The notes beneath the pieces were generated by a model. That model worked only from the letters and a program-made list of their open reading frames with translations, was not told the origin of the DNA and did no database searches. A DNA stretch of 64,000 nucleotides from Methylopila sp. 73B (GTDB lineage Bacteria; Pseudomonadota; Alphaproteobacteria; Rhizobiales; Methylopilaceae), in contig NZ_JAFV01000001.1 of the NCBI RefSeq assembly GCF_000526315.1, positions 3,474,501-3,538,500 on the forward strand, in the 5' to 3' direction. Position 1 is the first letter of the stretch. Every line of letters begins with the position of its first letter. Positions 1 through 64,000 of this stretch are shown here, one piece after another. The translations under genes and the position numbers were made by a program.

Positions 1-265
1 CATAGAGAAACTTGTGCAGCTGGCGCACCGCCGAGAGCCGGCGCGCGGCGGACGAGGCCTTGAAGCCGCGATCCGAGAGATCGGCGAGATAGGCGCGGAC
101 GTCGTCGGCGGTCGCGGTCGTCACGGCCCGGCCCCGGGCGCCGAGGAATTCGCTGTAATCGTCGAGATCGCGGCGATAGGCCTCGAGCGTGTTCTTCGCC
201 GCGCCGCGCTCGGCGCTCGCCATTTCCAGGAACGCCTCGACGTGGCGGCGGTCCCGGGCGGTCAT
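1..265 (-). CDS. xerD: Tyrosine recombinase XerD, N-terminal part (cut by window edge)
   Basis: This is the first 88 codons of a XerC/XerD-type site-specific recombinase, which resolves chromosome dimers at dif during division. The visible part is the SAM-like core-binding domain: it starts [15 protein letters not shown] and carries the typical [13 protein letters not shown] segment and the [10 protein letters not shown] and [12 protein letters not shown] helices. The catalytic domain with the R-H-R-Y residues lies outside the window. The start ATG overlaps the stop of the small upstream gene as ATGA, so the two are probably translationally coupled. XerD rather than XerC is inferred from the aroK neighbourhood, which is common in Hyphomicrobiales. 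Confidence 0.85.
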
Positions 266-480
266 CGCGTCTCGACGGCGTCGGTCGCGGCGGCGCGGGC
301 GCCGGCGGAGCGATCGGCGCCGTCCTGCGCGACGGCGGGCGGACGAAGCTTGGTCGTCGGGATGTTGACGACGATTTCCCGGGTGCGAGGCGTGACGAAC
401 GTCGCGAGCGCAAAGACCGCGCCGAAACCCAACGCCGCCATCGCGGCGATCACGGTCAGAAAGCGCATCAAGCTTGGCAT
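262..480 (-). CDS. Small single-pass membrane protein upstream of xerD
   Basis: This encodes a 72-residue protein with one hydrophobic segment at about residues 6-28 ([20 protein letters not shown]), then a hydrophilic tail rich in Ala, Arg and Asp. I do not recognise a domain. Its stop overlaps the xerD start (ATGA), which suggests co-transcription and coupled translation. It lies divergently from aroK, and the 156-bp gap between them would hold both promoters. It could be a conserved hypothetical protein of the xerD locus; no function is assigned. Confidence 0.6.
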
Positions 481-636
481 GACTGTCCGCCTCGTCCGGT
501 CACAGACGTCGACGCCCCTCTGCGGAACGGTCGCACGCGGCCTCGGCGACCGCAACAGCCTCAGTTGTGCGCGCGCGACCTTTAGGAATAGGTTGCGATC
601 GTTTCGGCCTTCGGCCGCCGGCAGGGAAACGACGAC

Positions 637-1272
637 GTGAGCATGCCCACCGCGGCGGAAGAGACGGCATCGGGATGTGGCGCGCGCCCGCGCGCCTCCA
701 CGGATGCGGCCGCTCTCCGCTCCGCTCTCGGCCGCCGTTCGATCGTGCTTGTCGGGATGATGGGCGCGGGCAAATCCTCCGTCGGCCGCCGGCTGGCTCA
801 GGCGCTGGAGCTGCCGTTCGTGGACGCCGACACGGAGATCGAGGCGGCGGCGGGCATGACCATTCCCGAGATCTTCGCCGCCCACGGCGAGCCGTACTTC
901 CGCGCCGGTGAGGCGCGGGTGGTCGCGCGTCTGCTGGAGGAGGGGCCGAAGGTCATCGCCACGGGCGGCGGCGCCTGGCTGAACCCCGAGACCCGGGCCC
1001 GCATCGGCGAGGCCGGCGTCTCGATCTGGCTCAAGGCCGAGGTCGACGTGCTGATGAAGCGGGTGCGCAAGCGCTCGAATCGGCCGCTGCTCGCCTCCGC
1101 CGATCCTGAGGGGACGCTTCGCGCGCTGGTCGAGGCGCGCTACCCCGTCTACGCCTCCGCCGACCTCACGGTGATTTCGCGCGACGCGCCGCATGAGCAT
1201 GTGATCGCGGACGTGGTGCAGGCGCTGTCCGGGCGTCTGGACCTCGCGCGCCCGAACGAGGAGCAGATGTGA
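637..1272 (+). CDS. aroK: Shikimate kinase
   Basis: This enzyme phosphorylates shikimate with ATP, the fifth step of the chorismate pathway, in the cytosol. The P-loop GMMGAGKSS is at residues 40-48, followed by the shikimate-binding FVDADTEIE, the conserved ATGGGAWL loop and the lid segment RSNRPLL. The protein (211 aa) is longer than the usual 170-180 because of a poorly conserved N-terminal extension of about 30 residues, common in alphaproteobacteria. The chosen start is GTG at 637; an ATG at 643 is in frame and equally possible. Its stop overlaps the aroB start by one base, so the two genes form an operon. Confidence 0.95.
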   Translation: MSMPTAAEETASGCGARPRASTDAAALRSALGRRSIVLVGMMGAGKSSVGRRLAQALELPFVDADTEIEAAAGMTIPEIFAAHGEPYFRAGEARVVARLLEEGPKVIATGGGAWLNPETRARIGEAGVSIWLKAEVDVLMKRVRKRSNRPLLASADPEGTLRALVEARYPVYASADLTVISRDAPHEHVIADVVQALSGRLDLARPNEEQM

Positions 1273-2405
1273 TGGCCGACGCCGCCCGCGCCCTGGCCGA
1301 CGAGGCCGAAGTGGTCCCGGTGTCGCTCGGCGACCGGTCCTACGAGATCCTGATCGGCCGCGGCCTGCTGGAGCAGTCGGGCGTCCGCGCCAAGGCGCTC
1401 GGCGCCCGCAAGGTCGGCGTGGTGACGGACGAGAACGTCGCCGTCGCCCATCTCCCGCGCGTGTTGAAGTCGCTTGAAGCCGCAGGCCTCGACGCCTCCT
1501 CCGTCATCGTGCCGGCGGGCGAAGGCTCCAAGAGCCTCGACAGGCTGGCGACCGTGGTCGACGGGCTGCTGGCCGCTCGGATCGAGCGCAAGGATCTGGT
1601 GCTGGCGCTCGGCGGCGGCGTGGTCGGCGATCTCGCCGGGTTCGCCGCCGCCGTGCTCCGCCGCGGCGTGCGCTGCCTGCAGGCGCCGACCAGCCTGCTG
1701 GCGCAGGTCGACAGCTCCGTCGGCGGCAAGACCGGCGTGAACTCGCGCCACGGCAAGAACCTGATCGGGGCCTTCCACCAGCCGAGCCTGGTGCTGGCCG
1801 ACGCCGACGCGCTCGACACGCTGCCGGAACGCGAGTTCCGCGCCGGCTACGCCGAGGTCGCGAAGTACGGCCTGATCGACGACCCGGCGTTCTTCGCCCG
1901 GCTGGAGCGAAGCTGGCGCCAGGTGTTCGCCGGGGGGCCCGAGCGCACCCACGCGATCGCCACCAGCTGTCGCGCCAAGGCCGCGGTTGTGGCGCGCGAC
2001 GAGCACGAGCACGGCGACCGCGCGCTGCTCAACCTCGGCCACACCTTCGGCCACGCGCTCGAGGCGGACGTCGCCTACGACGGCGCGCGGCTGGTGCATG
2101 GCGAGGGCGTCGCGATCGGCATGGCGATGGCCTTCCGGTTCTCCGCCGCGCTCGGGCTTGCGCCTCAGGAGGACGCCGCGCGGGTCGGCGCGCATCTCGC
2201 GACGGTGGGCCTGCCCACCAGCCCGAAGGCCATCCCGGGCGGCGTGAGCGACGCCGCGACGCTGCTCGGCCACATGCGGCAGGACAAGAAGGTCGAGGGT
2301 GGGAAGCTCACTTTCATTCTCGCCCGCGGCGTCGGCAAAAGCTTTGTCGCGCGCGACGTCGACCCCGAGAAGGTGCTGGCCTTCCTCGAGAGCGAGCTGG
2401 CCTGA
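1272..2405 (+). CDS. aroB: 3-dehydroquinate synthase
   Basis: This NAD- and metal-dependent enzyme converts DAHP to 3-dehydroquinate, the second step of the shikimate pathway. The NAD-binding GGGVVGDLAGFAA, the KTGVNSRHGKNLIGAFHQP block and the metal-ligand motifs (Glu in GYAEVAKYG, His in NLGHTFGHALE and in HGEGVAIG) are all present. At 377 aa it is of family length. The ATG at 1272 overlaps the aroK stop; a GTG at 1269 is in frame. The aroK-aroB pair is typical of Hyphomicrobiales. A palindromic repeat follows 20 bp downstream in place of the CorC-type gene often found there. Confidence 0.96.
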   Translation: MADAARALADEAEVVPVSLGDRSYEILIGRGLLEQSGVRAKALGARKVGVVTDENVAVAHLPRVLKSLEAAGLDASSVIVPAGEGSKSLDRLATVVDGLLAARIERKDLVLALGGGVVGDLAGFAAAVLRRGVRCLQAPTSLLAQVDSSVGGKTGVNSRHGKNLIGAFHQPSLVLADADALDTLPEREFRAGYAEVAKYGLIDDPAFFARLERSWRQVFAGGPERTHAIATSCRAKAAVVARDEHEHGDRALLNLGHTFGHALEADVAYDGARLVHGEGVAIGMAMAFRFSAALGLAPQEDAARVGAHLATVGLPTSPKAIPGGVSDAATLLGHMRQDKKVEGGKLTFILARGVGKSFVARDVDPEKVLAFLESELA

Positions 2406-2425
2406 GGGCGGCCAAGCGCGCGATA

Positions 2426-2588
2426 TCCCTCCCCCGGAAGGGGAGGGTGGACGGGCGAAGCCCGGCCGGGTGGGGTGGCCGCCGGATAAGGTTCAACGCG
2501 ACCGCAACGCCCTACGCCCTACGCCCAAGACCCCACCCGACCTCGGCTTCGCCGAGGCCACCCTCCCCAAGCTTCGCTAGAGGAGGGA
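2426..2588 (+). repeat. Intergenic two-arm repeat, family A, copy 1
   Basis: A type-1 arm (2426-2478, core GGGAGGGTGGACGGGCGAAG then CCGGCCGGGTGGGGTGG) is followed by about 50 bp of spacer and a type-2 arm (2530-2588, core ACCCCACCCGACCTCGGC then GCCGAGGCCACCCTCCCC). The arms are unlike overall but share inverted GGGTGGGGT and AGGGTGG blocks, and each contains its own short hairpins. Related copies lie at 7613-7872, 15028-15275 and 61864-62020. It fills the gap between the converging aroB and hrpB genes. Confidence 0.85.
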
Positions 2589-2620
2589 TCCCCGCGCCGA
2601 GCCCGCTGCGTTGAGGTGTC

Positions 2621-5095
2621 TCACGTTCCCCGCGGCTTCGCGCGGCTTGTCGCCGCCGCGCTCGCCGGATCTTCCGGCCAGACATGGCGCGGGTAGCGGC
2701 CGCGCATCTCGATCCGGACGTCCCGCCAGGAGCCGGCCCAGAAGCCCGGAAGGTCGCGCGTCACCTGGATCGGCCGGTGCGCCGGCGACAGCAGGCGAAG
2801 CAGCAACGGCGTGCGGCCGCCCGCGATCGCCGGATGGCGCGTCAGCCCGAACAGCTCCTGGACGCGCACGTCGAGCGCAGGCCCCTCCTCCGCCGCGTAG
2901 TCGATCGGCAGGCGCGAGCCGGACGGCGCGTCGAAATGGGTGGGCGCCTCGGCGTCGAGCCGGCGGCGCAGCGCGTAGGGCAGCAGGGCGTCCAACGCTG
3001 CGGCGAGATCGTCGTCGCGGATGTCGCGCAGCGCGGTGGCGTGGCCGAGGAAGGGCGCGAGCCAATCGACCGCGGTCGCCGCCAGCATCTCGTCCGAAAG
3101 ATCCGGCCAGTCGCCGTCCGGCTCGGCCCGGCGGACGAAGCGCACGCGCTCCAGCAGAGCGGCCTGACCTCGACTCAACGGCAGCCGGTCGATGCCGGCC
3201 GCGGCGATCCCCTGCGCCAGCGCCTGCGCCGTAGCGGGTCCGGGACGCACCGAGGTCGGGCGCTCGGTGAGGGTCAAAGCGCCGAGCTTGCGGCGGACGC
3301 GGCCGCGCACCGCCATGGCCTCGGCGTCGAAGGCGACTTCGACGCGCTCCTCGATCCGTCCGCCCGCGGCCTCGATCACCTCGGCCTCGCTCAGGCTGGC
3401 TGCGAGCAGGATACGGCCTTCCTGCGCCAGGCCGGTGAGGTCGACGACCGCGATAAACCCTTCCCGCGACAGCGAATCCGCCGGATCGAGCGCCGCGCCG
3501 CGGCCGTTCGCCAGCAGGAAGGCGCCCGGCTTTCCGCCGCCGCGCGCCTTGGCGATGCGGTCGGGGAAGGCGCGGGCGACGACAAGGCCGGCGCGCGCCG
3601 GGTCGATGACGCCCGGCTTGCCGCCGGCGGCCCTCAGCCAGCCGTCGGCGAGGCGCCGCGCGCCCTCCGCCCGCGGTCCGCGCTCGCGGGGCAGCCGCTC
3701 CAGCCGCCGGCCGAGGTCGACGCCGTCGCCGGCGAGGCCGCGCTCGACCGCAAGCAAGGCCACGCCGGCGCCGGTCGGCCCGTCGCCGGCCGCGACCGCG
3801 TCCACCACCAGCGCCGCGAGCCGGGGCGGCAGCGGGATGTCGCGGAGCCTTCGGCCGCGCGCGGTCAGCCGGCCATCGGCGTCGAGCGCGCCGAGGCCCG
3901 CGAGCAGCGCCCGCGCTTCGGCGACGGCGGCCTTCGGCGGCGGGTCGAGGAAGGCGAGCGCGGCCGGGTCGCTCACGCCCCAGGCTGCGAGGTCCAGCAT
4001 CAAGCCGGTGAGATCGCTCGCCAATATCTCAGGCTCGGCGAAGGCGGGCAGGCTCTGGGTCGCAGCCTCCTCCCACAGCCGGTAGCAGACTCCGGGCTCG
4101 GTGCGCCCGGCGCGGCCGCGGCGCTGGTCGGCGGCGGCGCGCGAGACGCGGGTGGTCTCGAGCCGCGTGATCCCAAGAACCGCTTCGTGCCGGGGCACGC
4201 GGGCGAGGCCGCTGTCGATCACGATCCGCACGCCTTCCAGGGTGAGGGAGGTCTCGGCGATCGAGGTCGCGAGCACGACCTTGCGGCGACCGGGCGGGGC
4301 GGGCGCGACCGCCCGGTCCTGCTCCCGCGGGTCGAGGCCGCCGTGGAGTTCGACCACGTCGACGTCGGGCCCAAGGTCCGCCTGGGCCAGGCGCTCGGCG
4401 ACGCGGCGGATCTCGGCGCGGCCGGGGAGGAACACCAGCGCGCCGCCGCGCTCTTCGGCGAGCGCGCGCCGGATGGCGGAGGCTGCGGCGTCTTCGACGC
4501 GCGTCCGGGCGTCGCGAGGTGAATAGCGGGTTAACACGGGGTGAACCCGGCCCGCGCTTTCGATGATCTCGGGTCGACCCATCAGCGCCGCGACGCGCGC
4601 GCCGTCGAGCGTCGCCGACATCACCACGAGCCGCAGGTCCTCCCGCAGCCCGGACTGGGCGTCGAGCGCGAGGGCGAGGCCGAGGTCGGCGTCGAGCGAG
4701 CGTTCGTGGAACTCGTCGAACAGGACCGCGGCGACGCCTTTCAGCTCCGGGTCGTCGACGATCATCCGCGCGAACACCCCCTCGGTCACCACCTCGATCC
4801 GGGTGCGGGGCCCGATCTTGGAGCCGAGCCGGACGCGCAGGCCGACCGTCTCGCCGACGCGCTCGCCGAGCGTCGAGGCCATGCGGTCCGCGGCGGCGCG
4901 GGCGGCGAGGCGGCGGGGCTCCAGCACGATGATCTTGCCGTCGCCGCGCCAGGGGGCGGCGAGCAGGGCGAGCGGCACGCGGGTGGTCTTGCCGGCGCCG
5001 GGCGGCGCCACGAGCACGGCCGACGACCGCTCGGCCAGCGCCGCCGTCAGGCGCGGCAGCGCCTCGTCGATCGGGAGCGGGGCAAGGTCAGCCAT
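2621..5095 (-). CDS. hrpB: ATP-dependent helicase HrpB
   Basis: This is an 824-residue DExH-box helicase of the HrpA/HrpB group, probably acting on RNA in the cytosol; its physiological role is poorly known. Motif I APPGAGKTTR (residues 30-39), motif II LFDEFHERS, motif III SATL, and motif VI QRRGRAGRTEPGVCYRLW are present, followed by the helicase-associated region and the HrpB-specific C-terminal domain ending near PRHVWPEDPA. The length matches the family (about 800-830). The start is the ATG at 5095, followed by ADLAPLPIDEALPRL, which is the usual HrpB beginning. It appears monocistronic. Confidence 0.95.
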   Translation of the reverse strand: MADLAPLPIDEALPRLTAALAERSSAVLVAPPGAGKTTRVPLALLAAPWRGDGKIIVLEPRRLAARAAADRMASTLGERVGETVGLRVRLGSKIGPRTRIEVVTEGVFARMIVDDPELKGVAAVLFDEFHERSLDADLGLALALDAQSGLREDLRLVVMSATLDGARVAALMGRPEIIESAGRVHPVLTRYSPRDARTRVEDAAASAIRRALAEERGGALVFLPGRAEIRRVAERLAQADLGPDVDVVELHGGLDPREQDRAVAPAPPGRRKVVLATSIAETSLTLEGVRIVIDSGLARVPRHEAVLGITRLETTRVSRAAADQRRGRAGRTEPGVCYRLWEEAATQSLPAFAEPEILASDLTGLMLDLAAWGVSDPAALAFLDPPPKAAVAEARALLAGLGALDADGRLTARGRRLRDIPLPPRLAALVVDAVAAGDGPTGAGVALLAVERGLAGDGVDLGRRLERLPRERGPRAEGARRLADGWLRAAGGKPGVIDPARAGLVVARAFPDRIAKARGGGKPGAFLLANGRGAALDPADSLSREGFIAVVDLTGLAQEGRILLAASLSEAEVIEAAGGRIEERVEVAFDAEAMAVRGRVRRKLGALTLTERPTSVRPGPATAQALAQGIAAAGIDRLPLSRGQAALLERVRFVRRAEPDGDWPDLSDEMLAATAVDWLAPFLGHATALRDIRDDDLAAALDALLPYALRRRLDAEAPTHFDAPSGSRLPIDYAAEEGPALDVRVQELFGLTRHPAIAGGRTPLLLRLLSPAHRPIQVTRDLPGFWAGSWRDVRIEMRGRYPRHVWPEDPASAAATSRAKPRGT

Positions 5096-5149
5096 GGCCG
5101 CGGAGGAAGCATCACTGCCCGGCGCGTGGCAAGGGCTCCGCTCAGACGC

Positions 5150-5683
5150 TCAGCGGCATTCCTTGTCGATGCGGTCGAGCGCGGCGGAGATGCCGGCGAG
5201 CGAATACGTGTCGGTGGTCACGTTGCCGCGGAGCGAGGTCGCCTTCACCGTCATGTCGGAGCCGCCCTTCATCGCCTGGATGAGCTTCGCCTCCTCCTCG
5301 GCCGACTGCATGAAGGCGCCGTCCGCGCGGGTGTAGAGCGAGAAGTTCTGGCCGCCGACGCCGAGCTGCACCGCGCTCTCGGGCTTGGTGGAGAACCCGA
5401 CCACGATGCTGACCTCGTTCCTCACGCTGTCCTTCGGCCGGTTCGAGATGAAGAAGTAGGCGGGGTCGCGCGTCAGCCCGCCCGGCTTGCGGGAGCCGGG
5501 CTGCGCCAACGCGTAGCAGACTTTCCCCGCCTTCACGGCGGCCGAATAGGCTCCCCAGGCGTTGTACTTCCCGAGTTCGATCGGCTGCGCGCCCGGCGCG
5601 CCCTGCGCTGAGGCCGGGGCGGCCGGCGCGAGCGCGGCGGCGCCGAGAGCAAAAGCGAGGGAGAGGCGGGTGCGAACAGGCAT
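5150..5683 (-). CDS. Invasion-associated locus B (IalB) family secreted protein
   Basis: This is a predicted periplasmic protein of 177 residues. It begins MPVRTRLSLAFALGAAALA and has a signal peptide ending near PASAQG. The mature part shows the IalB-like pattern: an early WGAYSA, KVCYALAQP, a central FFISNRPKD, and a closing DRIDKECR with a conserved cysteine. Such proteins are frequent in Hyphomicrobiales and, despite the name taken from Bartonella, do not imply pathogenicity. A longer reading frame runs upstream to 5776, but the signal peptide supports the ATG at 5683. It is divergent from the ECF sigma gene, across a 257-bp gap that is AT-rich near 5810-5885. Confidence 0.8.
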   Translation of the reverse strand: MPVRTRLSLAFALGAAALAPAAPASAQGAPGAQPIELGKYNAWGAYSAAVKAGKVCYALAQPGSRKPGGLTRDPAYFFISNRPKDSVRNEVSIVVGFSTKPESAVQLGVGGQNFSLYTRADGAFMQSAEEEAKLIQAMKGGSDMTVKATSLRGNVTTDTYSLAGISAALDRIDKECR

Positions 5684-5940
5684 AGGCGTGTCTTTCAGTC
5701 TGGTCCGCGGCGCTGGGGAAGATGCGCTGCGGGGCGGCCCGGGAGAGGGCGGCGGAGCGCGCGAACGCGCGCCCACGGCCGTCGGCTCGTGGTGACTGCC
5801 ATGAAGCTACGTCAAAAGTTTAGAAAATTTGACCAACCCCGCCGCTTATCCGGTTACGAGAAGTCATGCTTTAGTGAGTTGACGTCGGTTTCGGCGGCGC
5901 GCGCCGCCATGCGGCGGCGAGGAAGCGGGCGGACGGACGG

Positions 5941-6519
5941 GTGACTTCGGCGGGCGACCTCTCAACGGCGATGGCGAATCTTGTCGCTCGCGTCGCGCAG
6001 GACCGCGACCGCGAGGCCTTCGCGGCGCTCTATGACCATTACGCGCCGCGCCTGGCCGCCTACCTGCAACGTCTCGGCGCGGACCCGGCGCTGGCCGAGG
6101 AGGTCGCGCAGGACGCGATGGTGGCGTTGTGGCGCAAGGCCGCGCTGTTCGACCCCGCGAAATCCTCCGTCGGGACCTGGGTCTACCGAATCGCCCGCAA
6201 CCGGCGGATCGACCTGCTGCGCCGGGCGCATGGCGCGACAGTCGAGCTTGACGATGCGATCGTCCCGATCGACGACGCGCCTCAGGCCGACGTTGCGATG
6301 GCGGCGAACGAGCGCGACGGCATCGTGCGCCGGGCGATGGAGACCTTGCCGCCGGAGCAGCTGACGCTGGTGCGCCTGGCCTTCTTCGAAGGCCGCTCCC
6401 ACAGCGAGATCGCCGAATCCGAAGGTCTGCCGCTCGGCACCGTCAAGTCGCGCATCCGGCTCGCGTTCAGCCGCCTGCGCCGCCGCCTCGAAGGCGACGG
6501 CCTCGTCGACGCCAAGTAG
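5941..6519 (+). CDS. ECF-type RNA polymerase sigma factor
   Basis: This 192-residue sigma-70 family protein has region 2 at about residues 25-95 (FAALYDHYAPRLAAYLQ, AEEVAQDAMVALWRKA, GTWVYRIARNRRIDLLRR) and region 4 at about 130-185 (LPPEQLTLVRLAFFEGRSHSEIA, then GLPLGTVKSRIRLAFSRLR). It resembles the alphaproteobacterial group that usually works with a ChrR-type zinc anti-sigma factor, but no anti-sigma gene is adjacent here; the next gene is an oxidoreductase 45 bp downstream. The start is GTG at 5941, with an in-frame ATG at 5971 as alternative. The sigma-70 assignment is firm; the regulon is unknown. Confidence 0.9.
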   Translation: MTSAGDLSTAMANLVARVAQDRDREAFAALYDHYAPRLAAYLQRLGADPALAEEVAQDAMVALWRKAALFDPAKSSVGTWVYRIARNRRIDLLRRAHGATVELDDAIVPIDDAPQADVAMAANERDGIVRRAMETLPPEQLTLVRLAFFEGRSHSEIAESEGLPLGTVKSRIRLAFSRLRRRLEGDGLVDAK

Positions 6520-6564
6520 CGCGCGCCTCATCCCGATTTCTCATCCCAGAACGGAGCCAACCGC

Positions 6565-7551
6565 ATGAAGGCCGTGCTCTGCACCGAGCTCGCCGGCTAT
6601 GAGGCCCTGAGCCTCGTCGACCTGCCCGCGCCCGCGCCCGGCCCCGAGGAGGTCGTGGTCGACGTCGCCTACGCCGCGCTCAACTTCTTCGACACGCTCA
6701 TCACCAAGGGCGCCTACCAGACCAAGCCGGCTCTGCCGTTCTCGCCCGGCGGCGAGATGGCGGGCGTCGTGGCGGCGGTGGGCGACCGGGTGGAGGGTCT
6801 TGCGGTCGGCGACCGGGTCGCGGGCTACCTTGGCTACGGCGCCTGCCGGGAGCAGGTCGCGGTCCAAGCCGACGCGCTGACGCTGGTCCCGGACGAGCTC
6901 GACCTCGCCAAGGCCGCCGGTCTCATCATCACCTACGGCACCACGCTGCACGCGCTGGCCGACCGCGGGCAGCTCCGCCGCGGCGAGACGCTCGCGGTCC
7001 TGGGCGCGAGCGGCGGCGTCGGGATCGCGGCGGTCGAGATTGGCAAGCTGCTTGGCGCGCGGGTGATCGCCTGCGCCTCCTCGGCCGACAAGCTCGCCTT
7101 CGCGCGGGAGAGGGGCGCGGACGAGACGCTGGACTACGCGGCGGAGGACCTGAAGACGCGGCTGAAGGAGCTGACCGGGGGCAAGGGCGTCGACGTCGTC
7201 TACGATCCGGTCGGCGGCGCCTCGACCGAGGCCGCCGTCCGGGCGCTCGCCTGGCGGGGGCGACTGCTCGTCATTGGCTTCGCGGCGGGCGAAATCCCCA
7301 AGCTGCCGCTCAACCTGCCGATGCTGAAGGGCGCGGACGTCCGCGGCGTGTTCTGGGGCGCGCATGTCGAGCGCGAGCCCGAGGCGCACCGGGCGGAGCT
7401 CGCCCGCCTGTTCGCGTGGGCGGCCGACGGCGAGATCTCGGCTCCGGTGGACGCCGTCCTGCCGCTGGACCAGACGATCGAGGCCATCGGCCGCATCGCC
7501 CGCCGCGAGGCCAAGGGCAAGGTCCTGGTGCGCGCGAGCGGAGCGGGGTGA
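6565..7551 (+). CDS. Zinc-independent quinone oxidoreductase (MDR superfamily)
   Basis: This medium-chain reductase of 328 residues probably uses NADPH to reduce quinones or related enones. It has the N-terminal GroES-like fold (AALNFFDTLITKGAYQ, FSPGGEMAGVVAAVG) and a Rossmann NADPH site around LGASGGVGIAAVEIGKLLGA, then GGKGVDVVYDPVGG. The structural and catalytic cysteine clusters of zinc alcohol dehydrogenases are absent, as expected for the QOR branch. A GGAG motif lies about 10 bp before the ATG. It follows the ECF sigma gene on the same strand and could be co-transcribed with it, which would suggest an oxidative or electrophile stress role; that is inference. Confidence 0.88.
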   Translation: MKAVLCTELAGYEALSLVDLPAPAPGPEEVVVDVAYAALNFFDTLITKGAYQTKPALPFSPGGEMAGVVAAVGDRVEGLAVGDRVAGYLGYGACREQVAVQADALTLVPDELDLAKAAGLIITYGTTLHALADRGQLRRGETLAVLGASGGVGIAAVEIGKLLGARVIACASSADKLAFARERGADETLDYAAEDLKTRLKELTGGKGVDVVYDPVGGASTEAAVRALAWRGRLLVIGFAAGEIPKLPLNLPMLKGADVRGVFWGAHVEREPEAHRAELARLFAWAADGEISAPVDAVLPLDQTIEAIGRIARREAKGKVLVRASGAG

Positions 7552-7612
7552 GGGCGAAACGCCCAGACGCCTGAGGAAGCTCGAAGGTCTGCAAGGCCTG
7601 TCGATGGGACGC

Positions 7613-7872
7613 GGGGATCCCTCCTCGCGCCGCAGGCGTGGGGAGGGTGGCCCCGGCCGCAGGCCGGGGTCGGGTGGGGCCCTTTGGTCGTCAGGCGCAT
7701 CGGAACGAATTGGCTTTTGCGGAAGCGCACCCCACCCGGCCGGGCTTCGCCCGTCCACCCTCCCCTGTCCCAGGGGAGGGACCGCCCGCGTTTCGATTTC
7801 CAGCGGCGGGGAGCGCGGCGCGGGAATCCCTCCTCGCGCCGCAGGCGTGGGGAGGGTGGCCTCGGCCGCAGG
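7613..7872 (-). repeat. Intergenic two-arm repeat, family A, composite copy 2
   Basis: Read on the minus strand the order is type-2 arm (7872-7826), a spacer with GGAAATCGAAACGCGGGC, type-1 arm (7781-7728), a loop, and a second type-2 arm (7679-7613). The copy at 15028-15275 has the same order on the plus strand, and even its spacer is similar, so the repeated unit is larger than one arm pair. It occupies nearly all of the 344-bp gap between the convergent oxidoreductase and pgm genes; nothing else is visible there. Confidence 0.85.
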
Positions 7873-7895
7873 GCGCGAGTTCGAGTCGCGCGCCC

Positions 7896-9542
7896 TCAGC
7901 CCCCCAGCACCTTGGTCACGATCTCGCGCGCCTCGGTCTGGATGCGGGCGAGATGCTCCGGGCCGATGAAGCTTTCCGCATAGATCTTGTAGACGTTCTC
8001 CGTGCCCGAAGGCCGCGCGGCGAACCAGCCGTTCTCGGTCGTCACCTTCACGCCCCCAAAAGCCTCGCCGTTGCCGGGGGCGTTCGTCAGCCGGGCGAGG
8101 ATCGGCTCGCCGGCGAGCTCTTCGCCCGGAATCTGCTCGGGCGAGAGCTTCTTCAGCACCGCCTTCTGCTCGGGCGTCGCGGCGGCGTCGACGCGGGCGT
8201 AGACCGGCGCGCCGAGTTCGCGCGTCAGGTCCTCGTAGAGCGCGCCGGGGTCCTTGCCCGTCACCGCGGTCATCTCGGCGGCGAGCAGGCCGAGGATCAG
8301 CCCGTCCTTGTCCGTGGTCCAGACCGAGCCGTCGCGCTTCAGGAAGGTGCCGCCCGCGCTCTCCTCGCCGACGAAGCCGAGCGAGCCGTCGGTCAGGCCG
8401 TCCACGAACCATTTGAAGCCGACCGGCACCTCCACGAGCTTCAGGCCGAGCGAGGCGGCGACCCGGTCGATGATCGAGCTCGACACCAGGGTCTTGCCGA
8501 TGGCGGGCGAGCCCTTCCAGTCCGGCCGGTGGCGGTAGAGGTAGGCGATCGAGGTCGCGAGATAGTGGTTCGGGTTCATCAGCCCGGCGGAGGGCGTCAC
8601 GATCCCATGCCGGTCGGCGTCGGGGTCGTTGGCGAAGGCGACGTCGAACCGGTCCTTCAGCGCGATCAGCGACGCCATGGCGTAGGGGCTGGAGCAGTCC
8701 ATGCGGATCTTGCCGTCCCAGTCCGCCGTCATGAAGCCGAAGGTCGGGTCGACGCGGTCGTTGACCACGGTGAGGTCGAGCCGGTGGCGCTCGGCGATCG
8801 GCGCCCAGTAGGGCAGCCCCGCGCCGCCGAGCGGATCGACGCCGATGCGTACGCCCGCCGCCCGGATGGCGTCGAGGTCGACCACGTTCGGGAGGTCGGC
8901 GACGTAAGGGCTGATGAAGTCGTGGCGGGAGACGTTCGGCAGGCGCAGCGCGCGCTGCAGCGGAATGCGCTTCACGTCCCTGAGGCCGCCGGCGATCAAC
9001 TCGTTCGCGGTCTTTTCGATCCAACCGGTGATCTCGCCGCCGGCCGGCCCCCCGTTCGGCGGATTGTACTTGAAGCCGCCGTCCTCCGGCGGATTGTGCG
9101 AGGGCGTGATCACCACGCCGTCGGCGAGCCCTCCCGTCCGCCCGCGGTTGTAGGCGAGGATGGCGTGGCTCACGACGGGCGTCGGGGTGTAGCCGAGCGC
9201 CTCGTCCACCACGGTCTCGACGCCGTTCGCGGCGAAAACCTCGACCGCGCTTGCGAAGGCCGCCTCGGACAGCGCGTGGGTGTCCTTGCCGACGTAGAGC
9301 GGGCCGTCGATCCCGGCCTTGGCGCGCCACAGGCAGATGGCCTGGGCGACGGCCAGCAGGTGGGTCTCGGTGAAGATCGCGTCGAGCGAGGAGCCGCGGT
9401 GGCCGGAGGTGCCGAAGGCGATGCGCTGCGCCGGAACGGCGAGGTCCGGTTCGCCGGTGAAGTAGTCCGTCATCAGCTTGGGGACGTTCACCAGCCAGGA
9501 CGGCTCCGCCGGCTTGCCTGCGCGTTCGCTGATCTCGGCCAT
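7896..9542 (-). CDS. pgm: Phosphoglucomutase (alpha-D-glucose phosphate-specific)
   Basis: This enzyme interconverts glucose-1-phosphate and glucose-6-phosphate, linking glycogen and exopolysaccharide synthesis with central metabolism. The 548-residue protein follows the E. coli Pgm pattern: [13 protein letters not shown] near residue 40, the phosphoserine loop [13 protein letters not shown], the metal-binding NDPDADRHG segment, GEESAGGTF for sugar binding, and the C-terminal phosphate loop [10 protein letters not shown]. The start is the ATG at 9542 ([12 protein letters not shown]). A TATAAC sequence at 9582-9587 on the minus strand could be a -10 element. It seems monocistronic. Confidence 0.96.
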
Positions 9543-9682
9543 CGTCGTCTCCGCGTCGTTCGGGGCTCTCGTTGCGCGGGAGTTATAGGACCGAATGGGC
9601 CGCGGGCGCGGCGGCGGCGAAAAAAGTCCGGCGGGGCGGGATGAGGCGAGGCTGCTCGCAGCCGGCTCCCGGCGCGCGCGGA

Positions 9683-10195
9683 CTACCGCTCCAGCGTCAG
9701 GCGTCCGGCGTTGGCCTCCATGCGGCGGAGGCGACTGAGGAAGCTCATGCCCAGCAGGGCGCCGTCCATGGCGCCGCGGGTCAGCACCAGCGCGGCCACG
9801 TCGCGCACGATGATCGACCCCAGCCGGACGTCGCGCAGCACCACGCGCTTGGCGCCGACCTGGCCGTTGGCGGTCGAGGCGGTCACGTCGAACCGGTCGC
9901 CGCCGGCCACCAGCCCGAGCGCCTGGCCCTGCTCGTAGGACAGCGCGACGACGCTGGCCCCGGTGTCGACCAGCACGGGCACGCGACGGCCGGAGATCAG
10001 CGCCTCCGTGCGGTAGTGCCCGTCGGGGCCGGCGCGCAGCGTGAGGACGCCGCCGTCCGCCACGTCGGGCGCCTTGGCCGTCGCCGGGCGCGCGGAAGCC
10101 GCCGTTGGCGTCGTCTGGGCGCGCTCCAGCAGCTGCGGCGCGACGAACGCGGCGCCGGCCACCAGACCGGCGGTCACGACCAGCATCTTTATCAC
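9683..10195 (-). CDS. Retropepsin-like aspartic protease (TIGR02281 type)
   Basis: This is a membrane-anchored clan AA aspartic protease of about 170 residues. One hydrophobic N-terminal segment ([16 protein letters not shown]) is followed by a linker and a single retropepsin domain with the catalytic VLVDTGAS (Asp at about residue 77), and a C-terminal [11 protein letters not shown] block typical of this family. A GTG at 10195 is preferred because a GGAGAGG motif lies 6 bp before it; TTG at 10201 and ATG at 10186 are alternatives. Proteins of this type probably act as dimers in the periplasm; the substrate is unknown. Confidence 0.85.
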
Positions 10196-10312
10196 GCGCA
10201 ACCTCTCCCGGACCGGCGGCTCTCGATCGAGCCTCCGGCGCCGGGATGAGGGCGGGGTTAAGCGGCGCGCGTCCTCTCGCGGGATGGTGAACCGGAGGTC
10301 AAGACGCGCGCC

Positions 10313-11158
10313 TCAGTTCCCGAAGCGGTCGCGCCAGAGCTGCTCGCCGACGGTGCAGGACGACGGGCCGGCGAGCCCCGCGGCGGGCGTCGGCCGCGGC
10401 TCCGCGGGGAGTTCGGGCGTCGCGGGCGGGAGCCCCGCGATCTCCATCACCAGCTTCGTGCGCACCGCGTCCGGAAACTGGTCGACCGAGCGCACCGGCA
10501 GCACGAAGGCGCCGGGGCCGCCAATGACGCAGTCGCGGTAGTAGGCGTCGAGGTCGCCGAGATCCATCATGGCGGCGCTCGGCCGCTTGAGCATCAGCGG
10601 CAGGCCGTTGATGACCACCCCGCGCTCCAGCACCTCGTCGCGCACGCGCTCGACCATCTCGCCCTGGTTGTTCGGCCCGTCGCCGGAGACGTCGATCACC
10701 TTGCGCAGGCCGCGTGCGCCGCTCGCCTCGAAGGCGCGGGCGGCGTAGGCGAGGGCGCCCGAGATCGAGGTGCGGTAGGCCCGCCGCAGCGGCTGCGCCG
10801 CGAGCGCCGCGGCGAAGGCCTGCGCGCTTTCGGGGCCGTCGATGATGCGCCAGGGAACGATCGTCGCCTGCTCCTCGGAGCCGGCCCATTCGACGTAGGT
10901 GACCGCGATGCGGCCGAGCATGCCGTCCCGGATGGCGTCCAGCACCGGCTTCGACACGATGGCCGCGCCGTAGCCCTCGCGCTGCACCTGCTGCTCTTCG
11001 GTGTCCATCGAGTAGGAGATGTCGACGGCGAGCACCAGCTCAAGGTCGACGTCGGTCTCCGCGGGCTGCGCGGCGAACGCGGCGGAGCCCGCGAGCGCCG
11101 CAAGCGGAAGGACTATCCGGATCGACGCCCGGAGCGCATGCGCCGCGATCGCACCCAT
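10313..11158 (-). CDS. DUF1194 protein with von Willebrand A-like fold
   Basis: This secreted protein of 281 residues has a signal peptide (hydrophobic core IRIVLPLAALAGSAAFAAQ). It then follows the DUF1194 pattern: LELVLAVDISYSMDTEEQQ, a VWA-like metal-site DxSxS motif, QREGYGAAI, ITVTYVEWAGS-like AVTYVEWAGS, and VIDVSGDGPNN. The family is widespread in Hyphomicrobiales and has no established function; the VWA fold suggests metal-dependent protein binding in the periplasm. The gene is divergent from the nucleoside-salvage operon. Confidence 0.85.
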   Translation of the reverse strand: MGAIAAHALRASIRIVLPLAALAGSAAFAAQPAETDVDLELVLAVDISYSMDTEEQQVQREGYGAAIVSKPVLDAIRDGMLGRIAVTYVEWAGSEEQATIVPWRIIDGPESAQAFAAALAAQPLRRAYRTSISGALAYAARAFEASGARGLRKVIDVSGDGPNNQGEMVERVRDEVLERGVVINGLPLMLKRPSAAMMDLGDLDAYYRDCVIGGPGAFVLPVRSVDQFPDAVRTKLVMEIAGLPPATPELPAEPRPTPAAGLAGPSSCTVGEQLWRDRFGN

Positions 11159-11311
11159 GCAGCCAAGCCTCCCTGAAGCCCGTCATGGCGGATACCTACC
11201 AAGGTGCCACCGCTGTCCGAGCAGCGCCAGCGGATAAGCGGCGCGGCCGGCTGGCCCCGGCGCGCGGGGGCGGTCTATGCTGCCCGCCCCGCCGCAGGAC
11301 CGAACGACCGC

Positions 11312-11728
11312 ATGACCGACGCGCCGCCCGTGGCCGCCCTGTTCGACGCCGCGGTCGCGGCCCGGGCCGCGGCCTATGCGCCCTACTCGCGGTTCCGCGT
11401 GGGCGCGGCGCTCGCGACGCCCGAGGGCGCGATCCACGCCGGCTGCAATGTCGAGAACGCCGCCTATCCCGTGGGGACCTGCGCCGAAGCCGGCGCGATC
11501 GCGGCGATGGTCGCGGCCGGCGGCCGGCGGATCGCGGCGATCCTGGTGCTCGGCGACGGCCCCGCGCTCTGCGCGCCCTGCGGCGCCTGCCGCCAGCGCC
11601 TCCGCGAGTTCGCGGCCGACGAGACGTACGTGCTGGTCGCGGGCCCCGAGGGCGTGCGCGCCCGCTTCACCTTGGGCGAGCTGCTGCCGGCCTCCTTCGG
11701 CCCCGCGAACCTCGGGACGCAGCCATGA
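11312..11728 (+). CDS. cdd: Cytidine deaminase
   Basis: This enzyme deaminates cytidine and deoxycytidine to uridine and deoxyuridine. The 138-residue protein has the substrate segment YAPYSRFRVGAAL, the NVENAAYPVGTCAEAGAI block with the catalytic Cys-Ala-Glu and first zinc cysteine, and the zinc pair CAPCGACRQRL. The start at 11312 (MTDAPPVAAL) fits the family; an open frame continues upstream to 11204 without conserved sequence. The stop overlaps the punA start (ATGA). It is the first gene of a four-gene salvage operon. Confidence 0.95.
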   Translation: MTDAPPVAALFDAAVAARAAAYAPYSRFRVGAALATPEGAIHAGCNVENAAYPVGTCAEAGAIAAMVAAGGRRIAAILVLGDGPALCAPCGACRQRLREFAADETYVLVAGPEGVRARFTLGELLPASFGPANLGTQP

Positions 11729-12528
11729 CCTCCGCCGCCGACCGGATCCGCGGGCTCATCGGCGACGCCGCCGTCGAGACCGCGCTGGTGCTCGGCACGG
11801 GCCTCGGCGTCGTGACCGAGCGGTTCGAGGACGCCCACCGCATCGCCTTCGCCGACCTTGAGGGCTTTCCCGCGACCGCCGTCTCCGGCCACGCCAAGCG
11901 CGTCGTCATCGGGACGTTCGCTGGCAGAAGGGTCGTCGCGCTGGAGGGTCGCGCGCACCCCTACGAGACCGGCGACGCCGCCGCGATGCGGCCGGCCTTC
12001 GCCACTCTGAAAGCGCTTGGGGTCCGCCGGATCGTGCTGACCAACGCCGCCGGCTCGCTGGACCCCGCGACGCCAGCGGGCGCGCTGGTCGCGATCTCCG
12101 ACCACATCAACCTGACGGGCCTCAACCCTCTGGTCGGCCTGGCCGGCGACGAGCGCTTCGTCGACATGGTCGACGCCTATTCGCCGCCGCTCCGCAGCGC
12201 GCTGGCGGCGGCCGCCGCCACGGAGGGCGTTCCGCTCGGGGAGGGGGTCTACATGTTCTTCCCCGGCCCGAGCTTCGAAACGCCGGCGGAGATCCGCGCG
12301 GCGCGGGTGCTGGGCGCCGACCTCGTCGGGATGTCGCTCGCGCCCGAGGCGGTGCTGGCGCGCTGGTTCGGCTTCGAGCTCGCCGCGATCTCGGTCGTCA
12401 CCAACCTCGCGGCCGGGCTCGGCGCGCAGGGGCTGAGCCACGCCGAGACCAAGACGGCGGCCGCCGGCGGCGCGGAGGCGCTGACGCGCGTGCTGACGCG
12501 GTTCGTGGAGGGGCTGGATGGCCTCTGA
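11725..12528 (+). CDS. punA: Purine-nucleoside phosphorylase (trimeric type)
   Basis: This enzyme cleaves purine (deoxy)nucleosides with phosphate to the base plus (deoxy)ribose-1-phosphate. The 267-residue protein shows the low-molecular-mass (trimeric) PNP motifs: LVLGTGLG phosphate loop, GHAKR, GRAHPYETGD, TNAAGSL, FFPGPSFETPAEIR and LVGMSLAPE. It overlaps cdd by 4 bp and deoA by 11 bp, showing tight coupling. The products feed the pentose-phosphate pathway after a mutase step, but no deoB or deoC is nearby. Confidence 0.93.
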   Translation: MTSAADRIRGLIGDAAVETALVLGTGLGVVTERFEDAHRIAFADLEGFPATAVSGHAKRVVIGTFAGRRVVALEGRAHPYETGDAAAMRPAFATLKALGVRRIVLTNAAGSLDPATPAGALVAISDHINLTGLNPLVGLAGDERFVDMVDAYSPPLRSALAAAAATEGVPLGEGVYMFFPGPSFETPAEIRAARVLGADLVGMSLAPEAVLARWFGFELAAISVVTNLAAGLGAQGLSHAETKTAAAGGAEALTRVLTRFVEGLDGL

Positions 12529-13840
12529 CCTTCCGCCGCAGGAGATCCTGCGCCGCAAGCGCGACGGCGCGCGGCTCTCGGCCGGGGAGATCGGCGCGCT
12601 GGTCGCCGGCGTCGCCTCGGGCGACTTGAGCGACGCGCAGGTCGGCGCCTTCGCGATGGCGGCCTTTCTCCGCGGGCTCGACCGCGACGAGACCGTGGCG
12701 CTGACGCGCGCCATGACCGCCTCGGGCCGGACCCTGACCTGGGACGACCTGCCGGGCCCCGTGGTCGACAAGCATTCGACCGGCGGCGTGGGCGACACGG
12801 TGAGCCTGCTGCTGGCGCCGGCGCTCGCGGCCTGCGGCGCCTATGTGCCGATGATCGCCGGCCGCGGCCTCGGCCACACCGGCGGCACCGTCGACAAGCT
12901 GGAGGCCATCCCGGGCTACGCCGTGCGGCCCGGCCTCGACGCCCTCTGCGCGACGGTGCGCGACGTCGGCTGCGCCATCGTCGGCCAGACCCCGGACCTC
13001 GCGCCCGCCGACGGCCGGCTTTACGCCGTCCGCGACGTGACCGGCACGGTCGAGGCGATCCCGCTGCTGACCTCGTCGATCCTGTCGAAGAAGCTCGCGG
13101 CGGGCCTCGGCGGCCTCGCCATGGACGTGAAGACCGGCTCGGGCGCCTTCCTGCCGGACCACGACGACGCCCGGCGGCTGGCGGTCAGCCTCGTCGAGGT
13201 GGCGCGGGGCGCGGGGTTGCCCACGGTCGCGCTGCTCACCGACATGGACCAGCCGCTGGCGCACGTCGCCGGCAACGCGCTGGAGGCCGCGCACGCCGTC
13301 GCGATCCTCGCCGGCCGCCGCAGCGACGCGCGGCTGATGGAGGTGACCTTGGCGCTCGGCGCCGAGGCGCTGCTGCTCGCGGGCCTGACCGACGACGCCG
13401 AGGCCGGCCGCGCGACGCTGGAGCGCGCCTTCGCCTCGGGCGCGGCGGCCGAACGCTTCGCCCGGATGGTCGCGGCGCTCGGCGGACCGGCCGACCTGAT
13501 GGAGCGCCCGGACGCGCATCTCGCGGCCGCCCCTGTGGTGGTCGAGGTCGCGCCGGAGACCCCGGGGCGGGTCGTGCGGATCGAGGTCCGGGCGCTCGGC
13601 CTCGCGGTCGTGGGTCTCGGCGGCGGCCGCACCCGGCCGGACCAGACGATCGATCCCGCGGTCGGGCTCGACCAGCTTGCGCCCCTGGGCGCCGAGGTGG
13701 GGCCCGGGCGGCCGCTCGCGCGGGTTCATGCGCGTGACGAGGCTGCGGCCGACCGCGCCGCCGCCGCCGTTCGGCGCGCCTACGAGATCGGCGCCGGCGC
13801 GGTCGCGGAACGGCCGCTGATCCAGGAGCGGATCGCGTGA
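12518..13840 (+). CDS. deoA: Thymidine phosphorylase
   Basis: This enzyme phosphorolyses thymidine (and probably deoxyuridine) to the base and deoxyribose-1-phosphate. The 440-residue protein has the all-helical N-terminal lobe starting at [15 protein letters not shown], the phosphate-binding [14 protein letters not shown], the signature [15 protein letters not shown] and DVKTGSGAF, and a C-terminal PYNP-type domain ending in [10 protein letters not shown]. The start lies 11 bp inside punA. The downstream upp gene would recycle the uracil released. Confidence 0.95.
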
Positions 13841-13872
13841 ACAGTCCAGATGCGGGGAGCTTGGGGGCGACG

Positions 13873-14502
13873 ATGGCGCAGGTGACGGTGATCGACCATC
13901 CGCTGGTGCAGCACAAGCTGACCCTGATGCGGGACAGGGAGCGCTCGACCGCGGACTTCCGCATGCTGCTGCGGGAGATCTCGCTGCTGCTCGCCTATGA
14001 GGTGACCCGCGACCTGCCGATTGAGCTGGTCGACATCGAGACGCCGGTCGCGCCGATGCGCGCGCCGAAGATCTCCGGCAAGAAGCTGGTGTTCGCCTCG
14101 GTGCTGCGCGCGGGCAACGGGCTGGTGGACGGCATGCTCGACCTCGTGCCGGCGGCCCGCGTCGCCCATGTCGGCCTCTACCGCGACCACGACACGCTCG
14201 AGCCTGTCCAGTACTTCTTCAAGGCGCCCGCCGGCCTCCAGGACCGGCTCGTGATCGTGGTCGACCCCATGCTCGCGACCGGCAACTCCATGGTCGAGGC
14301 GGTGGAGCTGATGCGCCGCAAGGGCGCGCGCGACATCCGGGCGCTATGCCTGCTGGCCGCGCCCGAGGGCGTGAAACGGTTCGTCGAGGCCTGCCCGGGG
14401 GTGCCGCTGTTCACCGCCGCGATCGACGAGCGGCTGAACGAGCTCGGCTACATTGTCCCGGGCCTTGGCGACGCCGGCGATCGGCTCTACGGCACGAAAT
14501 AG
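13873..14502 (+). CDS. upp: Uracil phosphoribosyltransferase
   Basis: This enzyme makes UMP from uracil and PRPP. With the ATG at 13873 the protein is 209 residues, exactly the family length, starting [20 protein letters not shown]; a GGGG stretch lies about 5 bp before it. A GTG at 13837 overlapping the deoA stop would add 12 residues. Motifs: [15 protein letters not shown], the PRPP loop [11 protein letters not shown], and the uracil-binding [12 protein letters not shown]. It closes the cdd-punA-deoA-upp operon. Confidence 0.95.
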
Positions 14503-15027
14503 GATCTGCAGATCGGAAAGAGCGGGTCGACGACGCGCGAAACGATGTGTGGCGGAACACAACGGCTATCCCCCGATTGGCCGTCGCGTTCCGCCGACAC
14601 GTCCCTGACGGGACCTCCTTAGGCGACCAATTGTTGCGTCAAAGGGCTTGCCTTCGACATATCATCGCCTGCTTATGACCAGAATGATGCCAAAATTAAG
14701 CCGCGTCAATCGCTGAGATAGGGAGTCGCCTAGACAATTTTTGCGCGATTTAGACACACGAATGCAATCTTCGGGATCAAGATGCGCCATCTCAAGCGTG
14801 GGGTGAAGCGCGTCTAGGTTATTGTTGTTTATAGGAAAGAATTCTCGTCTCGATCTCGAGGGCAAGTCGAACGGCGATCGGCATGGCGTCCGCCAGTCAG
14901 GGATGCAGTCCTGTCCTAATCCACAGATTTATCTTGTAGACCAGAAGCCCGCCATCTACGCTTTCCAGCAAGGTCGCACCGCCGCCGGGACCGAAGCAGA
15001 TGGACCGCCGGCGAAGCGTTCCCAAGG
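14503..15027. other. Gene-poor stretch with a low-GC island
   Basis: No convincing gene is seen between upp and the repeat at 15028. By hand count the 240 bp from 14641 to 14880 are about 49% GC, while the surroundings are near 70%. A small hairpin (GTCCC TGAC GGGAC, 14601-14614) followed by CTCCTT could be a weak upp terminator. A 67-codon open frame on the minus strand (14662-14865) has no recognisable product and is judged to be chance. Confidence 0.5.
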
Positions 15028-15275
15028 CCCCACCCGACCCCGGCTGCGCCGGGGCCACCCTCCCCACGCCTCCGGCGCGAGGAGGGATCCCCGCGCGCCG
15101 CTTCTCACGGCTGGAAATCGAGACGCGGGCGATCCTCCCCTGGGACAGGGGAGGGTGGACGGGCGAAGCCCGGCCGGGTGGGGTGGGTCGCGGCAGCGGG
15201 CGCATCCAACGCCCGAGACCCCACCCGACCCTTCGCTTGTCGCGAAGGGCCACCCTCCCATGCCTGCGGCGCGAT
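15028..15275 (+). repeat. Intergenic two-arm repeat, family A, composite copy 3
   Basis: The order is type-2 arm (15028-15087), a spacer with GGAAATCGAGACGCGGGC, type-1 arm (15132-15187), a short loop containing CGCCCGAGA, and a second type-2 arm (15218-15275). The arrangement matches the copy at 7613-7872 in the opposite orientation. It sits between upp and the convergent mcd-like gene. Confidence 0.85.
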
Positions 15276-15365
15276 CGCCAGCGACGCGCTCCGCGTAAGG
15301 CGCGCGCAAAGGCGTGGGCGGATCAGGCTCTAGGACTCACCCGACAGGCTCACAGGTTCGAGCCC

Positions 15366-17048
15366 TCAGGCCCCCTGCTCCAGCAGGCGGCGGGCGATGA
15401 CCTGGGCCTGGATCTCGGCCGCGCCCTCGAAGATGTTGAGGATGCGGGCGTCGCAGAGCACGCGGGAGATCTGGTACTCGAGCGCGAAGCCGTTGCCCCC
15501 GTGGATCTGCAGGGCGTTGTCGGCGGCGGCCCAGGCGATGCGGGCGGCGAGCAGCTTCGCCATGCCGGCCTCGAGGTCGCAGCGGTGGTCCTTGTCCTTC
15601 TCGCGCGCCGCGAAATAGGTGATCTGGCGCGCGATCTGGACTTCGACCGCCATCATCGCGAGCTTGTCGGCGACCCGCGGGAAGGCGACGATCGCCTTGC
15701 CGAACTGCGCGCGCTCCTCGGCGTAGCGCAGGCCGATGTCGAGCGCCGACTGCGCCACGCCCACGGCGCGCGCCGCGGTCTGGATACGGGCGCTCTCGAA
15801 GGTCTTCATGAGCTGCTTGAAGCCCTCGCCCTCGACGCCGCCGAGCAGGTTCGCGACCGGGACTTCAAAACCGTCGAAGCCGATCTCGAACTCCTTCATG
15901 CCGCGATAGCCCAGCACCTCGATCTCGCCGCCGGACATGCCGGGCGCCGGGAACGGGTCGCCGTCGGTGCCGCGCGGCTTTTCGGCCAGCAGCATGGAGA
16001 GGCCGCGATGGCCGCGCTCGTTCGGGTCCGTGCGCACCAGCAGCGTCATCAGGTCGGCGCGGACGGGATGGGTGATCCAGGTCTTGGCGCCGTTGACCTT
16101 GTAGACCTCGCCGTCCCGGGTGGCGCGGGTCTTGAGGCTCGCGAGGTCCGAGCCGGTGTTGGGCTCGGTGAACACTGCGGTCGGCAGTATCGAGCCGTCG
16201 GCGAGCTTCGGCAGGAAGTGCGCCTTCTGCTCCTCGGTGCCGCCGCCCATGATCAGCTCGGCCGCGATCTCGGAGCGGGTGCCGAGCGAGCCGACGCCGA
16301 TGTAGGCGCGGCTGAGCTCTTCGGAGACCACGCACATGGCCTCCTTACCGAGACCGAGCCCGCCGTACTCCTCGGGGATCGTCAGGCCGAACACCCCGAG
16401 TTCGGACAGCTTGGAGATGGTCTCGAGCGGGATGTAGGCGTTGGCGAGGTGCCAGGCGTGGGCGTAAGGGGCGACTTCGGCCTCGGCGAAGCGGCGCATC
16501 TCGTCGCGGAACTGGCCGTGGGTCTCGTCGAGGCCGGAGTCGCCGAAGCCGGCGCGGCCGTCGGCCTCGCGCATCAGGTCGATCAGCACGGCGCGCGCTT
16601 CCGCGGTCCCGCCGTCGGCGATCAGCTCGCGCCCGGCGTCGCCCAGCAGCTCGGCCGGGCGGCCGGCGTCGAGGCCGAGATCGGTCGCGCGCAGGATCTC
16701 GCCCTGGTTCATCGGGATGCCGCCGATGAGCTGCGCGACGTACTCCGCCGCGCCGATCCGCAGGATCGCCTCCTCGATCGCGCCGTAGCGGCCCTCCTGG
16801 GCGAGACGCTCGCTCCAGTGGTGCAGCTCGCGCAGCGCCATGCGGTAGGTCGCGAGCCAGGCGAGGCCGTGGGTCGCCCGCTGCTCGCGCTCGAGCAGCC
16901 CCGCGTCGAGCCGATCGCCCTTCAGAACCTTCGCCCGGACCGCCTGAGTCGCTTCCGAAAGCAGCGTGTCGAGCGCCGGCAGGACGGACGCGAGTCGGGC
17001 CGCGGGGCTTTCGGCCTCGGCGGCGAGGGGCTTTGCTACGGCGGTCAT
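15366..17048 (-). CDS. mcd: (2S)-methylsuccinyl-CoA dehydrogenase-like acyl-CoA dehydrogenase
   Basis: This is an FAD-dependent acyl-CoA dehydrogenase of 560 residues. A helical N-terminal extension of about 155 residues (ATHGLAWLATYRMALRELHH) precedes the usual domains: FAEAEVAPYAHAW, FGLTIPEEYGGLGLG, the FAD segment AVFTEPNTGSDLASLKT, KTWITH, and the C-terminal IHGGNGFALEYQISRVLCD. The extension and the sequence pattern fit Mcd of the ethylmalonyl-CoA pathway, which oxidises methylsuccinyl-CoA to mesaconyl-CoA during acetyl-CoA assimilation. The ATG at 17048 is preferred because a GGAG motif lies 8 bp upstream. The mcd assignment is inference from length and similarity remembered, not a search. 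Confidence 0.78.
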   Translation of the reverse strand: MTAVAKPLAAEAESPAARLASVLPALDTLLSEATQAVRAKVLKGDRLDAGLLEREQRATHGLAWLATYRMALRELHHWSERLAQEGRYGAIEEAILRIGAAEYVAQLIGGIPMNQGEILRATDLGLDAGRPAELLGDAGRELIADGGTAEARAVLIDLMREADGRAGFGDSGLDETHGQFRDEMRRFAEAEVAPYAHAWHLANAYIPLETISKLSELGVFGLTIPEEYGGLGLGKEAMCVVSEELSRAYIGVGSLGTRSEIAAELIMGGGTEEQKAHFLPKLADGSILPTAVFTEPNTGSDLASLKTRATRDGEVYKVNGAKTWITHPVRADLMTLLVRTDPNERGHRGLSMLLAEKPRGTDGDPFPAPGMSGGEIEVLGYRGMKEFEIGFDGFEVPVANLLGGVEGEGFKQLMKTFESARIQTAARAVGVAQSALDIGLRYAEERAQFGKAIVAFPRVADKLAMMAVEVQIARQITYFAAREKDKDHRCDLEAGMAKLLAARIAWAAADNALQIHGGNGFALEYQISRVLCDARILNIFEGAAEIQAQVIARRLLEQGA

Positions 17049-17086
17049 GCAGGAGGCTCCGATGGCGCGCACGACGTCTCAGCCGA

Positions 17087-18046
17087 TCAGGCCGGCGGTC
17101 GCGATCTCTTGGCCGCATCCTCCCCGGCGGGAACGTTCGCCGCAATGCACCCTTCGGCGGACGCAGGCGCGCCGGAGGCCGCGCCCGCCGCAAGCCCGAC
17201 CCCGACGGCGGCGAGCGCCATGCCCGCAAGCTGCAGCGGGGAGAGCGTCTCGCCGAACAAGAGATAGGCCTGAACCGCGGCGGTCGGGGGCACCAGGTAG
17301 ATCAGCGCCGCGACGCGCGAGACCTCGCCGCGCTTGATCATCACCAGCATCAGCATGATCGCCGCGATCGAGAGCACCAGGACCGACCACGCCATCGCGA
17401 ACAGCGTCTCGCCGGTCCAGTCGATGCGGGTGCCGCCGGTCGCCCAGACCACAGGGGCGGTGACAGCGAGGGCGCCGAGGTACTGCGCCGGGGCGAGCGT
17501 CCGCAGGTCGGCGCCGGCGAGGGCGCGCTTCTGGTGCAGGGTCGCGGCGGCGACGGCGGCCATGCCGAGCACGTTGGCGGCGATCGGCAGGCCGAGCCCG
17601 CCGAGGCCCTCCGTCGCGCCGCCGGCGAGCTTCGGCGCGACCACGGCGGCGACGCCGGCGAAGCCAAGCGCGACGCCGAGCCAGCGACGGGGCCCCAGCC
17701 GTTCGCCGAGCAGCGGCCCGGCCGCGAGCGCCGTGAACAGCGGCTGCAGCGCCGCGATGAGCGCCGAGACCCCGGCCGGCACGCCCTGCGACACCGCCCA
17801 CCACACGCCGCCGAGATAGACTGCGTGGAGCAGCACGCCGTTCAGCAGCGCGTGGCCCCATTCGCCCCACGTCGCCGGCCAGCGGGCGCCGAGCACGAAG
17901 GCGAGCGGCGCGAGCAGCGCCGCCGCGCCGACGTACCGGACAATCAGGAACGCGAACGGATCGGCGTGCGGGGCCGCGAGCTTGGCGACGATCCAGCCGG
18001 TCGACCAGATCAGGATGAAGACGAGGGGCGTCAGGCGCGCAATCAT
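17087..18046 (-). CDS. EamA/DMT-family transporter
   Basis: This is an inner-membrane protein of 319 residues with about ten hydrophobic segments arranged as two EamA repeats, for example LTPLVFILIWSTGWIVAKLA at the N-terminus and PLQLAGMALAAVGVGLAAG near the end. It probably exports a metabolite or amino acid; the substrate cannot be predicted. The ATG at 18046 has GGAGCTGGTC just upstream. It lies 38 bp upstream of the mcd-like gene on the same strand, so the two may be co-transcribed. Confidence 0.87.
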   Translation of the reverse strand: MIARLTPLVFILIWSTGWIVAKLAAPHADPFAFLIVRYVGAAALLAPLAFVLGARWPATWGEWGHALLNGVLLHAVYLGGVWWAVSQGVPAGVSALIAALQPLFTALAAGPLLGERLGPRRWLGVALGFAGVAAVVAPKLAGGATEGLGGLGLPIAANVLGMAAVAAATLHQKRALAGADLRTLAPAQYLGALAVTAPVVWATGGTRIDWTGETLFAMAWSVLVLSIAAIMLMLVMIKRGEVSRVAALIYLVPPTAAVQAYLLFGETLSPLQLAGMALAAVGVGLAAGAASGAPASAEGCIAANVPAGEDAAKRSRPPA

Positions 18047-18198
18047 GACCAGCTCCGGGCGACCCTGTCTCCTCGACCGCTTCGCCGCCGCGCTCAAGCG
18101 CAAATCCTTGATGGCTGCATCGCGCGCGGCGATGGCGCGCAGGCGGCCATGGCCGCACGGACTCCATTTCCGCCGCGGCGGCGCTACATTCCCGCCAC

Positions 18199-19122
18199 AT
18201 GCGCAAAGGTCTGCGGGACGCGTCGGCTTCGGTGGTTTGGCTGGTTTGGGACGCGCTCCAGCGTTTCGAGCGCGACGACGGCTGGGCGATCGCCAGCCAC
18301 GTCGCGCTGTCGGGCCTGCTGGCGATCTTTCCGTTCCTGATTTTCGTGACCGCGCTCGCGGCGTTTCTGGGCGCGGGCGCCGAGACCTCGACGATCGTCC
18401 ACCTGATCTTCGACACCTGGCCGTCGGGCGTCGCCATGCCGCTTGCGACCGAGGTTCAGAAGGTCCTGACCACGCCGCGCGGCGGCATCCTCACCATCGG
18501 CGTGCTGCTGACGCTGTGGGTGTCGTCCTCCGCGGTCGAGTCGCTCAGGATCGCGCTCGGCCGCGCCTACGCGTCGCCCACGTCGAAGCCGGTGTGGCTC
18601 GCGCGGCTGCAGAGCATCTGGTTCGTGCTGCTGGGCGCCTTCGGGCTGGTCGTGGTCGCGATCTTCATCGTGCTGTGGCCGATCCTCTGGGGCTTCGCGC
18701 TCACCTACGTCTCGAACTATTTCCCGGAGTACGCCGTCGCTTTGGTGAACCTCGAGTTCATCAGCAATCTCGCGCGCTACGGGCTCACGATCGTGGTGGT
18801 GACGACCGGGCTCGTCCTCACCCACCTCTGGCTCCCCGGCGGCCGCCGGAAGGTCAGGGACGTGCTGCCGGGCGTCGCCATCACGGTCGCGCTCTGGATC
18901 GCTGGCGCGACCGGCTTCTCGATCTACCTCGCGCGCTTCGCGAACTACGCCTCCACCTACGCCGGGCTCGCCGGCATCATGACGGCGATCGTGTTCCTCA
19001 ACGTCTCGGCCGCGCTGTTCATCCTCGGGGCCGAGTTCAACGCCGCGCTCGCGGCCCGCCGCAAGGCGCAGTTCGCGGGAAAGCAGCTGAGCGGCCCGGC
19101 CGCGGCGCAGCCCGCCGAATGA
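18199..19122 (+). CDS. YihY/BrkB-family inner-membrane protein
   Basis: This 307-residue integral membrane protein has the BrkB features: an early amphipathic segment with DDGWAIASHVALSGLLAIFPFLIFVTALAAFL, a GGILTIGVLLTLWVSSSAVESLRIAL block, and the closing SLYLARFANYASTYAGLAG-like SIYLARFANYASTYAGLAG and ILGAEFNAAL. About six transmembrane helices are visible. The family was once mis-assigned as ribonuclease BN; its true function is unknown. It is divergent from the EamA transporter. Confidence 0.9.
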   Translation: MRKGLRDASASVVWLVWDALQRFERDDGWAIASHVALSGLLAIFPFLIFVTALAAFLGAGAETSTIVHLIFDTWPSGVAMPLATEVQKVLTTPRGGILTIGVLLTLWVSSSAVESLRIALGRAYASPTSKPVWLARLQSIWFVLLGAFGLVVVAIFIVLWPILWGFALTYVSNYFPEYAVALVNLEFISNLARYGLTIVVVTTGLVLTHLWLPGGRRKVRDVLPGVAITVALWIAGATGFSIYLARFANYASTYAGLAGIMTAIVFLNVSAALFILGAEFNAALAARRKAQFAGKQLSGPAAAQPAE

Positions 19123-19244
19123 CGGGTTCCCGCACGTCTTCGCACGCGAGCCGTGCGCGCGTCCGCCCCTGACGATCCCCGCCCGCGCCCTAGTTCGTCA
19201 CTCAACGCCGCCGAAACGGCGGCTGAACCCAAGGAGAGCGACGC

Positions 19245-19670
19245 ATGAAGCGCACCGGTAGCGCCGTTTGGAACGGCTCCGTCAAGGAAGGCTCGGGCAA
19301 GGTCTCGACCGAGAGCGGAGCCCTGTCCGACCTCAACTATTCGTTCAAGAAGCGCTTTGGCGACGAGAAGGGCACCAACCCGGAAGAGCTGATCGGCGCG
19401 GCCCACGCCTCGTGCTTCTCGATGGCGCTGTCGCTGATGCTGGGCGAAGCCGGCTTCACGCCGGACGAGATCAACGCCTCCTCGGCGGTCTCGATCGAGA
19501 GCCAAGGCGGCGGCTTCCAGATCACCTTCATCGACCTCTCGGTCACGGCCAAGGTGCCGGGCATCGACGAGGCGCAGTTCAAGGAGATCGCGACCAAGGC
19601 CAAGGACGGCTGCCCGGTCTCCAAGGTGCTGAACGCCAAGATCAACTTCGAGGCCTCGCTCGCGGGCTGA
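19245..19670 (+). CDS. osmC: OsmC-family peroxiredoxin
   Basis: This small thiol peroxidase of 141 residues probably reduces organic hydroperoxides, with stress-linked expression. The two redox cysteines are present: Cys57 in AAHASCFSMALS and Cys123 in KDGCPVSKVL. The N-terminal MKRTGSAVWNGSVKEGSGKV and the GTNPEELIGAAHA block are typical of the OsmC rather than the Ohr branch. An AAGGAG motif is 7 bp before the ATG. It appears to be a single-gene unit. Confidence 0.93.
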   Translation: MKRTGSAVWNGSVKEGSGKVSTESGALSDLNYSFKKRFGDEKGTNPEELIGAAHASCFSMALSLMLGEAGFTPDEINASSAVSIESQGGGFQITFIDLSVTAKVPGIDEAQFKEIATKAKDGCPVSKVLNAKINFEASLAG

Positions 19671-19833
19671 GCTCGACGTGGACGACGGCGTGGGCGCGAG
19701 CCGAACGGGTTCGCGCCCCGTGCCCCCACCTTGAGCCGGGACGTGATGGGGTTTCGGGTCTCGTTGGCGCAGCGAACCCCGCCGTCATTCCGGGCGAAGT
19801 CCCGGGGCGACGGCGGGCGTAGATTAGGCCGCC

Positions 19834-20385
19834 TCAGGTCATGCGGGCCAGCACCGCGTCCTTCAGGAAGAACCGGTGATAGAGCGCCGCGGCGACGTGG
19901 AGCAGGATCAGGCCGCCGGCGACGAAGCCCAGCGTGCCGTGCACCGCCAGGATCTGCTTCGACAGGTCCTTGTTCTCCGACATGATCCTCGGCATTTCGA
20001 ACAGCCAGAACACCGGAACCGGCGCGCCGAAGGCGTTGGAGCCGGCCCAGCCCAGGATCGGCATCACCAGCAGGATCAGGTAGAGCGTCCAGTGCACCGC
20101 GTGCGACAGGCCGATCTGCCAGCGCGCCAGCGTGGGCTCCGACGGCGGCGGCGGGTTGGTCAGGCGCCACGCCAGCCGGACGATCATCAGCGTGAGGATG
20201 ACGATCCCGGTCGACTTGTGCAGGTCGTAGATCGTGTCCTTGGTCGGGCCGTCGGGGATGCTGTCCAGCGACAGGCCGACGATGATCTCCGAGATGACGA
20301 AGATCGCCACCACCCAGTGCAGAACCTTAGCCGTCGGCGTGTAGCCGCCGGCCGCGGGCGTCATCGTCGATGCCGTCAACGTCAT
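19834..20385 (-). CDS. Cytochrome b561-type membrane cytochrome
   Basis: This 183-residue protein has four hydrophobic helices and conserved histidines suited to bind two b hemes: KVLHWVVAIF, DLHKSTGIVIL, LSHAVHWTLYL and LAVHGTLGFV. It likely passes electrons between quinol and a periplasmic or membrane partner. The start at 20385 has a strong GGGAGGGG motif 8 bp upstream. Both lie inside the 3' end of the RibD-like gene, giving a 59-bp overlap on the same strand, so translation is probably coupled. Confidence 0.9.
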   Translation of the reverse strand: MTLTASTMTPAAGGYTPTAKVLHWVVAIFVISEIIVGLSLDSIPDGPTKDTIYDLHKSTGIVILTLMIVRLAWRLTNPPPPSEPTLARWQIGLSHAVHWTLYLILLVMPILGWAGSNAFGAPVPVFWLFEMPRIMSENKDLSKQILAVHGTLGFVAGGLILLHVAAALYHRFFLKDAVLARMT

Positions 20386-21208
20386 CGCTTACCCCTCCCT
20401 CTGCGCGCCGGTTCTCCGCCGAGCGCCGCATGTCGCAGTCAAACAGGATGTCTTCGCCGAGCGAAAACGCCGCGGCGGCCGGCCGGCGCGCGAGGTCGAG
20501 CCGGTCGATCGGCGCAAGCGCGAGGCCCGCGCGCCCCGAGCCGACCAGCAGCGGCGCGACCATCACATGCAGCCTGTCGACCATGTCCGCCCCGATGAAG
20601 GCGGACACCGTGGAGGCGCCGCCTTCGATCAGCACCCGGCGCAGCCCGCGGCGTCCGAGCGCGGCGACGACGTCGCGCGGCTCGATGCGGCCCGCGGCGG
20701 CCGGGAGATGAACCGTCTCGACGCCCGGCGCGTCGCAATGGGGCGCGCCCTCCGCGCGGATCACGATGCGCCGCGTCCCGTCGTCCGCGAGCATGCGCGC
20801 GGCGGCCGGCAGGCGACCCGCGGGGTCGATCACGACGCGCGCCGGCGAGACGCCCTCGACCCTTCGCACCGTGAGCTGGCAGTCGTCGGCGCAGACCGTT
20901 CCGACGCCGACCACGACCGCGTCGACCAGCGCCCGCAGCCGGTGCAGGTGATCGAGGCCGCCGGGGCCGTTGATGTAGTGCGAGGCGCCGGTGACGGTGG
21001 CGACGCGGCCGTCGAGCGACTGCCCGATCTGGGCGATCACCGCGGCGCGTGGCAGCGCGACCGGCCCCAGCATCCGCAGCAGGGGGTGGGCGCGAAGATG
21101 CGCGGGCGGCGTCGCGCCCTGGCGCACGGCCCGAACGGCCGCCCAGGCTGCGGCGTCCAGCGCGTCGTCCTTCGGCTCGAGAGCCTCGGGCGAGGCGGAT
21201 GCGGTCAT
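20327..21208 (-). CDS. RibD C-terminal-domain reductase (dihydrofolate reductase-like)
   Basis: This 293-residue protein carries a RibD reductase/DHFR-like fold: VIAQIGQSLDGRVATVTGAS, the segment LHRLRALVDAVVVGVGTV, then RVVIDPAGRLP, and LRRVLIEGGASTVSAFI. The deaminase half of a full RibD is absent; the first 50 residues are unrelated. It probably performs an NADPH-dependent reduction in a riboflavin-like or pterin-like pathway; the substrate is unknown. The last 24 residues are hydrophilic and overlap the cytochrome b561 start, which suggests the tail is not part of the fold. Confidence 0.85.
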   Translation of the reverse strand: MTASASPEALEPKDDALDAAAWAAVRAVRQGATPPAHLRAHPLLRMLGPVALPRAAVIAQIGQSLDGRVATVTGASHYINGPGGLDHLHRLRALVDAVVVGVGTVCADDCQLTVRRVEGVSPARVVIDPAGRLPAAARMLADDGTRRIVIRAEGAPHCDAPGVETVHLPAAAGRIEPRDVVAALGRRGLRRVLIEGGASTVSAFIGADMVDRLHVMVAPLLVGSGRAGLALAPIDRLDLARRPAAAAFSLGEDILFDCDMRRSAENRRAEGGVSDDVDGIDDDARGRRLHADG

Positions 21209-21406
21209 CGGCGTCCGATCCTAAAGGCGGCGTTGCTCACGCCCTCGAACGGTTCCAGATAGACCCGCCGCGGCGTTCGGCCAGACGGCTCGCGCGAAGA
21301 TGAGGCCGCGACCCTCTGCGCGATTGACGAGCGCCCGACCGGCATGGTCCGTGCGGCCACAGCAATCACGGTTTCGACCTTACGCGGCGACAGGGGGCAG
21401 CGGTTC

Positions 21407-22072
21407 ATGAACGACGGTCACAGCCCCGCGACGACGCCCGGGCGGGCGGGGTCGCTGGACGCTCTTTTCGACGGCTACCGGCGGTTTCGCGCCGAAGCTT
21501 GGCCCGAGCTGCAGCGCCGTTTCGAGCGCCTCGCCCAAGGCCAGTCGCCGAAGGTGATGGTGATCGGCTGCTCGGACAGCCGCGTGGATCCGCAGCAGAT
21601 CCTGGGCGCGGCGCCGGGACAGCTGTTCGTGCTGCGCAACGTCGCGGCGCTGGTCCCGCCCTACGCGCCCGACCAGGCGCATCACGGCGCGAGCGCCGCG
21701 GTCGAGTTCGCGGTGCGGGTGCTTCAGGTTCACCGCATCGTCGTGCTGGGCCACGCCGGCTGCGGCGGCGTGAAGGCGCTGTTCCAGGGCGCGCCGGCCG
21801 AGGCCTCGGACTTCGTGGTCAGCTGGATGGACATCGCGGAGGAGGCGCGCGCCAAGGTCGACCCGTCGCTCGACTGGGACGCGCGCGAGCGGCTGGCCGA
21901 GCAGGCCTGCGCCGAGGTGACCGTCGCGAACCTGATGACCTTCCCCTGGGTGCGCGAGCGGGTCGAGGACGGGTCGCTCGCCATCTCCGCCATGCATTTC
22001 GGCGTCGCCAACGGCTGCCTCCGGTGTCGCGACGACGCCCGAGGCGTGTGGTGCGACGTGCCGACGGAATGA
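21407..22072 (+). CDS. Beta-class carbonic anhydrase
   Basis: This zinc enzyme of 221 residues interconverts CO2 and bicarbonate. The zinc and catalytic residues are visible: Cys55, Asp57 and Arg59 in IGCSDSRVDP, and His116 and Cys119 in LGHAGCGG. The start at 21407 is preceded by AGGGGG about 11 bp upstream; an open frame extends back to 21344 without conserved sequence. The Fae-like gene follows 25 bp downstream and may be co-transcribed. Bicarbonate supply would suit the carboxylation steps of the ethylmalonyl-CoA pathway; that link is inference. Confidence 0.93.
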   Translation: MNDGHSPATTPGRAGSLDALFDGYRRFRAEAWPELQRRFERLAQGQSPKVMVIGCSDSRVDPQQILGAAPGQLFVLRNVAALVPPYAPDQAHHGASAAVEFAVRVLQVHRIVVLGHAGCGGVKALFQGAPAEASDFVVSWMDIAEEARAKVDPSLDWDARERLAEQACAEVTVANLMTFPWVRERVEDGSLAISAMHFGVANGCLRCRDDARGVWCDVPTE

Positions 22073-22097
22073 CGACGACCTTCATAGGAGCTTTCTG

Positions 22098-22637
22098 ATG
22101 ACCGACATCATCTTCCGCGCCGGCGAGGCGACCGTTCTGGCCGTCGAGGGCCAGGCGACCGACGCGATGCCGGAGGTTCTGATCGGGGCGGTCAACGGCC
22201 CGGTCGGCCAGGCCTTCGCCTCGATGCTCGGCCAGAGCGTCGGGCACACCCGCATGTTCGCGGTGCGCGACCTCAACCAGCTGGTCCGGCCCGCCACGCT
22301 GATGACGTCGAAGGTGACGATCCCGGGCGCGGAGTACGTCGACCTGCTCGGCGGCGTCGTCCAGGGCGCGATCGCGGACGCGGTGCTCGACAGCGTCATC
22401 GACGGGGTGATCCCCAAGGACGTCGTCAACGACATCTGCATCATCGTGACCGTCTGGCTCGATCTCCGCTGCGCGGAGGACCCGAACCTCGACAAGCCCG
22501 ACCTCTACCGCACGAACTACGAGGCGATGAAGCTCGCCATCAAGCGCGCGATGAACAACGAGCCGACGATCGACGAGCTGATCGCGAACCGCAAGACGAT
22601 CAAGCATTACGCGCTCGACGGCGTCGTCGAGTACTGA
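22098..22637 (+). CDS. Formaldehyde-activating enzyme (Fae) homologue lacking the catalytic histidine
   Basis: This 179-residue protein resembles Fae, which condenses formaldehyde with tetrahydromethanopterin in methylotrophs. Matching blocks are VLIGAVNGPVGQAF, RPATLMTSKVTI, VQGAIADAVLDSVIDGVIP, and YRTNYEAMKLAIKRAMNNEP. Where canonical Fae has the catalytic His17 (six residues before the glycine of the IIG motif), this protein has Met24, so it is more like the paralogues of unknown function in Methylobacterium. An AGGAG motif is 7 bp before the ATG. The alignment was made from memory. Confidence 0.8.
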   Translation: MTDIIFRAGEATVLAVEGQATDAMPEVLIGAVNGPVGQAFASMLGQSVGHTRMFAVRDLNQLVRPATLMTSKVTIPGAEYVDLLGGVVQGAIADAVLDSVIDGVIPKDVVNDICIIVTVWLDLRCAEDPNLDKPDLYRTNYEAMKLAIKRAMNNEPTIDELIANRKTIKHYALDGVVEY

Positions 22638-22652
22638 GCGGCGCCTCGCGGC

Positions 22653-23075
22653 TCAGTCCTTGTCGTCGGTGATCTTCGCGCGGTCGTCCGGCGGCGCGCC
22701 GGGAATGGCGGAGGCGATCGCCTCATGGACGATCGCCTGAAGGGCGGAGCTCTTCGCGCGCGCCTCAGCGAAGGCGGCTTCGAGCCGCTCCGGATCGTAG
22801 GGCTGGGCCTTCATCGCGACGCGGGTGGCGCGACGGGCGGTGCGGATGTCGTCGAAGGCCGCCTTCAGCTCGTCGCGCCGTTTCTCCAGCGCCGCGCGGA
22901 TCGCCCCGCCGGTGGCCCCGGGGTAGCGGCCGGAGACGGTCTCGATCGTGTTTTCGATCGTGCGGGGGCCGCGTCCGCGCTCGGCGGTCGCGAACAGATA
23001 GCCGGCGCCGCCGAGGTTGAGCGCGACCGAGAGCGCGAGCGCGGCGTAGAGCGCCCAGTGGGGCCGTCGCGCCAT
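22653..23075 (-). CDS. Periplasmic heavy-metal sensor-like protein
   Basis: This 140-residue protein has one N-terminal membrane segment (ALYAALALSVALNLGGAGYLF) and a helical domain with repeated Arg/Ala-rich segments (RAALEKRRDELKAAFDDIR, RLEAAFAEARAKSSALQ), like the CnrX/CpxP-type metal-sensor fold. Its start overlaps the anti-sigma stop by one base. With the two genes upstream it forms a sigma/anti-sigma/sensor operon resembling the CnrYXH logic, in which a periplasmic sensor controls release of the sigma factor. No obvious His/Met metal cluster is visible, so the ligand is uncertain. Confidence 0.72.
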   Translation of the reverse strand: MARRPHWALYAALALSVALNLGGAGYLFATAERGRGPRTIENTIETVSGRYPGATGGAIRAALEKRRDELKAAFDDIRTARRATRVAMKAQPYDPERLEAAFAEARAKSSALQAIVHEAIASAIPGAPPDDRAKITDDKD

Positions 23076-23491
23076 CACAGGTCCACGTCGTTGAACGCGA
23101 CGTCGATGGCGTCGCCGGGATCGTAGCTCGCGCCGGTCGGGCTGGTGGCGAGGCCGAGGCTGACGCCGATGACGACCGCCGCGGCGCAGAGTCCGGCGCT
23201 TGCGAGGCCGAAGCGGCCGGGCGAGCCGAACAGCCGGAACCAGCGGTCCTCGCGCCGCGCCGCAATCTCGCCGACGACCCGGAACGCGAAACCGTTGGGC
23301 GCGGGCGCCTCTGCGGCGGAGGCGAGCAGCCGCGCGAAGCGCTGCGAATCGCTCTGGAGCGCCCGCGCCTCCGCCGAGCACGCCAGCAGCGCCTCGGCCG
23401 ACCCGGCGAAGTCCGCCGGCCAGCGCGCGAGGTCCGGGCCGTAGGCGTCGAGCCGGTCGGCGAAGAGGTCGATCTCGGATCCTTTGGTCAT
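23075..23491 (-). CDS. Putative membrane anti-sigma factor
   Basis: This 138-residue protein starts MTKGSEIDLFADRLDAYGPD, has a cytoplasmic helical part, one membrane segment near residues 98-118 (GLASAGLCAAAVVIGVSLGL), and a short acidic periplasmic tail ending FNDVDL. Size, topology and position directly after an ECF sigma gene (1 bp gap) support the anti-sigma role. A ZAS-type His-Cys motif is not visible. The downstream sensor-like gene overlaps by one base. Confidence 0.72.
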   Translation of the reverse strand: MTKGSEIDLFADRLDAYGPDLARWPADFAGSAEALLACSAEARALQSDSQRFARLLASAAEAPAPNGFAFRVVGEIAARREDRWFRLFGSPGRFGLASAGLCAAAVVIGVSLGLATSPTGASYDPGDAIDVAFNDVDL

Positions 23492-23492
23492 C

Positions 23493-24110
23493 TCAGGCCT
23501 CCTCACGCCCGCGATGGCGGGCGCGCAACGTGCGCCGGGCGCGCACGAGCATCGATTCCACCGCCTTCTCCGTCGTCTCCAGCACCGCGGCGATCTCGGC
23601 GTTGGAGCGCTCGCCGTCGGCGGCCAGCAGGATCGCGGCCCTCTGGCGGGCCGGCAGGTCGAGGATGTCGCGGCGGACGGCGTCGACCGCATGGCGGTCC
23701 CCGAGCGAGCGCTCAGGGCTGGGGTCCTCGGACGGCGGGTCGAAATGGTCCGCGAACGGCAGCATCCGCCGCAGCCGCTCGCGCCGCGCGCGGTCGACGC
23801 AGAGGTTGACCACGATGCGGTGCAACCAGGTGGAGAACCGGGCGACGCCCGGCGTCCAGCGGTGGGCGGCCCGCCAGACCCGCCAGAACGCCTCCTGGAC
23901 GATGTCCTCGGCCTCACTGGCGGAGCCGGTGAAGCGGTGCGCGAGCGCCTGGGCGCGGGGGCCGTGGCGGGCGACGAGCCGGGCGAAGGCCCGCTGGTCG
24001 CCGCCCGCGGCGCGGGCGACCAGATCGTCGTCCTCGTCCGCCTCGGCGGGGCCGGGCCGCGGGGGCTCAGGCTCGGACACGGCGCGCCCGACGCGTTCGA
24101 GGCTCGCCAT
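23493..24110 (-). CDS. ECF-type RNA polymerase sigma factor with adjacent anti-sigma gene
   Basis: This 205-residue protein has region 2 (AFARLVARHGPRAQALAHRF, EAEDIVQEAFWRVWRAA, FSTWLHRIVVNLCVDRARR) and region 4 (LPARQRAAILLAADGERSNA, AAVLETTEKAVESMLVRARR). The ATG at 24110 is chosen; a GTG at 24128 is in frame. It heads a three-gene operon with an anti-sigma factor and a periplasmic sensor-like protein, so it probably responds to an envelope or metal signal. Confidence 0.9.
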   Translation of the reverse strand: MASLERVGRAVSEPEPPRPGPAEADEDDDLVARAAGGDQRAFARLVARHGPRAQALAHRFTGSASEAEDIVQEAFWRVWRAAHRWTPGVARFSTWLHRIVVNLCVDRARRERLRRMLPFADHFDPPSEDPSPERSLGDRHAVDAVRRDILDLPARQRAAILLAADGERSNAEIAAVLETTEKAVESMLVRARRTLRARHRGREEA

Positions 24111-24154
24111 GCGGCCGACGCCCGCCACCCCTCAAGCCCCGCCTCGAGCCTCCC

Positions 24155-24667
24155 TTACTGGGCGACGCGCTTGGCGTCCGCCTTCTCCGCCCGCTTCTGC
24201 AGCGTGCCGACGTAGTCGTCGAGCTCCGTCTTCGTCACCTTGCCATCCTTGTCGGAGTCGGCGCGCAGGAGCCAGGGGGCCGCGCTCGCGGCGAACTCGT
24301 CGCGGGTGATCTTGCCGTCCTTGTCGACGTCGGCCCGGGCGAGGCGGTCCTTGCGGTTGGCCTTCGCCGGACGGTCGCCGCGGCGTTCCGCCAGGCGGTC
24401 GCGGATCGCCTTGGCCTCGGCCTCGTCGATCACGCCGTCCTTGTTGGAGTCGGCCTTGTCGAAGGCGCGCTTGGAGGTCGCCTCAATCTCGGCCTTGTCG
24501 ACCGCGCCGTCCTTGTTCTTGTCGAGCTTGTCGAAGCGCTTCGACATCATCTCGGCGCGCTTTTGCAGGCGGTCCTGGCGGGCGTCGCCGTCGCCGGCGG
24601 CGGCGGAGGCTGCGAGCGGAGCGAGGGCGACGGTCGCGGCGAGAGCTGCGGCGGCGATGCGGATCAT
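24155..24667 (-). CDS. Secreted protein with four EF-hand calcium-binding loops
   Basis: This 170-residue protein has a signal peptide (IAAAALAATVALAPLAASAAAG) and four canonical 12-residue EF-hand loops: DKNKDGAVDKAE (49-60), DSNKDGVIDEAE (73-84), DVDKDGKITRDE (113-124) and DSDKDGKVTKTE (137-148). They form two pairs separated by a basic linker. Each loop has Asp at 1, Asp or Asn at 3, Asp at 5 and Glu at 12, so Ca2+ binding in the periplasm is likely. None has the proline at position 2 typical of lanmodulin. An AAGGAG motif precedes the ATG. It lies directly upstream of the sigma operon on the same strand. Confidence 0.9.
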   Translation of the reverse strand: MIRIAAAALAATVALAPLAASAAAGDGDARQDRLQKRAEMMSKRFDKLDKNKDGAVDKAEIEATSKRAFDKADSNKDGVIDEAEAKAIRDRLAERRGDRPAKANRKDRLARADVDKDGKITRDEFAASAAPWLLRADSDKDGKVTKTELDDYVGTLQKRAEKADAKRVAQ

Positions 24668-24748
24668 GGCGATCTCCTTAATGGGGGTGAAAGCAACGGC
24701 CCCTTCGAAGGCTGATACGCGGGACGGGACCGCTCCCTGCGCGCCTTT

Positions 24749-25384
24749 TCACGTCGCGAGCGCGCTGCGGACCAGCCGGCGCAGTTCGGGAACCAGCTCG
24801 GCGTCGAACCAGGGATTGCGCCTCAGCCAGGCGTTGTTGCGCCACGAAGGGTGCGGCAGCGGCAGAACGCGCGGGGCTGCCGCGCGGTTCAGGACGCGGC
24901 GCCAGTCCATCACCGCTTCGGTCAGCGAACTTCCGGCGTCTTCCCCCAGATGCCAGCGCTGCGCCGGGCGGCCGACCGCGAGCACCAGCTCGACGTCGGG
25001 CAGGGCGGCGAACACCGAGGCCCGCCACGCTGGCGCGCACTCCTTGCGCGGCGGCAGATCGCCGCCCTTGGCGTCCTGGCCGGGGAAGCAGAAGCCCATG
25101 GGCGCCACCGCGATCCGGGTCTCGTCGTAGAACTCCTCGTCCGTCACGCCCATCCAGCCGCGCAGCCGCACGCCCGAGGGGTCCGTGAAAGGCATCCCGC
25201 TGGCGTGCACCCGCGTGCCCGGCGCCTGGCCGCTGACGACGAGGCGCGCCGAGGCCCGCGCCCGGATGACCGGGCGCGGCTCGTGCGGCAGCGGCGCCCC
25301 GCGCGGCGCGTCGCGGCAGATCCGGCAGCGCCGGATCTCGGCCAGCAGGGCGTCGAGGTCGGGTCTCGATTGCACGGCGCTCAT
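24749..25384 (-). CDS. Uracil-DNA glycosylase-family protein
   Basis: This 211-residue protein belongs to the UDG superfamily. It has an N-terminal cysteine pair (IRRCRICRD), a motif-A-like segment LVVSGQAPGTRVHASGMPF, FTDPSGVRLRGWMG, and a motif-B-like LPLPHPSWRNN. It may remove uracil or related lesions, but the group includes members of uncertain substrate. The FeS-cluster cysteine set of family 4 enzymes does not appear complete. The ATG at 25384 is preferred; a GTG at 25411 is in frame. It is divergent from the histidine kinase gene. Confidence 0.82.
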   Translation of the reverse strand: MSAVQSRPDLDALLAEIRRCRICRDAPRGAPLPHEPRPVIRARASARLVVSGQAPGTRVHASGMPFTDPSGVRLRGWMGVTDEEFYDETRIAVAPMGFCFPGQDAKGGDLPPRKECAPAWRASVFAALPDVELVLAVGRPAQRWHLGEDAGSSLTEAVMDWRRVLNRAAAPRVLPLPHPSWRNNAWLRRNPWFDAELVPELRRLVRSALAT

Positions 25385-25485
25385 TCTGCAATTGATCGGT
25401 CGCGTCAGCACCCTTTTAAGCCTTTGACGGTCATCCTCGCCCCAAACGATCTCCGGGCGAGGCGGGACGCGATCTCCACGTGGAC

Positions 25486-27006
25486 ATGTTCGATCTTCCG
25501 GCCATGCGGGACGCCGAGGGCCGGTCGGGCGAAACGACGACCGAGCGTCGGCGCACGGTGACGGCGAAGGTGCGCGCCGAACGCGAGCGGCTGACCTCCA
25601 CCACGGGCACCCGTCCGGAGTTCGACGTCGAACTCGCGCGCATCTACGCCCAGAACCGCCTGTCCGCCCTCGCCGTGGTCCTGACGCTCGCCGCCGTCAT
25701 CGCGGGCGTGGCGACCCTCTGGGCCGAACCGCAGTTCGCGATCGCCTGGTTCGCGACGGTGTTCGCCGGCCACGCCCTGATCGGGCTGTTCGTGAAGCGT
25801 TTCATGCGCCAGCCGTCCGAAGGGCTGGACGTGCGCCGCTGGACGACCCGCTTCGTCTTCGCCGAAAGCCTCAACGGCCTCGCCTGGGGATCGATCGTCG
25901 CTTTGCTCAGCGGCGGCGAGGACTCCGCCGAGCTGATCTCGCTGTTCGTGATGCTCGTCGGCGTCGCGGTCCCGGTCATGCTCGCCGCGAGCGTGCCGGC
26001 GGCGGTCTACGCCGGGACGATCCCGATCGCCGTGGTCGTCGTGAGCGCCTATCTCGCCAAGGGCGGCATAGGCTCCGCGGCGGTCGCGGGCATGACGGCG
26101 GGCGTCGAGATCTATTTCCTGCTCCTCGCCCGCAAGCTCTACCGCAACGCGCTCGGCGCGCTGGAGTTTCAGGCGGAGAAGGACGCCCTGATCGGCGAGC
26201 TGGAGCAGGCCAAGGCCAACTCCGACGAGGCGCGCCGCCGGGCGGAGGAGGCGAACCTCGCCAAGTCGCGGTTCCTCGCCACCATGAGCCACGAGTTGCG
26301 CACTCCCCTCAACGCCATCCTCGGCTTCTCCGAGGTGATGAAGTCGGAGGTCTTCGGCGCCCACGCCGTGCCGACCTACAAGGAGTACGCCGGCGACATC
26401 CACCAGAGCGGCCAGCACCTGCTCCAGCTCATCAACGAGATCCTCGACCTTTCGCGGATCGAGGCCGGCCGCTACGAGCTGCACGAGGAGAGCGTCAGCC
26501 TGCCTTATGTGGTGGAGGACTGCCACCGCCTGCTGAAGCTCCGCGCCAAGAACCGCGGCATCGCGATCCGGGAGGTCTACGAGGCCAACCTTCCGCCGCT
26601 CTGGGCGGACGAGCGCGCGCTCCGCCAGATCACGCTCAACCTGCTGTCGAACGCGATCAAGTTCACCCCGCAGGGCGGCGAGATCCGGCTGAAGGTGGGC
26701 TGGATGGCCTCCGGCGGCCAGTACCTGTCGGTCTCGGATTCGGGACCCGGAATCCCTGAGAACGAGATCCCGACCGTGCTCGCCTCCTTCGGTCAGGGCA
26801 GCCTCGCCATCAAAACCGCGGAGCAGGGCGCCGGGCTCGGCCTGCCGATCGTGAAGGGGCTCGTCGATCTCCACGGCGGCCACTTCTCGCTGAAGAGCCG
26901 GCTGCGGGAAGGCACAGAGGTCATCGTCGCCTTCCCCGCGGCGCGCGTGATGAGCGCGCTCGCGCCGATCAAGCAGTACGCCGACGACCTGCGCCGGGTG
27001 GTCTGA
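25486..27006 (+). CDS. Membrane sensor histidine kinase
   Basis: This 506-residue protein has a cytoplasmic N-terminus of about 55 residues, six or so membrane segments (residues 55-210), a coiled coil (IGELEQAKANSDEARRRAEE), the HisKA box FLATMSHELRTPLNAILGF with the phospho-accepting His, and the HATPase domain with NLLSNAIKFTP, DSGPGIP and GAGLGLPIVK. No receiver domain or response regulator is adjacent. It resembles the PdhS/PleC/DivJ kinase group of alphaproteobacteria in the HisKA box, so a role in cell cycle or development is possible. A GTG at 25480 is an alternative start. Confidence 0.9.
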   Translation: MFDLPAMRDAEGRSGETTTERRRTVTAKVRAERERLTSTTGTRPEFDVELARIYAQNRLSALAVVLTLAAVIAGVATLWAEPQFAIAWFATVFAGHALIGLFVKRFMRQPSEGLDVRRWTTRFVFAESLNGLAWGSIVALLSGGEDSAELISLFVMLVGVAVPVMLAASVPAAVYAGTIPIAVVVVSAYLAKGGIGSAAVAGMTAGVEIYFLLLARKLYRNALGALEFQAEKDALIGELEQAKANSDEARRRAEEANLAKSRFLATMSHELRTPLNAILGFSEVMKSEVFGAHAVPTYKEYAGDIHQSGQHLLQLINEILDLSRIEAGRYELHEESVSLPYVVEDCHRLLKLRAKNRGIAIREVYEANLPPLWADERALRQITLNLLSNAIKFTPQGGEIRLKVGWMASGGQYLSVSDSGPGIPENEIPTVLASFGQGSLAIKTAEQGAGLGLPIVKGLVDLHGGHFSLKSRLREGTEVIVAFPAARVMSALAPIKQYADDLRRVV

Positions 27007-27017
27007 CGCCATCGGCG

Positions 27018-28031
27018 TCACGCCGCGACGCGTTCCGCCGCAGCGAGACGGTCGCGCACGAGCGCGACGCCCTCGAGCGAGGCGATGCGCGCCGCGGGAT
27101 CGAACATGTGGCCGGTCGCCATCAGCTCGTCCGGCTGCAGCCGCGCGATGAAGCGCGCCAGCTCCCGCTCGACCGTCTCGACCGAGCCCACGAAGGCGTA
27201 GCGCAGCATCTGCTCGAGGCTCGCCACTTCGCCGGGCGACGCGACGGTTCCGATGTCGTCTACCGGCGGCGGCAGCGGGCCGGGACGGCCGCGGCGCAGG
27301 TTCAGGAACGCCTGCTGCTGCGAGGTGAACAGCCGCTGGGCCTCGGCGTCGGTCTCCGCGGTCAGCACGTTCACCGCGACCATCGCGTGCGGCTTCGAAA
27401 GCGTCTCCGAGGGCTGGAAGCGCTCGCGGTAGACCGCGAAGGCGGCTTCGAGGTCCGCCGGCGCGAAGTGGGCGGCGAAGGCGAAGGGCAGCCCGAGCAT
27501 CGCCGCGAGCTGGGCGGAGAAGGTGCTGGAGCCCAGCAGCCAGAGCGGCACGTCGAGGCCCGCGCCCGGCACCGCGCGGATCGCCTGTCCTTCGACGGCC
27601 GGCGCGAAGTAGGCCTGCAGTTCGATCACGTCCTGGGGAAAGCGCTCGGCCGCCGCGTTGACGTCGCGCCGGAGCGCGCGGGCGGTCAGCATGTCGGTGC
27701 CCGGCGCGCGGCCGAGGCCGAGGTCGATGCGGCCCGGATGGAGCGAGGCCAGCGTGCCGAATTGCTCAGCGATCACCAGCGGCGAATGGTTCGGCAGCAT
27801 GATCCCGCCGGAGCCGACCCGGATCGAGGAGGTCGCGGCTGCCACATGGGCGATCACCACCGCCGTGGCGGCGCTGGCGATGCCGGTCATGTTGTGGTGC
27901 TCCGCCAGCCAGAACCGTTGGAAGCCGAGCCGTTCGGCGGCCTGCGCGTAGGACGCGGAGTTGCGCAGGGCGTCGGCCGCGGTTGAGCCTTCGGCTATCG
28001 GCGCGAGATCGAGGACGGAAAACGGGATCAT
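27018..28031 (-). CDS. LLM-class flavin-dependent oxidoreductase
   Basis: This luciferase-like monooxygenase of 337 residues begins [12 protein letters not shown] and has the conserved [31 protein letters not shown], and [12 protein letters not shown] segments of the YhbW-like group. It would use reduced flavin and oxygen on an unknown substrate. An ATG at 28040 would add three residues. It converges on the histidine kinase gene with an 11-bp gap. Confidence 0.92.
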
Positions 28032-28177
28032 CAAGATCATCCGATCGGGCGCCGCGGCCGGGAGCGCCGGCGTCGCCCGGCGGGCCCCCGCGCGTGACGC
28101 GCAGGAGAAAGAGGCCGTCGCGCGTCGCGCGCCGGGCCTCGCGTTACTCCCAAGATCGGGGTCCTCGGCCCAAAACG

Positions 28178-28207
28178 GAAGGGGCGCCCCGCGCGGAGCG
28201 CCCCTTC
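28178..28207 (-). terminator. Perfect 10-bp hairpin, possible terminator after the Bug-type gene
   Basis: GAAGGGGCGC (28178-28187) and GCGCCCCTTC (28198-28207) pair perfectly around a 10-base GC-rich loop. On the minus strand the hairpin is followed within a few bases by TTTT, so it could end transcription from the tctC-like gene 200 bp upstream. The rest of the 359-bp gap from 28041 to 28399 shows no gene or repeat that I recognise. Confidence 0.45.
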
Positions 28208-28399
28208 GCGGACGTCAGAGCGGAGGACCGGGGACGCTCCGACCCCCAGCCGGCGGCGGGGAAGGGCGTCTCCCGAAACCATAACCACGGCGCTTATATC
28301 TATCCGCGCGTGGGGCTGATGATGGGCGCAGGGACTTCGCCTGGGGGCGGCCCGGCGCGGGGAGGGAGCCAGCACATCTGCAAACGGCGCCAAAGCCGG

Positions 28400-29398
28400 C
28401 TAATCGAGTTTCGCGCCTGACAACCGCACCATGTCCTTCCACATCGGATTCTCTTCGGCGATCCGCGTCTTCAGCGCATCAGGCGAGGCGTCTGTCACGG
28501 GCGAGAAGCCGATCGGCTCCAGCCTCGCCTTCACGGCGGGGTCCGCCATGATCTCCGCGAGGACCTTGGACAGGGCCGCCTGCTTGTCGGCGGGATATCC
28601 CTTGGGCGCGATCACCGCGTACCAGGTCTGCAGGTCGACGTCGGCGAGGTTGAGGTCCGAAAAGTCCTTCATGCTGGGCGTGTCCGGCAGCGCCGGGATG
28701 CGCTCGCGGCTGCCGACGGCGAGCGGAAGGAAGGCCTTCTCCTTCACATGCGGCATCAGCGCGGGGATGACGTCGAACATCATGTCGATCGTGCCGCCGA
28801 GTAGGTCGAGGATGGCCGGGCCGCCGCCCTTGTAGGGCACGTGCAGGATCTTGGCCCCGGTGCGCGCCTTCACCAGCTCGATCATCAGGTGCGAGACCTG
28901 GCCGAGGCCGGAGGAGCCCATGCGGGTCTCGTCCGGATGGGCCTTGGACCAGGCGATCAGGTCCCGGAAGGTCGTCCAGCCCCGTTCTTGCGCGATCTTC
29001 GCGTTCGCCACGCACAGCACGGTGCCGGTCGCGACGCGGCTGATGGGAACGAGATCGGCGTCGGGATCGTAGGGACTGGAGCCGTAAAGGTACTTGTTCG
29101 CGATCAGCTGGGACGTCGAGGCGACGCCGAGGGTCGCGCCGTCGGGCTCCGCCTTCGCCACCGCCGCCGTGCCGATCATGCCGCCGGCCCCGCCGCGGTT
29201 GTCGACGATCACGGTCTCCCCGAGCTTCGCCTGCAGGCGCTCGGCGACGAGCCGCCCCAGAATGTCGACGGCGCCGCCGGCGGGGAACGGCACGATCAGC
29301 GTGACGGTCGCGGCCTGGGCGGGGAACGTCAGGCCGACGGCCGCGATCGCGGCCGCGGCTCCGGCGATCGCGGCGCGGCGGGTCAGTCGCATCGGCAT
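28400..29398 (-). CDS. Bug/TctC-family tripartite tricarboxylate transporter substrate-binding protein
   Basis: This secreted binding protein of 332 residues starts MPMRLTRRAAIAGAAAAIA, a Tat-like signal (RR then a hydrophobic core) ending near PAQAATV. The mature part has the Bug-family blocks VTLIVPFPAGGAVDILGRL, VIVDNRGGAGGMIGTAAVA, LHVPYKGGGPAILDLLGG, and WYAVIAPKGYP. Such proteins bind carboxylates or related small acids. No TctA/TctB membrane genes are next to it, so it is an orphan. The GntR gene 66 bp upstream on the same strand may control it. Confidence 0.9.
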   Translation of the reverse strand: MPMRLTRRAAIAGAAAAIAAVGLTFPAQAATVTLIVPFPAGGAVDILGRLVAERLQAKLGETVIVDNRGGAGGMIGTAAVAKAEPDGATLGVASTSQLIANKYLYGSSPYDPDADLVPISRVATGTVLCVANAKIAQERGWTTFRDLIAWSKAHPDETRMGSSGLGQVSHLMIELVKARTGAKILHVPYKGGGPAILDLLGGTIDMMFDVIPALMPHVKEKAFLPLAVGSRERIPALPDTPSMKDFSDLNLADVDLQTWYAVIAPKGYPADKQAALSKVLAEIMADPAVKARLEPIGFSPVTDASPDALKTRIAEENPMWKDMVRLSGAKLD

Positions 29399-29464
29399 GG
29401 ACGGCGTCTCCTCGGCGAGGGGCATCACTGCCGAGCTAGCGCGCCCGCGCCGAAAGTCAGGCGG

Positions 29465-30229
29465 TCACGCGCCGAGAGTGAGCCGGTAGGCGTAGGCGTC
29501 GCCGCGGAACAGGCCCTCGACGTACTCCACCATGCGTTCGCCCGCGAAGGAGCGGCGCTTGATCAGCAGGCAGGGCAGCGGCTCCTCGAAGCCGAACACG
29601 GCGCATTCGTCCTCGTCCGGGGTCGCGGCCTCGATCGTCTGTTCGCAGCGCGTCAGCGCGCAGCCGATCTCCCGCAGCCGGTCGTAAACCGACCCCGACA
29701 GGTCGGCGTCGGCGAGCTCCGGCGCGACGCCGAGGTCGTACCAGGCGACCTCCCGCGACAGCGGCACGTCGTCGCCGAAGCGAATCCGGACGAGCTTCAG
29801 GAACGGCGCGGTCGAGGGCTGCTGGAACAGCGAGGCGAGCGAGCGGTCGTGGGTGATCACGCGCTCGATCACCTTCGACGACGCGGCGCGGCCGAGCTCG
29901 CGCATCTCCTCGGTGAAGCCCTTGAGGCGCTCCATGCCGGGGTGGAGCTTCTCCGTGGGGCCTTCGACGATGAATCCCAGGCGGCCGTGCGCGCTCACCA
30001 GCCGCCGCCGGCGCAGGGCGCCGTAGCAGTGCTGCACCGTGGTGCGGCTGACCCCCAGCTCGGAGGCGAGCTGCCGCTCGGCCGGCAGCGTCGCTCCCGG
30101 GCCGATCTCGCCGCCCTCGATCAGTGCGGCGATCTGCAGCTCCAGTTGCCGGTACAGCGGCATCGCAGTGTCGTCGCGCAAACGCAGACGACTGTGTAAG
30201 CTCGGAGTGTCGTGCAACGCTTTCAGCAT
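29465..30229 (-). CDS. GntR-family (HutC-type) transcriptional regulator
   Basis: This 254-residue regulator has an N-terminal winged helix (MPLYRQLELQIAALIEGGEI, LPAERQLASELGVSRTTVQ, LRRRRLVSAHGRLGFIV) and a C-terminal UTRA ligand domain (FLKLVRIRFGDDVPLSREVAWYDL). It probably represses genes near it in response to a small molecule. The divergent PfkB kinase starts 71 bp away, and the Bug-type binding protein follows on the same strand, so either or both may be targets. An internal ATG at 30163 is a possible start. Confidence 0.92.
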   Translation of the reverse strand: MLKALHDTPSLHSRLRLRDDTAMPLYRQLELQIAALIEGGEIGPGATLPAERQLASELGVSRTTVQHCYGALRRRRLVSAHGRLGFIVEGPTEKLHPGMERLKGFTEEMRELGRAASSKVIERVITHDRSLASLFQQPSTAPFLKLVRIRFGDDVPLSREVAWYDLGVAPELADADLSGSVYDRLREIGCALTRCEQTIEAATPDEDECAVFGFEEPLPCLLIKRRSFAGERMVEYVEGLFRGDAYAYRLTLGA

Positions 30230-30300
30230 CGTGTGCGGAGCGGCTAAAGCGCCCTCGGCGCAGGTGGCGGGAACGACGTCGCGTCGGGGGGGCGTGACTT

Positions 30301-31245
30301 ATGATGAACCAGAACGGCGCGCGCGCGAAGCTTTTCATTATGGGGAGCTTCGTGACGGCGTGCACGACACGTGTTGCACGGCTGCCCATGGCGGGCGAAT
30401 CGCTCGCGGCGTCGGGGTTCCGGCTGGAGCCCGGCGGCAAGGGATTCAACCAGGCGGTCGCCGCGCGCCGGCTCGGCGCGGAGGTCGACGGCCTGTTCGC
30501 GGTCGGAGACGACGCGCTCGGCGCGCTCGCGACGCCGGCCTTCGCGCACGCCGATCTCGACCCCGCCATGCTGCGTCGCCGGCCGGGAGCGACCGGCGCG
30601 GGCGTCGGCTTCATCGCCGAAGACGGCGAGACCGCCATCGCGGTGTTCTCCGGCGCGAATGCGTCGCTGTCGGCGCAGGACGCGGAGGACGCACGGCCGG
30701 CGCTCGAGGCGGCCGCGGTGACGCTCGCCCAGTTCGAGATCGGCGACGCCGCGATCGCCGAGGCCTTCGCGATCGCCCGCGGCGCGGACCGAATCACCGT
30801 GCTCAACCCCTCGCCGTTCCGCCCCGTGGCGCCCGAGATTCTCGCGACCTGCTCCATCGTCGTCGCAAACGCGGTCGAGACGGAGGCGCTCGCCCTTGCG
30901 CTTGGCGTCGCGGTCGATCTCGACGCCGAGTCGGTCGCGGCGGCGCTCTTCGCCCGCGGCGTCAACGCGCTGGTGGCGACCCGCGGCGCAGCCGGGGCGA
31001 TCGCCCGGCTGGCGGACGGCGCGATCCTGACGCAGCCGGCCTTCGAGGTGGAGACGGTCGACACCATCGGCGCGGGCGACGCCTTCGCCGCGGGGTTCGC
31101 GACCACCTTCGCGGAAACCGGCGACTGGCCGAAAAGCCTGCGACACGCCGCCGCCTGCGGAGCGCTCGCGGTGCGCGCCGAAGGCGGCTTCGGAGCCTTC
31201 CCGACCCGTGCGGAACGCGACGCGCTGCTCGCCGCGGTCTGGTGA
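30301..31245 (+). CDS. PfkB-family carbohydrate kinase (ribokinase-like)
   Basis: This 314-residue sugar kinase has the two PfkB signatures: the N-terminal GGKGFNQAVAARRLGAEV and the C-terminal DTIGAGDAFAAGFATTFAET with the catalytic Asp and anion hole. The closest general match is ribokinase, but the substrate may be another sugar or nucleoside. A G-rich stretch lies 9 bp before the ATG. It is divergent from the GntR gene. Confidence 0.9.
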   Translation: MMNQNGARAKLFIMGSFVTACTTRVARLPMAGESLAASGFRLEPGGKGFNQAVAARRLGAEVDGLFAVGDDALGALATPAFAHADLDPAMLRRRPGATGAGVGFIAEDGETAIAVFSGANASLSAQDAEDARPALEAAAVTLAQFEIGDAAIAEAFAIARGADRITVLNPSPFRPVAPEILATCSIVVANAVETEALALALGVAVDLDAESVAAALFARGVNALVATRGAAGAIARLADGAILTQPAFEVETVDTIGAGDAFAAGFATTFAETGDWPKSLRHAAACGALAVRAEGGFGAFPTRAERDALLAAVW

Positions 31246-31370
31246 TGCGACGCGAACGGCGCGGTCGTCGCGGCCGGGACCCTTCCAACTTTTAAGACAT
31301 CGTCTCGCCGCTTCCGGCGTATGCCTTGTCGCCGCCCCGCCCCCGGGGGCGCACGTGGAGGCCGTCGGGC

Positions 31371-32636
31371 ATGTTCGTATCGTTTTTCCCGAACCCGAAA
31401 CCGTTCTTCGTCTCGGCCGTGGTCTGGTCGCTGCTCGCGATCGGCCTGTGGTACGCGGGCGGCTGGGCCGCCGGGGAATGGATCGGCCTGCCGCCCGCCG
31501 CGCCGGACGCGCCGCCGATCGTCGGGCCGGCCGTCTTCATCTCCGCGCCGTTCCTGTGGTTCTACATCTACTATGCGATCGCGGTCGGCCTATTCTCGGC
31601 CTACTGGTTGGTCACCTCCAAGCATCCGTGGGCGCCGTGGTCCATCCTCGGCTCGGCCCTCATCATCTTCGTCACCTACTTCCAGGTGCAGGTGTCGGTC
31701 GCGATCAACAACTGGTACGGGCCGTTCTACGACCTCGTGCAGGCGGCGCTGTCAAAGAGCCGTCCGGTGACGCTGGCCGAGTTCTACGGGGGCACGTTCG
31801 AGTTCACCGGCATCGCGATGGTCTCGGTGATCATCTACGTCTTCACGCGCTTCTTCGTGCAGCACTACATCTTCCGGTGGCGCACCGCGATGAACGACTA
31901 CTACATGTCGTTCTGGCCGAAGCTGCGGCATGTGGAAGGCGCTTCGCAGCGCGTGCAGGAGGACACCATGCGGTTCTCCACCCAGATGGAGACGCTGGGC
32001 GTCAGTCTGATCGACGCGGTGATGACGCTGATCGCCTTCCTGCCCGTGCTGCTGCGGCTCTCGGGCCCGATCAGCGAGTTGCCGATCGTCGGCGCCATCC
32101 CTCATCCGCTGGTGACGGCCGCGATCCTGTGGGCCGCGTTCGGAACGACGTTCCTCGCGCTCGTCGGGGTCAAGCTGCCGGGCCTTGAGTTCCGCAACCA
32201 GCGCGTCGAAGCGGCCTACCGCAAGGAGCTGGTCTACGGCGAGGACGACGCCGGCCGCGCCCAGCCGCCGACGGTGAAGGAGCTGTTCTCCAATGTCCGG
32301 ACGAACTACTTCCGATTGTATTTCCACTATCTCTATTTCAACGTCGCCCGCATGTCCTACGTGCAGATCGACAACATCTTCCCCTATCTGGTGCTCGCGC
32401 CGACCATCGTGGCCGGCAAGATCACGCTCGGGCCGATGCAGCAGATCCTGAGCGCGTTCGAGCAGGTCCGGACCTCGTTCCAGTACCTCGTGAACTCCTG
32501 GCCGCAGATCATCGAGCTGCTGTCGATCTACAAGCGTCTCCGCGGCTTCGAGGCGCAGATCCACGGCGGCACGCCGCCGGCGCAGGACCTGGAGGCTCCC
32601 GAGGCCGAGGTGGACGCCGCGGGCGTCCGGGTCTGA
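31371..32636 (+). CDS. SbmA/BacA-like peptide transporter
   Basis: This 421-residue inner-membrane protein starts [19 protein letters not shown] and fits the SbmA_BacA family by length (about 406-420) and by the segments [46 protein letters not shown] and [19 protein letters not shown]. Members import proline-rich peptides and microcins and, in rhizobia, act in symbiosis (BacA). About seven helices are seen and no ATPase domain, as is usual. A GGAG motif lies 10 bp before the ATG. Confidence 0.92.
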
Positions 32637-32690
32637 GGATGGGATGCGCGGCCCCTCGCGGGCCGCGCCCAACCGCGGTATGTGAGCCTC

Positions 32691-33188
32691 ATGACGACAG
32701 CATCCCGTCCCGCCTGGCGTTCGCCGCGCTCGTTGCTGATCCTGGCCGGCGCGCTCGCCCTGAGCTTCGCCGCGTCCCAACTCGGCTCCGCGGCGACCGT
32801 TCCGAATCTTCCCTGGTACGACGGGCTGACGAAGCCTTCGTTCAATCCGCCGAAGCTCGCGTTCCCGATCGCCTGGACGATCCTCTACGCGCTCATGGCG
32901 GTGTCGCTCTGGCGCGTCGCGGTCATCGGAGAGGGCGCGGAGCGGCGGCGCGCGCTGACCGCCTACGCCGTGCAGTTCGCGCTCAACGTCGCCTGGTCCT
33001 TCGCCTTCTTCGGCGCGCAGAACCCGGGGCTGGGGCTCGGCGTCATCCTCGCGCTGCTCGCCGCGATCGTCTGGACGATCCTGACGTTTCGAACGATCGA
33101 CGGGCTCGCGGCCGGGCTGCTGCACCCCTATCTGGCGTGGGTCGCCTTCGCCACGGCGCTGAACGCGTCGATCCTGTTCCTGAACTGA
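32691..33188 (+). CDS. tspO: TspO/MBR-family membrane protein
   Basis: This 165-residue protein has five hydrophobic helices and TspO signatures: PNLPWYDGLTKPSFNPPKL, FPIAWTILYALMAVSLW, and the NVAWSFAFFGAQNPGLG block. TspO binds tetrapyrroles and cholesterol-like ligands and modulates tetrapyrrole-linked gene expression in some alphaproteobacteria. A GTG at 32682 is an alternative start. It begins a short run of three genes (tspO, HIG1 protein, adenosyltransferase) with gaps under 15 bp, suggesting an operon. Confidence 0.93.
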   Translation: MTTASRPAWRSPRSLLILAGALALSFAASQLGSAATVPNLPWYDGLTKPSFNPPKLAFPIAWTILYALMAVSLWRVAVIGEGAERRRALTAYAVQFALNVAWSFAFFGAQNPGLGLGVILALLAAIVWTILTFRTIDGLAAGLLHPYLAWVAFATALNASILFLN

Positions 33189-33197
33189 GGGTCCCCC

Positions 33198-33392
33198 ATG
33201 GCCGATCTTCTCTCGGGCTACGCCGTGCCGCTCGCCGTCGGCGCGGTCGCGATCGTGCTGATCCTCGGTCTCTTCAACATGATGCGGGGCGGCGATCCCA
33301 ATCGGTCGCAGAAGCTGATGCGCTGGCGCGTCGGGCTGCAGTTCCTGGCGATCGTCGTCATCATGGCGACGGTCTGGGCGATGGGGTCCTGA
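33198..33392 (+). CDS. HIG1-domain twin-transmembrane protein
   Basis: This small protein of 64 residues has two hydrophobic helices (AVPLAVGAVAIVLILGLFN and LQFLAIVVIMATVWAMG) joined by the polar loop MRGGDPNRSQKLMRWRVG. The loop matches the HIG_1_N consensus, where the QKLMRWRV segment is characteristic. Mitochondrial relatives assist cytochrome oxidase assembly; bacterial roles are not well known. It lies 9 bp after tspO and 7 bp before the adenosyltransferase gene. Confidence 0.85.
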   Translation: MADLLSGYAVPLAVGAVAIVLILGLFNMMRGGDPNRSQKLMRWRVGLQFLAIVVIMATVWAMGS

Positions 33393-33399
33393 GGCCGAA

Positions 33400-33963
33400 A
33401 TGGTCAAGCTCAACAAGATCTACACGCGCACCGGCGACGACGGCGCCACGGGGCTCGCGTCCGGCCCCAGACGTCCGAAGCACGACCTGCGCGTGGACGC
33501 CTACGGTGCCGTCGACGAGGCCAACGCCGCGATCGGGCTCGCCCGGCTGCACGCCGAACCGGAGCTCGACGCCATCCTGTCGCGCGTCCAGAACGAGATG
33601 TTCGACCTCGGCGCCGATCTCGCGACGCCCGACACCGGTGAGGACCTGGGCTACGAGCCGCTGCGGATCGTGCAGAGCCAGGTCGACCGGCTCGAGGCCG
33701 ACATCGACGCGCTCAACGCGCGGCTGGAGCCGTTGAAGTCCTTCGTGCTGCCGGCGGGAACCGCGCTCGCCGCGAACCTGCATCTCGCCCGCACCATCGC
33801 CCGCCGCGCCGAGCGGTTGATGACGGCGCTTGCGGAGCGTGAGGCGGTGTCGAAGCCGGCGCTCGCCTATGTCAACCGGCTGTCGGACTTCCTGTTCGTC
33901 GCCGCGCGGGTCGCGAACCTCGGTCAGGGCGACGTGCTCTGGGCGCCCGGAAAGACACGCTGA
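33400..33963 (+). CDS. Cob(I)alamin adenosyltransferase (PduO type)
   Basis: This 187-residue enzyme transfers adenosyl from ATP to cob(I)alamin to make adenosylcobalamin. It has the N-terminal KIYTRTGDDGATGL ATP loop, the DLRVDAYGAVDEANAAIG segment, FDLGADLATP, and the C-terminal RRAERLMTALAE and NRLSDFLFVAARVAN. Adenosylcobalamin is needed by ethylmalonyl- and methylmalonyl-CoA mutases, which fits the mcd-like gene in this window. It is the last gene of the tspO-HIG1 run. Confidence 0.94.
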   Translation: MVKLNKIYTRTGDDGATGLASGPRRPKHDLRVDAYGAVDEANAAIGLARLHAEPELDAILSRVQNEMFDLGADLATPDTGEDLGYEPLRIVQSQVDRLEADIDALNARLEPLKSFVLPAGTALAANLHLARTIARRAERLMTALAEREAVSKPALAYVNRLSDFLFVAARVANLGQGDVLWAPGKTR

Positions 33964-34081
33964 CGCGCCAATCGCCGGGCGTCGCGCCCGAGCGCTTGTG
34001 ACGGTCGCCCACGCCGCCATATTTGCGGAAGCGCGCCGGCCCGCAGGAGGTCGCAGCCGCGCTAGACGGGTCGAGACCGCC

Positions 34082-34831
34082 ATGTTCGTCCCCTTCCTGG
34101 ACGACGCTCCCCACCGCCACATCGGGCGGCCGTGGGTGACCTATGCCTTCATGGGCGTCTCGATCGCGATCTTCGTCGTGTTCCAGTCCGGCCTCGTGAT
34201 CGACGCGCGCCAGGCTTCGGTGGTCTCGTTCGGGCTCATCCCCAGCGTGCTGTTCGGCGAGGCGGTCTTGCCGGCGGGCTATGAGCGGGTGCCGGCCTGG
34301 GCCACGCTCGTGACCTCGATCGTGCTGCACGGCGGCTGGCTGCACCTCATTGGAAACATGATGTTCCTGTGGGTCTTCGGCGACAACGTCGAGGACGACC
34401 TCGGCCGCGCCCGCTACCTTCTGTTCCTGGTGCTCTGCGGCGTCGGCTCGGGCCTCGCCCACGCCGCCGGCGCGTCCAACGCCGACGCGCCCCTGGTCGG
34501 GGGCTCCGGCGTCGTCGCCGGCGTGGTCGCGGCCTATGTGATGCTGCACCCGCAGGTGAAGGTCTGGGTGCTGGTGTTCTACCGTGTCCCGCTGCGGCTT
34601 CGCGCCTTCTGGATCATCGGCGCCTGGGTCGTGTTCCAGGCCGGCAACGCCCTGCTCGCGGGCGAAGGCGCCCAGATCGCGTGGTGGGCGCACGTCGGCG
34701 GTTTCCTCACCGGCGGCGCCTTGGTGGTCGCGCTCAAGCGGCGCGACGTGCACCTGTTCGACCGCGGCCTCGCGGAGCGCATCGAGCGTCGCCGCCAGCC
34801 GGCGCCGACGCTGGAAGAGCGGTCGGCCTAG
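34082..34831 (+). CDS. Rhomboid-family intramembrane serine protease
   Basis: This 249-residue protein has about six membrane helices. The catalytic serine is in VGGSGVVAGV (GxSG), the catalytic histidine in WWAHVGGFLTGG, and HxxxN is present in HLIGNMMFLWVFGDNVEDD. The start at 34082 (MFVPFLDDAPHRHIGRPWVT) matches the family; an open frame extends back to 33830 over the adenosyltransferase gene. The substrate is unknown. Its stop overlaps the stop of a convergent small gene. Confidence 0.92.
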   Translation: MFVPFLDDAPHRHIGRPWVTYAFMGVSIAIFVVFQSGLVIDARQASVVSFGLIPSVLFGEAVLPAGYERVPAWATLVTSIVLHGGWLHLIGNMMFLWVFGDNVEDDLGRARYLLFLVLCGVGSGLAHAAGASNADAPLVGGSGVVAGVVAAYVMLHPQVKVWVLVFYRVPLRLRAFWIIGAWVVFQAGNALLAGEGAQIAWWAHVGGFLTGGALVVALKRRDVHLFDRGLAERIERRRQPAPTLEERSA

Positions 34832-35031
34832 CGCGCGCCGGCCGCCATCGCCTGCGCCGCGGGCGACGCCTGCGGGGCGCCGTGGTCCGACGCGAAGGCC
34901 ACGTGCATCGCGACGATCGGCGCGAACACCAGCGCGAGCAGGATGATCATGGCGAGATCGCCGCCGCGCTCACGCGGGGCGGCCTCGAACTCGGCTGCGA
35001 TGCGCCCGGGGGCGCGCTTGGGGAAGGTCAT
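34828..35031 (-). CDS. Small membrane protein of unknown function
   Basis: This encodes 67 residues starting MTFPKRAPGRIAAEFEAA, with one hydrophobic segment (LAMIILLALVFAPIVAMHVAF) and an Ala-rich tail. I do not recognise a family. The ATG at 35031 follows a GGTGAG sequence by 3 bp, a weak ribosome-binding site. It converges on the rhomboid gene and their stop codons overlap. The 228 bp between it and the DUF1178 gene hold nothing recognisable. Confidence 0.5.
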   Translation of the reverse strand: MTFPKRAPGRIAAEFEAAPRERGGDLAMIILLALVFAPIVAMHVAFASDHGAPQASPAAQAMAAGAR

Positions 35032-35259
35032 TGGCTCACCTCGTCCGACCGGCCGCACGGGCCGGTCGCGGGCGAGCCCGATCAAGCGATCAGGCGAGGC
35101 GCTCGCGAACGGCCGCGTACGGCGCGGTCCATCGACTACTGTCGCTTGGCATAAAGGGTCGAATTCCTGTGGAGCCGCGAACGGCGTAAGCCGCTGCGGA
35201 TGCGCGCTGAAATACGCCGATCGGAGGCTGTGTCAAGCCCCGAACCGCATGGCTGGCGG

Positions 35260-35715
35260 TCAGTTTCCGTCGTCGGGAAACCGCGGCAGCGGATGGACGG
35301 CGACGCCCTCCTCGGCGAGCGCCTTCGCCTCTTCGAAGGTGGCCCTCCCGTAGACCGAGTGGGGCTCGATCTCCTCGGCGTGGATCTGCCGGGCGACCTC
35401 CGGAAACCGATCGCCGACGTCTTCGGAGTTGCGCGTCACGTGCTCGCGGAGCTCCCGAAGCATCGCGCGCAACGCCTTGTCCTTCTCGGAGACGAGCGTG
35501 ACCGGCTCGGTCGGAGAGGCGGACTCGACGGCGGGCCTTGCGACCTCGGACGAGGTCGTCACCGCCGGCGCCATCAGCGCCTTGCGCACCTCGGCCGAAC
35601 CGCAGGAGGGGCAGGACAAAAGGCCGCGTTCCGCCTGGCCGTCGAAATCGGCGGAGGAGCGGAACCAGCCGTCGAAGCCGTGGCCCGCGGCGCAGGTCAG
35701 TTGGTAGCGGATCAT
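35260..35715 (-). CDS. DUF1178-family protein
   Basis: This 151-residue protein has the DUF1178 beginning MIRYQLTCAAGHGFDGWF, a zinc-ribbon-like CPSCGSAEVRKALMAPAV, a central linker, and a conserved C-terminal half (LREHVTRNSEDVGDRFPEVA, EEIEPHSVYGRAT, EEGVAVHPLPRF). Function is not established. It is 40 bp downstream of the nitrilase-family gene, and this order with grxC and comF recurs in Hyphomicrobiales. Confidence 0.88.
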   Translation of the reverse strand: MIRYQLTCAAGHGFDGWFRSSADFDGQAERGLLSCPSCGSAEVRKALMAPAVTTSSEVARPAVESASPTEPVTLVSEKDKALRAMLRELREHVTRNSEDVGDRFPEVARQIHAEEIEPHSVYGRATFEEAKALAEEGVAVHPLPRFPDDGN

Positions 35716-35755
35716 GGGCGAGCGAGGGTTTGGACGGCTGGGCCGGCGTCGGGCG

Positions 35756-36634
35756 TCACGTGCCGACGTCGCGCAGCGGGGTCGGGTCCGAGGCCTGGGG
35801 CAGAACGCCGAAGCGCCGCCCGTTCTCGAGCGCCGGGATGCGGCGGCGGGCCTCGGCGGACTGCGCGAGGTCGATCTCCGCCAGGATCACGCCGGGGCGG
35901 TCGTGGTCGGCTTCCGCCAGGACGCGGCCCCAGGGGTCGATGATCAGGCTGTGGCCATAGGTCTCGCGGCCGTCGTCGTGCTTGCCGCCCTGGGCGGCCG
36001 CAATGACGAAGGAGCCGGTCTCGATCGCGCGCGAGCGCAGCAGCACGTGCCAGTGCGCCTCGCCGGTCTGCCGGGTGAAGGCCGCGGGGGAGGCGATCGC
36101 CTCGGCGCCGGTCTCGGCCAGCGCCCGGTGCAGCGTGGGGAAGCGGACGTCGTAGCAGACGGTGAGGCCGAGCCGCCCCCAGGGCAGATCGACGCCGACG
36201 GCCGATTCGCCCGGCCGGTAGGTCGCGCTCTCGCGCCAGCTCTCGCCGTTCGGCAGGTCCACGTCGAACATGTGGATCTTGTCGTAGCGAGCGACGATCT
36301 CGCCCTCGGGATCGATCACGAAGCTGCGGTTCGCCGCCCGGTGGCCGTCGAGCTTCACCGCGAGCGAGCCGAGATGGACATAGACCTCGAGGCCGCGCGC
36401 GAGCTCCTGGAACGCGGCGAGCGCCGGGCAGACGTTCTCCGGCATGATCGCGGCGAACAGTTCGTCGCGCGACCGCACCAGGATGTTGGTCATCTCCGGC
36501 GTCTGGACGTAGGCCGCGCCGCTCTCCGCCGCCTCGCGGATCAGCTTGGCCGCGGCGTCGACGTTCGCTGTCGTGTCCTTGCCCGAGCGCATCTGCGCGC
36601 AGGCGGCGACGAAGCTCCTGGAGACCTCCGCCAT
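35756..36634 (-). CDS. Carbon-nitrogen hydrolase (nitrilase superfamily)
   Basis: This 292-residue hydrolase has the nitrilase triad: Glu in VQTPEMTN, Lys in YDKIHMFDVDLP, and Cys in LTVCYDVRFP. The segments RSRAIETGSFVIAAAQGG and YGHSLIIDPWG are also typical. It resembles the Nit1/NitFhit-like branch, which removes deaminated glutathione, fitting the glutaredoxin gene upstream by 5 bp; this is inference. The ATG at 36634 is the natural start, although the open frame extends upstream over grxC. Confidence 0.9.
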   Translation of the reverse strand: MAEVSRSFVAACAQMRSGKDTTANVDAAAKLIREAAESGAAYVQTPEMTNILVRSRDELFAAIMPENVCPALAAFQELARGLEVYVHLGSLAVKLDGHRAANRSFVIDPEGEIVARYDKIHMFDVDLPNGESWRESATYRPGESAVGVDLPWGRLGLTVCYDVRFPTLHRALAETGAEAIASPAAFTRQTGEAHWHVLLRSRAIETGSFVIAAAQGGKHDDGRETYGHSLIIDPWGRVLAEADHDRPGVILAEIDLAQSAEARRRIPALENGRRFGVLPQASDPTPLRDVGT

Positions 36635-36639
36635 CGCCG

Positions 36640-36897
36640 TCACGCCGCCAGCAGCGGGTCGAGACCGCCGCCTTCGTCGAGGGCGTAGAGATCGTCGCAG
36701 CCGCCCACGTGGCGTCCGTCGATGAAGATCTGCGGCACCGTGGTGCGGCCTCCGGATTTCGCGATCATGTCGGGTCTCCTGTCCGGCGCGCGGCCGACGT
36801 CGATCTCGTCGAAGGCCACGCCCTTCCGGCGCAGCAGGCTCTTGGCCATGTCGCAATAGGGACAGCCGACGCGGGAGTAGATCGTCACCGTGGGCAT
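36640..36897 (-). CDS. grxC: Glutaredoxin 3
   Basis: This 85-residue thiol-disulfide oxidoreductase has the dithiol active site CPYC (residues 12-15), the TVPQIFIDGRHVGGCDDL block for glutathione binding, and family length. It works with glutathione to reduce ribonucleotide reductase and other disulfides. It lies between comF (52-bp gap) and the nitrilase-family gene (5-bp gap). Confidence 0.95.
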   Translation of the reverse strand: MPTVTIYSRVGCPYCDMAKSLLRRKGVAFDEIDVGRAPDRRPDMIAKSGGRTTVPQIFIDGRHVGGCDDLYALDEGGGLDPLLAA

Positions 36898-36949
36898 CGA
36901 AACCTCGACGCAAAGGAGCGAAAGGGCGAAAGCGCCACGATATAGGCTG

Positions 36950-37729
36950 TCAGCCGTCGTTCACAACCAGCGCGAACACCAGCGCGTCCACGGAGGCTGC
37001 GCCCGCGCGCCGCACGAGCCGGGCGAGGCGGTCGACGGTGGCCCCGGTCGTCATCACGTCGTCGACCAGAACGACCGGCCGCCCGGCGATCCGCGCCTTC
37101 CCCTCCGCGCCGAGGCGGAAGGCTCCGGCGAGGTTTTCGGCCCGTTCGCGGCCGCTGAGGCCGACCTGGGGCCGGGTGGCCTTGGCGCGCACGAGGAGAT
37201 CGAGCGCAAGCTCCGCGCCGGAGAGCGCCGCGACCTTCCGGGCGAGAAGCGCCGACTGGTTGAACCGCCGGCGCCACAGCCTCCCTCGGTGCAGCGGCAC
37301 GGGCAGCAGAAGCGTCTCGGGCGCCAGCAGTTCGTGGCCGGCCCGCGCCATCATGCCGCCGAGCGCGTCGGCGAGATGGGTCCCGTCACCGTACTTCAGG
37401 CGGTGGACCAGCGTGCGGGCCGTGCCGTCGAACCGCGCCACCGCGCGCGCCCGGTCCCAGGCCGGCGGGGTCGCGAGCGCCTTGGGCGACACGAGGCCGG
37501 GACCGAAGTCGGCGGGGAACGGCGTCCCCAGCCGCTCGCAGAACGGCCGCTCGATCGCTTTCAGCCCGCTCCAGCAGGCGACGCAGAGCCCGCCCATGTC
37601 CGCGACCGGCGTCGCGCAGGCGAGGCACTGGGGCGGCAGCGCAAGATCGAGCGCGCGCCGGCCGAGCCGGGCAAGGGGCGCGCGGACGCGGGCGAGGAGG
37701 GGAGGCGCGGCCTCGTCTACGGCGCTCAT
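36950..37729 (-). CDS. comF: ComF-family amidophosphoribosyltransferase-like protein
   Basis: This 259-residue protein has an N-terminal zinc ribbon (PPQCLACATP and GGLCVACW) and a C-terminal PRTase-like domain with RFNQSALLAR, SGRERAENLAGAF, and the PRPP loop VVLVDDVMTTGATV. ComF in transforming bacteria helps DNA uptake; here natural competence cannot be concluded. It is the first gene of the comF-grxC-nitrilase-DUF1178 run. Confidence 0.92.
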   Translation of the reverse strand: MSAVDEAAPPLLARVRAPLARLGRRALDLALPPQCLACATPVADMGGLCVACWSGLKAIERPFCERLGTPFPADFGPGLVSPKALATPPAWDRARAVARFDGTARTLVHRLKYGDGTHLADALGGMMARAGHELLAPETLLLPVPLHRGRLWRRRFNQSALLARKVAALSGAELALDLLVRAKATRPQVGLSGRERAENLAGAFRLGAEGKARIAGRPVVLVDDVMTTGATVDRLARLVRRAGAASVDALVFALVVNDG

Positions 37730-37763
37730 GCGCCCGCTCCGGAAGCGCGGCGGCCGCCGTCCC

Positions 37764-37891
37764 GTCTCCCCTTGCGGGAGAAGGTGGCGTGGAGCGCCGG
37801 ATGAGGGGTCGTTCGGGACATTCTGGCCATCGAAGAGGGCGTCCCGGACGACCCCTCACCCCTACCCTCTCCCGCAAGGGGAGAGGGGGAC
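37764..37891. repeat. Inverted repeat pair, family B, without a gene
   Basis: The left arm (37764-37820) begins with a TCTCCCCTTGCGGGAGA hairpin and goes on to a GATGAGGGG block and CGGGAC. The right arm (37838-37891) is its inverted counterpart, ending with CTCTCCCGCAAGGGGAGAG. TGAGGGGTCGTTCGGGAC (37803-37820) pairs with GTCCCGGACGACCCCTCA with one mismatch. The arms resemble those around the DUF559 gene at 39391-39839. The pair lies in the 317-bp gap between comF and cfa, and no gene is seen there. Confidence 0.8.
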
Positions 37892-38046
37892 GACAACGGC
37901 GCGTTTCGGCATCCGAGGGCTGAGCCTCGCACGACTGTCGCGCAGGCGCGCCGGTTCGAAGCGCGGCTTGCGCATGCACAAAGACGGTGCGGGATCGCGC
38001 TCCCTGTTCTAATCAAGCGCCCAGCCCTTCACGTCCGGAGCCGCCG

Positions 38047-39276
38047 ATGGATCTGTTCCAAGCCATGCTACGCCGTTTCGTCGGCCGCGGCTCGCTCACG
38101 ATCATCGACCATAAGGGCGTCCGCCACAGCCATTCGGGCGAACCCGGCCCCGCGGTCACGCTCAAGTTCCACGACGCCAAGGTCGCGCGCGACCTGCTGC
38201 TCAATCCGGAGCTGAAGGCGGGCGAGGCTTACATGGACGGCCGGCTCACCATCGAGCAGGGGACGCTGCGCGACTTCCTGACGATCTATGCGCTGAACCG
38301 CACGAACCTGCGCGCCCAGCCGATCCAGAAGGCGTTGCGCCGCGGCCTGAAGACGCTGAAGCGCTGGGCGCGCTCGAACACGACGGCGCTGTCGAAGAAG
38401 AACGTCGAGGCGCACTACGACCTCTCGAACGAGATGTACCGGCTCTTCCTCGACGAGGGGCTGAACTACTCCTGCGGCTATTTCCGGTCGCCCGACGACA
38501 CGCTGGAGGAGGCGCAGGTCGCCAAGCTCCGCCACATCGCGGCGAAGCTCGACCTCAAGCCCGGCCAGCGCGTGCTCGACATCGGCTCCGGCTGGGGCTC
38601 GATGGCGATCTATCTCGCCGAGAACTGCGGGGTCGAGGTGGTCGGCGTCACGCTGTCGAAGGAGCAGCGGGCGCTCGCGATCGAACGCGCCGCGGCGCGC
38701 GGCCTCTCCGACCGGGTGCGGTTCGAGCTGATGGACTACCGCGACGTGGAGGGCCCGTTCGACCGCATCGTCTCCGTCGGCATGTTCGAGCACGTGGGCG
38801 TCAAGAACTTCCCGGCGTTCTTCGCCAAGGTCTCGAAGCTGCTGAAGCCGGACGGCGTGGCGCTGCTGCATTCGATCGGGCGCAAGGGCGGCCCGGGGGT
38901 CACCGGGGCTTGGGTGAAGAAGTACATCTTCCCCGGCGGCTACTCGCCCGCGCTCTCGGAGACCCTGACCGCGATCGAGGGCGCGAAGCTCTGGGCGACC
39001 GACATCGAGATCTGGCGGATGCACTACGCCGAGACCCTCGTGCATTGGGAGCGCCGGTTCCAGGAGAACCGCGCCCAGGCCGCGGCGCTGCTCGGCGAGC
39101 GGTTCTGCCGGATGTGGGAGTTCTACCTCATCACCGCGGAGTTCTCGTTCCGCCACGGCAAGCACATGGTCTTCCAGATCCAGCTCACCAAGGACGTCGC
39201 CGCCACGCCGATGACGCGCGACTACATGGCCGAGGCCGAGGCGCGGCTGCAGGCGGGGGAACGGCGGCCGGATTGA
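38047..39276 (+). CDS. cfa: Cyclopropane-fatty-acyl-phospholipid synthase
   Basis: This SAM-dependent enzyme of 409 residues methylenates unsaturated acyl chains in membrane lipids. The SAM motif VLDIGSGWGSMAIYLAE, the NVEAHYDLSNEMYRLFLDE block, LNYSCGYF, GMFEHVGVKNF, and YIFPGGYSPALSE are all characteristic. A GGAG motif is 7 bp before the ATG. It separates comF from the methyltransferase gene that normally stands beside it, together with the DUF559 unit. Confidence 0.94.
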   Translation: MDLFQAMLRRFVGRGSLTIIDHKGVRHSHSGEPGPAVTLKFHDAKVARDLLLNPELKAGEAYMDGRLTIEQGTLRDFLTIYALNRTNLRAQPIQKALRRGLKTLKRWARSNTTALSKKNVEAHYDLSNEMYRLFLDEGLNYSCGYFRSPDDTLEEAQVAKLRHIAAKLDLKPGQRVLDIGSGWGSMAIYLAENCGVEVVGVTLSKEQRALAIERAAARGLSDRVRFELMDYRDVEGPFDRIVSVGMFEHVGVKNFPAFFAKVSKLLKPDGVALLHSIGRKGGPGVTGAWVKKYIFPGGYSPALSETLTAIEGAKLWATDIEIWRMHYAETLVHWERRFQENRAQAAALLGERFCRMWEFYLITAEFSFRHGKHMVFQIQLTKDVAATPMTRDYMAEAEARLQAGERRPD

Positions 39277-39390
39277 GGGGGCGTAAGACTCATCCGCTAC
39301 CTCGCCGCGACTGAGCGTGCGAGGAGATTGGGTGACGGAACGACGACTTCGCGCCAAAATGATCCCCCGTTGAATAGAAGCGCGGGTCTG

Positions 39391-39443
39391 GACCTCTCCC
39401 CGGTGGGGAGAGGTCGGATGACGCAGTCATCCGGGTGAGGGGG
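39391..39443 (+). repeat. Left arm of the inverted repeat enclosing the DUF559 gene (family B)
   Basis: The arm holds two hairpins: CTCTCCCCGGTGGGGAGAG and GATGACGCAGTCATC, then CGGGTGAGGGGG directly against the ATG at 39444. The last block is an excellent ribosome-binding site. The right arm at 39791-39839 is the inverted match. Confidence 0.88.
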
Positions 39444-39788
39444 ATGAACCGCTTCGGGACGCGTGCAAAAGCCCTGCGCGAAAACGAGACGAGGGCAGAG
39501 GCCCGCCTGTGGCAGGCGCTGCGCGGCCGCCGCCTCGCGGCTTGGAAGTTCCGTCGGCAGCATCCGATCGACCGTTACGTCGTCGACTTCGTCACCCTTG
39601 CGGGACAGCTCGTGGTCGAGGTCGACGGCGCGACCCATGGGACCTTGGACGAGATCGCGCGCGACGAGCGGCGGACCGCTCACCTTGAGCGCCTGGGCTT
39701 CCTTGTCATGCGGGTTGGGAACGTCGACGTGTTTGAAAACCTCGACGGCGTGTGCGAGGCGATCCATGCGCAGTTGACAGGCCGTTAG
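39444..39788 (+). CDS. DUF559-domain endonuclease-like protein inside an inverted repeat
   Basis: This 114-residue protein has the DUF559 pattern: RAKALRENETRAEARLWQAL, KFRRQHPIDRYVVDFV, LVVEVDGATH and HLERLGFLVMRVGNVDVF. Asp48 in VVDF, Glu59 and Asp61 in VEVDG fit a Vsr-like PD-(D/E)XK nuclease centre, so DNA cleavage is plausible but not shown. Its start and stop abut the two arms of a 50-bp inverted repeat. A GTG at 39435 lies inside the left arm and is a less likely start. It interrupts the comF-methyltransferase neighbourhood. Confidence 0.9.
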   Translation: MNRFGTRAKALRENETRAEARLWQALRGRRLAAWKFRRQHPIDRYVVDFVTLAGQLVVEVDGATHGTLDEIARDERRTAHLERLGFLVMRVGNVDVFENLDGVCEAIHAQLTGR

Positions 39789-39790
39789 AG

Positions 39791-39839
39791 CCCCCTCACC
39801 CGCCGCTGCGCGGCGACCTCTCCCCGCCGGGGAGAGGTG
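39791..39839 (-). repeat. Right arm of the inverted repeat enclosing the DUF559 gene (family B)
   Basis: On the minus strand this reads CCTCTCCCCGGCGGGGAGAGG, a second hairpin CGCCGCGCAGCGGCG, then GGGTGAGGGGG. It starts two bases after the DUF559 stop. The outer hairpin and the final block match the left arm, while the inner hairpin differs in sequence but keeps its pairing. Confidence 0.88.
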
Positions 39840-39991
39840 AAGGCTTGCGCCTCCCTCCCGCCGATCGCGCCATTCATCGCGGATGACGCCGTGGGGCGCC
39901 TCCGGTGGAAAGAGGTCGGCCCGCAAGAGCCGGGTGGCGGGGCTCTCCCACGGGGGATGACCTGAACGGCGCAGCGGCTTATCTCTCGCCC

Positions 39992-40876
39992 ATGACCGCC
40001 GTTCCCCTCCTCATCGACCGCCGGGCGCTCGGGCTGCGGCTTGCGCGCGCGGCGACAGCGGGCGGCGGGCCCAACTTCCTGCGGCGGCGCGTGGCCGAGG
40101 ATCTCGCGGACCGGCTGGCCGCGACGCTCCGGCCGTTCGCCCACGCGCTCGACCTCGTCTCGGCCGGCGCGGAGGCCGCCGCCGTGCTGCGCGCGCGGCC
40201 GGGCGCCGGGCGCGTCGTCCGGGCGGCGGCGCGGGCCGATGCCGGGGCGGACCTTGTCTGCGATCCGGCGGCCTCGCCGTTCGCGCCCGAGAGCTTCGAT
40301 CTCGTGGTCTCGTCGCTGGCGCTGCAGTTGGTCGACGACCTTCCGGGGGCGCTGGCCCAAGTGCGGCGCATGCTGCGGCCGGATGGGCTGTTCCTCGCGG
40401 CCCTGTTCGGCGGCGAGACGCTGACGGAGCTGCGGCAGGCCTTCGCGGCGGCCGAGGGCGAGGTCGAGGGCGGGCTCAGTCCGCGGGTGCTGCCCTTCGC
40501 CGACGTGAGGGCGCTGGGCGCGCTGCTGCAGCGGGCGGGTTTCGCGCTGCCGGTCGCGGACGTCGACCGCGTGACGGTGCGCTACCCGCATGCGCTTGCG
40601 CTGATGGCGGACCTGCGCGCCTGGGGCGCGACCAACGTGCTGCTGGAGCGGCGGCGCGGGCCGCTGCGGCGGGCGACGCTCGCCCGCGCGCTCACGATCT
40701 ACGCCGAACGCTTCGCCGACGCCGACGGCCGGGTGCGCGCGACGTTCGACATCGCCTGGCTGTCCGGCTGGGCGCCGCATCCGGAGCAGCAGAAGCCGCT
40801 CAAGCCCGGCTCCGCCCGCGCGCGCCTTGCCGACGCGCTCGGCGTGCCCGAGGGGGAATTTCCGGGGAAGGGGTGA
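39992..40876 (+). CDS. SAM-dependent methyltransferase (NDUFAF5/BioC-like)
   Basis: This 294-residue protein starts MTAVPLLIDRRALGLRLARA and has a degenerate class I SAM fold: ASPFAPESFDLVVSSLALQ, VDDLPGALAQVRRMLRPDG and LFLAALFGGETLTELRQAF. The alphaproteobacterial relatives of NDUFAF5 and BioC look like this and often stand divergent from comF. The classic GxGxG motif I is not obvious, so activity is uncertain. The repeat arm ends about 150 bp upstream. Confidence 0.83.
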   Translation: MTAVPLLIDRRALGLRLARAATAGGGPNFLRRRVAEDLADRLAATLRPFAHALDLVSAGAEAAAVLRARPGAGRVVRAAARADAGADLVCDPAASPFAPESFDLVVSSLALQLVDDLPGALAQVRRMLRPDGLFLAALFGGETLTELRQAFAAAEGEVEGGLSPRVLPFADVRALGALLQRAGFALPVADVDRVTVRYPHALALMADLRAWGATNVLLERRRGPLRRATLARALTIYAERFADADGRVRATFDIAWLSGWAPHPEQQKPLKPGSARARLADALGVPEGEFPGKG

Positions 40877-40905
40877 CGGGCGTCTCGAAGCACGCGCCAA
40901 GTTTC

Positions 40906-41520
40906 TCAGCGAGCGATCGAAACCCCGTTGATCGTCAGCGAATCGCCCGAACGCGCCGGGACGGGGCGGGCGGCGGCCATGGCGCCGGGCAGCGGGCGCG
41001 GGTCGTTCGGGTCGGCCAGGACCATGGCCCAGAACACCTCGAAGCGGCTCGACGGGGCGCGGGCGGAGGCGATGCCGATCCGTGTGACCTTCGGGGCCAG
41101 CATGTTCTTCATGTGCGGCGGGGAGTGCCGCCAGCCGGTGAAGGCGTCGGCCAGCGTGTCGTGCCCCGCGCCGATGTTCTCCACCACAAGCGCGTTGCGG
41201 TAGCCGGAACGCGCGATGCGCTCCTTCAGCGTGCCGCCGACGGAGTGGCTGAGCTTGTCGTTGCGCGCCATGGCGTCGGCCTGCTCCTGCGCCATACGGT
41301 TGAGCGCGGGGTCGAGCGCGACCGGCGGCAGCCCGTTCCCGCGGCGGAACTCCGAGATCATTTCGGCGGCGGCGCGGCGGTCGAGGCTGGCGCCCGGCTT
41401 CGACATGCTCTGGTAGACGCTCGGCGTCGAAGGCGGCGGAGGGGCGACGGGCGCCGTCGAGCAGCCGGCGAGCGCCGCGATGAGAGCAAGCGCCGTGGCG
41501 CGTGAGACGGTGGGGGCCAT
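40906..41520 (-). CDS. CAP/SCP-domain lipoprotein
   Basis: This 204-residue protein starts MAPTVSRATALALIAALAGC, a lipoprotein signal with the lipobox LAGC. The CAP domain follows: AAEMISEFRRGNGLPPVALD, LNRMAQEQADAMARNDKLSH, VVENIGAG, and WRHSPPHMKNML with the conserved histidine. Such YkwD-type proteins are found at the cell surface or periplasm and have no defined activity. It is convergent with the methyltransferase gene and downstream of the large mechanosensitive channel gene. Confidence 0.9.
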   Translation of the reverse strand: MAPTVSRATALALIAALAGCSTAPVAPPPPSTPSVYQSMSKPGASLDRRAAAEMISEFRRGNGLPPVALDPALNRMAQEQADAMARNDKLSHSVGGTLKERIARSGYRNALVVENIGAGHDTLADAFTGWRHSPPHMKNMLAPKVTRIGIASARAPSSRFEVFWAMVLADPNDPRPLPGAMAAARPVPARSGDSLTINGVSIAR

Positions 41521-41568
41521 GGGCGGCGTTCCGGACATGCGGGGGGACAGGATGAGCGGCGCCGCGGC

Positions 41569-44097
41569 TTAAGCCTTGGTTGACGGCGGCGATTGCGGCT
41601 CCGCCGGCGGGGCGTCCGCGAGCGGCGCGTCCGAGGCGTCGTGGCGGCGGGGCGCCTCGGGCTGAGACGTGCGCGCGACGGGGCTCAGCCCCGACCGCAG
41701 CGCCTCGCCGAGCCGGTCGACGGCGTCGACCATGCTCGGGCCAGCCGCGCCGCCGATCGCGACGCCTTGCTCCTTGAAGGCCTTCACCAGCGCGAAGTTC
41801 AGGTCGCTCTTCACGCTCGCCGCCTGCCGCGGGCTCGCGACGTTGACGAAAAGGGCGTAAGTGTTGTCGGCCTTGCCGAGCAGGTTGAAGAACACCTGAG
41901 GCTCGGGGAACGCGAGCACCGAGCTGTGCTTCTTCGCGACCTCGAGCAGGACGCGCTTGACCTCCGCGGGGTCGACGTCGGCTGCGATCGTCAGCTCGAT
42001 CTGCACGCGCCCGATCGGGGCGCCGTGCGTCACGTTCTTCACGCTCTTGGTGATGAAGTCCGAGTTCGGCACGATCAGCGTGGAGCGGTCGAACAGCTCG
42101 ATCTCGGTGGAGCGCACCGAGATGCGGCGGACGTTGCCCTGATCGGAGCCGATCACGATCCAGTCGCCGGCCTTGATGGGACGCTCCGCTAGCAGGATCA
42201 CGCCCGAGACGAAGTTCGAGATCACCGCCTGCAGGCCGAAGCCGATGCCGACCGAGAGCGCGCCGGCGACGATCGCCAGCCGGTCGAGGCTGAAGCCGAG
42301 GTACGAGACCGCGAACACGATCACGCCGAGGCCGCCGATGTAACCGACGCCGGTGTTGATCGAGGCCTTGAGGCCGGCGTCCATCCGGGTCTTCGGCAGC
42401 AGGTCGCGGTCGAGCCAGCGTTGCACCGCCTTGGTCAGCGCAAAGCCGATCACGACCAGCAGGATGGCGCTCAGGATGCCGGAGAGCGAGATCGTGATCC
42501 CGCCGACCTGGAAGCCTGTCACCGCGAGCCGCAGCCAGGCGAACACGTCCGTCGTCTCGAGCCCCCAGGGCGCGAGCACGAACAGCGCCGCGACGCCGAT
42601 CAGGATCACCCGCACCAGCCCCGACAGCAGCACGCCGATCTGCTCCAGCGACTCCGGTCGAATGCCAACCGCCTCGCTGGTCGAGCGGCCGAACGGGGTC
42701 TCGGCCGACAGGCCGGAGGTGAAGAGGTCGTCGACGAAGATCAGCAGCAGCGTGAGCAGCGACATCACCGTCGCGCTCCAGATCACTTGGTTCGCCAGGA
42801 ACTGGGCGAGCGAGACGTAGCCGGTCGCCGCGGCGGCGAGGATCACGGCGACGGCGACCCAGGCCACGATCCTGAGAAGCGACAGAAACACGCTGCCGAG
42901 CCGCTCGTCCTTCTCGGCGCCGCTGGCCGCCTCGATCTTTTCGGCCGCGCGGATGCGCCGGAGCGCGAGCGCGAAGGCTCCGCCGTTCAGCACCGCGAAG
43001 ACGCCGTTCACGACGATCGAGGCCGACAGGCTCGCGACGATCATCTCGTTGAAGTGGTCGAGCAGCCGGCCGATCACGAAGATCAGCGCGCACCACATCG
43101 GCTGGTTCTTGATCTCGGCGACGGCGGCGTCCGACAGATCGACCAGCCGCCACGACGGGCGATCCGGCGTCAGGAACGCGCGCATCAGCCCGTAGGCGAG
43201 CCCCAGGAAGCCCGCCGCCCAGATCAGAGCGACCGCCAGCGTCTCCGCGCGCGCGGGCAGCCAGCCTGCGCCCTTCAGGCCCCAATAGAGCACGAGGACG
43301 CCCAGGACCGGACCGAGCGTCGAGGCCAGCACGAACAGCACGCCGGTCGCTGACCGCCGGATGCGCGTCTTCGGCATCTGTTCGACCACGAGCCGGTGCC
43401 CCAAGGTCGCGATCAGCCGGCGTCCTGGGATCAGGAGGACGAGGGCGAGCGCCGCGGAGGCGAGCGCGAGCGCGACCGAGGCCGCCGACAGGCTGCGCCC
43501 GACGACGCCGACGACGTCCGAGGCGAACAGCTGGATGCTGCGGATGTCGCGCGGGGCCTGCGCGATCATGTCCATGTAGAGGCCGGGATCGAGCAGCGAG
43601 CGGCTGCGCTCGAACAGGCGCTGGGCCAGAAGGGCGCGCCGGCGCTGGGTGATCTCGTCCGAGACCTGGCTCGCCTCGACCTGGAGCAGCCGTCCGCGCT
43701 TGATCTGCTCGTCGATCTTCTGCCGCGCGGCCGTCTGCGCGTCGCGCTCCTTCACGACGTCGGGGCTTTCCGCGGGCGCGCCGTCCGCGGGCTTCGGCCC
43801 GATCTGCTCCAACCGCGCGTCGGCCGATGTGAGCTGCGGCGCGAGCGCCGTGACCGCCTGACTGATCGCGAGCGAGAGCGGCTCGATCTGGTCGCGCATG
43901 TCGCTCAGCGTGCGGTCGTCCAGATTGTCGCGCTTCAGCGTCGCTTCGATCTGGTCGAGCTGCGCGCGCGCCTGGTCGAGCGCGGCGCCGGGCGCGGTCT
44001 GGTCCTGCGCCAGGGCGCCGGCCGCGAGCCCGAGCAGGAGGGCGAGGGCCGCCAGGAGCCGCGCGGCGGGCCGGAGGCCGGAAGACGTGCGAATCAT
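41569..44097 (-). CDS. Large mechanosensitive channel (MscS domain with DUF3772)
   Basis: This 842-residue inner-membrane protein has a signal peptide (LLAALALLLGLAAGALAQ), a periplasmic DUF3772-like coiled region (residues about 30-170), around ten membrane helices and a C-terminal MscS domain with GALSVGIGFGLQAVISNFVSG, ERPIKAGDWIVIG, VRRISVRSTEIELFDRSTLIVPN and KNVTHGAPIGRV. The C-terminal tail is Pro/Ala-rich. It probably releases osmolytes under hypo-osmotic shock. The ATG at 44097 precedes the signal peptide; the frame is open further upstream. Confidence 0.92.
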   Translation of the reverse strand: MIRTSSGLRPAARLLAALALLLGLAAGALAQDQTAPGAALDQARAQLDQIEATLKRDNLDDRTLSDMRDQIEPLSLAISQAVTALAPQLTSADARLEQIGPKPADGAPAESPDVVKERDAQTAARQKIDEQIKRGRLLQVEASQVSDEITQRRRALLAQRLFERSRSLLDPGLYMDMIAQAPRDIRSIQLFASDVVGVVGRSLSAASVALALASAALALVLLIPGRRLIATLGHRLVVEQMPKTRIRRSATGVLFVLASTLGPVLGVLVLYWGLKGAGWLPARAETLAVALIWAAGFLGLAYGLMRAFLTPDRPSWRLVDLSDAAVAEIKNQPMWCALIFVIGRLLDHFNEMIVASLSASIVVNGVFAVLNGGAFALALRRIRAAEKIEAASGAEKDERLGSVFLSLLRIVAWVAVAVILAAAATGYVSLAQFLANQVIWSATVMSLLTLLLIFVDDLFTSGLSAETPFGRSTSEAVGIRPESLEQIGVLLSGLVRVILIGVAALFVLAPWGLETTDVFAWLRLAVTGFQVGGITISLSGILSAILLVVIGFALTKAVQRWLDRDLLPKTRMDAGLKASINTGVGYIGGLGVIVFAVSYLGFSLDRLAIVAGALSVGIGFGLQAVISNFVSGVILLAERPIKAGDWIVIGSDQGNVRRISVRSTEIELFDRSTLIVPNSDFITKSVKNVTHGAPIGRVQIELTIAADVDPAEVKRVLLEVAKKHSSVLAFPEPQVFFNLLGKADNTYALFVNVASPRQAASVKSDLNFALVKAFKEQGVAIGGAAGPSMVDAVDRLGEALRSGLSPVARTSQPEAPRRHDASDAPLADAPPAEPQSPPSTKA

Positions 44098-44296
44098 GGG
44101 GAGGGCGCCGCCTCTGCAGGTTGCCGAACAGCCGGTTCCATCTCGCACGAATGAGGCCAAGGCCGGGCGAACGCAAGATTCGCGAGGCTTGTCAGGCGCG
44201 TCCCCTGTCGAAGGCTGATCGCTTGCTTATAACCGATTGAGCGAATGGATCGCCGACCGGCCGCCGGCGATCGCGCAATGGGGGAGGAGATTGGAA

Positions 44297-46240
44297 GTGC
44301 TCAGCGGCGGCGGCGAGATGGCGGGACGCATCGAGGCGCACGATTGGTCCTCGACCCCGCTCGGACCCATCCATTCCTGGCCGACGTCGCTCAAGGTGGC
44401 GGTCGGCATCTGTCTGCAATCCAGTTTTCCGGCGGCGATCTACTGGGGGGACGATCTCAGGCTGATCTACAACGACGCCTGGTCGCCCATCCCGGCCGAG
44501 CGGCACCCCTGGGCGTTGGGTCGACCCGGCGCCGAAGTCTGGAGCGACATCTGGGGCGTGGTCGGCCAGCAGCTCCAGGACGTGGTGGACGCCAGCAAGG
44601 GGTTCGTCGCCTACGACCAGATGCTGCGGATGCGCCGCCAGGGCGTGGTCGAAGACACCCATTGGAACTACAGCTTCACCCCGATCCTCGGCGACGACGG
44701 CCGGGTCTGGGGCGTGTTCAATCAGGGGCACGAGACGACCGACCGTGTGCTTCATGCGCGCGCGCAGGACTTCTTGATTCAGATCAGCGACCGGCTTCGC
44801 TCCGCGACGGAGGGGGGCCGTCCGCCGACGGACGTGCTGGATACGACAGTTGCCGCCCTCGGCGGCTACTTCAACGCGGCGCGCTGCGGCTACTGCGAGA
44901 TCGAGGACGGGAGGGTCTGCACCGTCCGCGCCGAATGGCGCCGGGACGACGGCGTCGTCAGCGTTCTGGCGGGCAGCCATGACCTGAGGGACTACGGCGG
45001 CGCCATGGCCGTCGCGACCGCGGCCGGCAAGGTGATCATCCGCGACGACCTCGGCGCCGATCCCGACCTTTCGGACGAGGAGCGCGAGCGCTTCCGCAGC
45101 ATCGGCGTCGCGGCCAACCTCGTGGTTCCCATCGCGCGCGAAGGCCGGGCCTTCGCGCTTGTCTTCGTGCACGCGGATCGCCCGCGCCGCTGGCGCAGCC
45201 GCGAGATTGCGACGCTGCGAGACGCCGTGGACCGGATGTCGCTCGCCTACGAACGGGCGCTCGCGACGCACCGGATGGAGCAGAGCGAACGCCGTTTCGC
45301 GACGCTGTTCAGCCAGACCGCGGTCGGTTTCACCGAGATCGATCTCGAAGGCCGCGTGATGCGCGTGAACGAGAGCATGCGCCGTCTTCTCGGCCGCGGC
45401 GACGAGGTGCAGGGCCTCCCGATCGAGCAACTGCTGCATCCGCTCGATCGGGAGAAGTGGCGCCGGCTGCTGGCGCAGAACGCGCGCGACGGCGAGTCCT
45501 TCGGGATCGAGAAGCGCTATCTGCGGCCGGACGGCTCGGAGGTGTGGGCGGTCTCGACGGTCACGCGCCTCATGGGCGAGGGCGGCGCGCCCGGCGAGTT
45601 TTTCATTGTCACGATCGACGTCAGCGAACGCCGCGAGGCCGAGCGGCTCCGCGGCCTTCTCGTCGCGGAGCTGAACCATCGCGTCCGCAACAACATCGTC
45701 ACGGTGCAGTCGCTGGTGCGGCACAGCCGGATGAACGCGGTCACGCCGCAGGAGTTCGAGACCGCGCTCGACGCGCGGCTGGCAGCGCTCGCCCGGGCGC
45801 ACGATCTGCTGATGCGCGAGACCTGGACGGCGGCGTCCCTGGGCGAGCTCGTGGTGGACACGCTCGCGCCCTACGCCCTCGGACGCGAGGGCCGCGTGCG
45901 CTCGCAGGGACCGACGATCCTGCTCGCGCCCACCGCCGCCGTGACGCTGAACATGGCCCTGCACGAACTCGCGACCAACGCCGCCAAGTTCGGCGCGCTG
46001 TCGAACGAAGAAGGCCGCGTGAACGTGTCCTGGAGCGTCAAACAGTCCGCGATCGACCTGGTCTGGCGCGAGTCCGGCGGCCCGGCCGTCGCGCCCCCGC
46101 AGCGCCGCGGATTCGGCCGCCGCCTGATCGAGCGCGGCGCCACGCAGGAACTTGGCGGCGCCGTGACGCTTTCCTTTGCTCCGGGCGGCGTTACGTGCGC
46201 CTTTCGCATTCCCTTGTCACAAAAGGTGATGGCCCCATGA
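44297..46240 (+). CDS. HWE-family sensor histidine kinase with PAS and GAF domains
   Basis: This is a soluble kinase of 647 residues. Residues 1-150 form a PAS-like domain (AHDWSSTPLGPIHSWPTSLK), the middle holds a GAF domain (ISDRLRSATEGGRPP to AYERALATHRM) and a second PAS domain (FATLFSQTAVGFTEIDLEGR), and the C-terminus has the HWE/HisKA_2 box LVAELNHRVRNNIVTVQSL, NMALHELATNAAKFGALS and VWRESGGP. The GTG at 44297 has GGAGGAG 7 bp upstream and is preferred over a TTG at 44237. A single-domain response regulator lies 34 bp downstream. Confidence 0.9.
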   Translation: MLSGGGEMAGRIEAHDWSSTPLGPIHSWPTSLKVAVGICLQSSFPAAIYWGDDLRLIYNDAWSPIPAERHPWALGRPGAEVWSDIWGVVGQQLQDVVDASKGFVAYDQMLRMRRQGVVEDTHWNYSFTPILGDDGRVWGVFNQGHETTDRVLHARAQDFLIQISDRLRSATEGGRPPTDVLDTTVAALGGYFNAARCGYCEIEDGRVCTVRAEWRRDDGVVSVLAGSHDLRDYGGAMAVATAAGKVIIRDDLGADPDLSDEERERFRSIGVAANLVVPIAREGRAFALVFVHADRPRRWRSREIATLRDAVDRMSLAYERALATHRMEQSERRFATLFSQTAVGFTEIDLEGRVMRVNESMRRLLGRGDEVQGLPIEQLLHPLDREKWRRLLAQNARDGESFGIEKRYLRPDGSEVWAVSTVTRLMGEGGAPGEFFIVTIDVSERREAERLRGLLVAELNHRVRNNIVTVQSLVRHSRMNAVTPQEFETALDARLAALARAHDLLMRETWTAASLGELVVDTLAPYALGREGRVRSQGPTILLAPTAAVTLNMALHELATNAAKFGALSNEEGRVNVSWSVKQSAIDLVWRESGGPAVAPPQRRGFGRRLIERGATQELGGAVTLSFAPGGVTCAFRIPLSQKVMAP

Positions 46241-46274
46241 TTGTCGCGCCGTCGCCCCGAGCTTGCGTCGATCG

Positions 46275-46646
46275 ATGACAGACCAGTCCCTTTCCGGCCT
46301 CCGCATTCTCGTCGTCGAAGACGAGGCCATGATCTCCATGCTGATCGAAGACATGCTGCTTGATTGCGGCGCGACGGTCGTCGGCCCGGCCGGCAGCGTC
46401 GCGCAGGCGATGAAGGCGCTGGAGGGTCAGGACATCGACGGCGCGCTGCTCGACGTCAACCTCGGTGGCGAGAAGAGCTTTCCCATCGCCGACGCCCTCA
46501 CCGAACGCGGCGTCAAATTCGTGTTTTCGACCGGCTACGGCGAAGCCGGCGTGATCGACCGCTACCCCAACGCGCGGACGTTGCAGAAGCCGTTCATGCC
46601 GGCCGATCTCGAGCGCGCGCTCGCCCATCTCGCCCCGGAACGGTAG
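46275..46646 (+). CDS. Single-domain response regulator
   Basis: This 123-residue receiver domain has the acidic pair Glu15-Asp16 (ILVVEDEAM), the phosphorylated Asp60 (ALLDVNLGGE), the conserved Ser/Thr region (FVFSTGYGE) and the Lys-Pro of LQKPF. No output domain follows. It is the likely partner of the HWE kinase 34 bp upstream, and together they may regulate a further protein. A TTG at 46263 is a weaker start. Confidence 0.93.
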   Translation: MTDQSLSGLRILVVEDEAMISMLIEDMLLDCGATVVGPAGSVAQAMKALEGQDIDGALLDVNLGGEKSFPIADALTERGVKFVFSTGYGEAGVIDRYPNARTLQKPFMPADLERALAHLAPER

Positions 46647-46779
46647 CTCTGGGATGTGGCGGCGTCGTAGGCTTTGACGACCCGCCGGCCGCAGCCGAGA
46701 CTGCGGTGCGCGTCGGTGTTTCCCTGCTTGGAGGGGGCTGGCCAGCTGCGGCGCACTGTCGCTATAGTGCATACACACA

Positions 46780-46792
46780 TCTCGGACCGAGA
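46780..46792. promoter_or_regulatory. Palindrome just before the beta-oxidation operon
   Basis: TCTCGG A CCGAGA is a perfect 6-bp inverted repeat ending 6 bp before the start codon at 46799. A TATAGT at 46763-46768 upstream could be a -10 element. The site could be an operator for a fatty-acid regulator, or it may be chance. Confidence 0.35.
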
Positions 46793-46798
46793 GACGCT

Positions 46799-48598
46799 AT
46801 GCCGAGCTACAAGGCGCCCGTCGAGGACACGCTCTTCCTGCTCTACGACGTGCTGGGCTTCGAACGGCACGCCAACCTGCCCGGCTTCGCGGACGCCTCG
46901 CGCGACGTTGTCGAAGCGGTGCTGCGGGAGACGGCGAAGCTCGCGGAGGACGCGTTCCAGCCGGTGAACCGGACCGGCGACCTCCAGGGCTGCGTGCGCG
47001 CCGACGACAGCTCGGTCGCCACCCCGAACGGCTTCAAGGCCGCCTACGACGCCTTCGCCGAGGGCGGATGGATCGGGCTCTCGGCCGATCCCGAGTACGG
47101 CGGCCAGGGCCTGCCGCACACGCTCGCCGCCATCGTCAACGAATACGTCTCCGCCGCTAACATGGCGCTCGCGATGTATCCGGGGCTGACCCAGGGCGCG
47201 ATCGCGGCGCTGACGCTGCACGGCGCGGACGCGCTGAAGCGCACCTACCTGCCGAAGATGATCGCCGGGGAATGGACCGGCACCATGAACCTGACGGAGC
47301 CGCACTGCGGCACCGACCTCGGGCTGATCAAGACCAAGGCGGTCCCGAACGGCGACGGCTCCTACCGCATCACCGGAACCAAGATCTTCATCTCGGCGGG
47401 CGAGCACGACCTGACCGAGAACATCGTCCACCTGGTGCTGGCGCGCATTGAGGGCGCGCCCGAGGGCACAAAGGGCATCTCGCTGTTCGTCGTGCCGAAG
47501 CTGCTCGTCAACCCCGACGGCTCGCTCGGCGCGCGCAACCCCGTTTCCTGCGGGTCGCTCGAGCACAAGATGGGCATCCACGGCAACGCCACCTGCGTGA
47601 TGAACTACGACGGCGCGATCGGCTGGCTGGTGGGCGTCGAGCACCGCGGGCTGCCGGCCATGTTCACCATGATGAACGAGGCGCGGCTTGGCGTCGGAAT
47701 CCAGGGCCTCGCCCAGTCCGAGGTCGCCTACCAGAACGCCGCGGCCTACGCGAAGGATCGCCGGCAGGGTCGCGCGCTCACCGGGCCTCAGGACGCGACG
47801 AAGCCCGCCGACCCCATCATCGTCCACCCCGACGTCCGCCGCACCCTGCTGTCGATCAAGGCCTTCAACGAGGCCGCCCGCGCCCTGATCCTGTGGACCT
47901 CGCTCAAGGGCGACGTCGGCCACGCCAGCGACGACCCGAAGGACAAACAGACCGGCGACGACCTGATGGGCCTGCTCACCCCCGTCATCAAGGGCGTGAT
48001 CACCGACGTCGGCTTCGACAACGCGGTGAAGGCGCAGCAGATGTTCGGCGGGCATGGCTACGTCGCCGAATGGGGCATGGAGCAGTTCGTCCGCGACGCC
48101 CGGATCGCCATGATCTACGAGGGCGCGAACGGCGTGCAGGCCATGGACCTCGTCGGCCGCAAGCTCGGCCGCGACGGCGGCCGCGCCATCATGGCGCTGT
48201 TCAAGGAGATCGACGGCTTCCTTGCCGCCAACGCCGCCGACGACGACGACGGCATGAAGCCCTTCCTCGATCCGCTGAAGAAGGCGCGTGGCGACCTGCA
48301 GTCCGCGACCATGTGGTTCATGGCCAACGCCATGGCGAAGCCGGACAACGCGGGCGCCGGCGCGACCGACTTCATGCACCTGATGGGCCTGACCGCGCTC
48401 GGCTACATGTGGGCGAAGATCGCCCGCGCCGCGCTCGACAGGAAGGCAAGCGGCGCCGTCGACGCCGCGGCGATGGACGTGAAGCTGACGACCGGCCGCT
48501 TCTTCATGGAGCGCTGCCTGCCGGAAACCGGCGCCCGCTTGGCCGCGATCTCGGCCGGCGCCGACACGGTGATGGCGCTGCCGGCGGAGGCGTTCTGA
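46799..48598 (+). CDS. Acyl-CoA dehydrogenase (long FadE/DmdC-like form)
   Basis: This 599-residue FAD enzyme starts MPSYKAPVEDTLFLLYDVLG, typical of the group with an extra C-terminal domain that includes 3-methylmercaptopropionyl-CoA dehydrogenase and medium/long-chain enzymes. The ACAD core is seen in WIGLSADPEYGGQGLP, TMNLTEPHCGTDLG, KIFISAGEHDL, and QMFGGHGYVAEWGMEQFVRD with IYEGANGVQAMDLVGR. The natural chain length is unknown. Thiolase and FadJ-type genes follow on the same strand, so it should introduce the double bond in this beta-oxidation set. Confidence 0.9.
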   Translation: MPSYKAPVEDTLFLLYDVLGFERHANLPGFADASRDVVEAVLRETAKLAEDAFQPVNRTGDLQGCVRADDSSVATPNGFKAAYDAFAEGGWIGLSADPEYGGQGLPHTLAAIVNEYVSAANMALAMYPGLTQGAIAALTLHGADALKRTYLPKMIAGEWTGTMNLTEPHCGTDLGLIKTKAVPNGDGSYRITGTKIFISAGEHDLTENIVHLVLARIEGAPEGTKGISLFVVPKLLVNPDGSLGARNPVSCGSLEHKMGIHGNATCVMNYDGAIGWLVGVEHRGLPAMFTMMNEARLGVGIQGLAQSEVAYQNAAAYAKDRRQGRALTGPQDATKPADPIIVHPDVRRTLLSIKAFNEAARALILWTSLKGDVGHASDDPKDKQTGDDLMGLLTPVIKGVITDVGFDNAVKAQQMFGGHGYVAEWGMEQFVRDARIAMIYEGANGVQAMDLVGRKLGRDGGRAIMALFKEIDGFLAANAADDDDGMKPFLDPLKKARGDLQSATMWFMANAMAKPDNAGAGATDFMHLMGLTALGYMWAKIARAALDRKASGAVDAAAMDVKLTTGRFFMERCLPETGARLAAISAGADTVMALPAEAF

Positions 48599-48607
48599 CG
48601 AGCAAGC

Positions 48608-48711
48608 GTCATCCCGGACGGCCATAAGGCCGAGCCGGGATCGTATGACGAGCTGGAATTCTCATCCGGATGACGATCCCGGCTCTCCGCTTCGCTGCGG
48701 CCGGGATGACG
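48608..48711. repeat. REP-like inverted repeat, family C, copy 1
   Basis: The left arm CGTCATCCCGGACGGCC to GAGCCGGGATCG (48608-48643) and the right arm GACGATCCCGGCTC to GGCCGGGATGACG (48672-48711) are inverted around a short loop. Both arms contain their own small hairpin. It lies between two genes of one operon, so it would be part of the mRNA. Other copies are at 49938-50039, 63169-63281 and 63834-63948. Confidence 0.85.
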
Positions 48712-48721
48712 GGAGACAAAC

Positions 48722-49930
48722 ATGACGGACGCCTACATCTACGACGCCGTGCGCACCCCCCGGGGGCGCGGCAAGCCGGACGGGGCGCTGCACGAGGTCT
48801 CCACGCTCGGCCTCGCCGTCACCGCGTTGCAGGCGTTGGCCGATCGCAACGGGCTCGACACCGGCCGGATCGACGACGTCGTGCTGGGCTGCGTCGATCC
48901 GGTCGGCGAGGCCGGCGGCGACATCGCCCGCGCGGCGGCGCTCGCCGCGGATTATGGCATCCAGGTTCCCGGCGTGCAGATCAACCGCTTCTGCGCCTCG
49001 GGGCTCGACGCGGTGAACTTCGCGGCGGCGCAGGTGATGTCCGGTCAGCACGACCTCGTGGTCGGCGGCGGCGTCGAGAGCATGAGCCGGGTCGGGCTCG
49101 GCGCCTCCGGCGGCGCCTGGCCGATGGACCCTGCGATCGCGATCAAGTCCTACTTCATGCCGCAGGGCGTCTCGGCCGACCTGATCGCCACCAAGTACGG
49201 CTTCTCCCGCGACGCCGTCGACGCCTATGCGGTCGAGAGCCAGAAACGCGCGGCGGCGGCTTGGGGGGAGGGCCGCTTCGCGGGCTCCGTCGTGCCGGTG
49301 AAGGACGTCAACGAGCAGATCCTGCTCGACCGCGACGAGCACATGCGGCCCGACGCCACGATGCAATCGCTTGGAAGCCTCAAGCCCTCGTTCGCGGAGA
49401 TGGGCGAACTCGGCGGCTTCGACGCGGTCGCGGTCTACGCCCACCCGGACGTGGAGCGCGTCAACCATGTGCACCACGCCGGCAACTCCTCCGGCATCGT
49501 CGACGGCGCCGCCGCCGTGCTGGTCGGCTCGAAGGAGGCCGGCGACGCCGCGGGCCTGAAGCCGCGCGCGCGCATAAGGGCCTTCGCCAACATCGGCTCG
49601 GACCCGGCGCTGATGCTGACGGGGCCGATCGACGTGACGAAGAAGGTGCTGGCGCGCTCCGGCATGAGCCTCGCCGACATCGACCTGTTCGAGGTCAACG
49701 AGGCCTTCGCGGCGGTCGTGCTGCGCTACCTCCAGGCCTTCGATCTCGACCCGGCCAGAGTGAATCCCAACGGCGGCGCGATCGCCCTCGGTCACCCGCT
49801 GGGCGCCACCGGCGCGATGATCCTGGGCGCGGCGATCGACGAGCTGGAGCGGTCGGGCAAGTCGACCGCGCTGGTCACGCTGTGCATTGGCGCCGGCATG
49901 GGCACCGCGACGATCATCGAGCGGGTGTGA
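48722..49930 (+). CDS. Acetyl-CoA C-acyltransferase (thiolase)
   Basis: This 402-residue thiolase splits 3-ketoacyl-CoA to acetyl-CoA and a shortened acyl-CoA, the last beta-oxidation step. The nucleophilic Cys is in [11 protein letters not shown], and the C-terminal catalytic motifs are [28 protein letters not shown] with the active His, and [10 protein letters not shown] with the second Cys. Its place between the acyl-CoA dehydrogenase and FadJ genes supports a FadA-like role. Confidence 0.94.
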
Positions 49931-49937
49931 GCCGTTG

Positions 49938-50039
49938 CGTCGTCCCGACCGAGCGCAAGCGAGAGCCGGGATCGTCTGGAACATGAAGCGCTTTTTCGGC
50001 TGACGATCCCGGATCGGCCTTCGGCCGTCCGGGATGACG
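49938..50039. repeat. REP-like inverted repeat, family C, copy 2
   Basis: CGTCGTCCCGACCGAGCG to GAGCCGGGATCG (49938-49975) pairs with GACGATCCCGGATC to CGTCCGGGATGACG (50002-50039). The inner hairpins differ from copy 1. It fills the gap between the thiolase and FadJ-type genes. Confidence 0.85.
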
Positions 50040-50049
50040 GAGACGACAG

Positions 50050-52266
50050 ATGACCGAGACCAACTTCAAGACCGAGCTCGACGGCGACGGCATCCTCACG
50101 ATCGTCTGGGACATGCCCGGCCGCTCGATGAACGTGCTCTCCGCGGACGCCATCCTCGAGCTGTCGGCGCTCGTCGACCGGGTGATCGCGGAGGAGGCCG
50201 TGAAGGGCGTGGTGATCTCGTCCGGCAAGAAGGCGTTCTCCGGCGGCGCGGACCTGACGATGCTGGAGGGCATCGGCCGGCTCTACGCCCGGGAGAAGGC
50301 GCAGAACGGCGAGGTCGCGGCGGCCGGCGTGGTGTTCGAGGAGAGCCGCAAGCTCAGCCAGCTCTACCGGCGGATCGAAACCTCCGGAAAGCCCTGGGCG
50401 ATCGCGCTCCACGGCGTATGCCTCGGCGGCGCGTTCGAGCTGGCGCTCGCCTGCCACTGGCGCGTCGCGGCGAACGACGGTTCCACCCGCGTGGGCCTGC
50501 CCGAGGTGAAGGTCGGCCTATTCCCGGGCGCTGGCGGCACCACCCGCGTGGCGCGCATGCTGCCTCCGCAGGACGCGCTGCAGATGCTGATGAAGGGCGA
50601 GCAGATCCGCCCCGACAAGGCGCGCGCCATGCGCCTCGTCGACGAGGTCGCGCCCAGGGACGAGATCGTCGACCGCGCCAAGGCCTGGCTGAAGGGAACG
50701 CCGAAGGCCGTGAAGCCCTGGGACGAAAAGGGCTTCAAGCTTCCCGGCGGCCCGGTGTGGTCGAAGCCCGGCTTCATGACCTTCCCGCCCGCGAACGCCA
50801 TCTACCGCCGCGAGACGCAGGACAACTACCCCGCCATCCGCGCCATGCTGCAGGTGGTGTTCGACGGGCTGCAGCTGCCGATGGACCTGGCGCTCACCGT
50901 CGAGAGCCGGCACTTCGCCAAGGTGCTGCGCTCGCCGGAGGCCGCGGCGATGATCCGCACGCTGTTCGTCTCCATGCAGGAGCTGAACAAGGGCGCGCGC
51001 CGCCCGGCCGGCGTTCCCGAAGCCGCGATCCGGAAGGTCGGCGTCGTCGGTGCGGGCTTCATGGGCGCCGGCGTCGGCTATGTCAGCGCGCAGGCCGGCC
51101 TCGAGGTGGTGCTGGTCGACCGGGACCAGGAGGCCGCCGACAAGGGCAAGGAGTTCGCCCGCAAGCTGATCTCCGACCAGGTCGCCAAGGGCCGCGCCTC
51201 GGGCGCTGACCGCGACGCCCTGCTCGGCCGCATCACCGCGACGCCGGACTACGCCGCGCTGTCGGACTGCGACCTCGTGATCGAGGCGGTGTTCGAAGAC
51301 CCCAAGGTCAAGGCCGAGGTCATCGCCAAAGTGGAGGCCGTGCTGAAGGACGGCGCGACCTTCGCCTCCAACACCTCGACGCTGCCGATCTCCGGCCTCG
51401 CCAAGGCCTCGAAGCGCCCGGAGAATTTCGTCGGCATCCACTTCTTTTCCCCCGTCGAGAAGATGCTTCTGGTCGAGGTGATCGAGGGCGAGCAGACCGG
51501 GGACAAGGCGCTCGCGACCGCGCTGGACTACGTCCGCGCCATCAGGAAGACGCCGATCGTGGTGAAGGACTCGCGCGGCTTCTTCGCCAACCGCTGCGTC
51601 ATCGCCTACATGCTTGAAGGCCACCTGCTGCTGACCGAGGGCGTGCCCGCCGCGATGGTGGAGAACGTCGCAAAGCAGGCCGGCATGCCGGTCGGTCCGC
51701 TCTCGCTGAACGACGAGGTGGCGCTCGACCTCGGCCTGAAGATCGTCAACGCCACCAAGGCCCAGCTCGGGCCGGACGCCGTGAACCCGGCGCAGGAGAA
51801 GTTGCTCCGCACGCTGGTCGAGACCGAAGGCCGGCTCGGGCGCAAGAACCGCAAGGGCTTCTACGACTATCCCGAGGGCGGCAAGAAGAGCCTGTGGCCC
51901 GGCCTCGCCGACCTGCAGGAGACCAAGCTCGACCCGGACGCGCTTGATGTGACCGAGATCCGCCACCGCCTGCTGGTGACGCAGGCGCTGGAGGCGGCGC
52001 GGACGGTGGAGGAGGGCGTGATCACCGACGTGCGGGAGGCGGACGTGGGCGCCATCCTCGGCTTCGGCTTCGCGCCCTACACCGGCGGACCGCTGAGCTG
52101 GATCGACGGCATGGGCGCCAAGGCCTTCGTGGCGCTGGCGGAAGGGCTTGCGGCCAAGCACGGCCCCCGCTTCGCGCCTAACGCCCTGCTCAAGGACCTC
52201 GCCGCCAAGGACGACACCTTCTACGGCCGCTTCGCGCCGACGAAGGCGCCCGCCGAAGCGGCGTAG
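50050..52266 (+). CDS. fadJ: FadJ/FadB-type enoyl-CoA hydratase/3-hydroxyacyl-CoA dehydrogenase
   Basis: This 738-residue protein joins the hydratase and dehydrogenase steps. The hydratase domain (residues 1-200) has [31 protein letters not shown] and [17 protein letters not shown] with the catalytic glutamates. The NAD-binding domain (from about 315) starts [21 protein letters not shown], and the catalytic His lies in [12 protein letters not shown]. The C-terminal half has [15 protein letters not shown] and [12 protein letters not shown]. With the two genes upstream it forms a complete cycle. A bidirectional terminator follows. Confidence 0.95.
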
Positions 52267-52281
52267 AGCGAGGCGGCATGG

Positions 52282-52428
52282 TCCCCCTCCCCTTGCGGGG
52301 AGGGGTCAGGGGTGGGGGTGGCGCAGAATCAACCTCGCGGGTCGAGGCGGGCTCGGGCGCGGTTTCGCGGGCGGAGGCTCGTCCGGAACCACCCCCACCC
52401 CCGACCCCTCCCCACAGGGGGGAGGGGA
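52282..52428. repeat. Inverted repeat pair, family B-like, without a gene
   Basis: The left arm CCCCTCCCCTTGCGGGGAGG with GGTGGGGGTGG (52282-52321) is inverted in the right arm CCACCCCCACCCCCGACC with CTCCCC (52389-52428). About 67 bp of unremarkable GC-rich sequence lie between. The hairpin resembles the outer hairpin of the arms at 37764 and 39391, but the inner hairpin is missing. Confidence 0.75.
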
Positions 52429-52453
52429 GAAGGGCGGCGCCGCTCGCCCAAAC

Positions 52454-52486
52454 AAAAAAGGCCGGACAGAGCGTCCGGCCTTTTTT
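52454..52486. terminator. Bidirectional intrinsic terminator between fadJ and secA
   Basis: AAAAAAGGCCGGAC (52454-52467) and GTCCGGCCTTTTTT (52473-52486) form a perfect 14-bp stem around a 5-base loop. Each strand ends in six T residues, so it can stop transcription from both the converging fadJ and secA genes. Confidence 0.92.
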
Positions 52487-52507
52487 CGTTTCCGCGCTTC
52501 GCCAGCC

Positions 52508-55228
<2,721 letters not shown>

Positions 55229-55364
55229 GGGCGAACCTTTCAAGACTGGCGCGGACCGTGTCGGAGCGCTCGGTCGGAGGGGCGACGCCGCGGCTCGCGG
55301 CCTTCGGACCCCCGGCAATCCCCTCGAATTGGAGCCGCCTCGCGCGCGGCTTGCGGCAGAGGTC

Positions 55365-55393
55365 GAGATAAGAGGGACCCCGAGGGTTGTCAA
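55365..55393 (-). promoter_or_regulatory. Likely sigma-70 promoter of secA
   Basis: On the minus strand TTGACA (55393-55388) and TATCTC (55370-55365) are separated by exactly 17 bp. The -35 box is perfect and the -10 box is moderate. Transcription would start near 55358, giving a leader of about 130 bases before secA. Confidence 0.5.
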
Positions 55394-55459
55394 TGTGAGC
55401 CCTTTCGGACACTCTCCCGCGCGATCGGGGCGCCAAGACGCTCAAAATGGAAGGTTCTC

Positions 55460-56392
55460 ATGACATTTTCGCTTCTTCGGGCCCGGCGGTCGGCCGTGCT
55501 CGGCGCCGCGTTGACCGTCGCGCTCGGCGCCGCCCTGCCGGCCCTCGCGCAGACCCCGCCGCCCGCTGCCGCCCCCGCGCCGGCCGCGGCCGCCGAGGCC
55601 AAGCCGCTCGATCCCAAGACCGTGCTCGCGACCGTCGACGGCGAGGAGATCACCGCCGCCGACGTCGAGATCGCCGCCGAGGACCTGCAGCAGTCGCTCG
55701 CCTCCATGACCGAGCCGCAGCGCCGCGACTACACGCTCAACTATCTGATCGATCTGAAGATTGCGGCGAACGCAGCCGAGAAGGACAAGCTCTCGGAGAC
55801 GCCCGAGTTCAAGCAGCGCATCGCCTATCTGCACGACCGCGCGCTGATGGAGGAGCTGCTCCAGAAGACCTCGAAGGCCGCCGTCACCGACGAGGCGATG
55901 CGGAAGCTCTACGACGAGACCGCGAAGAACCTGAAGCCCGAGCAGGAGGTCCGCGCGAGCCACATCCTCGTCAAGACCGAGGACGAGGCCAAGAAGGTCG
56001 AGGACCGTCTCGCCAAGGGCGAGGATTTCGCGGCCGTCGCGAAGGAGGTCTCGACCGATCCCGGCTCCGCCAAGCAGGGCGGCGATCTCGGCTTCTTCGG
56101 CAAGGGCCAGATGGTCCCGGCGTTCGACGAAGTGGTCTTTAAGTTGGAGCCGAACAAGGTTTCCCAGCCGGTGAAGACCCAGTTCGGCTTCCACGTCATC
56201 AAGGTGACGGAGAAGCGCGAACGCCCGATCCCGCCGTTCGAGCAGGTCAAGCCGCAGATCGAGCAGTACGTCGTGCGCACCGCGCAGCAGGACCTGGTGC
56301 TGAAGCTGCGCGGCGAGGCCAAGGTCGAACGCACCAAGGCCGGCGAGCCGTCCGAGCCGACGCCGCCCGCGGACGCGCCGGCGCCGAAGTAG
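55460..56392 (+). CDS. Parvulin-type peptidyl-prolyl isomerase, periplasmic
   Basis: This 310-residue chaperone has a signal peptide ([20 protein letters not shown]), a Pro/Ala linker, an N-terminal SurA-like helical part ([18 protein letters not shown]) and one parvulin domain with [39 protein letters not shown] and [10 protein letters not shown]. It assists outer-membrane and secreted protein folding. An AAGG motif is 8 bp before the ATG. It is divergent from secA, a fitting functional neighbour, and is followed by argJ. Confidence 0.93.
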
Positions 56393-56501
56393 GGTTCGCG
56401 TTCGCTGCTTCTTGTCCCGGCCTCTTGTCTCGGCTCGAGGCCGGGACCAGAGGCCGGAGCTTGGCTTCGAACTTAGCGCCTCCTGCTTTCGGACCTGTCC
56501 C

Positions 56502-57734
56502 ATGTCGACCGCCGTCTCCCCGCTCGCCCCGACGTCCTTTCCGGCGCTCCCCCCGATCCCGGGCGTGACGCTGTCGACCGCCGCCGCGGGCATCCGGTAC
56601 AAGGGCCGCACCGACGTGCTGCTCGCGACCTTCGCGGAAGGGACCAGCGTCGCGGGGGTGTTCACCCGCTCGCGCTGCCCCTCGGCCGCGGTCGACTGGT
56701 GCCGCGAGCGCGTCTCCGGCGGGCGCATCCGCGCGCTGGTGGTCAACTCAGGCAACGCCAACGCCTTCACGGGCAAGAAGGGCCGGGCTGCGACAGGTCT
56801 GACGGCGGAGATCACGGCGCAGGCGGTCGGCTGCCCCGAGGCCGAGATTTTCCTGGCCTCCACCGGCGTGATCGGCGAGCCGCTCGACGCCACCCGCTTC
56901 GCGGGCGTGATGGGCGAACTGGTCGCCTCGGGCGTCGGCGAGGGCTGGGACGCGGCGGCCCGCGCCATCATGACCACCGACACCTTCCCGAAGCTCGCGA
57001 CCCGCACGGCCGAGATCGGCGGCGTCACGGTGACGATCAACGGCATCGCCAAGGGCGCCGGCATGATCGCGCCCGACATGGCGACGATGCTCGCCTTCGT
57101 GGCGACCGACGCCGCGATCGCCCCCGCCGCGCTGCAGGCGATCCTGTCGGCGGCGGTCGACCGCTCGTTCAACTGCGTGACGATCGACGGCGACACCTCG
57201 ACCTCCGACACGCTGCTCGCCTTCGCGACCGGCACGGCCGGCAACCCGCTCGTCACCGAGGCCGGCGGGCCAGCGCTCGCCGACTTCGCCGCGGCCTTCG
57301 AGGAGCTGCTGGTCGAACTCGCGCAGCTCGTCGCCCGCGACGGCGAGGGCGCGCGCAAGTTCATCACCGTCGAGGTGGAGGGCGCGGAGAGCGACCTTTC
57401 GGCCCGGCGGATCGGGCTGTCGATCGCCAATTCGCCGCTGGTCAAGACCGCGGCGGCCGGCGAGGACGCCAACTGGGGCCGCGTGGTGATGGCGGTCGGA
57501 AAGGCCGGCGAGCCCGCGGACCGCGACCGGCTGACGATCCGCTTCGGCCCTATTCGCGTGGCCTTCGAAGGCGAGCGCGACCCGGACTACGACGAGGCCG
57601 AGACCTCGGCCTACATGAAGAACCAGGAGATCACGATCGGCGTCGAGCTGGGGCTCGGCGCAGGGACCGCCCGCGTCTGGACCTGCGACCTGACCGAGGG
57701 CTACATCGCGATCAATGCGGACTATCGGTCGTAA
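56502..57734 (+). CDS. argJ: Bifunctional ornithine acetyltransferase/N-acetylglutamate synthase
   Basis: This 410-residue enzyme recycles the acetyl group in arginine synthesis. The self-cleavage site [16 protein letters not shown] is present, where the Thr of ATML becomes the N-terminal nucleophile of the beta chain. Other motifs are [14 protein letters not shown] and DGDTSTSDT. The start at 56502 is preferred; the open frame runs back to 56412 without conserved sequence. It lies between the PPIase and mutT genes, a usual rhizobial order. Confidence 0.95.
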
Positions 57735-57777
57735 TCGCGGCGTCCGCACAACTCCCCTTTAACGTGTGGTCGCCATC

Positions 57778-58194
57778 ATGTCCGCGGACGTAAAGCCCAA
57801 GCTCGTCCTAGTCGTCGCCTGCGCATTGGTCGACGCCGACGGCCGCGTGCTTCTCGCGCAGCGGCCGGAAGGCAAGACCCTCGCGGGGCTCTGGGAGTTT
57901 CCCGGCGGCAAGGTCGAGGCGGGCGAGCGGCCGGAAGAAACCTTGATCCGGGAACTTGCCGAAGAGCTCGGCGTCACGGTCGAGGAGCCATGCCTCGCGC
58001 CGCTCACCTTCGCAAGCTACGCCTACGAGACCTTCCACCTGCTGATGCCGCTCTACGTGTGCCGGCGGTGGACGGGGATCGTAACGGGCCGGGAGGGACA
58101 GGCGACGCGCTGGGTCCGCCCGCAGGCGCTCCGCGACTATCCGATGCCGCCGGCCGACGAGCCGCTGATCGCGCACCTCGTCGCCCTGCTCTGA
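57778..58194 (+). CDS. mutT: NUDIX hydrolase, MutT-type (8-oxo-dGTP diphosphatase)
   Basis: This 138-residue hydrolase cleans the nucleotide pool. The Nudix box is intact: GGKVEAGERPEETLIRELAE followed by ELGV. The flanking VLLAQRPEGKTLAGLWEFPG is typical of MutT. A GTG at 57766 would add four residues. It lies 43 bp after argJ. Confidence 0.93.
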   Translation: MSADVKPKLVLVVACALVDADGRVLLAQRPEGKTLAGLWEFPGGKVEAGERPEETLIRELAEELGVTVEEPCLAPLTFASYAYETFHLLMPLYVCRRWTGIVTGREGQATRWVRPQALRDYPMPPADEPLIAHLVALL

Positions 58195-58245
58195 CGCCCG
58201 TTCCGCCGATCGACACGCGCAGGACGCGCGGACGGGGGAATTGGC

Positions 58246-58440
58246 ATGGCGGGGCAGGTTCAGGCGGCGCTTCGGCGGTTCGCGCGCGACGAGCGCGGGG
58301 CGACCGCGATCGAGTACGCGCTGATCGCAAGCGTCATGGCGGTCGCTTTGGTCGCCACCGTCTTCGTCCTGGGCGACGTCGTGCGGGTCCGGTACTTCGA
58401 GCGGATCGCGAATGAGTTCAGGGCGCTGTCGGGCGGCTGA
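58246..58440 (+). CDS. Flp-type class IVb pilin, orphan
   Basis: This 64-residue protein has the Flp pilin signature RFARDERGATAIEYALIAS, a prepilin cleavage site after the glycine, and one hydrophobic helix (YALIASVMAVALVATVFVLG). In a tad locus it would form thin adhesive pili. No cpa/tad genes are in the window. It begins 51 bp after mutT. Confidence 0.88.
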   Translation: MAGQVQAALRRFARDERGATAIEYALIASVMAVALVATVFVLGDVVRVRYFERIANEFRALSGG

Positions 58441-58455
58441 GGCGCCGTCTGCGCC

Positions 58456-59022
58456 TCAGGTCGCGACGGGCCGGACTTCCTCGACTTCCGGCACGAAATG
58501 GCGAAGCAGGTTCTCGATGCCCTGTTTGAGCGTGGCCGTCGACGACGGGCAGCCGGAGCATGAGCCCTTCATGTCGAGATAGACGACGCCTTCGCGGAAT
58601 CCGCGGAACGTGATGTCGCCGCCGTCCTGCGCCACCGCGGGGCGCACCCGGGTCTCCAGCAGGTCCTTGATGGTGTCGACCGTCTCGGCGTCGGCCTCGT
58701 CGAAGAACTCGTCGCCCCCCGTCGCCGCCTGCGCGCCGCCTTCGGCGACCAGCGGCCCGCCCGCGAGGTAGTGCTCCATGATGGCCCCGAGGATCGCGGG
58801 CTTCAGGTGCGGCCACTCGCCGCCGGCCTTGGTCACGGTGATGAAGTCCGAGCCGTAGAACACGCCGGACACGCCGTCGATCGCGAACAGGGTCTGGGCG
58901 AGGGGCGAGCGCGCGGCCTCGTCGGCGTTGCGCATCTCCAGCGTGTCGCCGGGCAGCACGTCGCGGCCGGGCAGGAACTTGAGCGTCGCGGGATTGGGGG
59001 TCGCTTCGGTCTGGATGAACAT
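58456..59022 (-). CDS. NifU-family iron-sulfur scaffold (Nfu)
   Basis: This 188-residue protein has the Nfu_N domain (MFIQTEATPNPATLKFLPG) and a C-terminal NifU domain with VRPAVAQDGGDITF and the cluster-binding GSCSGCPSS. It delivers Fe-S clusters to target enzymes. The ATG at 59022 is chosen; the frame is open upstream to 59046. It lies downstream of usp with a 110-bp gap, in the order trpS-usp-nifU common in this group. Confidence 0.93.
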   Translation of the reverse strand: MFIQTEATPNPATLKFLPGRDVLPGDTLEMRNADEAARSPLAQTLFAIDGVSGVFYGSDFITVTKAGGEWPHLKPAILGAIMEHYLAGGPLVAEGGAQAATGGDEFFDEADAETVDTIKDLLETRVRPAVAQDGGDITFRGFREGVVYLDMKGSCSGCPSSTATLKQGIENLLRHFVPEVEEVRPVAT

Positions 59023-59132
59023 CTTGAGGTCAGCCTCCGGGTTCAAGGCGCGGAGCCTTCGCGCCGGTCGCGGCGCCTGTCGTCAGACAGATGGTGGTTT
59101 TCAACCGCTCGGTCAAATGCTGGGGCCGGGCG

Positions 59133-59627
59133 TCAGGCCAGCGAGTCGATCTGGTCGTCCGTCAGATGGCCGGGAACGATCGCGACCGGGATCGGGAAGG
59201 TGCCGGCGGAGCGGCCCGCGATCTGCGTGACGAGCGGGCCTGGCCCTTCCGCGCTGACGCCGGCCGCGAGCACGAGCAGGGCGACGTCCTCGTCCTCCTC
59301 GATCGCCGCGACCAGCTCCTCGGACTTCGCGCCCTCGCGCACCAGCAGTTCGGCCTCGACGCCCGCGGCGTCGCGCGCCTTGGCGGCCACCCGCGCCAGA
59401 TGCGCCCTGGCCGCCGCCGCGGCCTCCTCCCGCATCACGTCGCCGACGCCGAACCAGTGCTGGAACTCCCCCGGCGTGATCACCGTGAGCAGGGCGAGGT
59501 CCGCCCCGACGCGCGCCGCCCGGCGCGCGGCGAAGCGCACGGCGCGGTCGCATTCCTCGCTGTCGTCCACGACGACGAGGAACTTCGGCCGGTGCCCGGC
59601 CTCGTAGGAGCGGCGCTGCGCGATCAT
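59133..59627 (-). CDS. Universal stress protein (UspA family)
   Basis: This 164-residue protein has the UspA fold: FLVVVDDSEECDRAVRFAAR at the start, LALLTVITPGEFQHWFGVG, and the C-terminal part LLVLAAGVSAEGPGPLVTQI. The canonical G-2x-G-9x-G(S/T) ATP loop is only partly recognisable, so ATP binding is uncertain. It is 40 bp downstream of trpS. Confidence 0.88.
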   Translation of the reverse strand: MIAQRRSYEAGHRPKFLVVVDDSEECDRAVRFAARRAARVGADLALLTVITPGEFQHWFGVGDVMREEAAAAARAHLARVAAKARDAAGVEAELLVREGAKSEELVAAIEEDEDVALLVLAAGVSAEGPGPLVTQIAGRSAGTFPIPVAIVPGHLTDDQIDSLA

Positions 59628-59667
59628 GACGGGAGGATGCGCGCGGCGCGGTGGCCGCGCAACGCCG

Positions 59668-60705
59668 TCACCGGCGGACGAAGCCGACGATGTCCTTCAC
59701 CGACGTCATGGTCTCCGCCGCGATCGCTTCGGCGCGCGCGGCGCCGTCGCCCAGCACGCGGTCGATGTGGCCGGGATCGGCGACGAGGCGCGTCATCTCG
59801 GCGTTGATCGGGCCGAGCTTCGCCACCGTCAGATCGACCAGCGCCTGTTTGAACTGCGAGAACTGGCCGCCGCCGAACTCGTCAATGACGCCCTGAGCGT
59901 CGGTGTCGGCGAGCGCTGCGTAGATGCCGATGAGATTGTCGGCCTCCGGACGCTCCTTCAGCCCGTCCACGCTCTCCGGCAGGGGCAGCGGATCGGTCTT
60001 GGCGCGGCGGATCTTGTTGGCGATCTGGTCGGCGCTGTCGGTGAGATTGATGCGGCTGGCGTCCGAGGGATCCGACTTCGACATCTTCTTGGCGCCGTCG
60101 CGCAGGCTCATCACCCGGGTGGCAGGCCCCGCGATCAGCGGCTGGGGCTGCGGGAAGAACTTCTCGGAAAGGCCGTTCGCCGCGATCGACGCCGCGAAAT
60201 CGTTGTTGAACTTCTGCGCGATGTCGCGTGCCAACTCGAGGTGCTGCTTCTGGTCCTCGCCGACCGGCACGTGGGTGGCGCGGTAGACCAGGATGTCGGC
60301 CGCCATCAGGTTGGGGTAGGCGTAGAGCCCGACAGAGGCGTTCTCCCGGTCCTTGCCGGCCTTCTCCTTGAACTGGGTCATGCGGTTCAGCCAGCCGAGG
60401 CGGGCGACGCAGTTCAGCACCCAGGCGAGCTCGGCGTGCTGGGGGACCTGGCTCTGGTTGAAGACGATCTGCTTCGAGCCGTCGACGCCGGCGGCGAGAA
60501 ACGCGGCGGCGACCTCGCGGATCGACTTCTTGAGCTCGACCGGGTCCTGCCAGACGGTGATCGCGTGCATGTCGACCACGCAGTAGATGCAGTCGTAGCC
60601 TTCCTGCAGCTCCACGAAGCGCTTGATCGCGCCGAGGTAGTTGCCGAGGTGGAGGTTGCCGGTCGGCTGGACGCCGGAGAAGACCCGCTGGGACGCGCTC
60701 GTCAT
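59668..60705 (-). CDS. trpS: Tryptophan-tRNA ligase
   Basis: This 345-residue class I synthetase charges tRNA-Trp. The HIGH-type motif is [13 protein letters not shown], the KMSKS motif is [10 protein letters not shown], and the Trp-pocket segment has [10 protein letters not shown]. The ATG at 60705 is preferred ([17 protein letters not shown]); the frame extends upstream. It is the first visible gene of the trpS-usp-nifU run. The adenosine kinase-like gene is divergent. Confidence 0.96.
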
Positions 60706-60819
60706 CTTGGATTTGCCCTCTGAACGAGGGCGCGTTATGGCCTCCGCCCGGCGGCCATGCAAGGCCTCGCCGCCCCTCACGCCGCCCGCCGACCCCGCCT
60801 TTCGGAGCGTTTATCCACC

Positions 60820-61821
60820 ATGTCGCACGCGAACTACGACGTCCTCGGCATCGGCAACGCCATCGTCGACGTGATCGCCGTCGCCGAAGAGGATTTCCTG
60901 ACCGCCGAAGGGCTGGCTAAGGGCTCCATGACGCTGATCGACGAGGAGCGCGCCGAGGCGCTCTACGGCCGCATGGGCCCCGCGATCGAGGCCTCCGGCG
61001 GCTCGGCCGCCAACACGCTCGCGGGCCTTGGCTCGCTGGGCGGGCGCGCCGCCTTCCTCGGCAAGGTGAAGGCGGACACGCTGGGCGGCGTCTTCGCCCA
61101 TGACATCACGGCGATCGGCGTCCACTTCCCGTCCGCCCCCGCGACCGAAGGCGCCGCCACCGCCCGCTGCTTCGTGCTGGTGACGCCGGACGGCGAGCGC
61201 ACCATGAGCACCTACCTCGGCGCCGCGCAGGCGCTCGGGCCCGACGACATCGACGCCGCGACGGTGGAAGCCGCGCATGTCACCTATCTCGAGGGTTACC
61301 TATGGGACCCGCCCGCGGCCAAGGAGGCCTTCCGCAAGGCGGCCGACATCGCCCACGGCGCCGGCCGGCAGGTCGCGCTGTCGCTGTCGGACTCGTTCTG
61401 CGTCGATCGCTACCGGGCGGAGTTCCTGGAACTGATCCGCGCCGGCGTGGTCGACATCCTGTTCGCGAACGACAGCGAGCTGAAGGCGCTCTACGAGACC
61501 GGCGACATCGAGGCCGCGCTGCAGGCGGTCGCGGCCGACGCCAAGCTTGCGGCGGTGACGCTGGGCGCGGACGGCTGCGTGGTCCTCCAGGGCGGCGAGC
61601 GGGTCTCTGTGCCGGCGGCTCCCGTCGACGGCGCGATCGTGGACAAGACCGGCGCGGGCGATCTGTTCGCGGCCGGCTTCCTGTTCGCCCACGTCCGCGG
61701 CCTCGGGCTCCAGCGCTCGGGCGAGCTCGGTTCGCTCGCCGCGGCGGAGGTGATCTCGCATGTCGGCGCAAGGCCGCTCGTCAGCCTCAAGACGCTTGCG
61801 GAGAGCCGCGGCCTGATCTGA
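60820..61821 (+). CDS. Adenosine kinase-like PfkB-family kinase
   Basis: This 333-residue kinase has YDVLGIGNAIVDVIAVAEED, the GGSAANTLAGLGSLGG signature 1, and VDKTGAGDLFAAGFLFAHVR signature 2 with the catalytic Asp. The pattern fits the adenosine kinase/sugar kinase branch common in alphaproteobacteria, where it may phosphorylate adenosine or inosine. It is divergent from trpS. A family A repeat follows its stop. Confidence 0.9.
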   Translation: MSHANYDVLGIGNAIVDVIAVAEEDFLTAEGLAKGSMTLIDEERAEALYGRMGPAIEASGGSAANTLAGLGSLGGRAAFLGKVKADTLGGVFAHDITAIGVHFPSAPATEGAATARCFVLVTPDGERTMSTYLGAAQALGPDDIDAATVEAAHVTYLEGYLWDPPAAKEAFRKAADIAHGAGRQVALSLSDSFCVDRYRAEFLELIRAGVVDILFANDSELKALYETGDIEAALQAVAADAKLAAVTLGADGCVVLQGGERVSVPAAPVDGAIVDKTGAGDLFAAGFLFAHVRGLGLQRSGELGSLAAAEVISHVGARPLVSLKTLAESRGLI

Positions 61822-61863
61822 GCCCTTCACGGCGTCCTCACCGATCCGCAGAAAGCGCGGGCA

Positions 61864-62020
61864 TCCCTCCCTCGACAGAGGGGAGGGTGGACGGGCGAAG
61901 CCCGGCCGGGTGGGGTGGAGTCAGAAAGAGGCGCGCCGCCGCAGCGCTCGACGCCCGAGACCCCACCCGACCTCGGCTGCGCCGAGGCCACCCTCCCCAC
62001 GCCTTCGGCGCGAGGAGGGA
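61864..62020 (+). repeat. Intergenic two-arm repeat, family A, copy 4
   Basis: A type-1 arm (61864-61918) and a type-2 arm (61960-62020) lie in the same order as at 2426-2588, with CGCCCGAGA in the loop. The repeat occupies most of the 266-bp gap between the kinase and dipeptidase genes. Confidence 0.85.
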
Positions 62021-62087
62021 TCCCCGCGCCCGTTCCTGAGGCGCTCGTCCCGTTGCGCCGCCGGCCTGCGCCTGATCTCCTCGCGCG

Positions 62088-63161
62088 ATGACCGACGCGC
62101 CGACCATTCCCGTCTTCGACGGCCACAACGACACCCTCCTGCGTCTTCACATGAGCGGCGACGACGACCGGGGCGTGGGGGCGTTCCTGCAGGGCGGCGT
62201 CGGCGGGCACATCGACCTGGCGAAAGCGCGCGAGGGCGGCCTCGCCGGCGGCATGTTCGCGATCTTCACGCCGTCGCCACAGCTCGGGGTCGACTACCTT
62301 GAGCTGATGCGGGCCGCGACCTACGACGTGCCGCTGCCCGACCGCCTGCCGCTCGGCGACGCGCAGAAGGCCGTGCTCGCGATGGCCGCGCTGCTCCTGC
62401 GGATCGAGCGCGCGTCGGAGGGCGCCGTCGCGGTCTGCCGCAGCGTCGCCGACATCCGCGCGGCGATGGCGGGGGACGCGCTCGCGACCGTGCTCCACAT
62501 CGAGGGCGCCGAGGCGATCGACGCCGATCTCGACGCGCTCTACGCGCTGCACGCCGCGGGCCTGCGGTCGCTCGGGCCGGTCTGGAGCCGGCCGACGATC
62601 TTCGGCCACGGCGTGCCGTTCCGGTTCCCGGCCTCGCCCGACATCGGGCCGGGCCTCACCGAAACGGGCAAGCGCCTGGTCAGGGCCTGCGACGAGCTCC
62701 GCATCGTGTTCGACCTCAGCCACCTCAACGAGGCCGGATTCTGGGACGTCGCGAAGCTGTCCGCCCGCCCGCTGGTCGCGACGCATTCCAACGCCCACGC
62801 GCTGACGCCGCACGCCCGCAACCTGACCGACGCGCAGCTCGCCGCCATCCGGGAGACGGGCGGCCTCGTCGGGCTGAACTTCGCGACCTGCTTCCTGCGC
62901 GAGGACGGCCGCATGCGCGGCGACACCGCGCTCGACGCCATGGCGCGGCACCTCGACCACCTGATCGCGGCGCTCGGGGTCGACCACGTCGGCTTCGGTT
63001 CGGACTTCGACGGCGCGATCGTCCCGGACGCGCTCGGCGACGCGAGCGGCCTGCCGCGCCTGCTCGCGCATCTCAAGGCGCACGGCTACGACGACGCGAC
63101 GCTGGAGAAGATCGCCTGGCGGAACTGGCTGGCGCTGCTGGAGCGCGTCTGGGGGGAGTGA
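62088..63161 (+). CDS. Membrane dipeptidase-like protein (peptidase M19)
   Basis: This 357-residue zinc hydrolase has the M19 motifs: FDGHNDTLLRL at the start, HIEGAEAIDADLDALYALHA, GLRSLGPVW, VFDLSHLNEAGFWDV, THSNAHALTPHARNLTD, and VGFGSDFDGAI. The metal-binding His-x-Asp and later Glu and His residues are present. Family members hydrolyse dipeptides, including D-amino-acid ones. No signal peptide is visible, so it should be cytosolic despite the name. Confidence 0.93.
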   Translation: MTDAPTIPVFDGHNDTLLRLHMSGDDDRGVGAFLQGGVGGHIDLAKAREGGLAGGMFAIFTPSPQLGVDYLELMRAATYDVPLPDRLPLGDAQKAVLAMAALLLRIERASEGAVAVCRSVADIRAAMAGDALATVLHIEGAEAIDADLDALYALHAAGLRSLGPVWSRPTIFGHGVPFRFPASPDIGPGLTETGKRLVRACDELRIVFDLSHLNEAGFWDVAKLSARPLVATHSNAHALTPHARNLTDAQLAAIRETGGLVGLNFATCFLREDGRMRGDTALDAMARHLDHLIAALGVDHVGFGSDFDGAIVPDALGDASGLPRLLAHLKAHGYDDATLEKIAWRNWLALLERVWGE

Positions 63162-63168
63162 CGTCGGC

Positions 63169-63281
63169 CGTCATCCCGGACGCGGCGGAGCCGCGAGCCG
63201 GGATCGCCCGTTGGAGGCCCGGGCCAACGACCTGTTCGGATCACGGTCCCGGCTCTTCGCTTCGCTACGGCCGGGATGACG
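63169..63281. repeat. REP-like inverted repeat, family C, copy 3
   Basis: CGTCATCCCGGACGCGGC to GAGCCGGGATCG (63169-63206) faces ACGGTCCCGGCTC to GGCCGGGATGACG (63242-63281). It lies in the 127-bp gap between the convergent dipeptidase and DUF934 genes. Confidence 0.85.
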
Positions 63282-63288
63282 CGTGGGT

Positions 63289-63825
63289 TCACCCCGGCTT
63301 GCGCGCCCAGGGCCGCGTGCCGGCGGGGACCTCCGCCTGCTGCGTGGAGCCGGTCGGCTGGTAGTAGAACGGCACGTCGGGCCACTGGCCCTCGGCGAGC
63401 TGCTTGCGCGTCACGGGGTTCGTGACCGCGAACGAGTCGAAGCCGCAGCGGCGCATCAGCGGCATCTGGTCGATCAGCACGTCGCCGACCGCGCGGATCT
63501 CGCCGGCGTAGCCGTAGCGCTCGCGCAGCAGCCGGGCGGACGACGAACTGCGGCCGTCCGAATACTTGGGGAAGTTCAGCGTGACGAGGGCCACGCGGTC
63601 GAGATGCGGCGCAAGCTCCTCGATCGCCTCGTTCGGCTCCACCGAGACGCCGAGCGGCGCGTTGCGGGAGACGAGCGCGTCGCGCTCCGCGAGAAAGCGC
63701 TCCAACGGCAGGATGGCCGGACCGTCGGAAACCGCCTCGTCCTCCGCCGCGCGGGTCCATTCGTCCGCCTGGAAGCGGCCGTCGCGCCAGATCGTCAGCT
63801 CGGCGTCGTTGGTCTCGGTCGTCAT
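63289..63825 (-). CDS. DUF934-family protein, probably linked to sulfite reduction
   Basis: This 178-residue protein has the DUF934 pattern: ILPLERFLAERDALVSRNAP, VALVTLNFPKYSDGRSSSSA, RLLRERYGYAGEIRAVGDVLIDQM, and FDSFAVTNPV. DUF934 genes usually follow a nitrite/sulfite reductase gene (cysI) on the same strand, which would lie beyond the right end here. The family is thought to help assimilatory sulfate or sulfite reduction. Confidence 0.88.
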   Translation of the reverse strand: MTTETNDAELTIWRDGRFQADEWTRAAEDEAVSDGPAILPLERFLAERDALVSRNAPLGVSVEPNEAIEELAPHLDRVALVTLNFPKYSDGRSSSSARLLRERYGYAGEIRAVGDVLIDQMPLMRRCGFDSFAVTNPVTRKQLAEGQWPDVPFYYQPTGSTQQAEVPAGTRPWARKPG

Positions 63826-63833
63826 CGAATCCT

Positions 63834-63948
63834 CGTCATCCCGGCCAGGCGGCGGAGCCGCGACGAGCCGGGGTCGTCGTTAGAATAAAGCGCTGGCCGC
63901 AAATGGCGATCCCGGAGCGCGGCCTTGCGGCCCGCGTTCGGGATGATG
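63834..63948. repeat. REP-like inverted repeat, family C, copy 4
   Basis: CGTCATCCCGGCCAGGCG to GAGCCGGGGTCG pairs with CGATCCCGGAGCGCGG to GCGTTCGGGATGATG around a longer loop. It is the most diverged copy. It stands upstream of DUF934 where the usual partner gene would be expected. The last 50 bp of the window show no clear gene. Confidence 0.75.
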
Positions 63949-64000
63949 ATACCGCGGCTGAGACGCAAGGGCGCGCGGGCGTTAGATTCCGCTGCCTTCG

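Follow-up and report, generated by a model that had tools for sequence, protein, structure and literature searches.

The DUF559 nuclease gene of this locus stands between two stretches of inverted sequence, one reaching its start codon and the other beginning just past its stop codon, which raises the question of what these arms are and whether the nuclease has anything to do with them. Read from the sequence alone, gene and arms looked like a minimal mobile element, i.e., a nuclease between terminal inverted repeats. The comparisons described below point to a different relationship, in which the arms are members of a dispersed repeat family and the DUF559 protein is probably the nuclease that goes with it.

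The gene and the two modules that enclose it

Within the window, by which we mean the whole 64-kb stretch of DNA analysed, the gene (39444..39788, plus strand) is an intact DUF559 (PF04480) open reading frame that runs from an ATG at 39444 to a stop codon at 39786-39788 and encodes 114 amino acids; an alternative GTG start at 39435, present in the list of open reading frames of the window, would give a DUF559 product of 117 amino acids. The sequence-only reading was right to call it a Vsr/DUF559-type gene of 114 codons, as the protein matches PF04480 with an E-value of 8e-33 and 113 bits (cut-off 20.6) over positions 5-108 of the 109 in the profile. PF04480 and PF18741 were its only Pfam matches at E <= 0.001, and PADLOC assigned it to no family. 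Profile comparison identified 3HRL as a solved relative of DUF559 (E 9e-34), while a mobile intron protein, 3R3P, matched the DUF559 profile weakly over the catalytic region (E 7e-5) and 1CW0 reached an E-value of only 0.62. 3R3P is an I-Bth0305I-like homing endonuclease. Compared with a paralogue in its own genome, the window gene shows a dS of 1.47 and a dN/dS of 0.12, and it is therefore an old copy under purifying selection. It lies between a cyclopropane-synthase-like gene on the left (PF02353 by profile match; 37987..39276, plus strand), whose relatives mark the site in the genus, and a methyltransferase-like gene on the right (PF08241 by profile match; 39992..40876, plus strand).

The arms themselves are composite. 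The left module (minus strand) consists of an outer palindrome, ACCTCTCCCC-GGT-GGGGAGAGGT (39392..39414; pattern search and fold), whose core occurs 70 times in the genome; a second hairpin recognised from the fold, which is the variable part of the module (39415..39433); and a purine block, GGTGAGGGGG (39434..39443), which is apparent in the sequence through a perfect inverted arm of 12 nt and lies directly 5' of the ATG. The right module (plus strand) is made up of a pyrimidine block, CCCCCTCACCC (39791..39801; sequence and inverted-arm search), a second hairpin (39801..39815; fold) and an outer palindrome, ACCTCTCCCC-GCC-GGGGAGAGGT (39816..39838; pattern search and fold). On both sides the palindrome halves are CCTCTCCCC-n3-GGGGAGAGG, and a pattern search found CCTCTCCCCn3GGGGAGAGG without mismatch at 39393-39413 and 39817-39837. 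The left arm does reach the ATG and the right arm does begin two bases past the stop codon, as had been noticed at first sight. The matching inverted arms of about 50 bp described at the same time are real as inverted arms, but they are not one continuous 50-bp repeat: what they share is the palindrome and the purine block, the latter within the perfect 12-nt arms CGGGTGAGGGGG and CCCCCTCACCCG, whereas the hairpin in between is GGATGACGCAGTCATCC on the left and CCGCTGCGCGG on the right.

This arrangement exceeds what shuffled sequence produces. With up to 3 mismatches, the palindrome pattern has 6 matches in the 64-kb window, compared with a mean of 0.14 and a maximum of 2 in 100 shuffles; aligned in inverted orientation, the two 300-nt flanks score 51, compared with a maximum of 34 in 100 shuffles; and each arm folds into two adjacent hairpins (z -4.9 and -4.5), a stability equalled by 0/200 shuffles. 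The module is a REP-like unit in which a palindrome is followed by another hairpin and then by a purine block. The GGTGAGGGGG block sits where a ribosome-binding site belongs and, to judge from that position, may function as one. The window contains further repeats of this kind, namely a palindrome pair of another type (37763-37886; spacing 103), which separates the left neighbour from the gene preceding it, in an interval that is shorter in one genome of the genus (G008), and more C-rich palindromes at 52284-52427.

A dispersed repeat family and sites with and without the unit

The 4.38-Mb genome holds 70 exact palindromes, mostly without the gene, and 0 matches to the reversed pattern, so that the arms cannot be regarded as the private ends of one element, as the sequence-only reading had them. 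Gene-less inverted doublets are common: 26 were counted in 18 stretches of the genome that had been picked because they contained listed palindromes with at most 2 mismatches. Half of these doublets (13/26) are oriented as around the gene, with spacings of 103 (nine doublets), 104 (three) and 109 (one), and the other 13 have the opposite orientation and spacings of 43-80. In their middle part the doublets show no conservation. The inner loop is likewise diverse, with 41 different sequences among 75 modules from stretches of this genome and of another in the genus (G007), and a stem of at least 5 pairs is kept in 56 of the 75 (mean 5.0, compared with 3.9 after shuffling); a stem that is kept despite varied loops points to selection on the folded strand. 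By eye, no 5' GTAG-type tetranucleotide was seen in the modules of the 18 stretches.

The sites that such repeats occupy differ between relatives. At the window site, DUF559 was found in 0/12 genus relatives, and in 8/12 the two neighbouring genes lie close together, which agrees with the expectation of the sequence-only reading that the flanking genes would be joined where the gene is missing; in one of the genus genomes (G011) the TGA of the left gene even overlaps the GTG of the right gene. Two further relatives (G008 and G002) have about 0.9-1.0 kb of other sequence between the neighbours, one (G004) has an unrelated repeat, and in one (G010) the right neighbour was not seen. A second DUF559 unit of the genome lies between rbfA and truB, a site that we named by PF02033 and PF01509. 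It is common to this genome and two other species (G003 and G005), and this sharing of one copy by three species indicates that the gene is largely inherited. In seven relatives the rbfA-truB junction is plain, without the gene and without modules, and in the two cases checked it is a stop/start overlap. Two more (G007, L162; G004, L163) carry a gene-less doublet of another repeat type there, which makes this a shared insertion point, and in G009 the site is interrupted by contig ends. Doublets without the gene are polymorphic as well, since 4/4 of those in a 16.5-kb stretch of this genome are absent from the matching stretch of G002. Outside the genus, a Sinorhizobium DUF559 gene is enclosed by two complete doublets, in a unit of about 770 bp, and in Shinella, which lacks the unit, the flanking matches are 9 nt apart.

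Other candidate sites were less clear. The one site tried for a recent empty counterpart in Sinorhizobium meliloti pSymB held an insertion sequence and other repeats, with no clean boundary. A simple empty site for E. coli ycjD had to be rejected, as sapF is followed by an efflux operon in two strains without ycjD, an arrangement also described in the literature (PMC12817139). In Azospirillum no empty site was found, at least 80% of the query with the gene being covered in 7/7 Azospirillum records matched.

The absence of the whole unit from matching sites in relatives is what one would expect of a simple autonomous transposon, in which the nuclease and its terminal inverted repeats move together. 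Of this view, which is that of the sequence-only reading, a part is supported, namely that the arms recur with the gene and that relatives lack the unit; the dispersal of the repeats, the shared rbfA-truB copy and the failure to find a regular target duplication speak against the remainder. There are only two type-A gene copies (see below) against the 70 palindromes of the genome, and the window copy is old relative to its paralogue. Among 32 doublets and 30 units, no excess of a regular target duplication was found over mismatched pairs, the exact ends being undefined: direct matches beside the units measured 6.2 nt vs. 5.5 nt for mismatched pairs in this genome, 5.6 vs. 5.4 nt in G007, and 7.7 vs. 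7.4 nt in a second test. We therefore consider a simple transposon very improbable, and we reject a private transposon as the sole explanation, given the gene-less dispersed repeats and the age of the copy, no regular target duplication having been found.

Three individual cases in these stretches deserve mention. A single doublet (L110, 960-1230) is bordered on each side by the same 17-nt direct repeat, which may be a target duplication but is not seen at the other units. Another doublet lies inside an open reading frame (L099, 6640-6980, compared with L129, 6534-6682). In this genome the frame continues through the repeat without a stop and exceeds that of G002 by 64 codons, as would be the case for a protein-coding palindromic element. 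A dispersed repeat of another kind, about 110-120 bp long (L099, 9795-9916), is present in this genome and missing at the same point in G002.

The doublets also bear on the possibility that the gene is a passenger, similar to a homing endonuclease, that invades doublets of modules, in which case a gene-less doublet would be the empty site. The framed gene does have the orientation of the doublets with a spacing of 103-109 nt, with the gene in the middle, and the weak sequence relation to the mobile intron protein 3R3P would fit. However, the gene-less rbfA-truB sites of seven relatives are also without modules, and the same holds for Shinella; because the doublets vary in their middle part, insertion there would presumably leave the recognition site intact; and the spread of the repeats would go unexplained. 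We regard such a passenger as improbable.

Coupling of DUF559 genes and repeats across genomes

The DUF559 gene and the repeats that frame it are coupled, and this coupling is seen at several levels. Within the genome, four DUF559 genes were found, and 4/4 stand between modules, of three types. Type A modules flank the window copy and the rbfA-truB copy, and the other two genes, one of which has an in-frame stop (L004), have two further types. Of the 13 genomes of the genus, 10 carry DUF559, and at 17 of 23 places the inverted flanks exceed all 100 shuffles. The six places that do not exceed their shuffles are L027, a copy that has a stop and lies next to a contig end; L028 and L032, which are pieces of one gene; L035, a fragment at a contig end; L037, a match within a frame of 963 amino acids; and L031. 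One genome also has two tandem DUF559 genes (L036 and L038, G007:C1:199915-200722), which are 490 bp apart, share flanks and apparently arose by duplication.

Across the Pseudomonadota, DUF559 matches were found in 108 of 299 genomes. In an earlier batch of 30 loci, 18 had inverted flanks above all 50 shuffles. Thirty-three further loci, one per genus, were then evaluated; they had been taken, before their flanks were seen, from the matches listed (best first) of the 299-genome search and had not been used earlier. As controls, we used mechanical open reading frames no shorter than 240 nt, taken in order of decreasing length and located more than 900 nt from the gene in the same stretches. An inverted-flank score of at least 35 was reached by 22/33 loci and by 0/94 controls, and 25/33 loci exceeded their own shuffles. 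A polypyrimidine hairpin was present in at least one flank of 29/33 loci (8/94 controls) and in both flanks of 17/33 (1/94 controls). The window protein also retrieved 80 named loci. All but one, whose flank was too short, were scored, and 55/79 had inverted flanks, compared with 1/127 controls; these 80 loci represent 53 gene contexts, with 14 and 6 of the closest loci sharing one, and are therefore not independent, many of them being Bradyrhizobium copies in shared places. The recurrence of arms with the gene, proposed as a check in the sequence-only reading, is thus seen in 4/4 cases in the genome, at 22/33 loci across genera and at 55/79 scored named loci. The same reading had named armless homologues as evidence against a mobile unit, and these exist too: 11/33 loci score below 35, and two E. 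coli ycjD copies, together with two Azospirillum copies, do not rise above their shuffles.

These counts also bear on the reading that there is no functional link at all, and that C-rich palindromes gather between genes and flank this one by chance. It is true that, in these genomes, the majority of palindromes have no DUF559 gene anywhere near them. However, the control frames (0/94 and 1/127) strongly disfavour chance, as does the clade-specific pairing described next, and we give this reading almost no credence.

Plasmids and phages were covered as well. Eight plasmid copies from outside the Pseudomonadota were read, corresponding to 3/4 Deinococcus and 5/6 cyanobacterial records listed. 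Strong inverted flanks were found in 3/3 Deinococcus and 2/2 Pseudanabaena copies, although in one of the latter (L301) the flanks fall within a long stretch annotated as coding; two Synechocystis copies had no inverted flanks, and one Picosynechococcus copy fell just under its own shuffles. Cyanobacterial plasmid DUF559 genes at three places (L295, L296 and L297) adjoin DUF1156 or BREX PglX genes, and a separate use of these genes in defence is possible. Two PLSDB records of 4.8-4.9 Mb (NZ_OL790696.1 and NZ_CP141089.1) carry the E. coli sapF-ycjD region and are probably chromosomes. Of 50,697 phage records, 3 had a DUF559 relative.

The type of flank follows the clade of the DUF559 protein. 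For 14/14 non-orthologous loci of the genus, the best flank match was to a locus of the same clade, and the Mantel rho of 0.61 was equalled by 0/5000 permutations; for this test we dropped three loci in the same place as others (L025, L026 and L033), the tandem twin L038 of L036, and the partial or contig-end places L027, L028, L032, L035 and L037. Genes of different clades in the same genome have unrelated flanks, which are 42-54 percent identical and score 24-33, compared with 72 and 103 for same-clade pairs.

Genes and repeats also occur together at the level of whole genomes. Using the pattern CCTCTCCCn3-8GGGAGAGG, and counting as a strong DUF559 hit any match with E<1e-10 (a cut-off chosen here), at least 10 palindromes were found in 44/80 genomes with a strong hit and in 7/219 others. 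Within-family permutation of the 299 Pseudomonadota genomes, which corrects at the level of families, reached 44 in 0/5000 trials. The seven genomes with repeats and without a strong hit are G291 (34 palindromes), G084 (57), G169 (110), G190 (111), G228 (28), G079 (19) and G048 (13); six have no DUF559 hit and one (G190) has a weak one. Eleven of the 80 strong-hit genomes were without this pattern, which other repeat types would escape. Within the genus, exact type-A palindromes number 70 in this genome and 26 in each of two other species with a type-A gene. The two relatives that are closest by their left neighbour (99 and 96 percent) have no DUF559, and their palindromes number 2 and 11. A further three genomes (G011, G012 and G009) have 18, 15 and 12, and four have 0. 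G007 has 121 exact type-A palindromes and five DUF559 places, none of them in the type-A protein clade. REPs linked to RAYTs likewise outlast their RAYT (PMC3686654).

Known repeat systems and a probable role for DUF559

The nearest analogue is the RAYT-REPIN system. As far as the cited portions of the literature describe it, the nuclease gene is framed by inverted REP copies, gene-less REP doublets are dispersed, the repeat class follows the nuclease, the repeats may outlast the gene and the gene is mostly inherited (PMC3686654; PMC3116915), and the DUF559 system is like it in these respects. It differs in both partners: the nuclease is PF04480 (Vsr-like, PD-(D/E)XK) and not an HUH tyrosine transposase, and in place of a GTAG-tagged REP there is a polypyrimidine/polypurine module that includes a second hairpin. 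Neither this genome nor the 12 best-quality genomes of the genus yielded a Y1_Tnp (PF01797) or RAYT gene.

The repeats themselves are similar to BoxC, PIT and TMECO elements in their succession of pyrimidine, purine and purine blocks, CCTCTCCCC n3 GGGGAGAGG ... GGGTGAGGGG, and, going by the parts of the paper cited, also in being intergenic and in forming some inverted tandem pairs (PMC4666352). The window modules, compared by eye, nevertheless fail the consensus CCCTCNCCCN3-6GGGNGAGGGN3GGGNGAGGG, as a long hairpin loop replaces the second N3; with a type A hairpin of at least 15 nt where TMECO has 3 nt, the TMECO consensus does not apply to them. Folding covered duplexes, in which the window arms form hairpins, and the triplex likeness rests on the layout of the blocks. 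RIME elements of rhizobia are short palindromic intergenic mosaic elements and are like the modules in that respect. Holder et al. (2015) described 23 triplex motifs in E. coli MG1655, and in the portion of their text drawn on here they state that activities providing mobility were never found near motif sites, and name no associated enzyme (PMC4666352). The same source places TMECO number 9 of MG1655 at 1,351,239-1,351,204 (PMC4666352, in the part cited). We found the sequence of TMECO number 9 between ycjD, the E. coli DUF559 gene, and fabI in the K-12 derivative MC1061, and this BoxC copy beside ycjD fits the TMECO consensus. The MG1655 position is presumably the same ycjD-fabI place.

On the side of the protein, the main rival to a role in repeat spread is that DUF559 acts in repair or structure processing as a Vsr-like nuclease and restrains the repeats by cutting hairpins, triplexes or mismatches, with the repeats spreading by another route. 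A profile relation between YcjD and Vsr has been reported in the cited part of one study (PMC1189080), although 1CW0 matched the DUF559 profile only insignificantly here, as given above. Caulobacter VsrA, which belongs to the same nuclease superfamily and contains DUF559, causes DNA damage in the absence of a cytosine methyltransferase and was interpreted by its authors as a mismatch-repair enzyme (PMC12907096). Unlike Vsr, the constant partner found here is a repeat. A repair enzyme would leave unexplained why the gene is framed by inverted repeats, why the type of flank matches the clade, and why gene and arms are jointly present or absent at one site; the framing of the gene by its own repeats argues for a spreader rather than for a repair enzyme that restrains them, and we consider the repair reading unlikely. 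The other relative, the I-Bth0305I-like homing endonuclease 3R3P, shares a weak profile match, whereas the DUF559 gene stands free between hairpin modules.

Taken together, we hypothesize, with reasonable confidence and by analogy to RAYT-REPIN, that the DUF559 protein is the nuclease cognate to the hairpin repeats on either side of its gene, with an unrelated nuclease in place of the RAYT. We infer binding, cutting and movement by DUF559 from the arrangement and distribution of genes and repeats. The nuclease might recognize modules of its own type when these are folded as a single strand or triplex, and cut or nick them, through which inverted pairs would be copied or moved, and the copied pairs would survive mainly in intergenic DNA. 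Gene-less doublets with a spacing of 103-109 nt and the same orientation as the modules around the gene could be what travels, a non-autonomous form comparable to the REPINs of RAYTs, while the unit with the gene would be a donor that seldom moves and is kept by selection. As the left arm occupies the position of the ribosome-binding site, binding of the nuclease there could also limit its own expression.

These observations suggest that the enzyme helps to spread or maintain widespread bacterial repeats for which there is no known spreader. Going further, we lean slightly towards the view that DUF559 proteins are the missing mobilisers of BoxC, PIT and intrastrand-triplex repeats. They would then amount to a second REP system of independent origin, observed here in three phyla. 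In it, a PD-(D/E)XK nuclease would take the place of the HUH transposase, and a folded, possibly triple-stranded repeat end would be recognized and spread among tightly packed genes, including overlapping stop-start junctions. The matching of nuclease clade and repeat type makes the origin of the repeats testable, with E. coli K-12, through ycjD, among the hosts. If correct, this would assign a function to a large nuclease family whose name is still that of a domain of unknown function, and would add a second, unrelated nuclease-repeat partnership beside RAYT-REPIN. We found no description of a coupling between DUF559 and repeats in the literature searched, a search whose scope did not extend to preprints and most subscription papers.

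Finally, the modules gave only sub-threshold matches in Rfam. One of these, to whalefall-1 (RF01762), is full-length and scores 22 to 28 bits, compared with a gathering score of 37, at window 39390-39442 and at two further places of the genome (G000:C1:2871913-2871965 and 226003-226055); judging from this resemblance, these repeats and the whalefall-1 RNA motif may be related.
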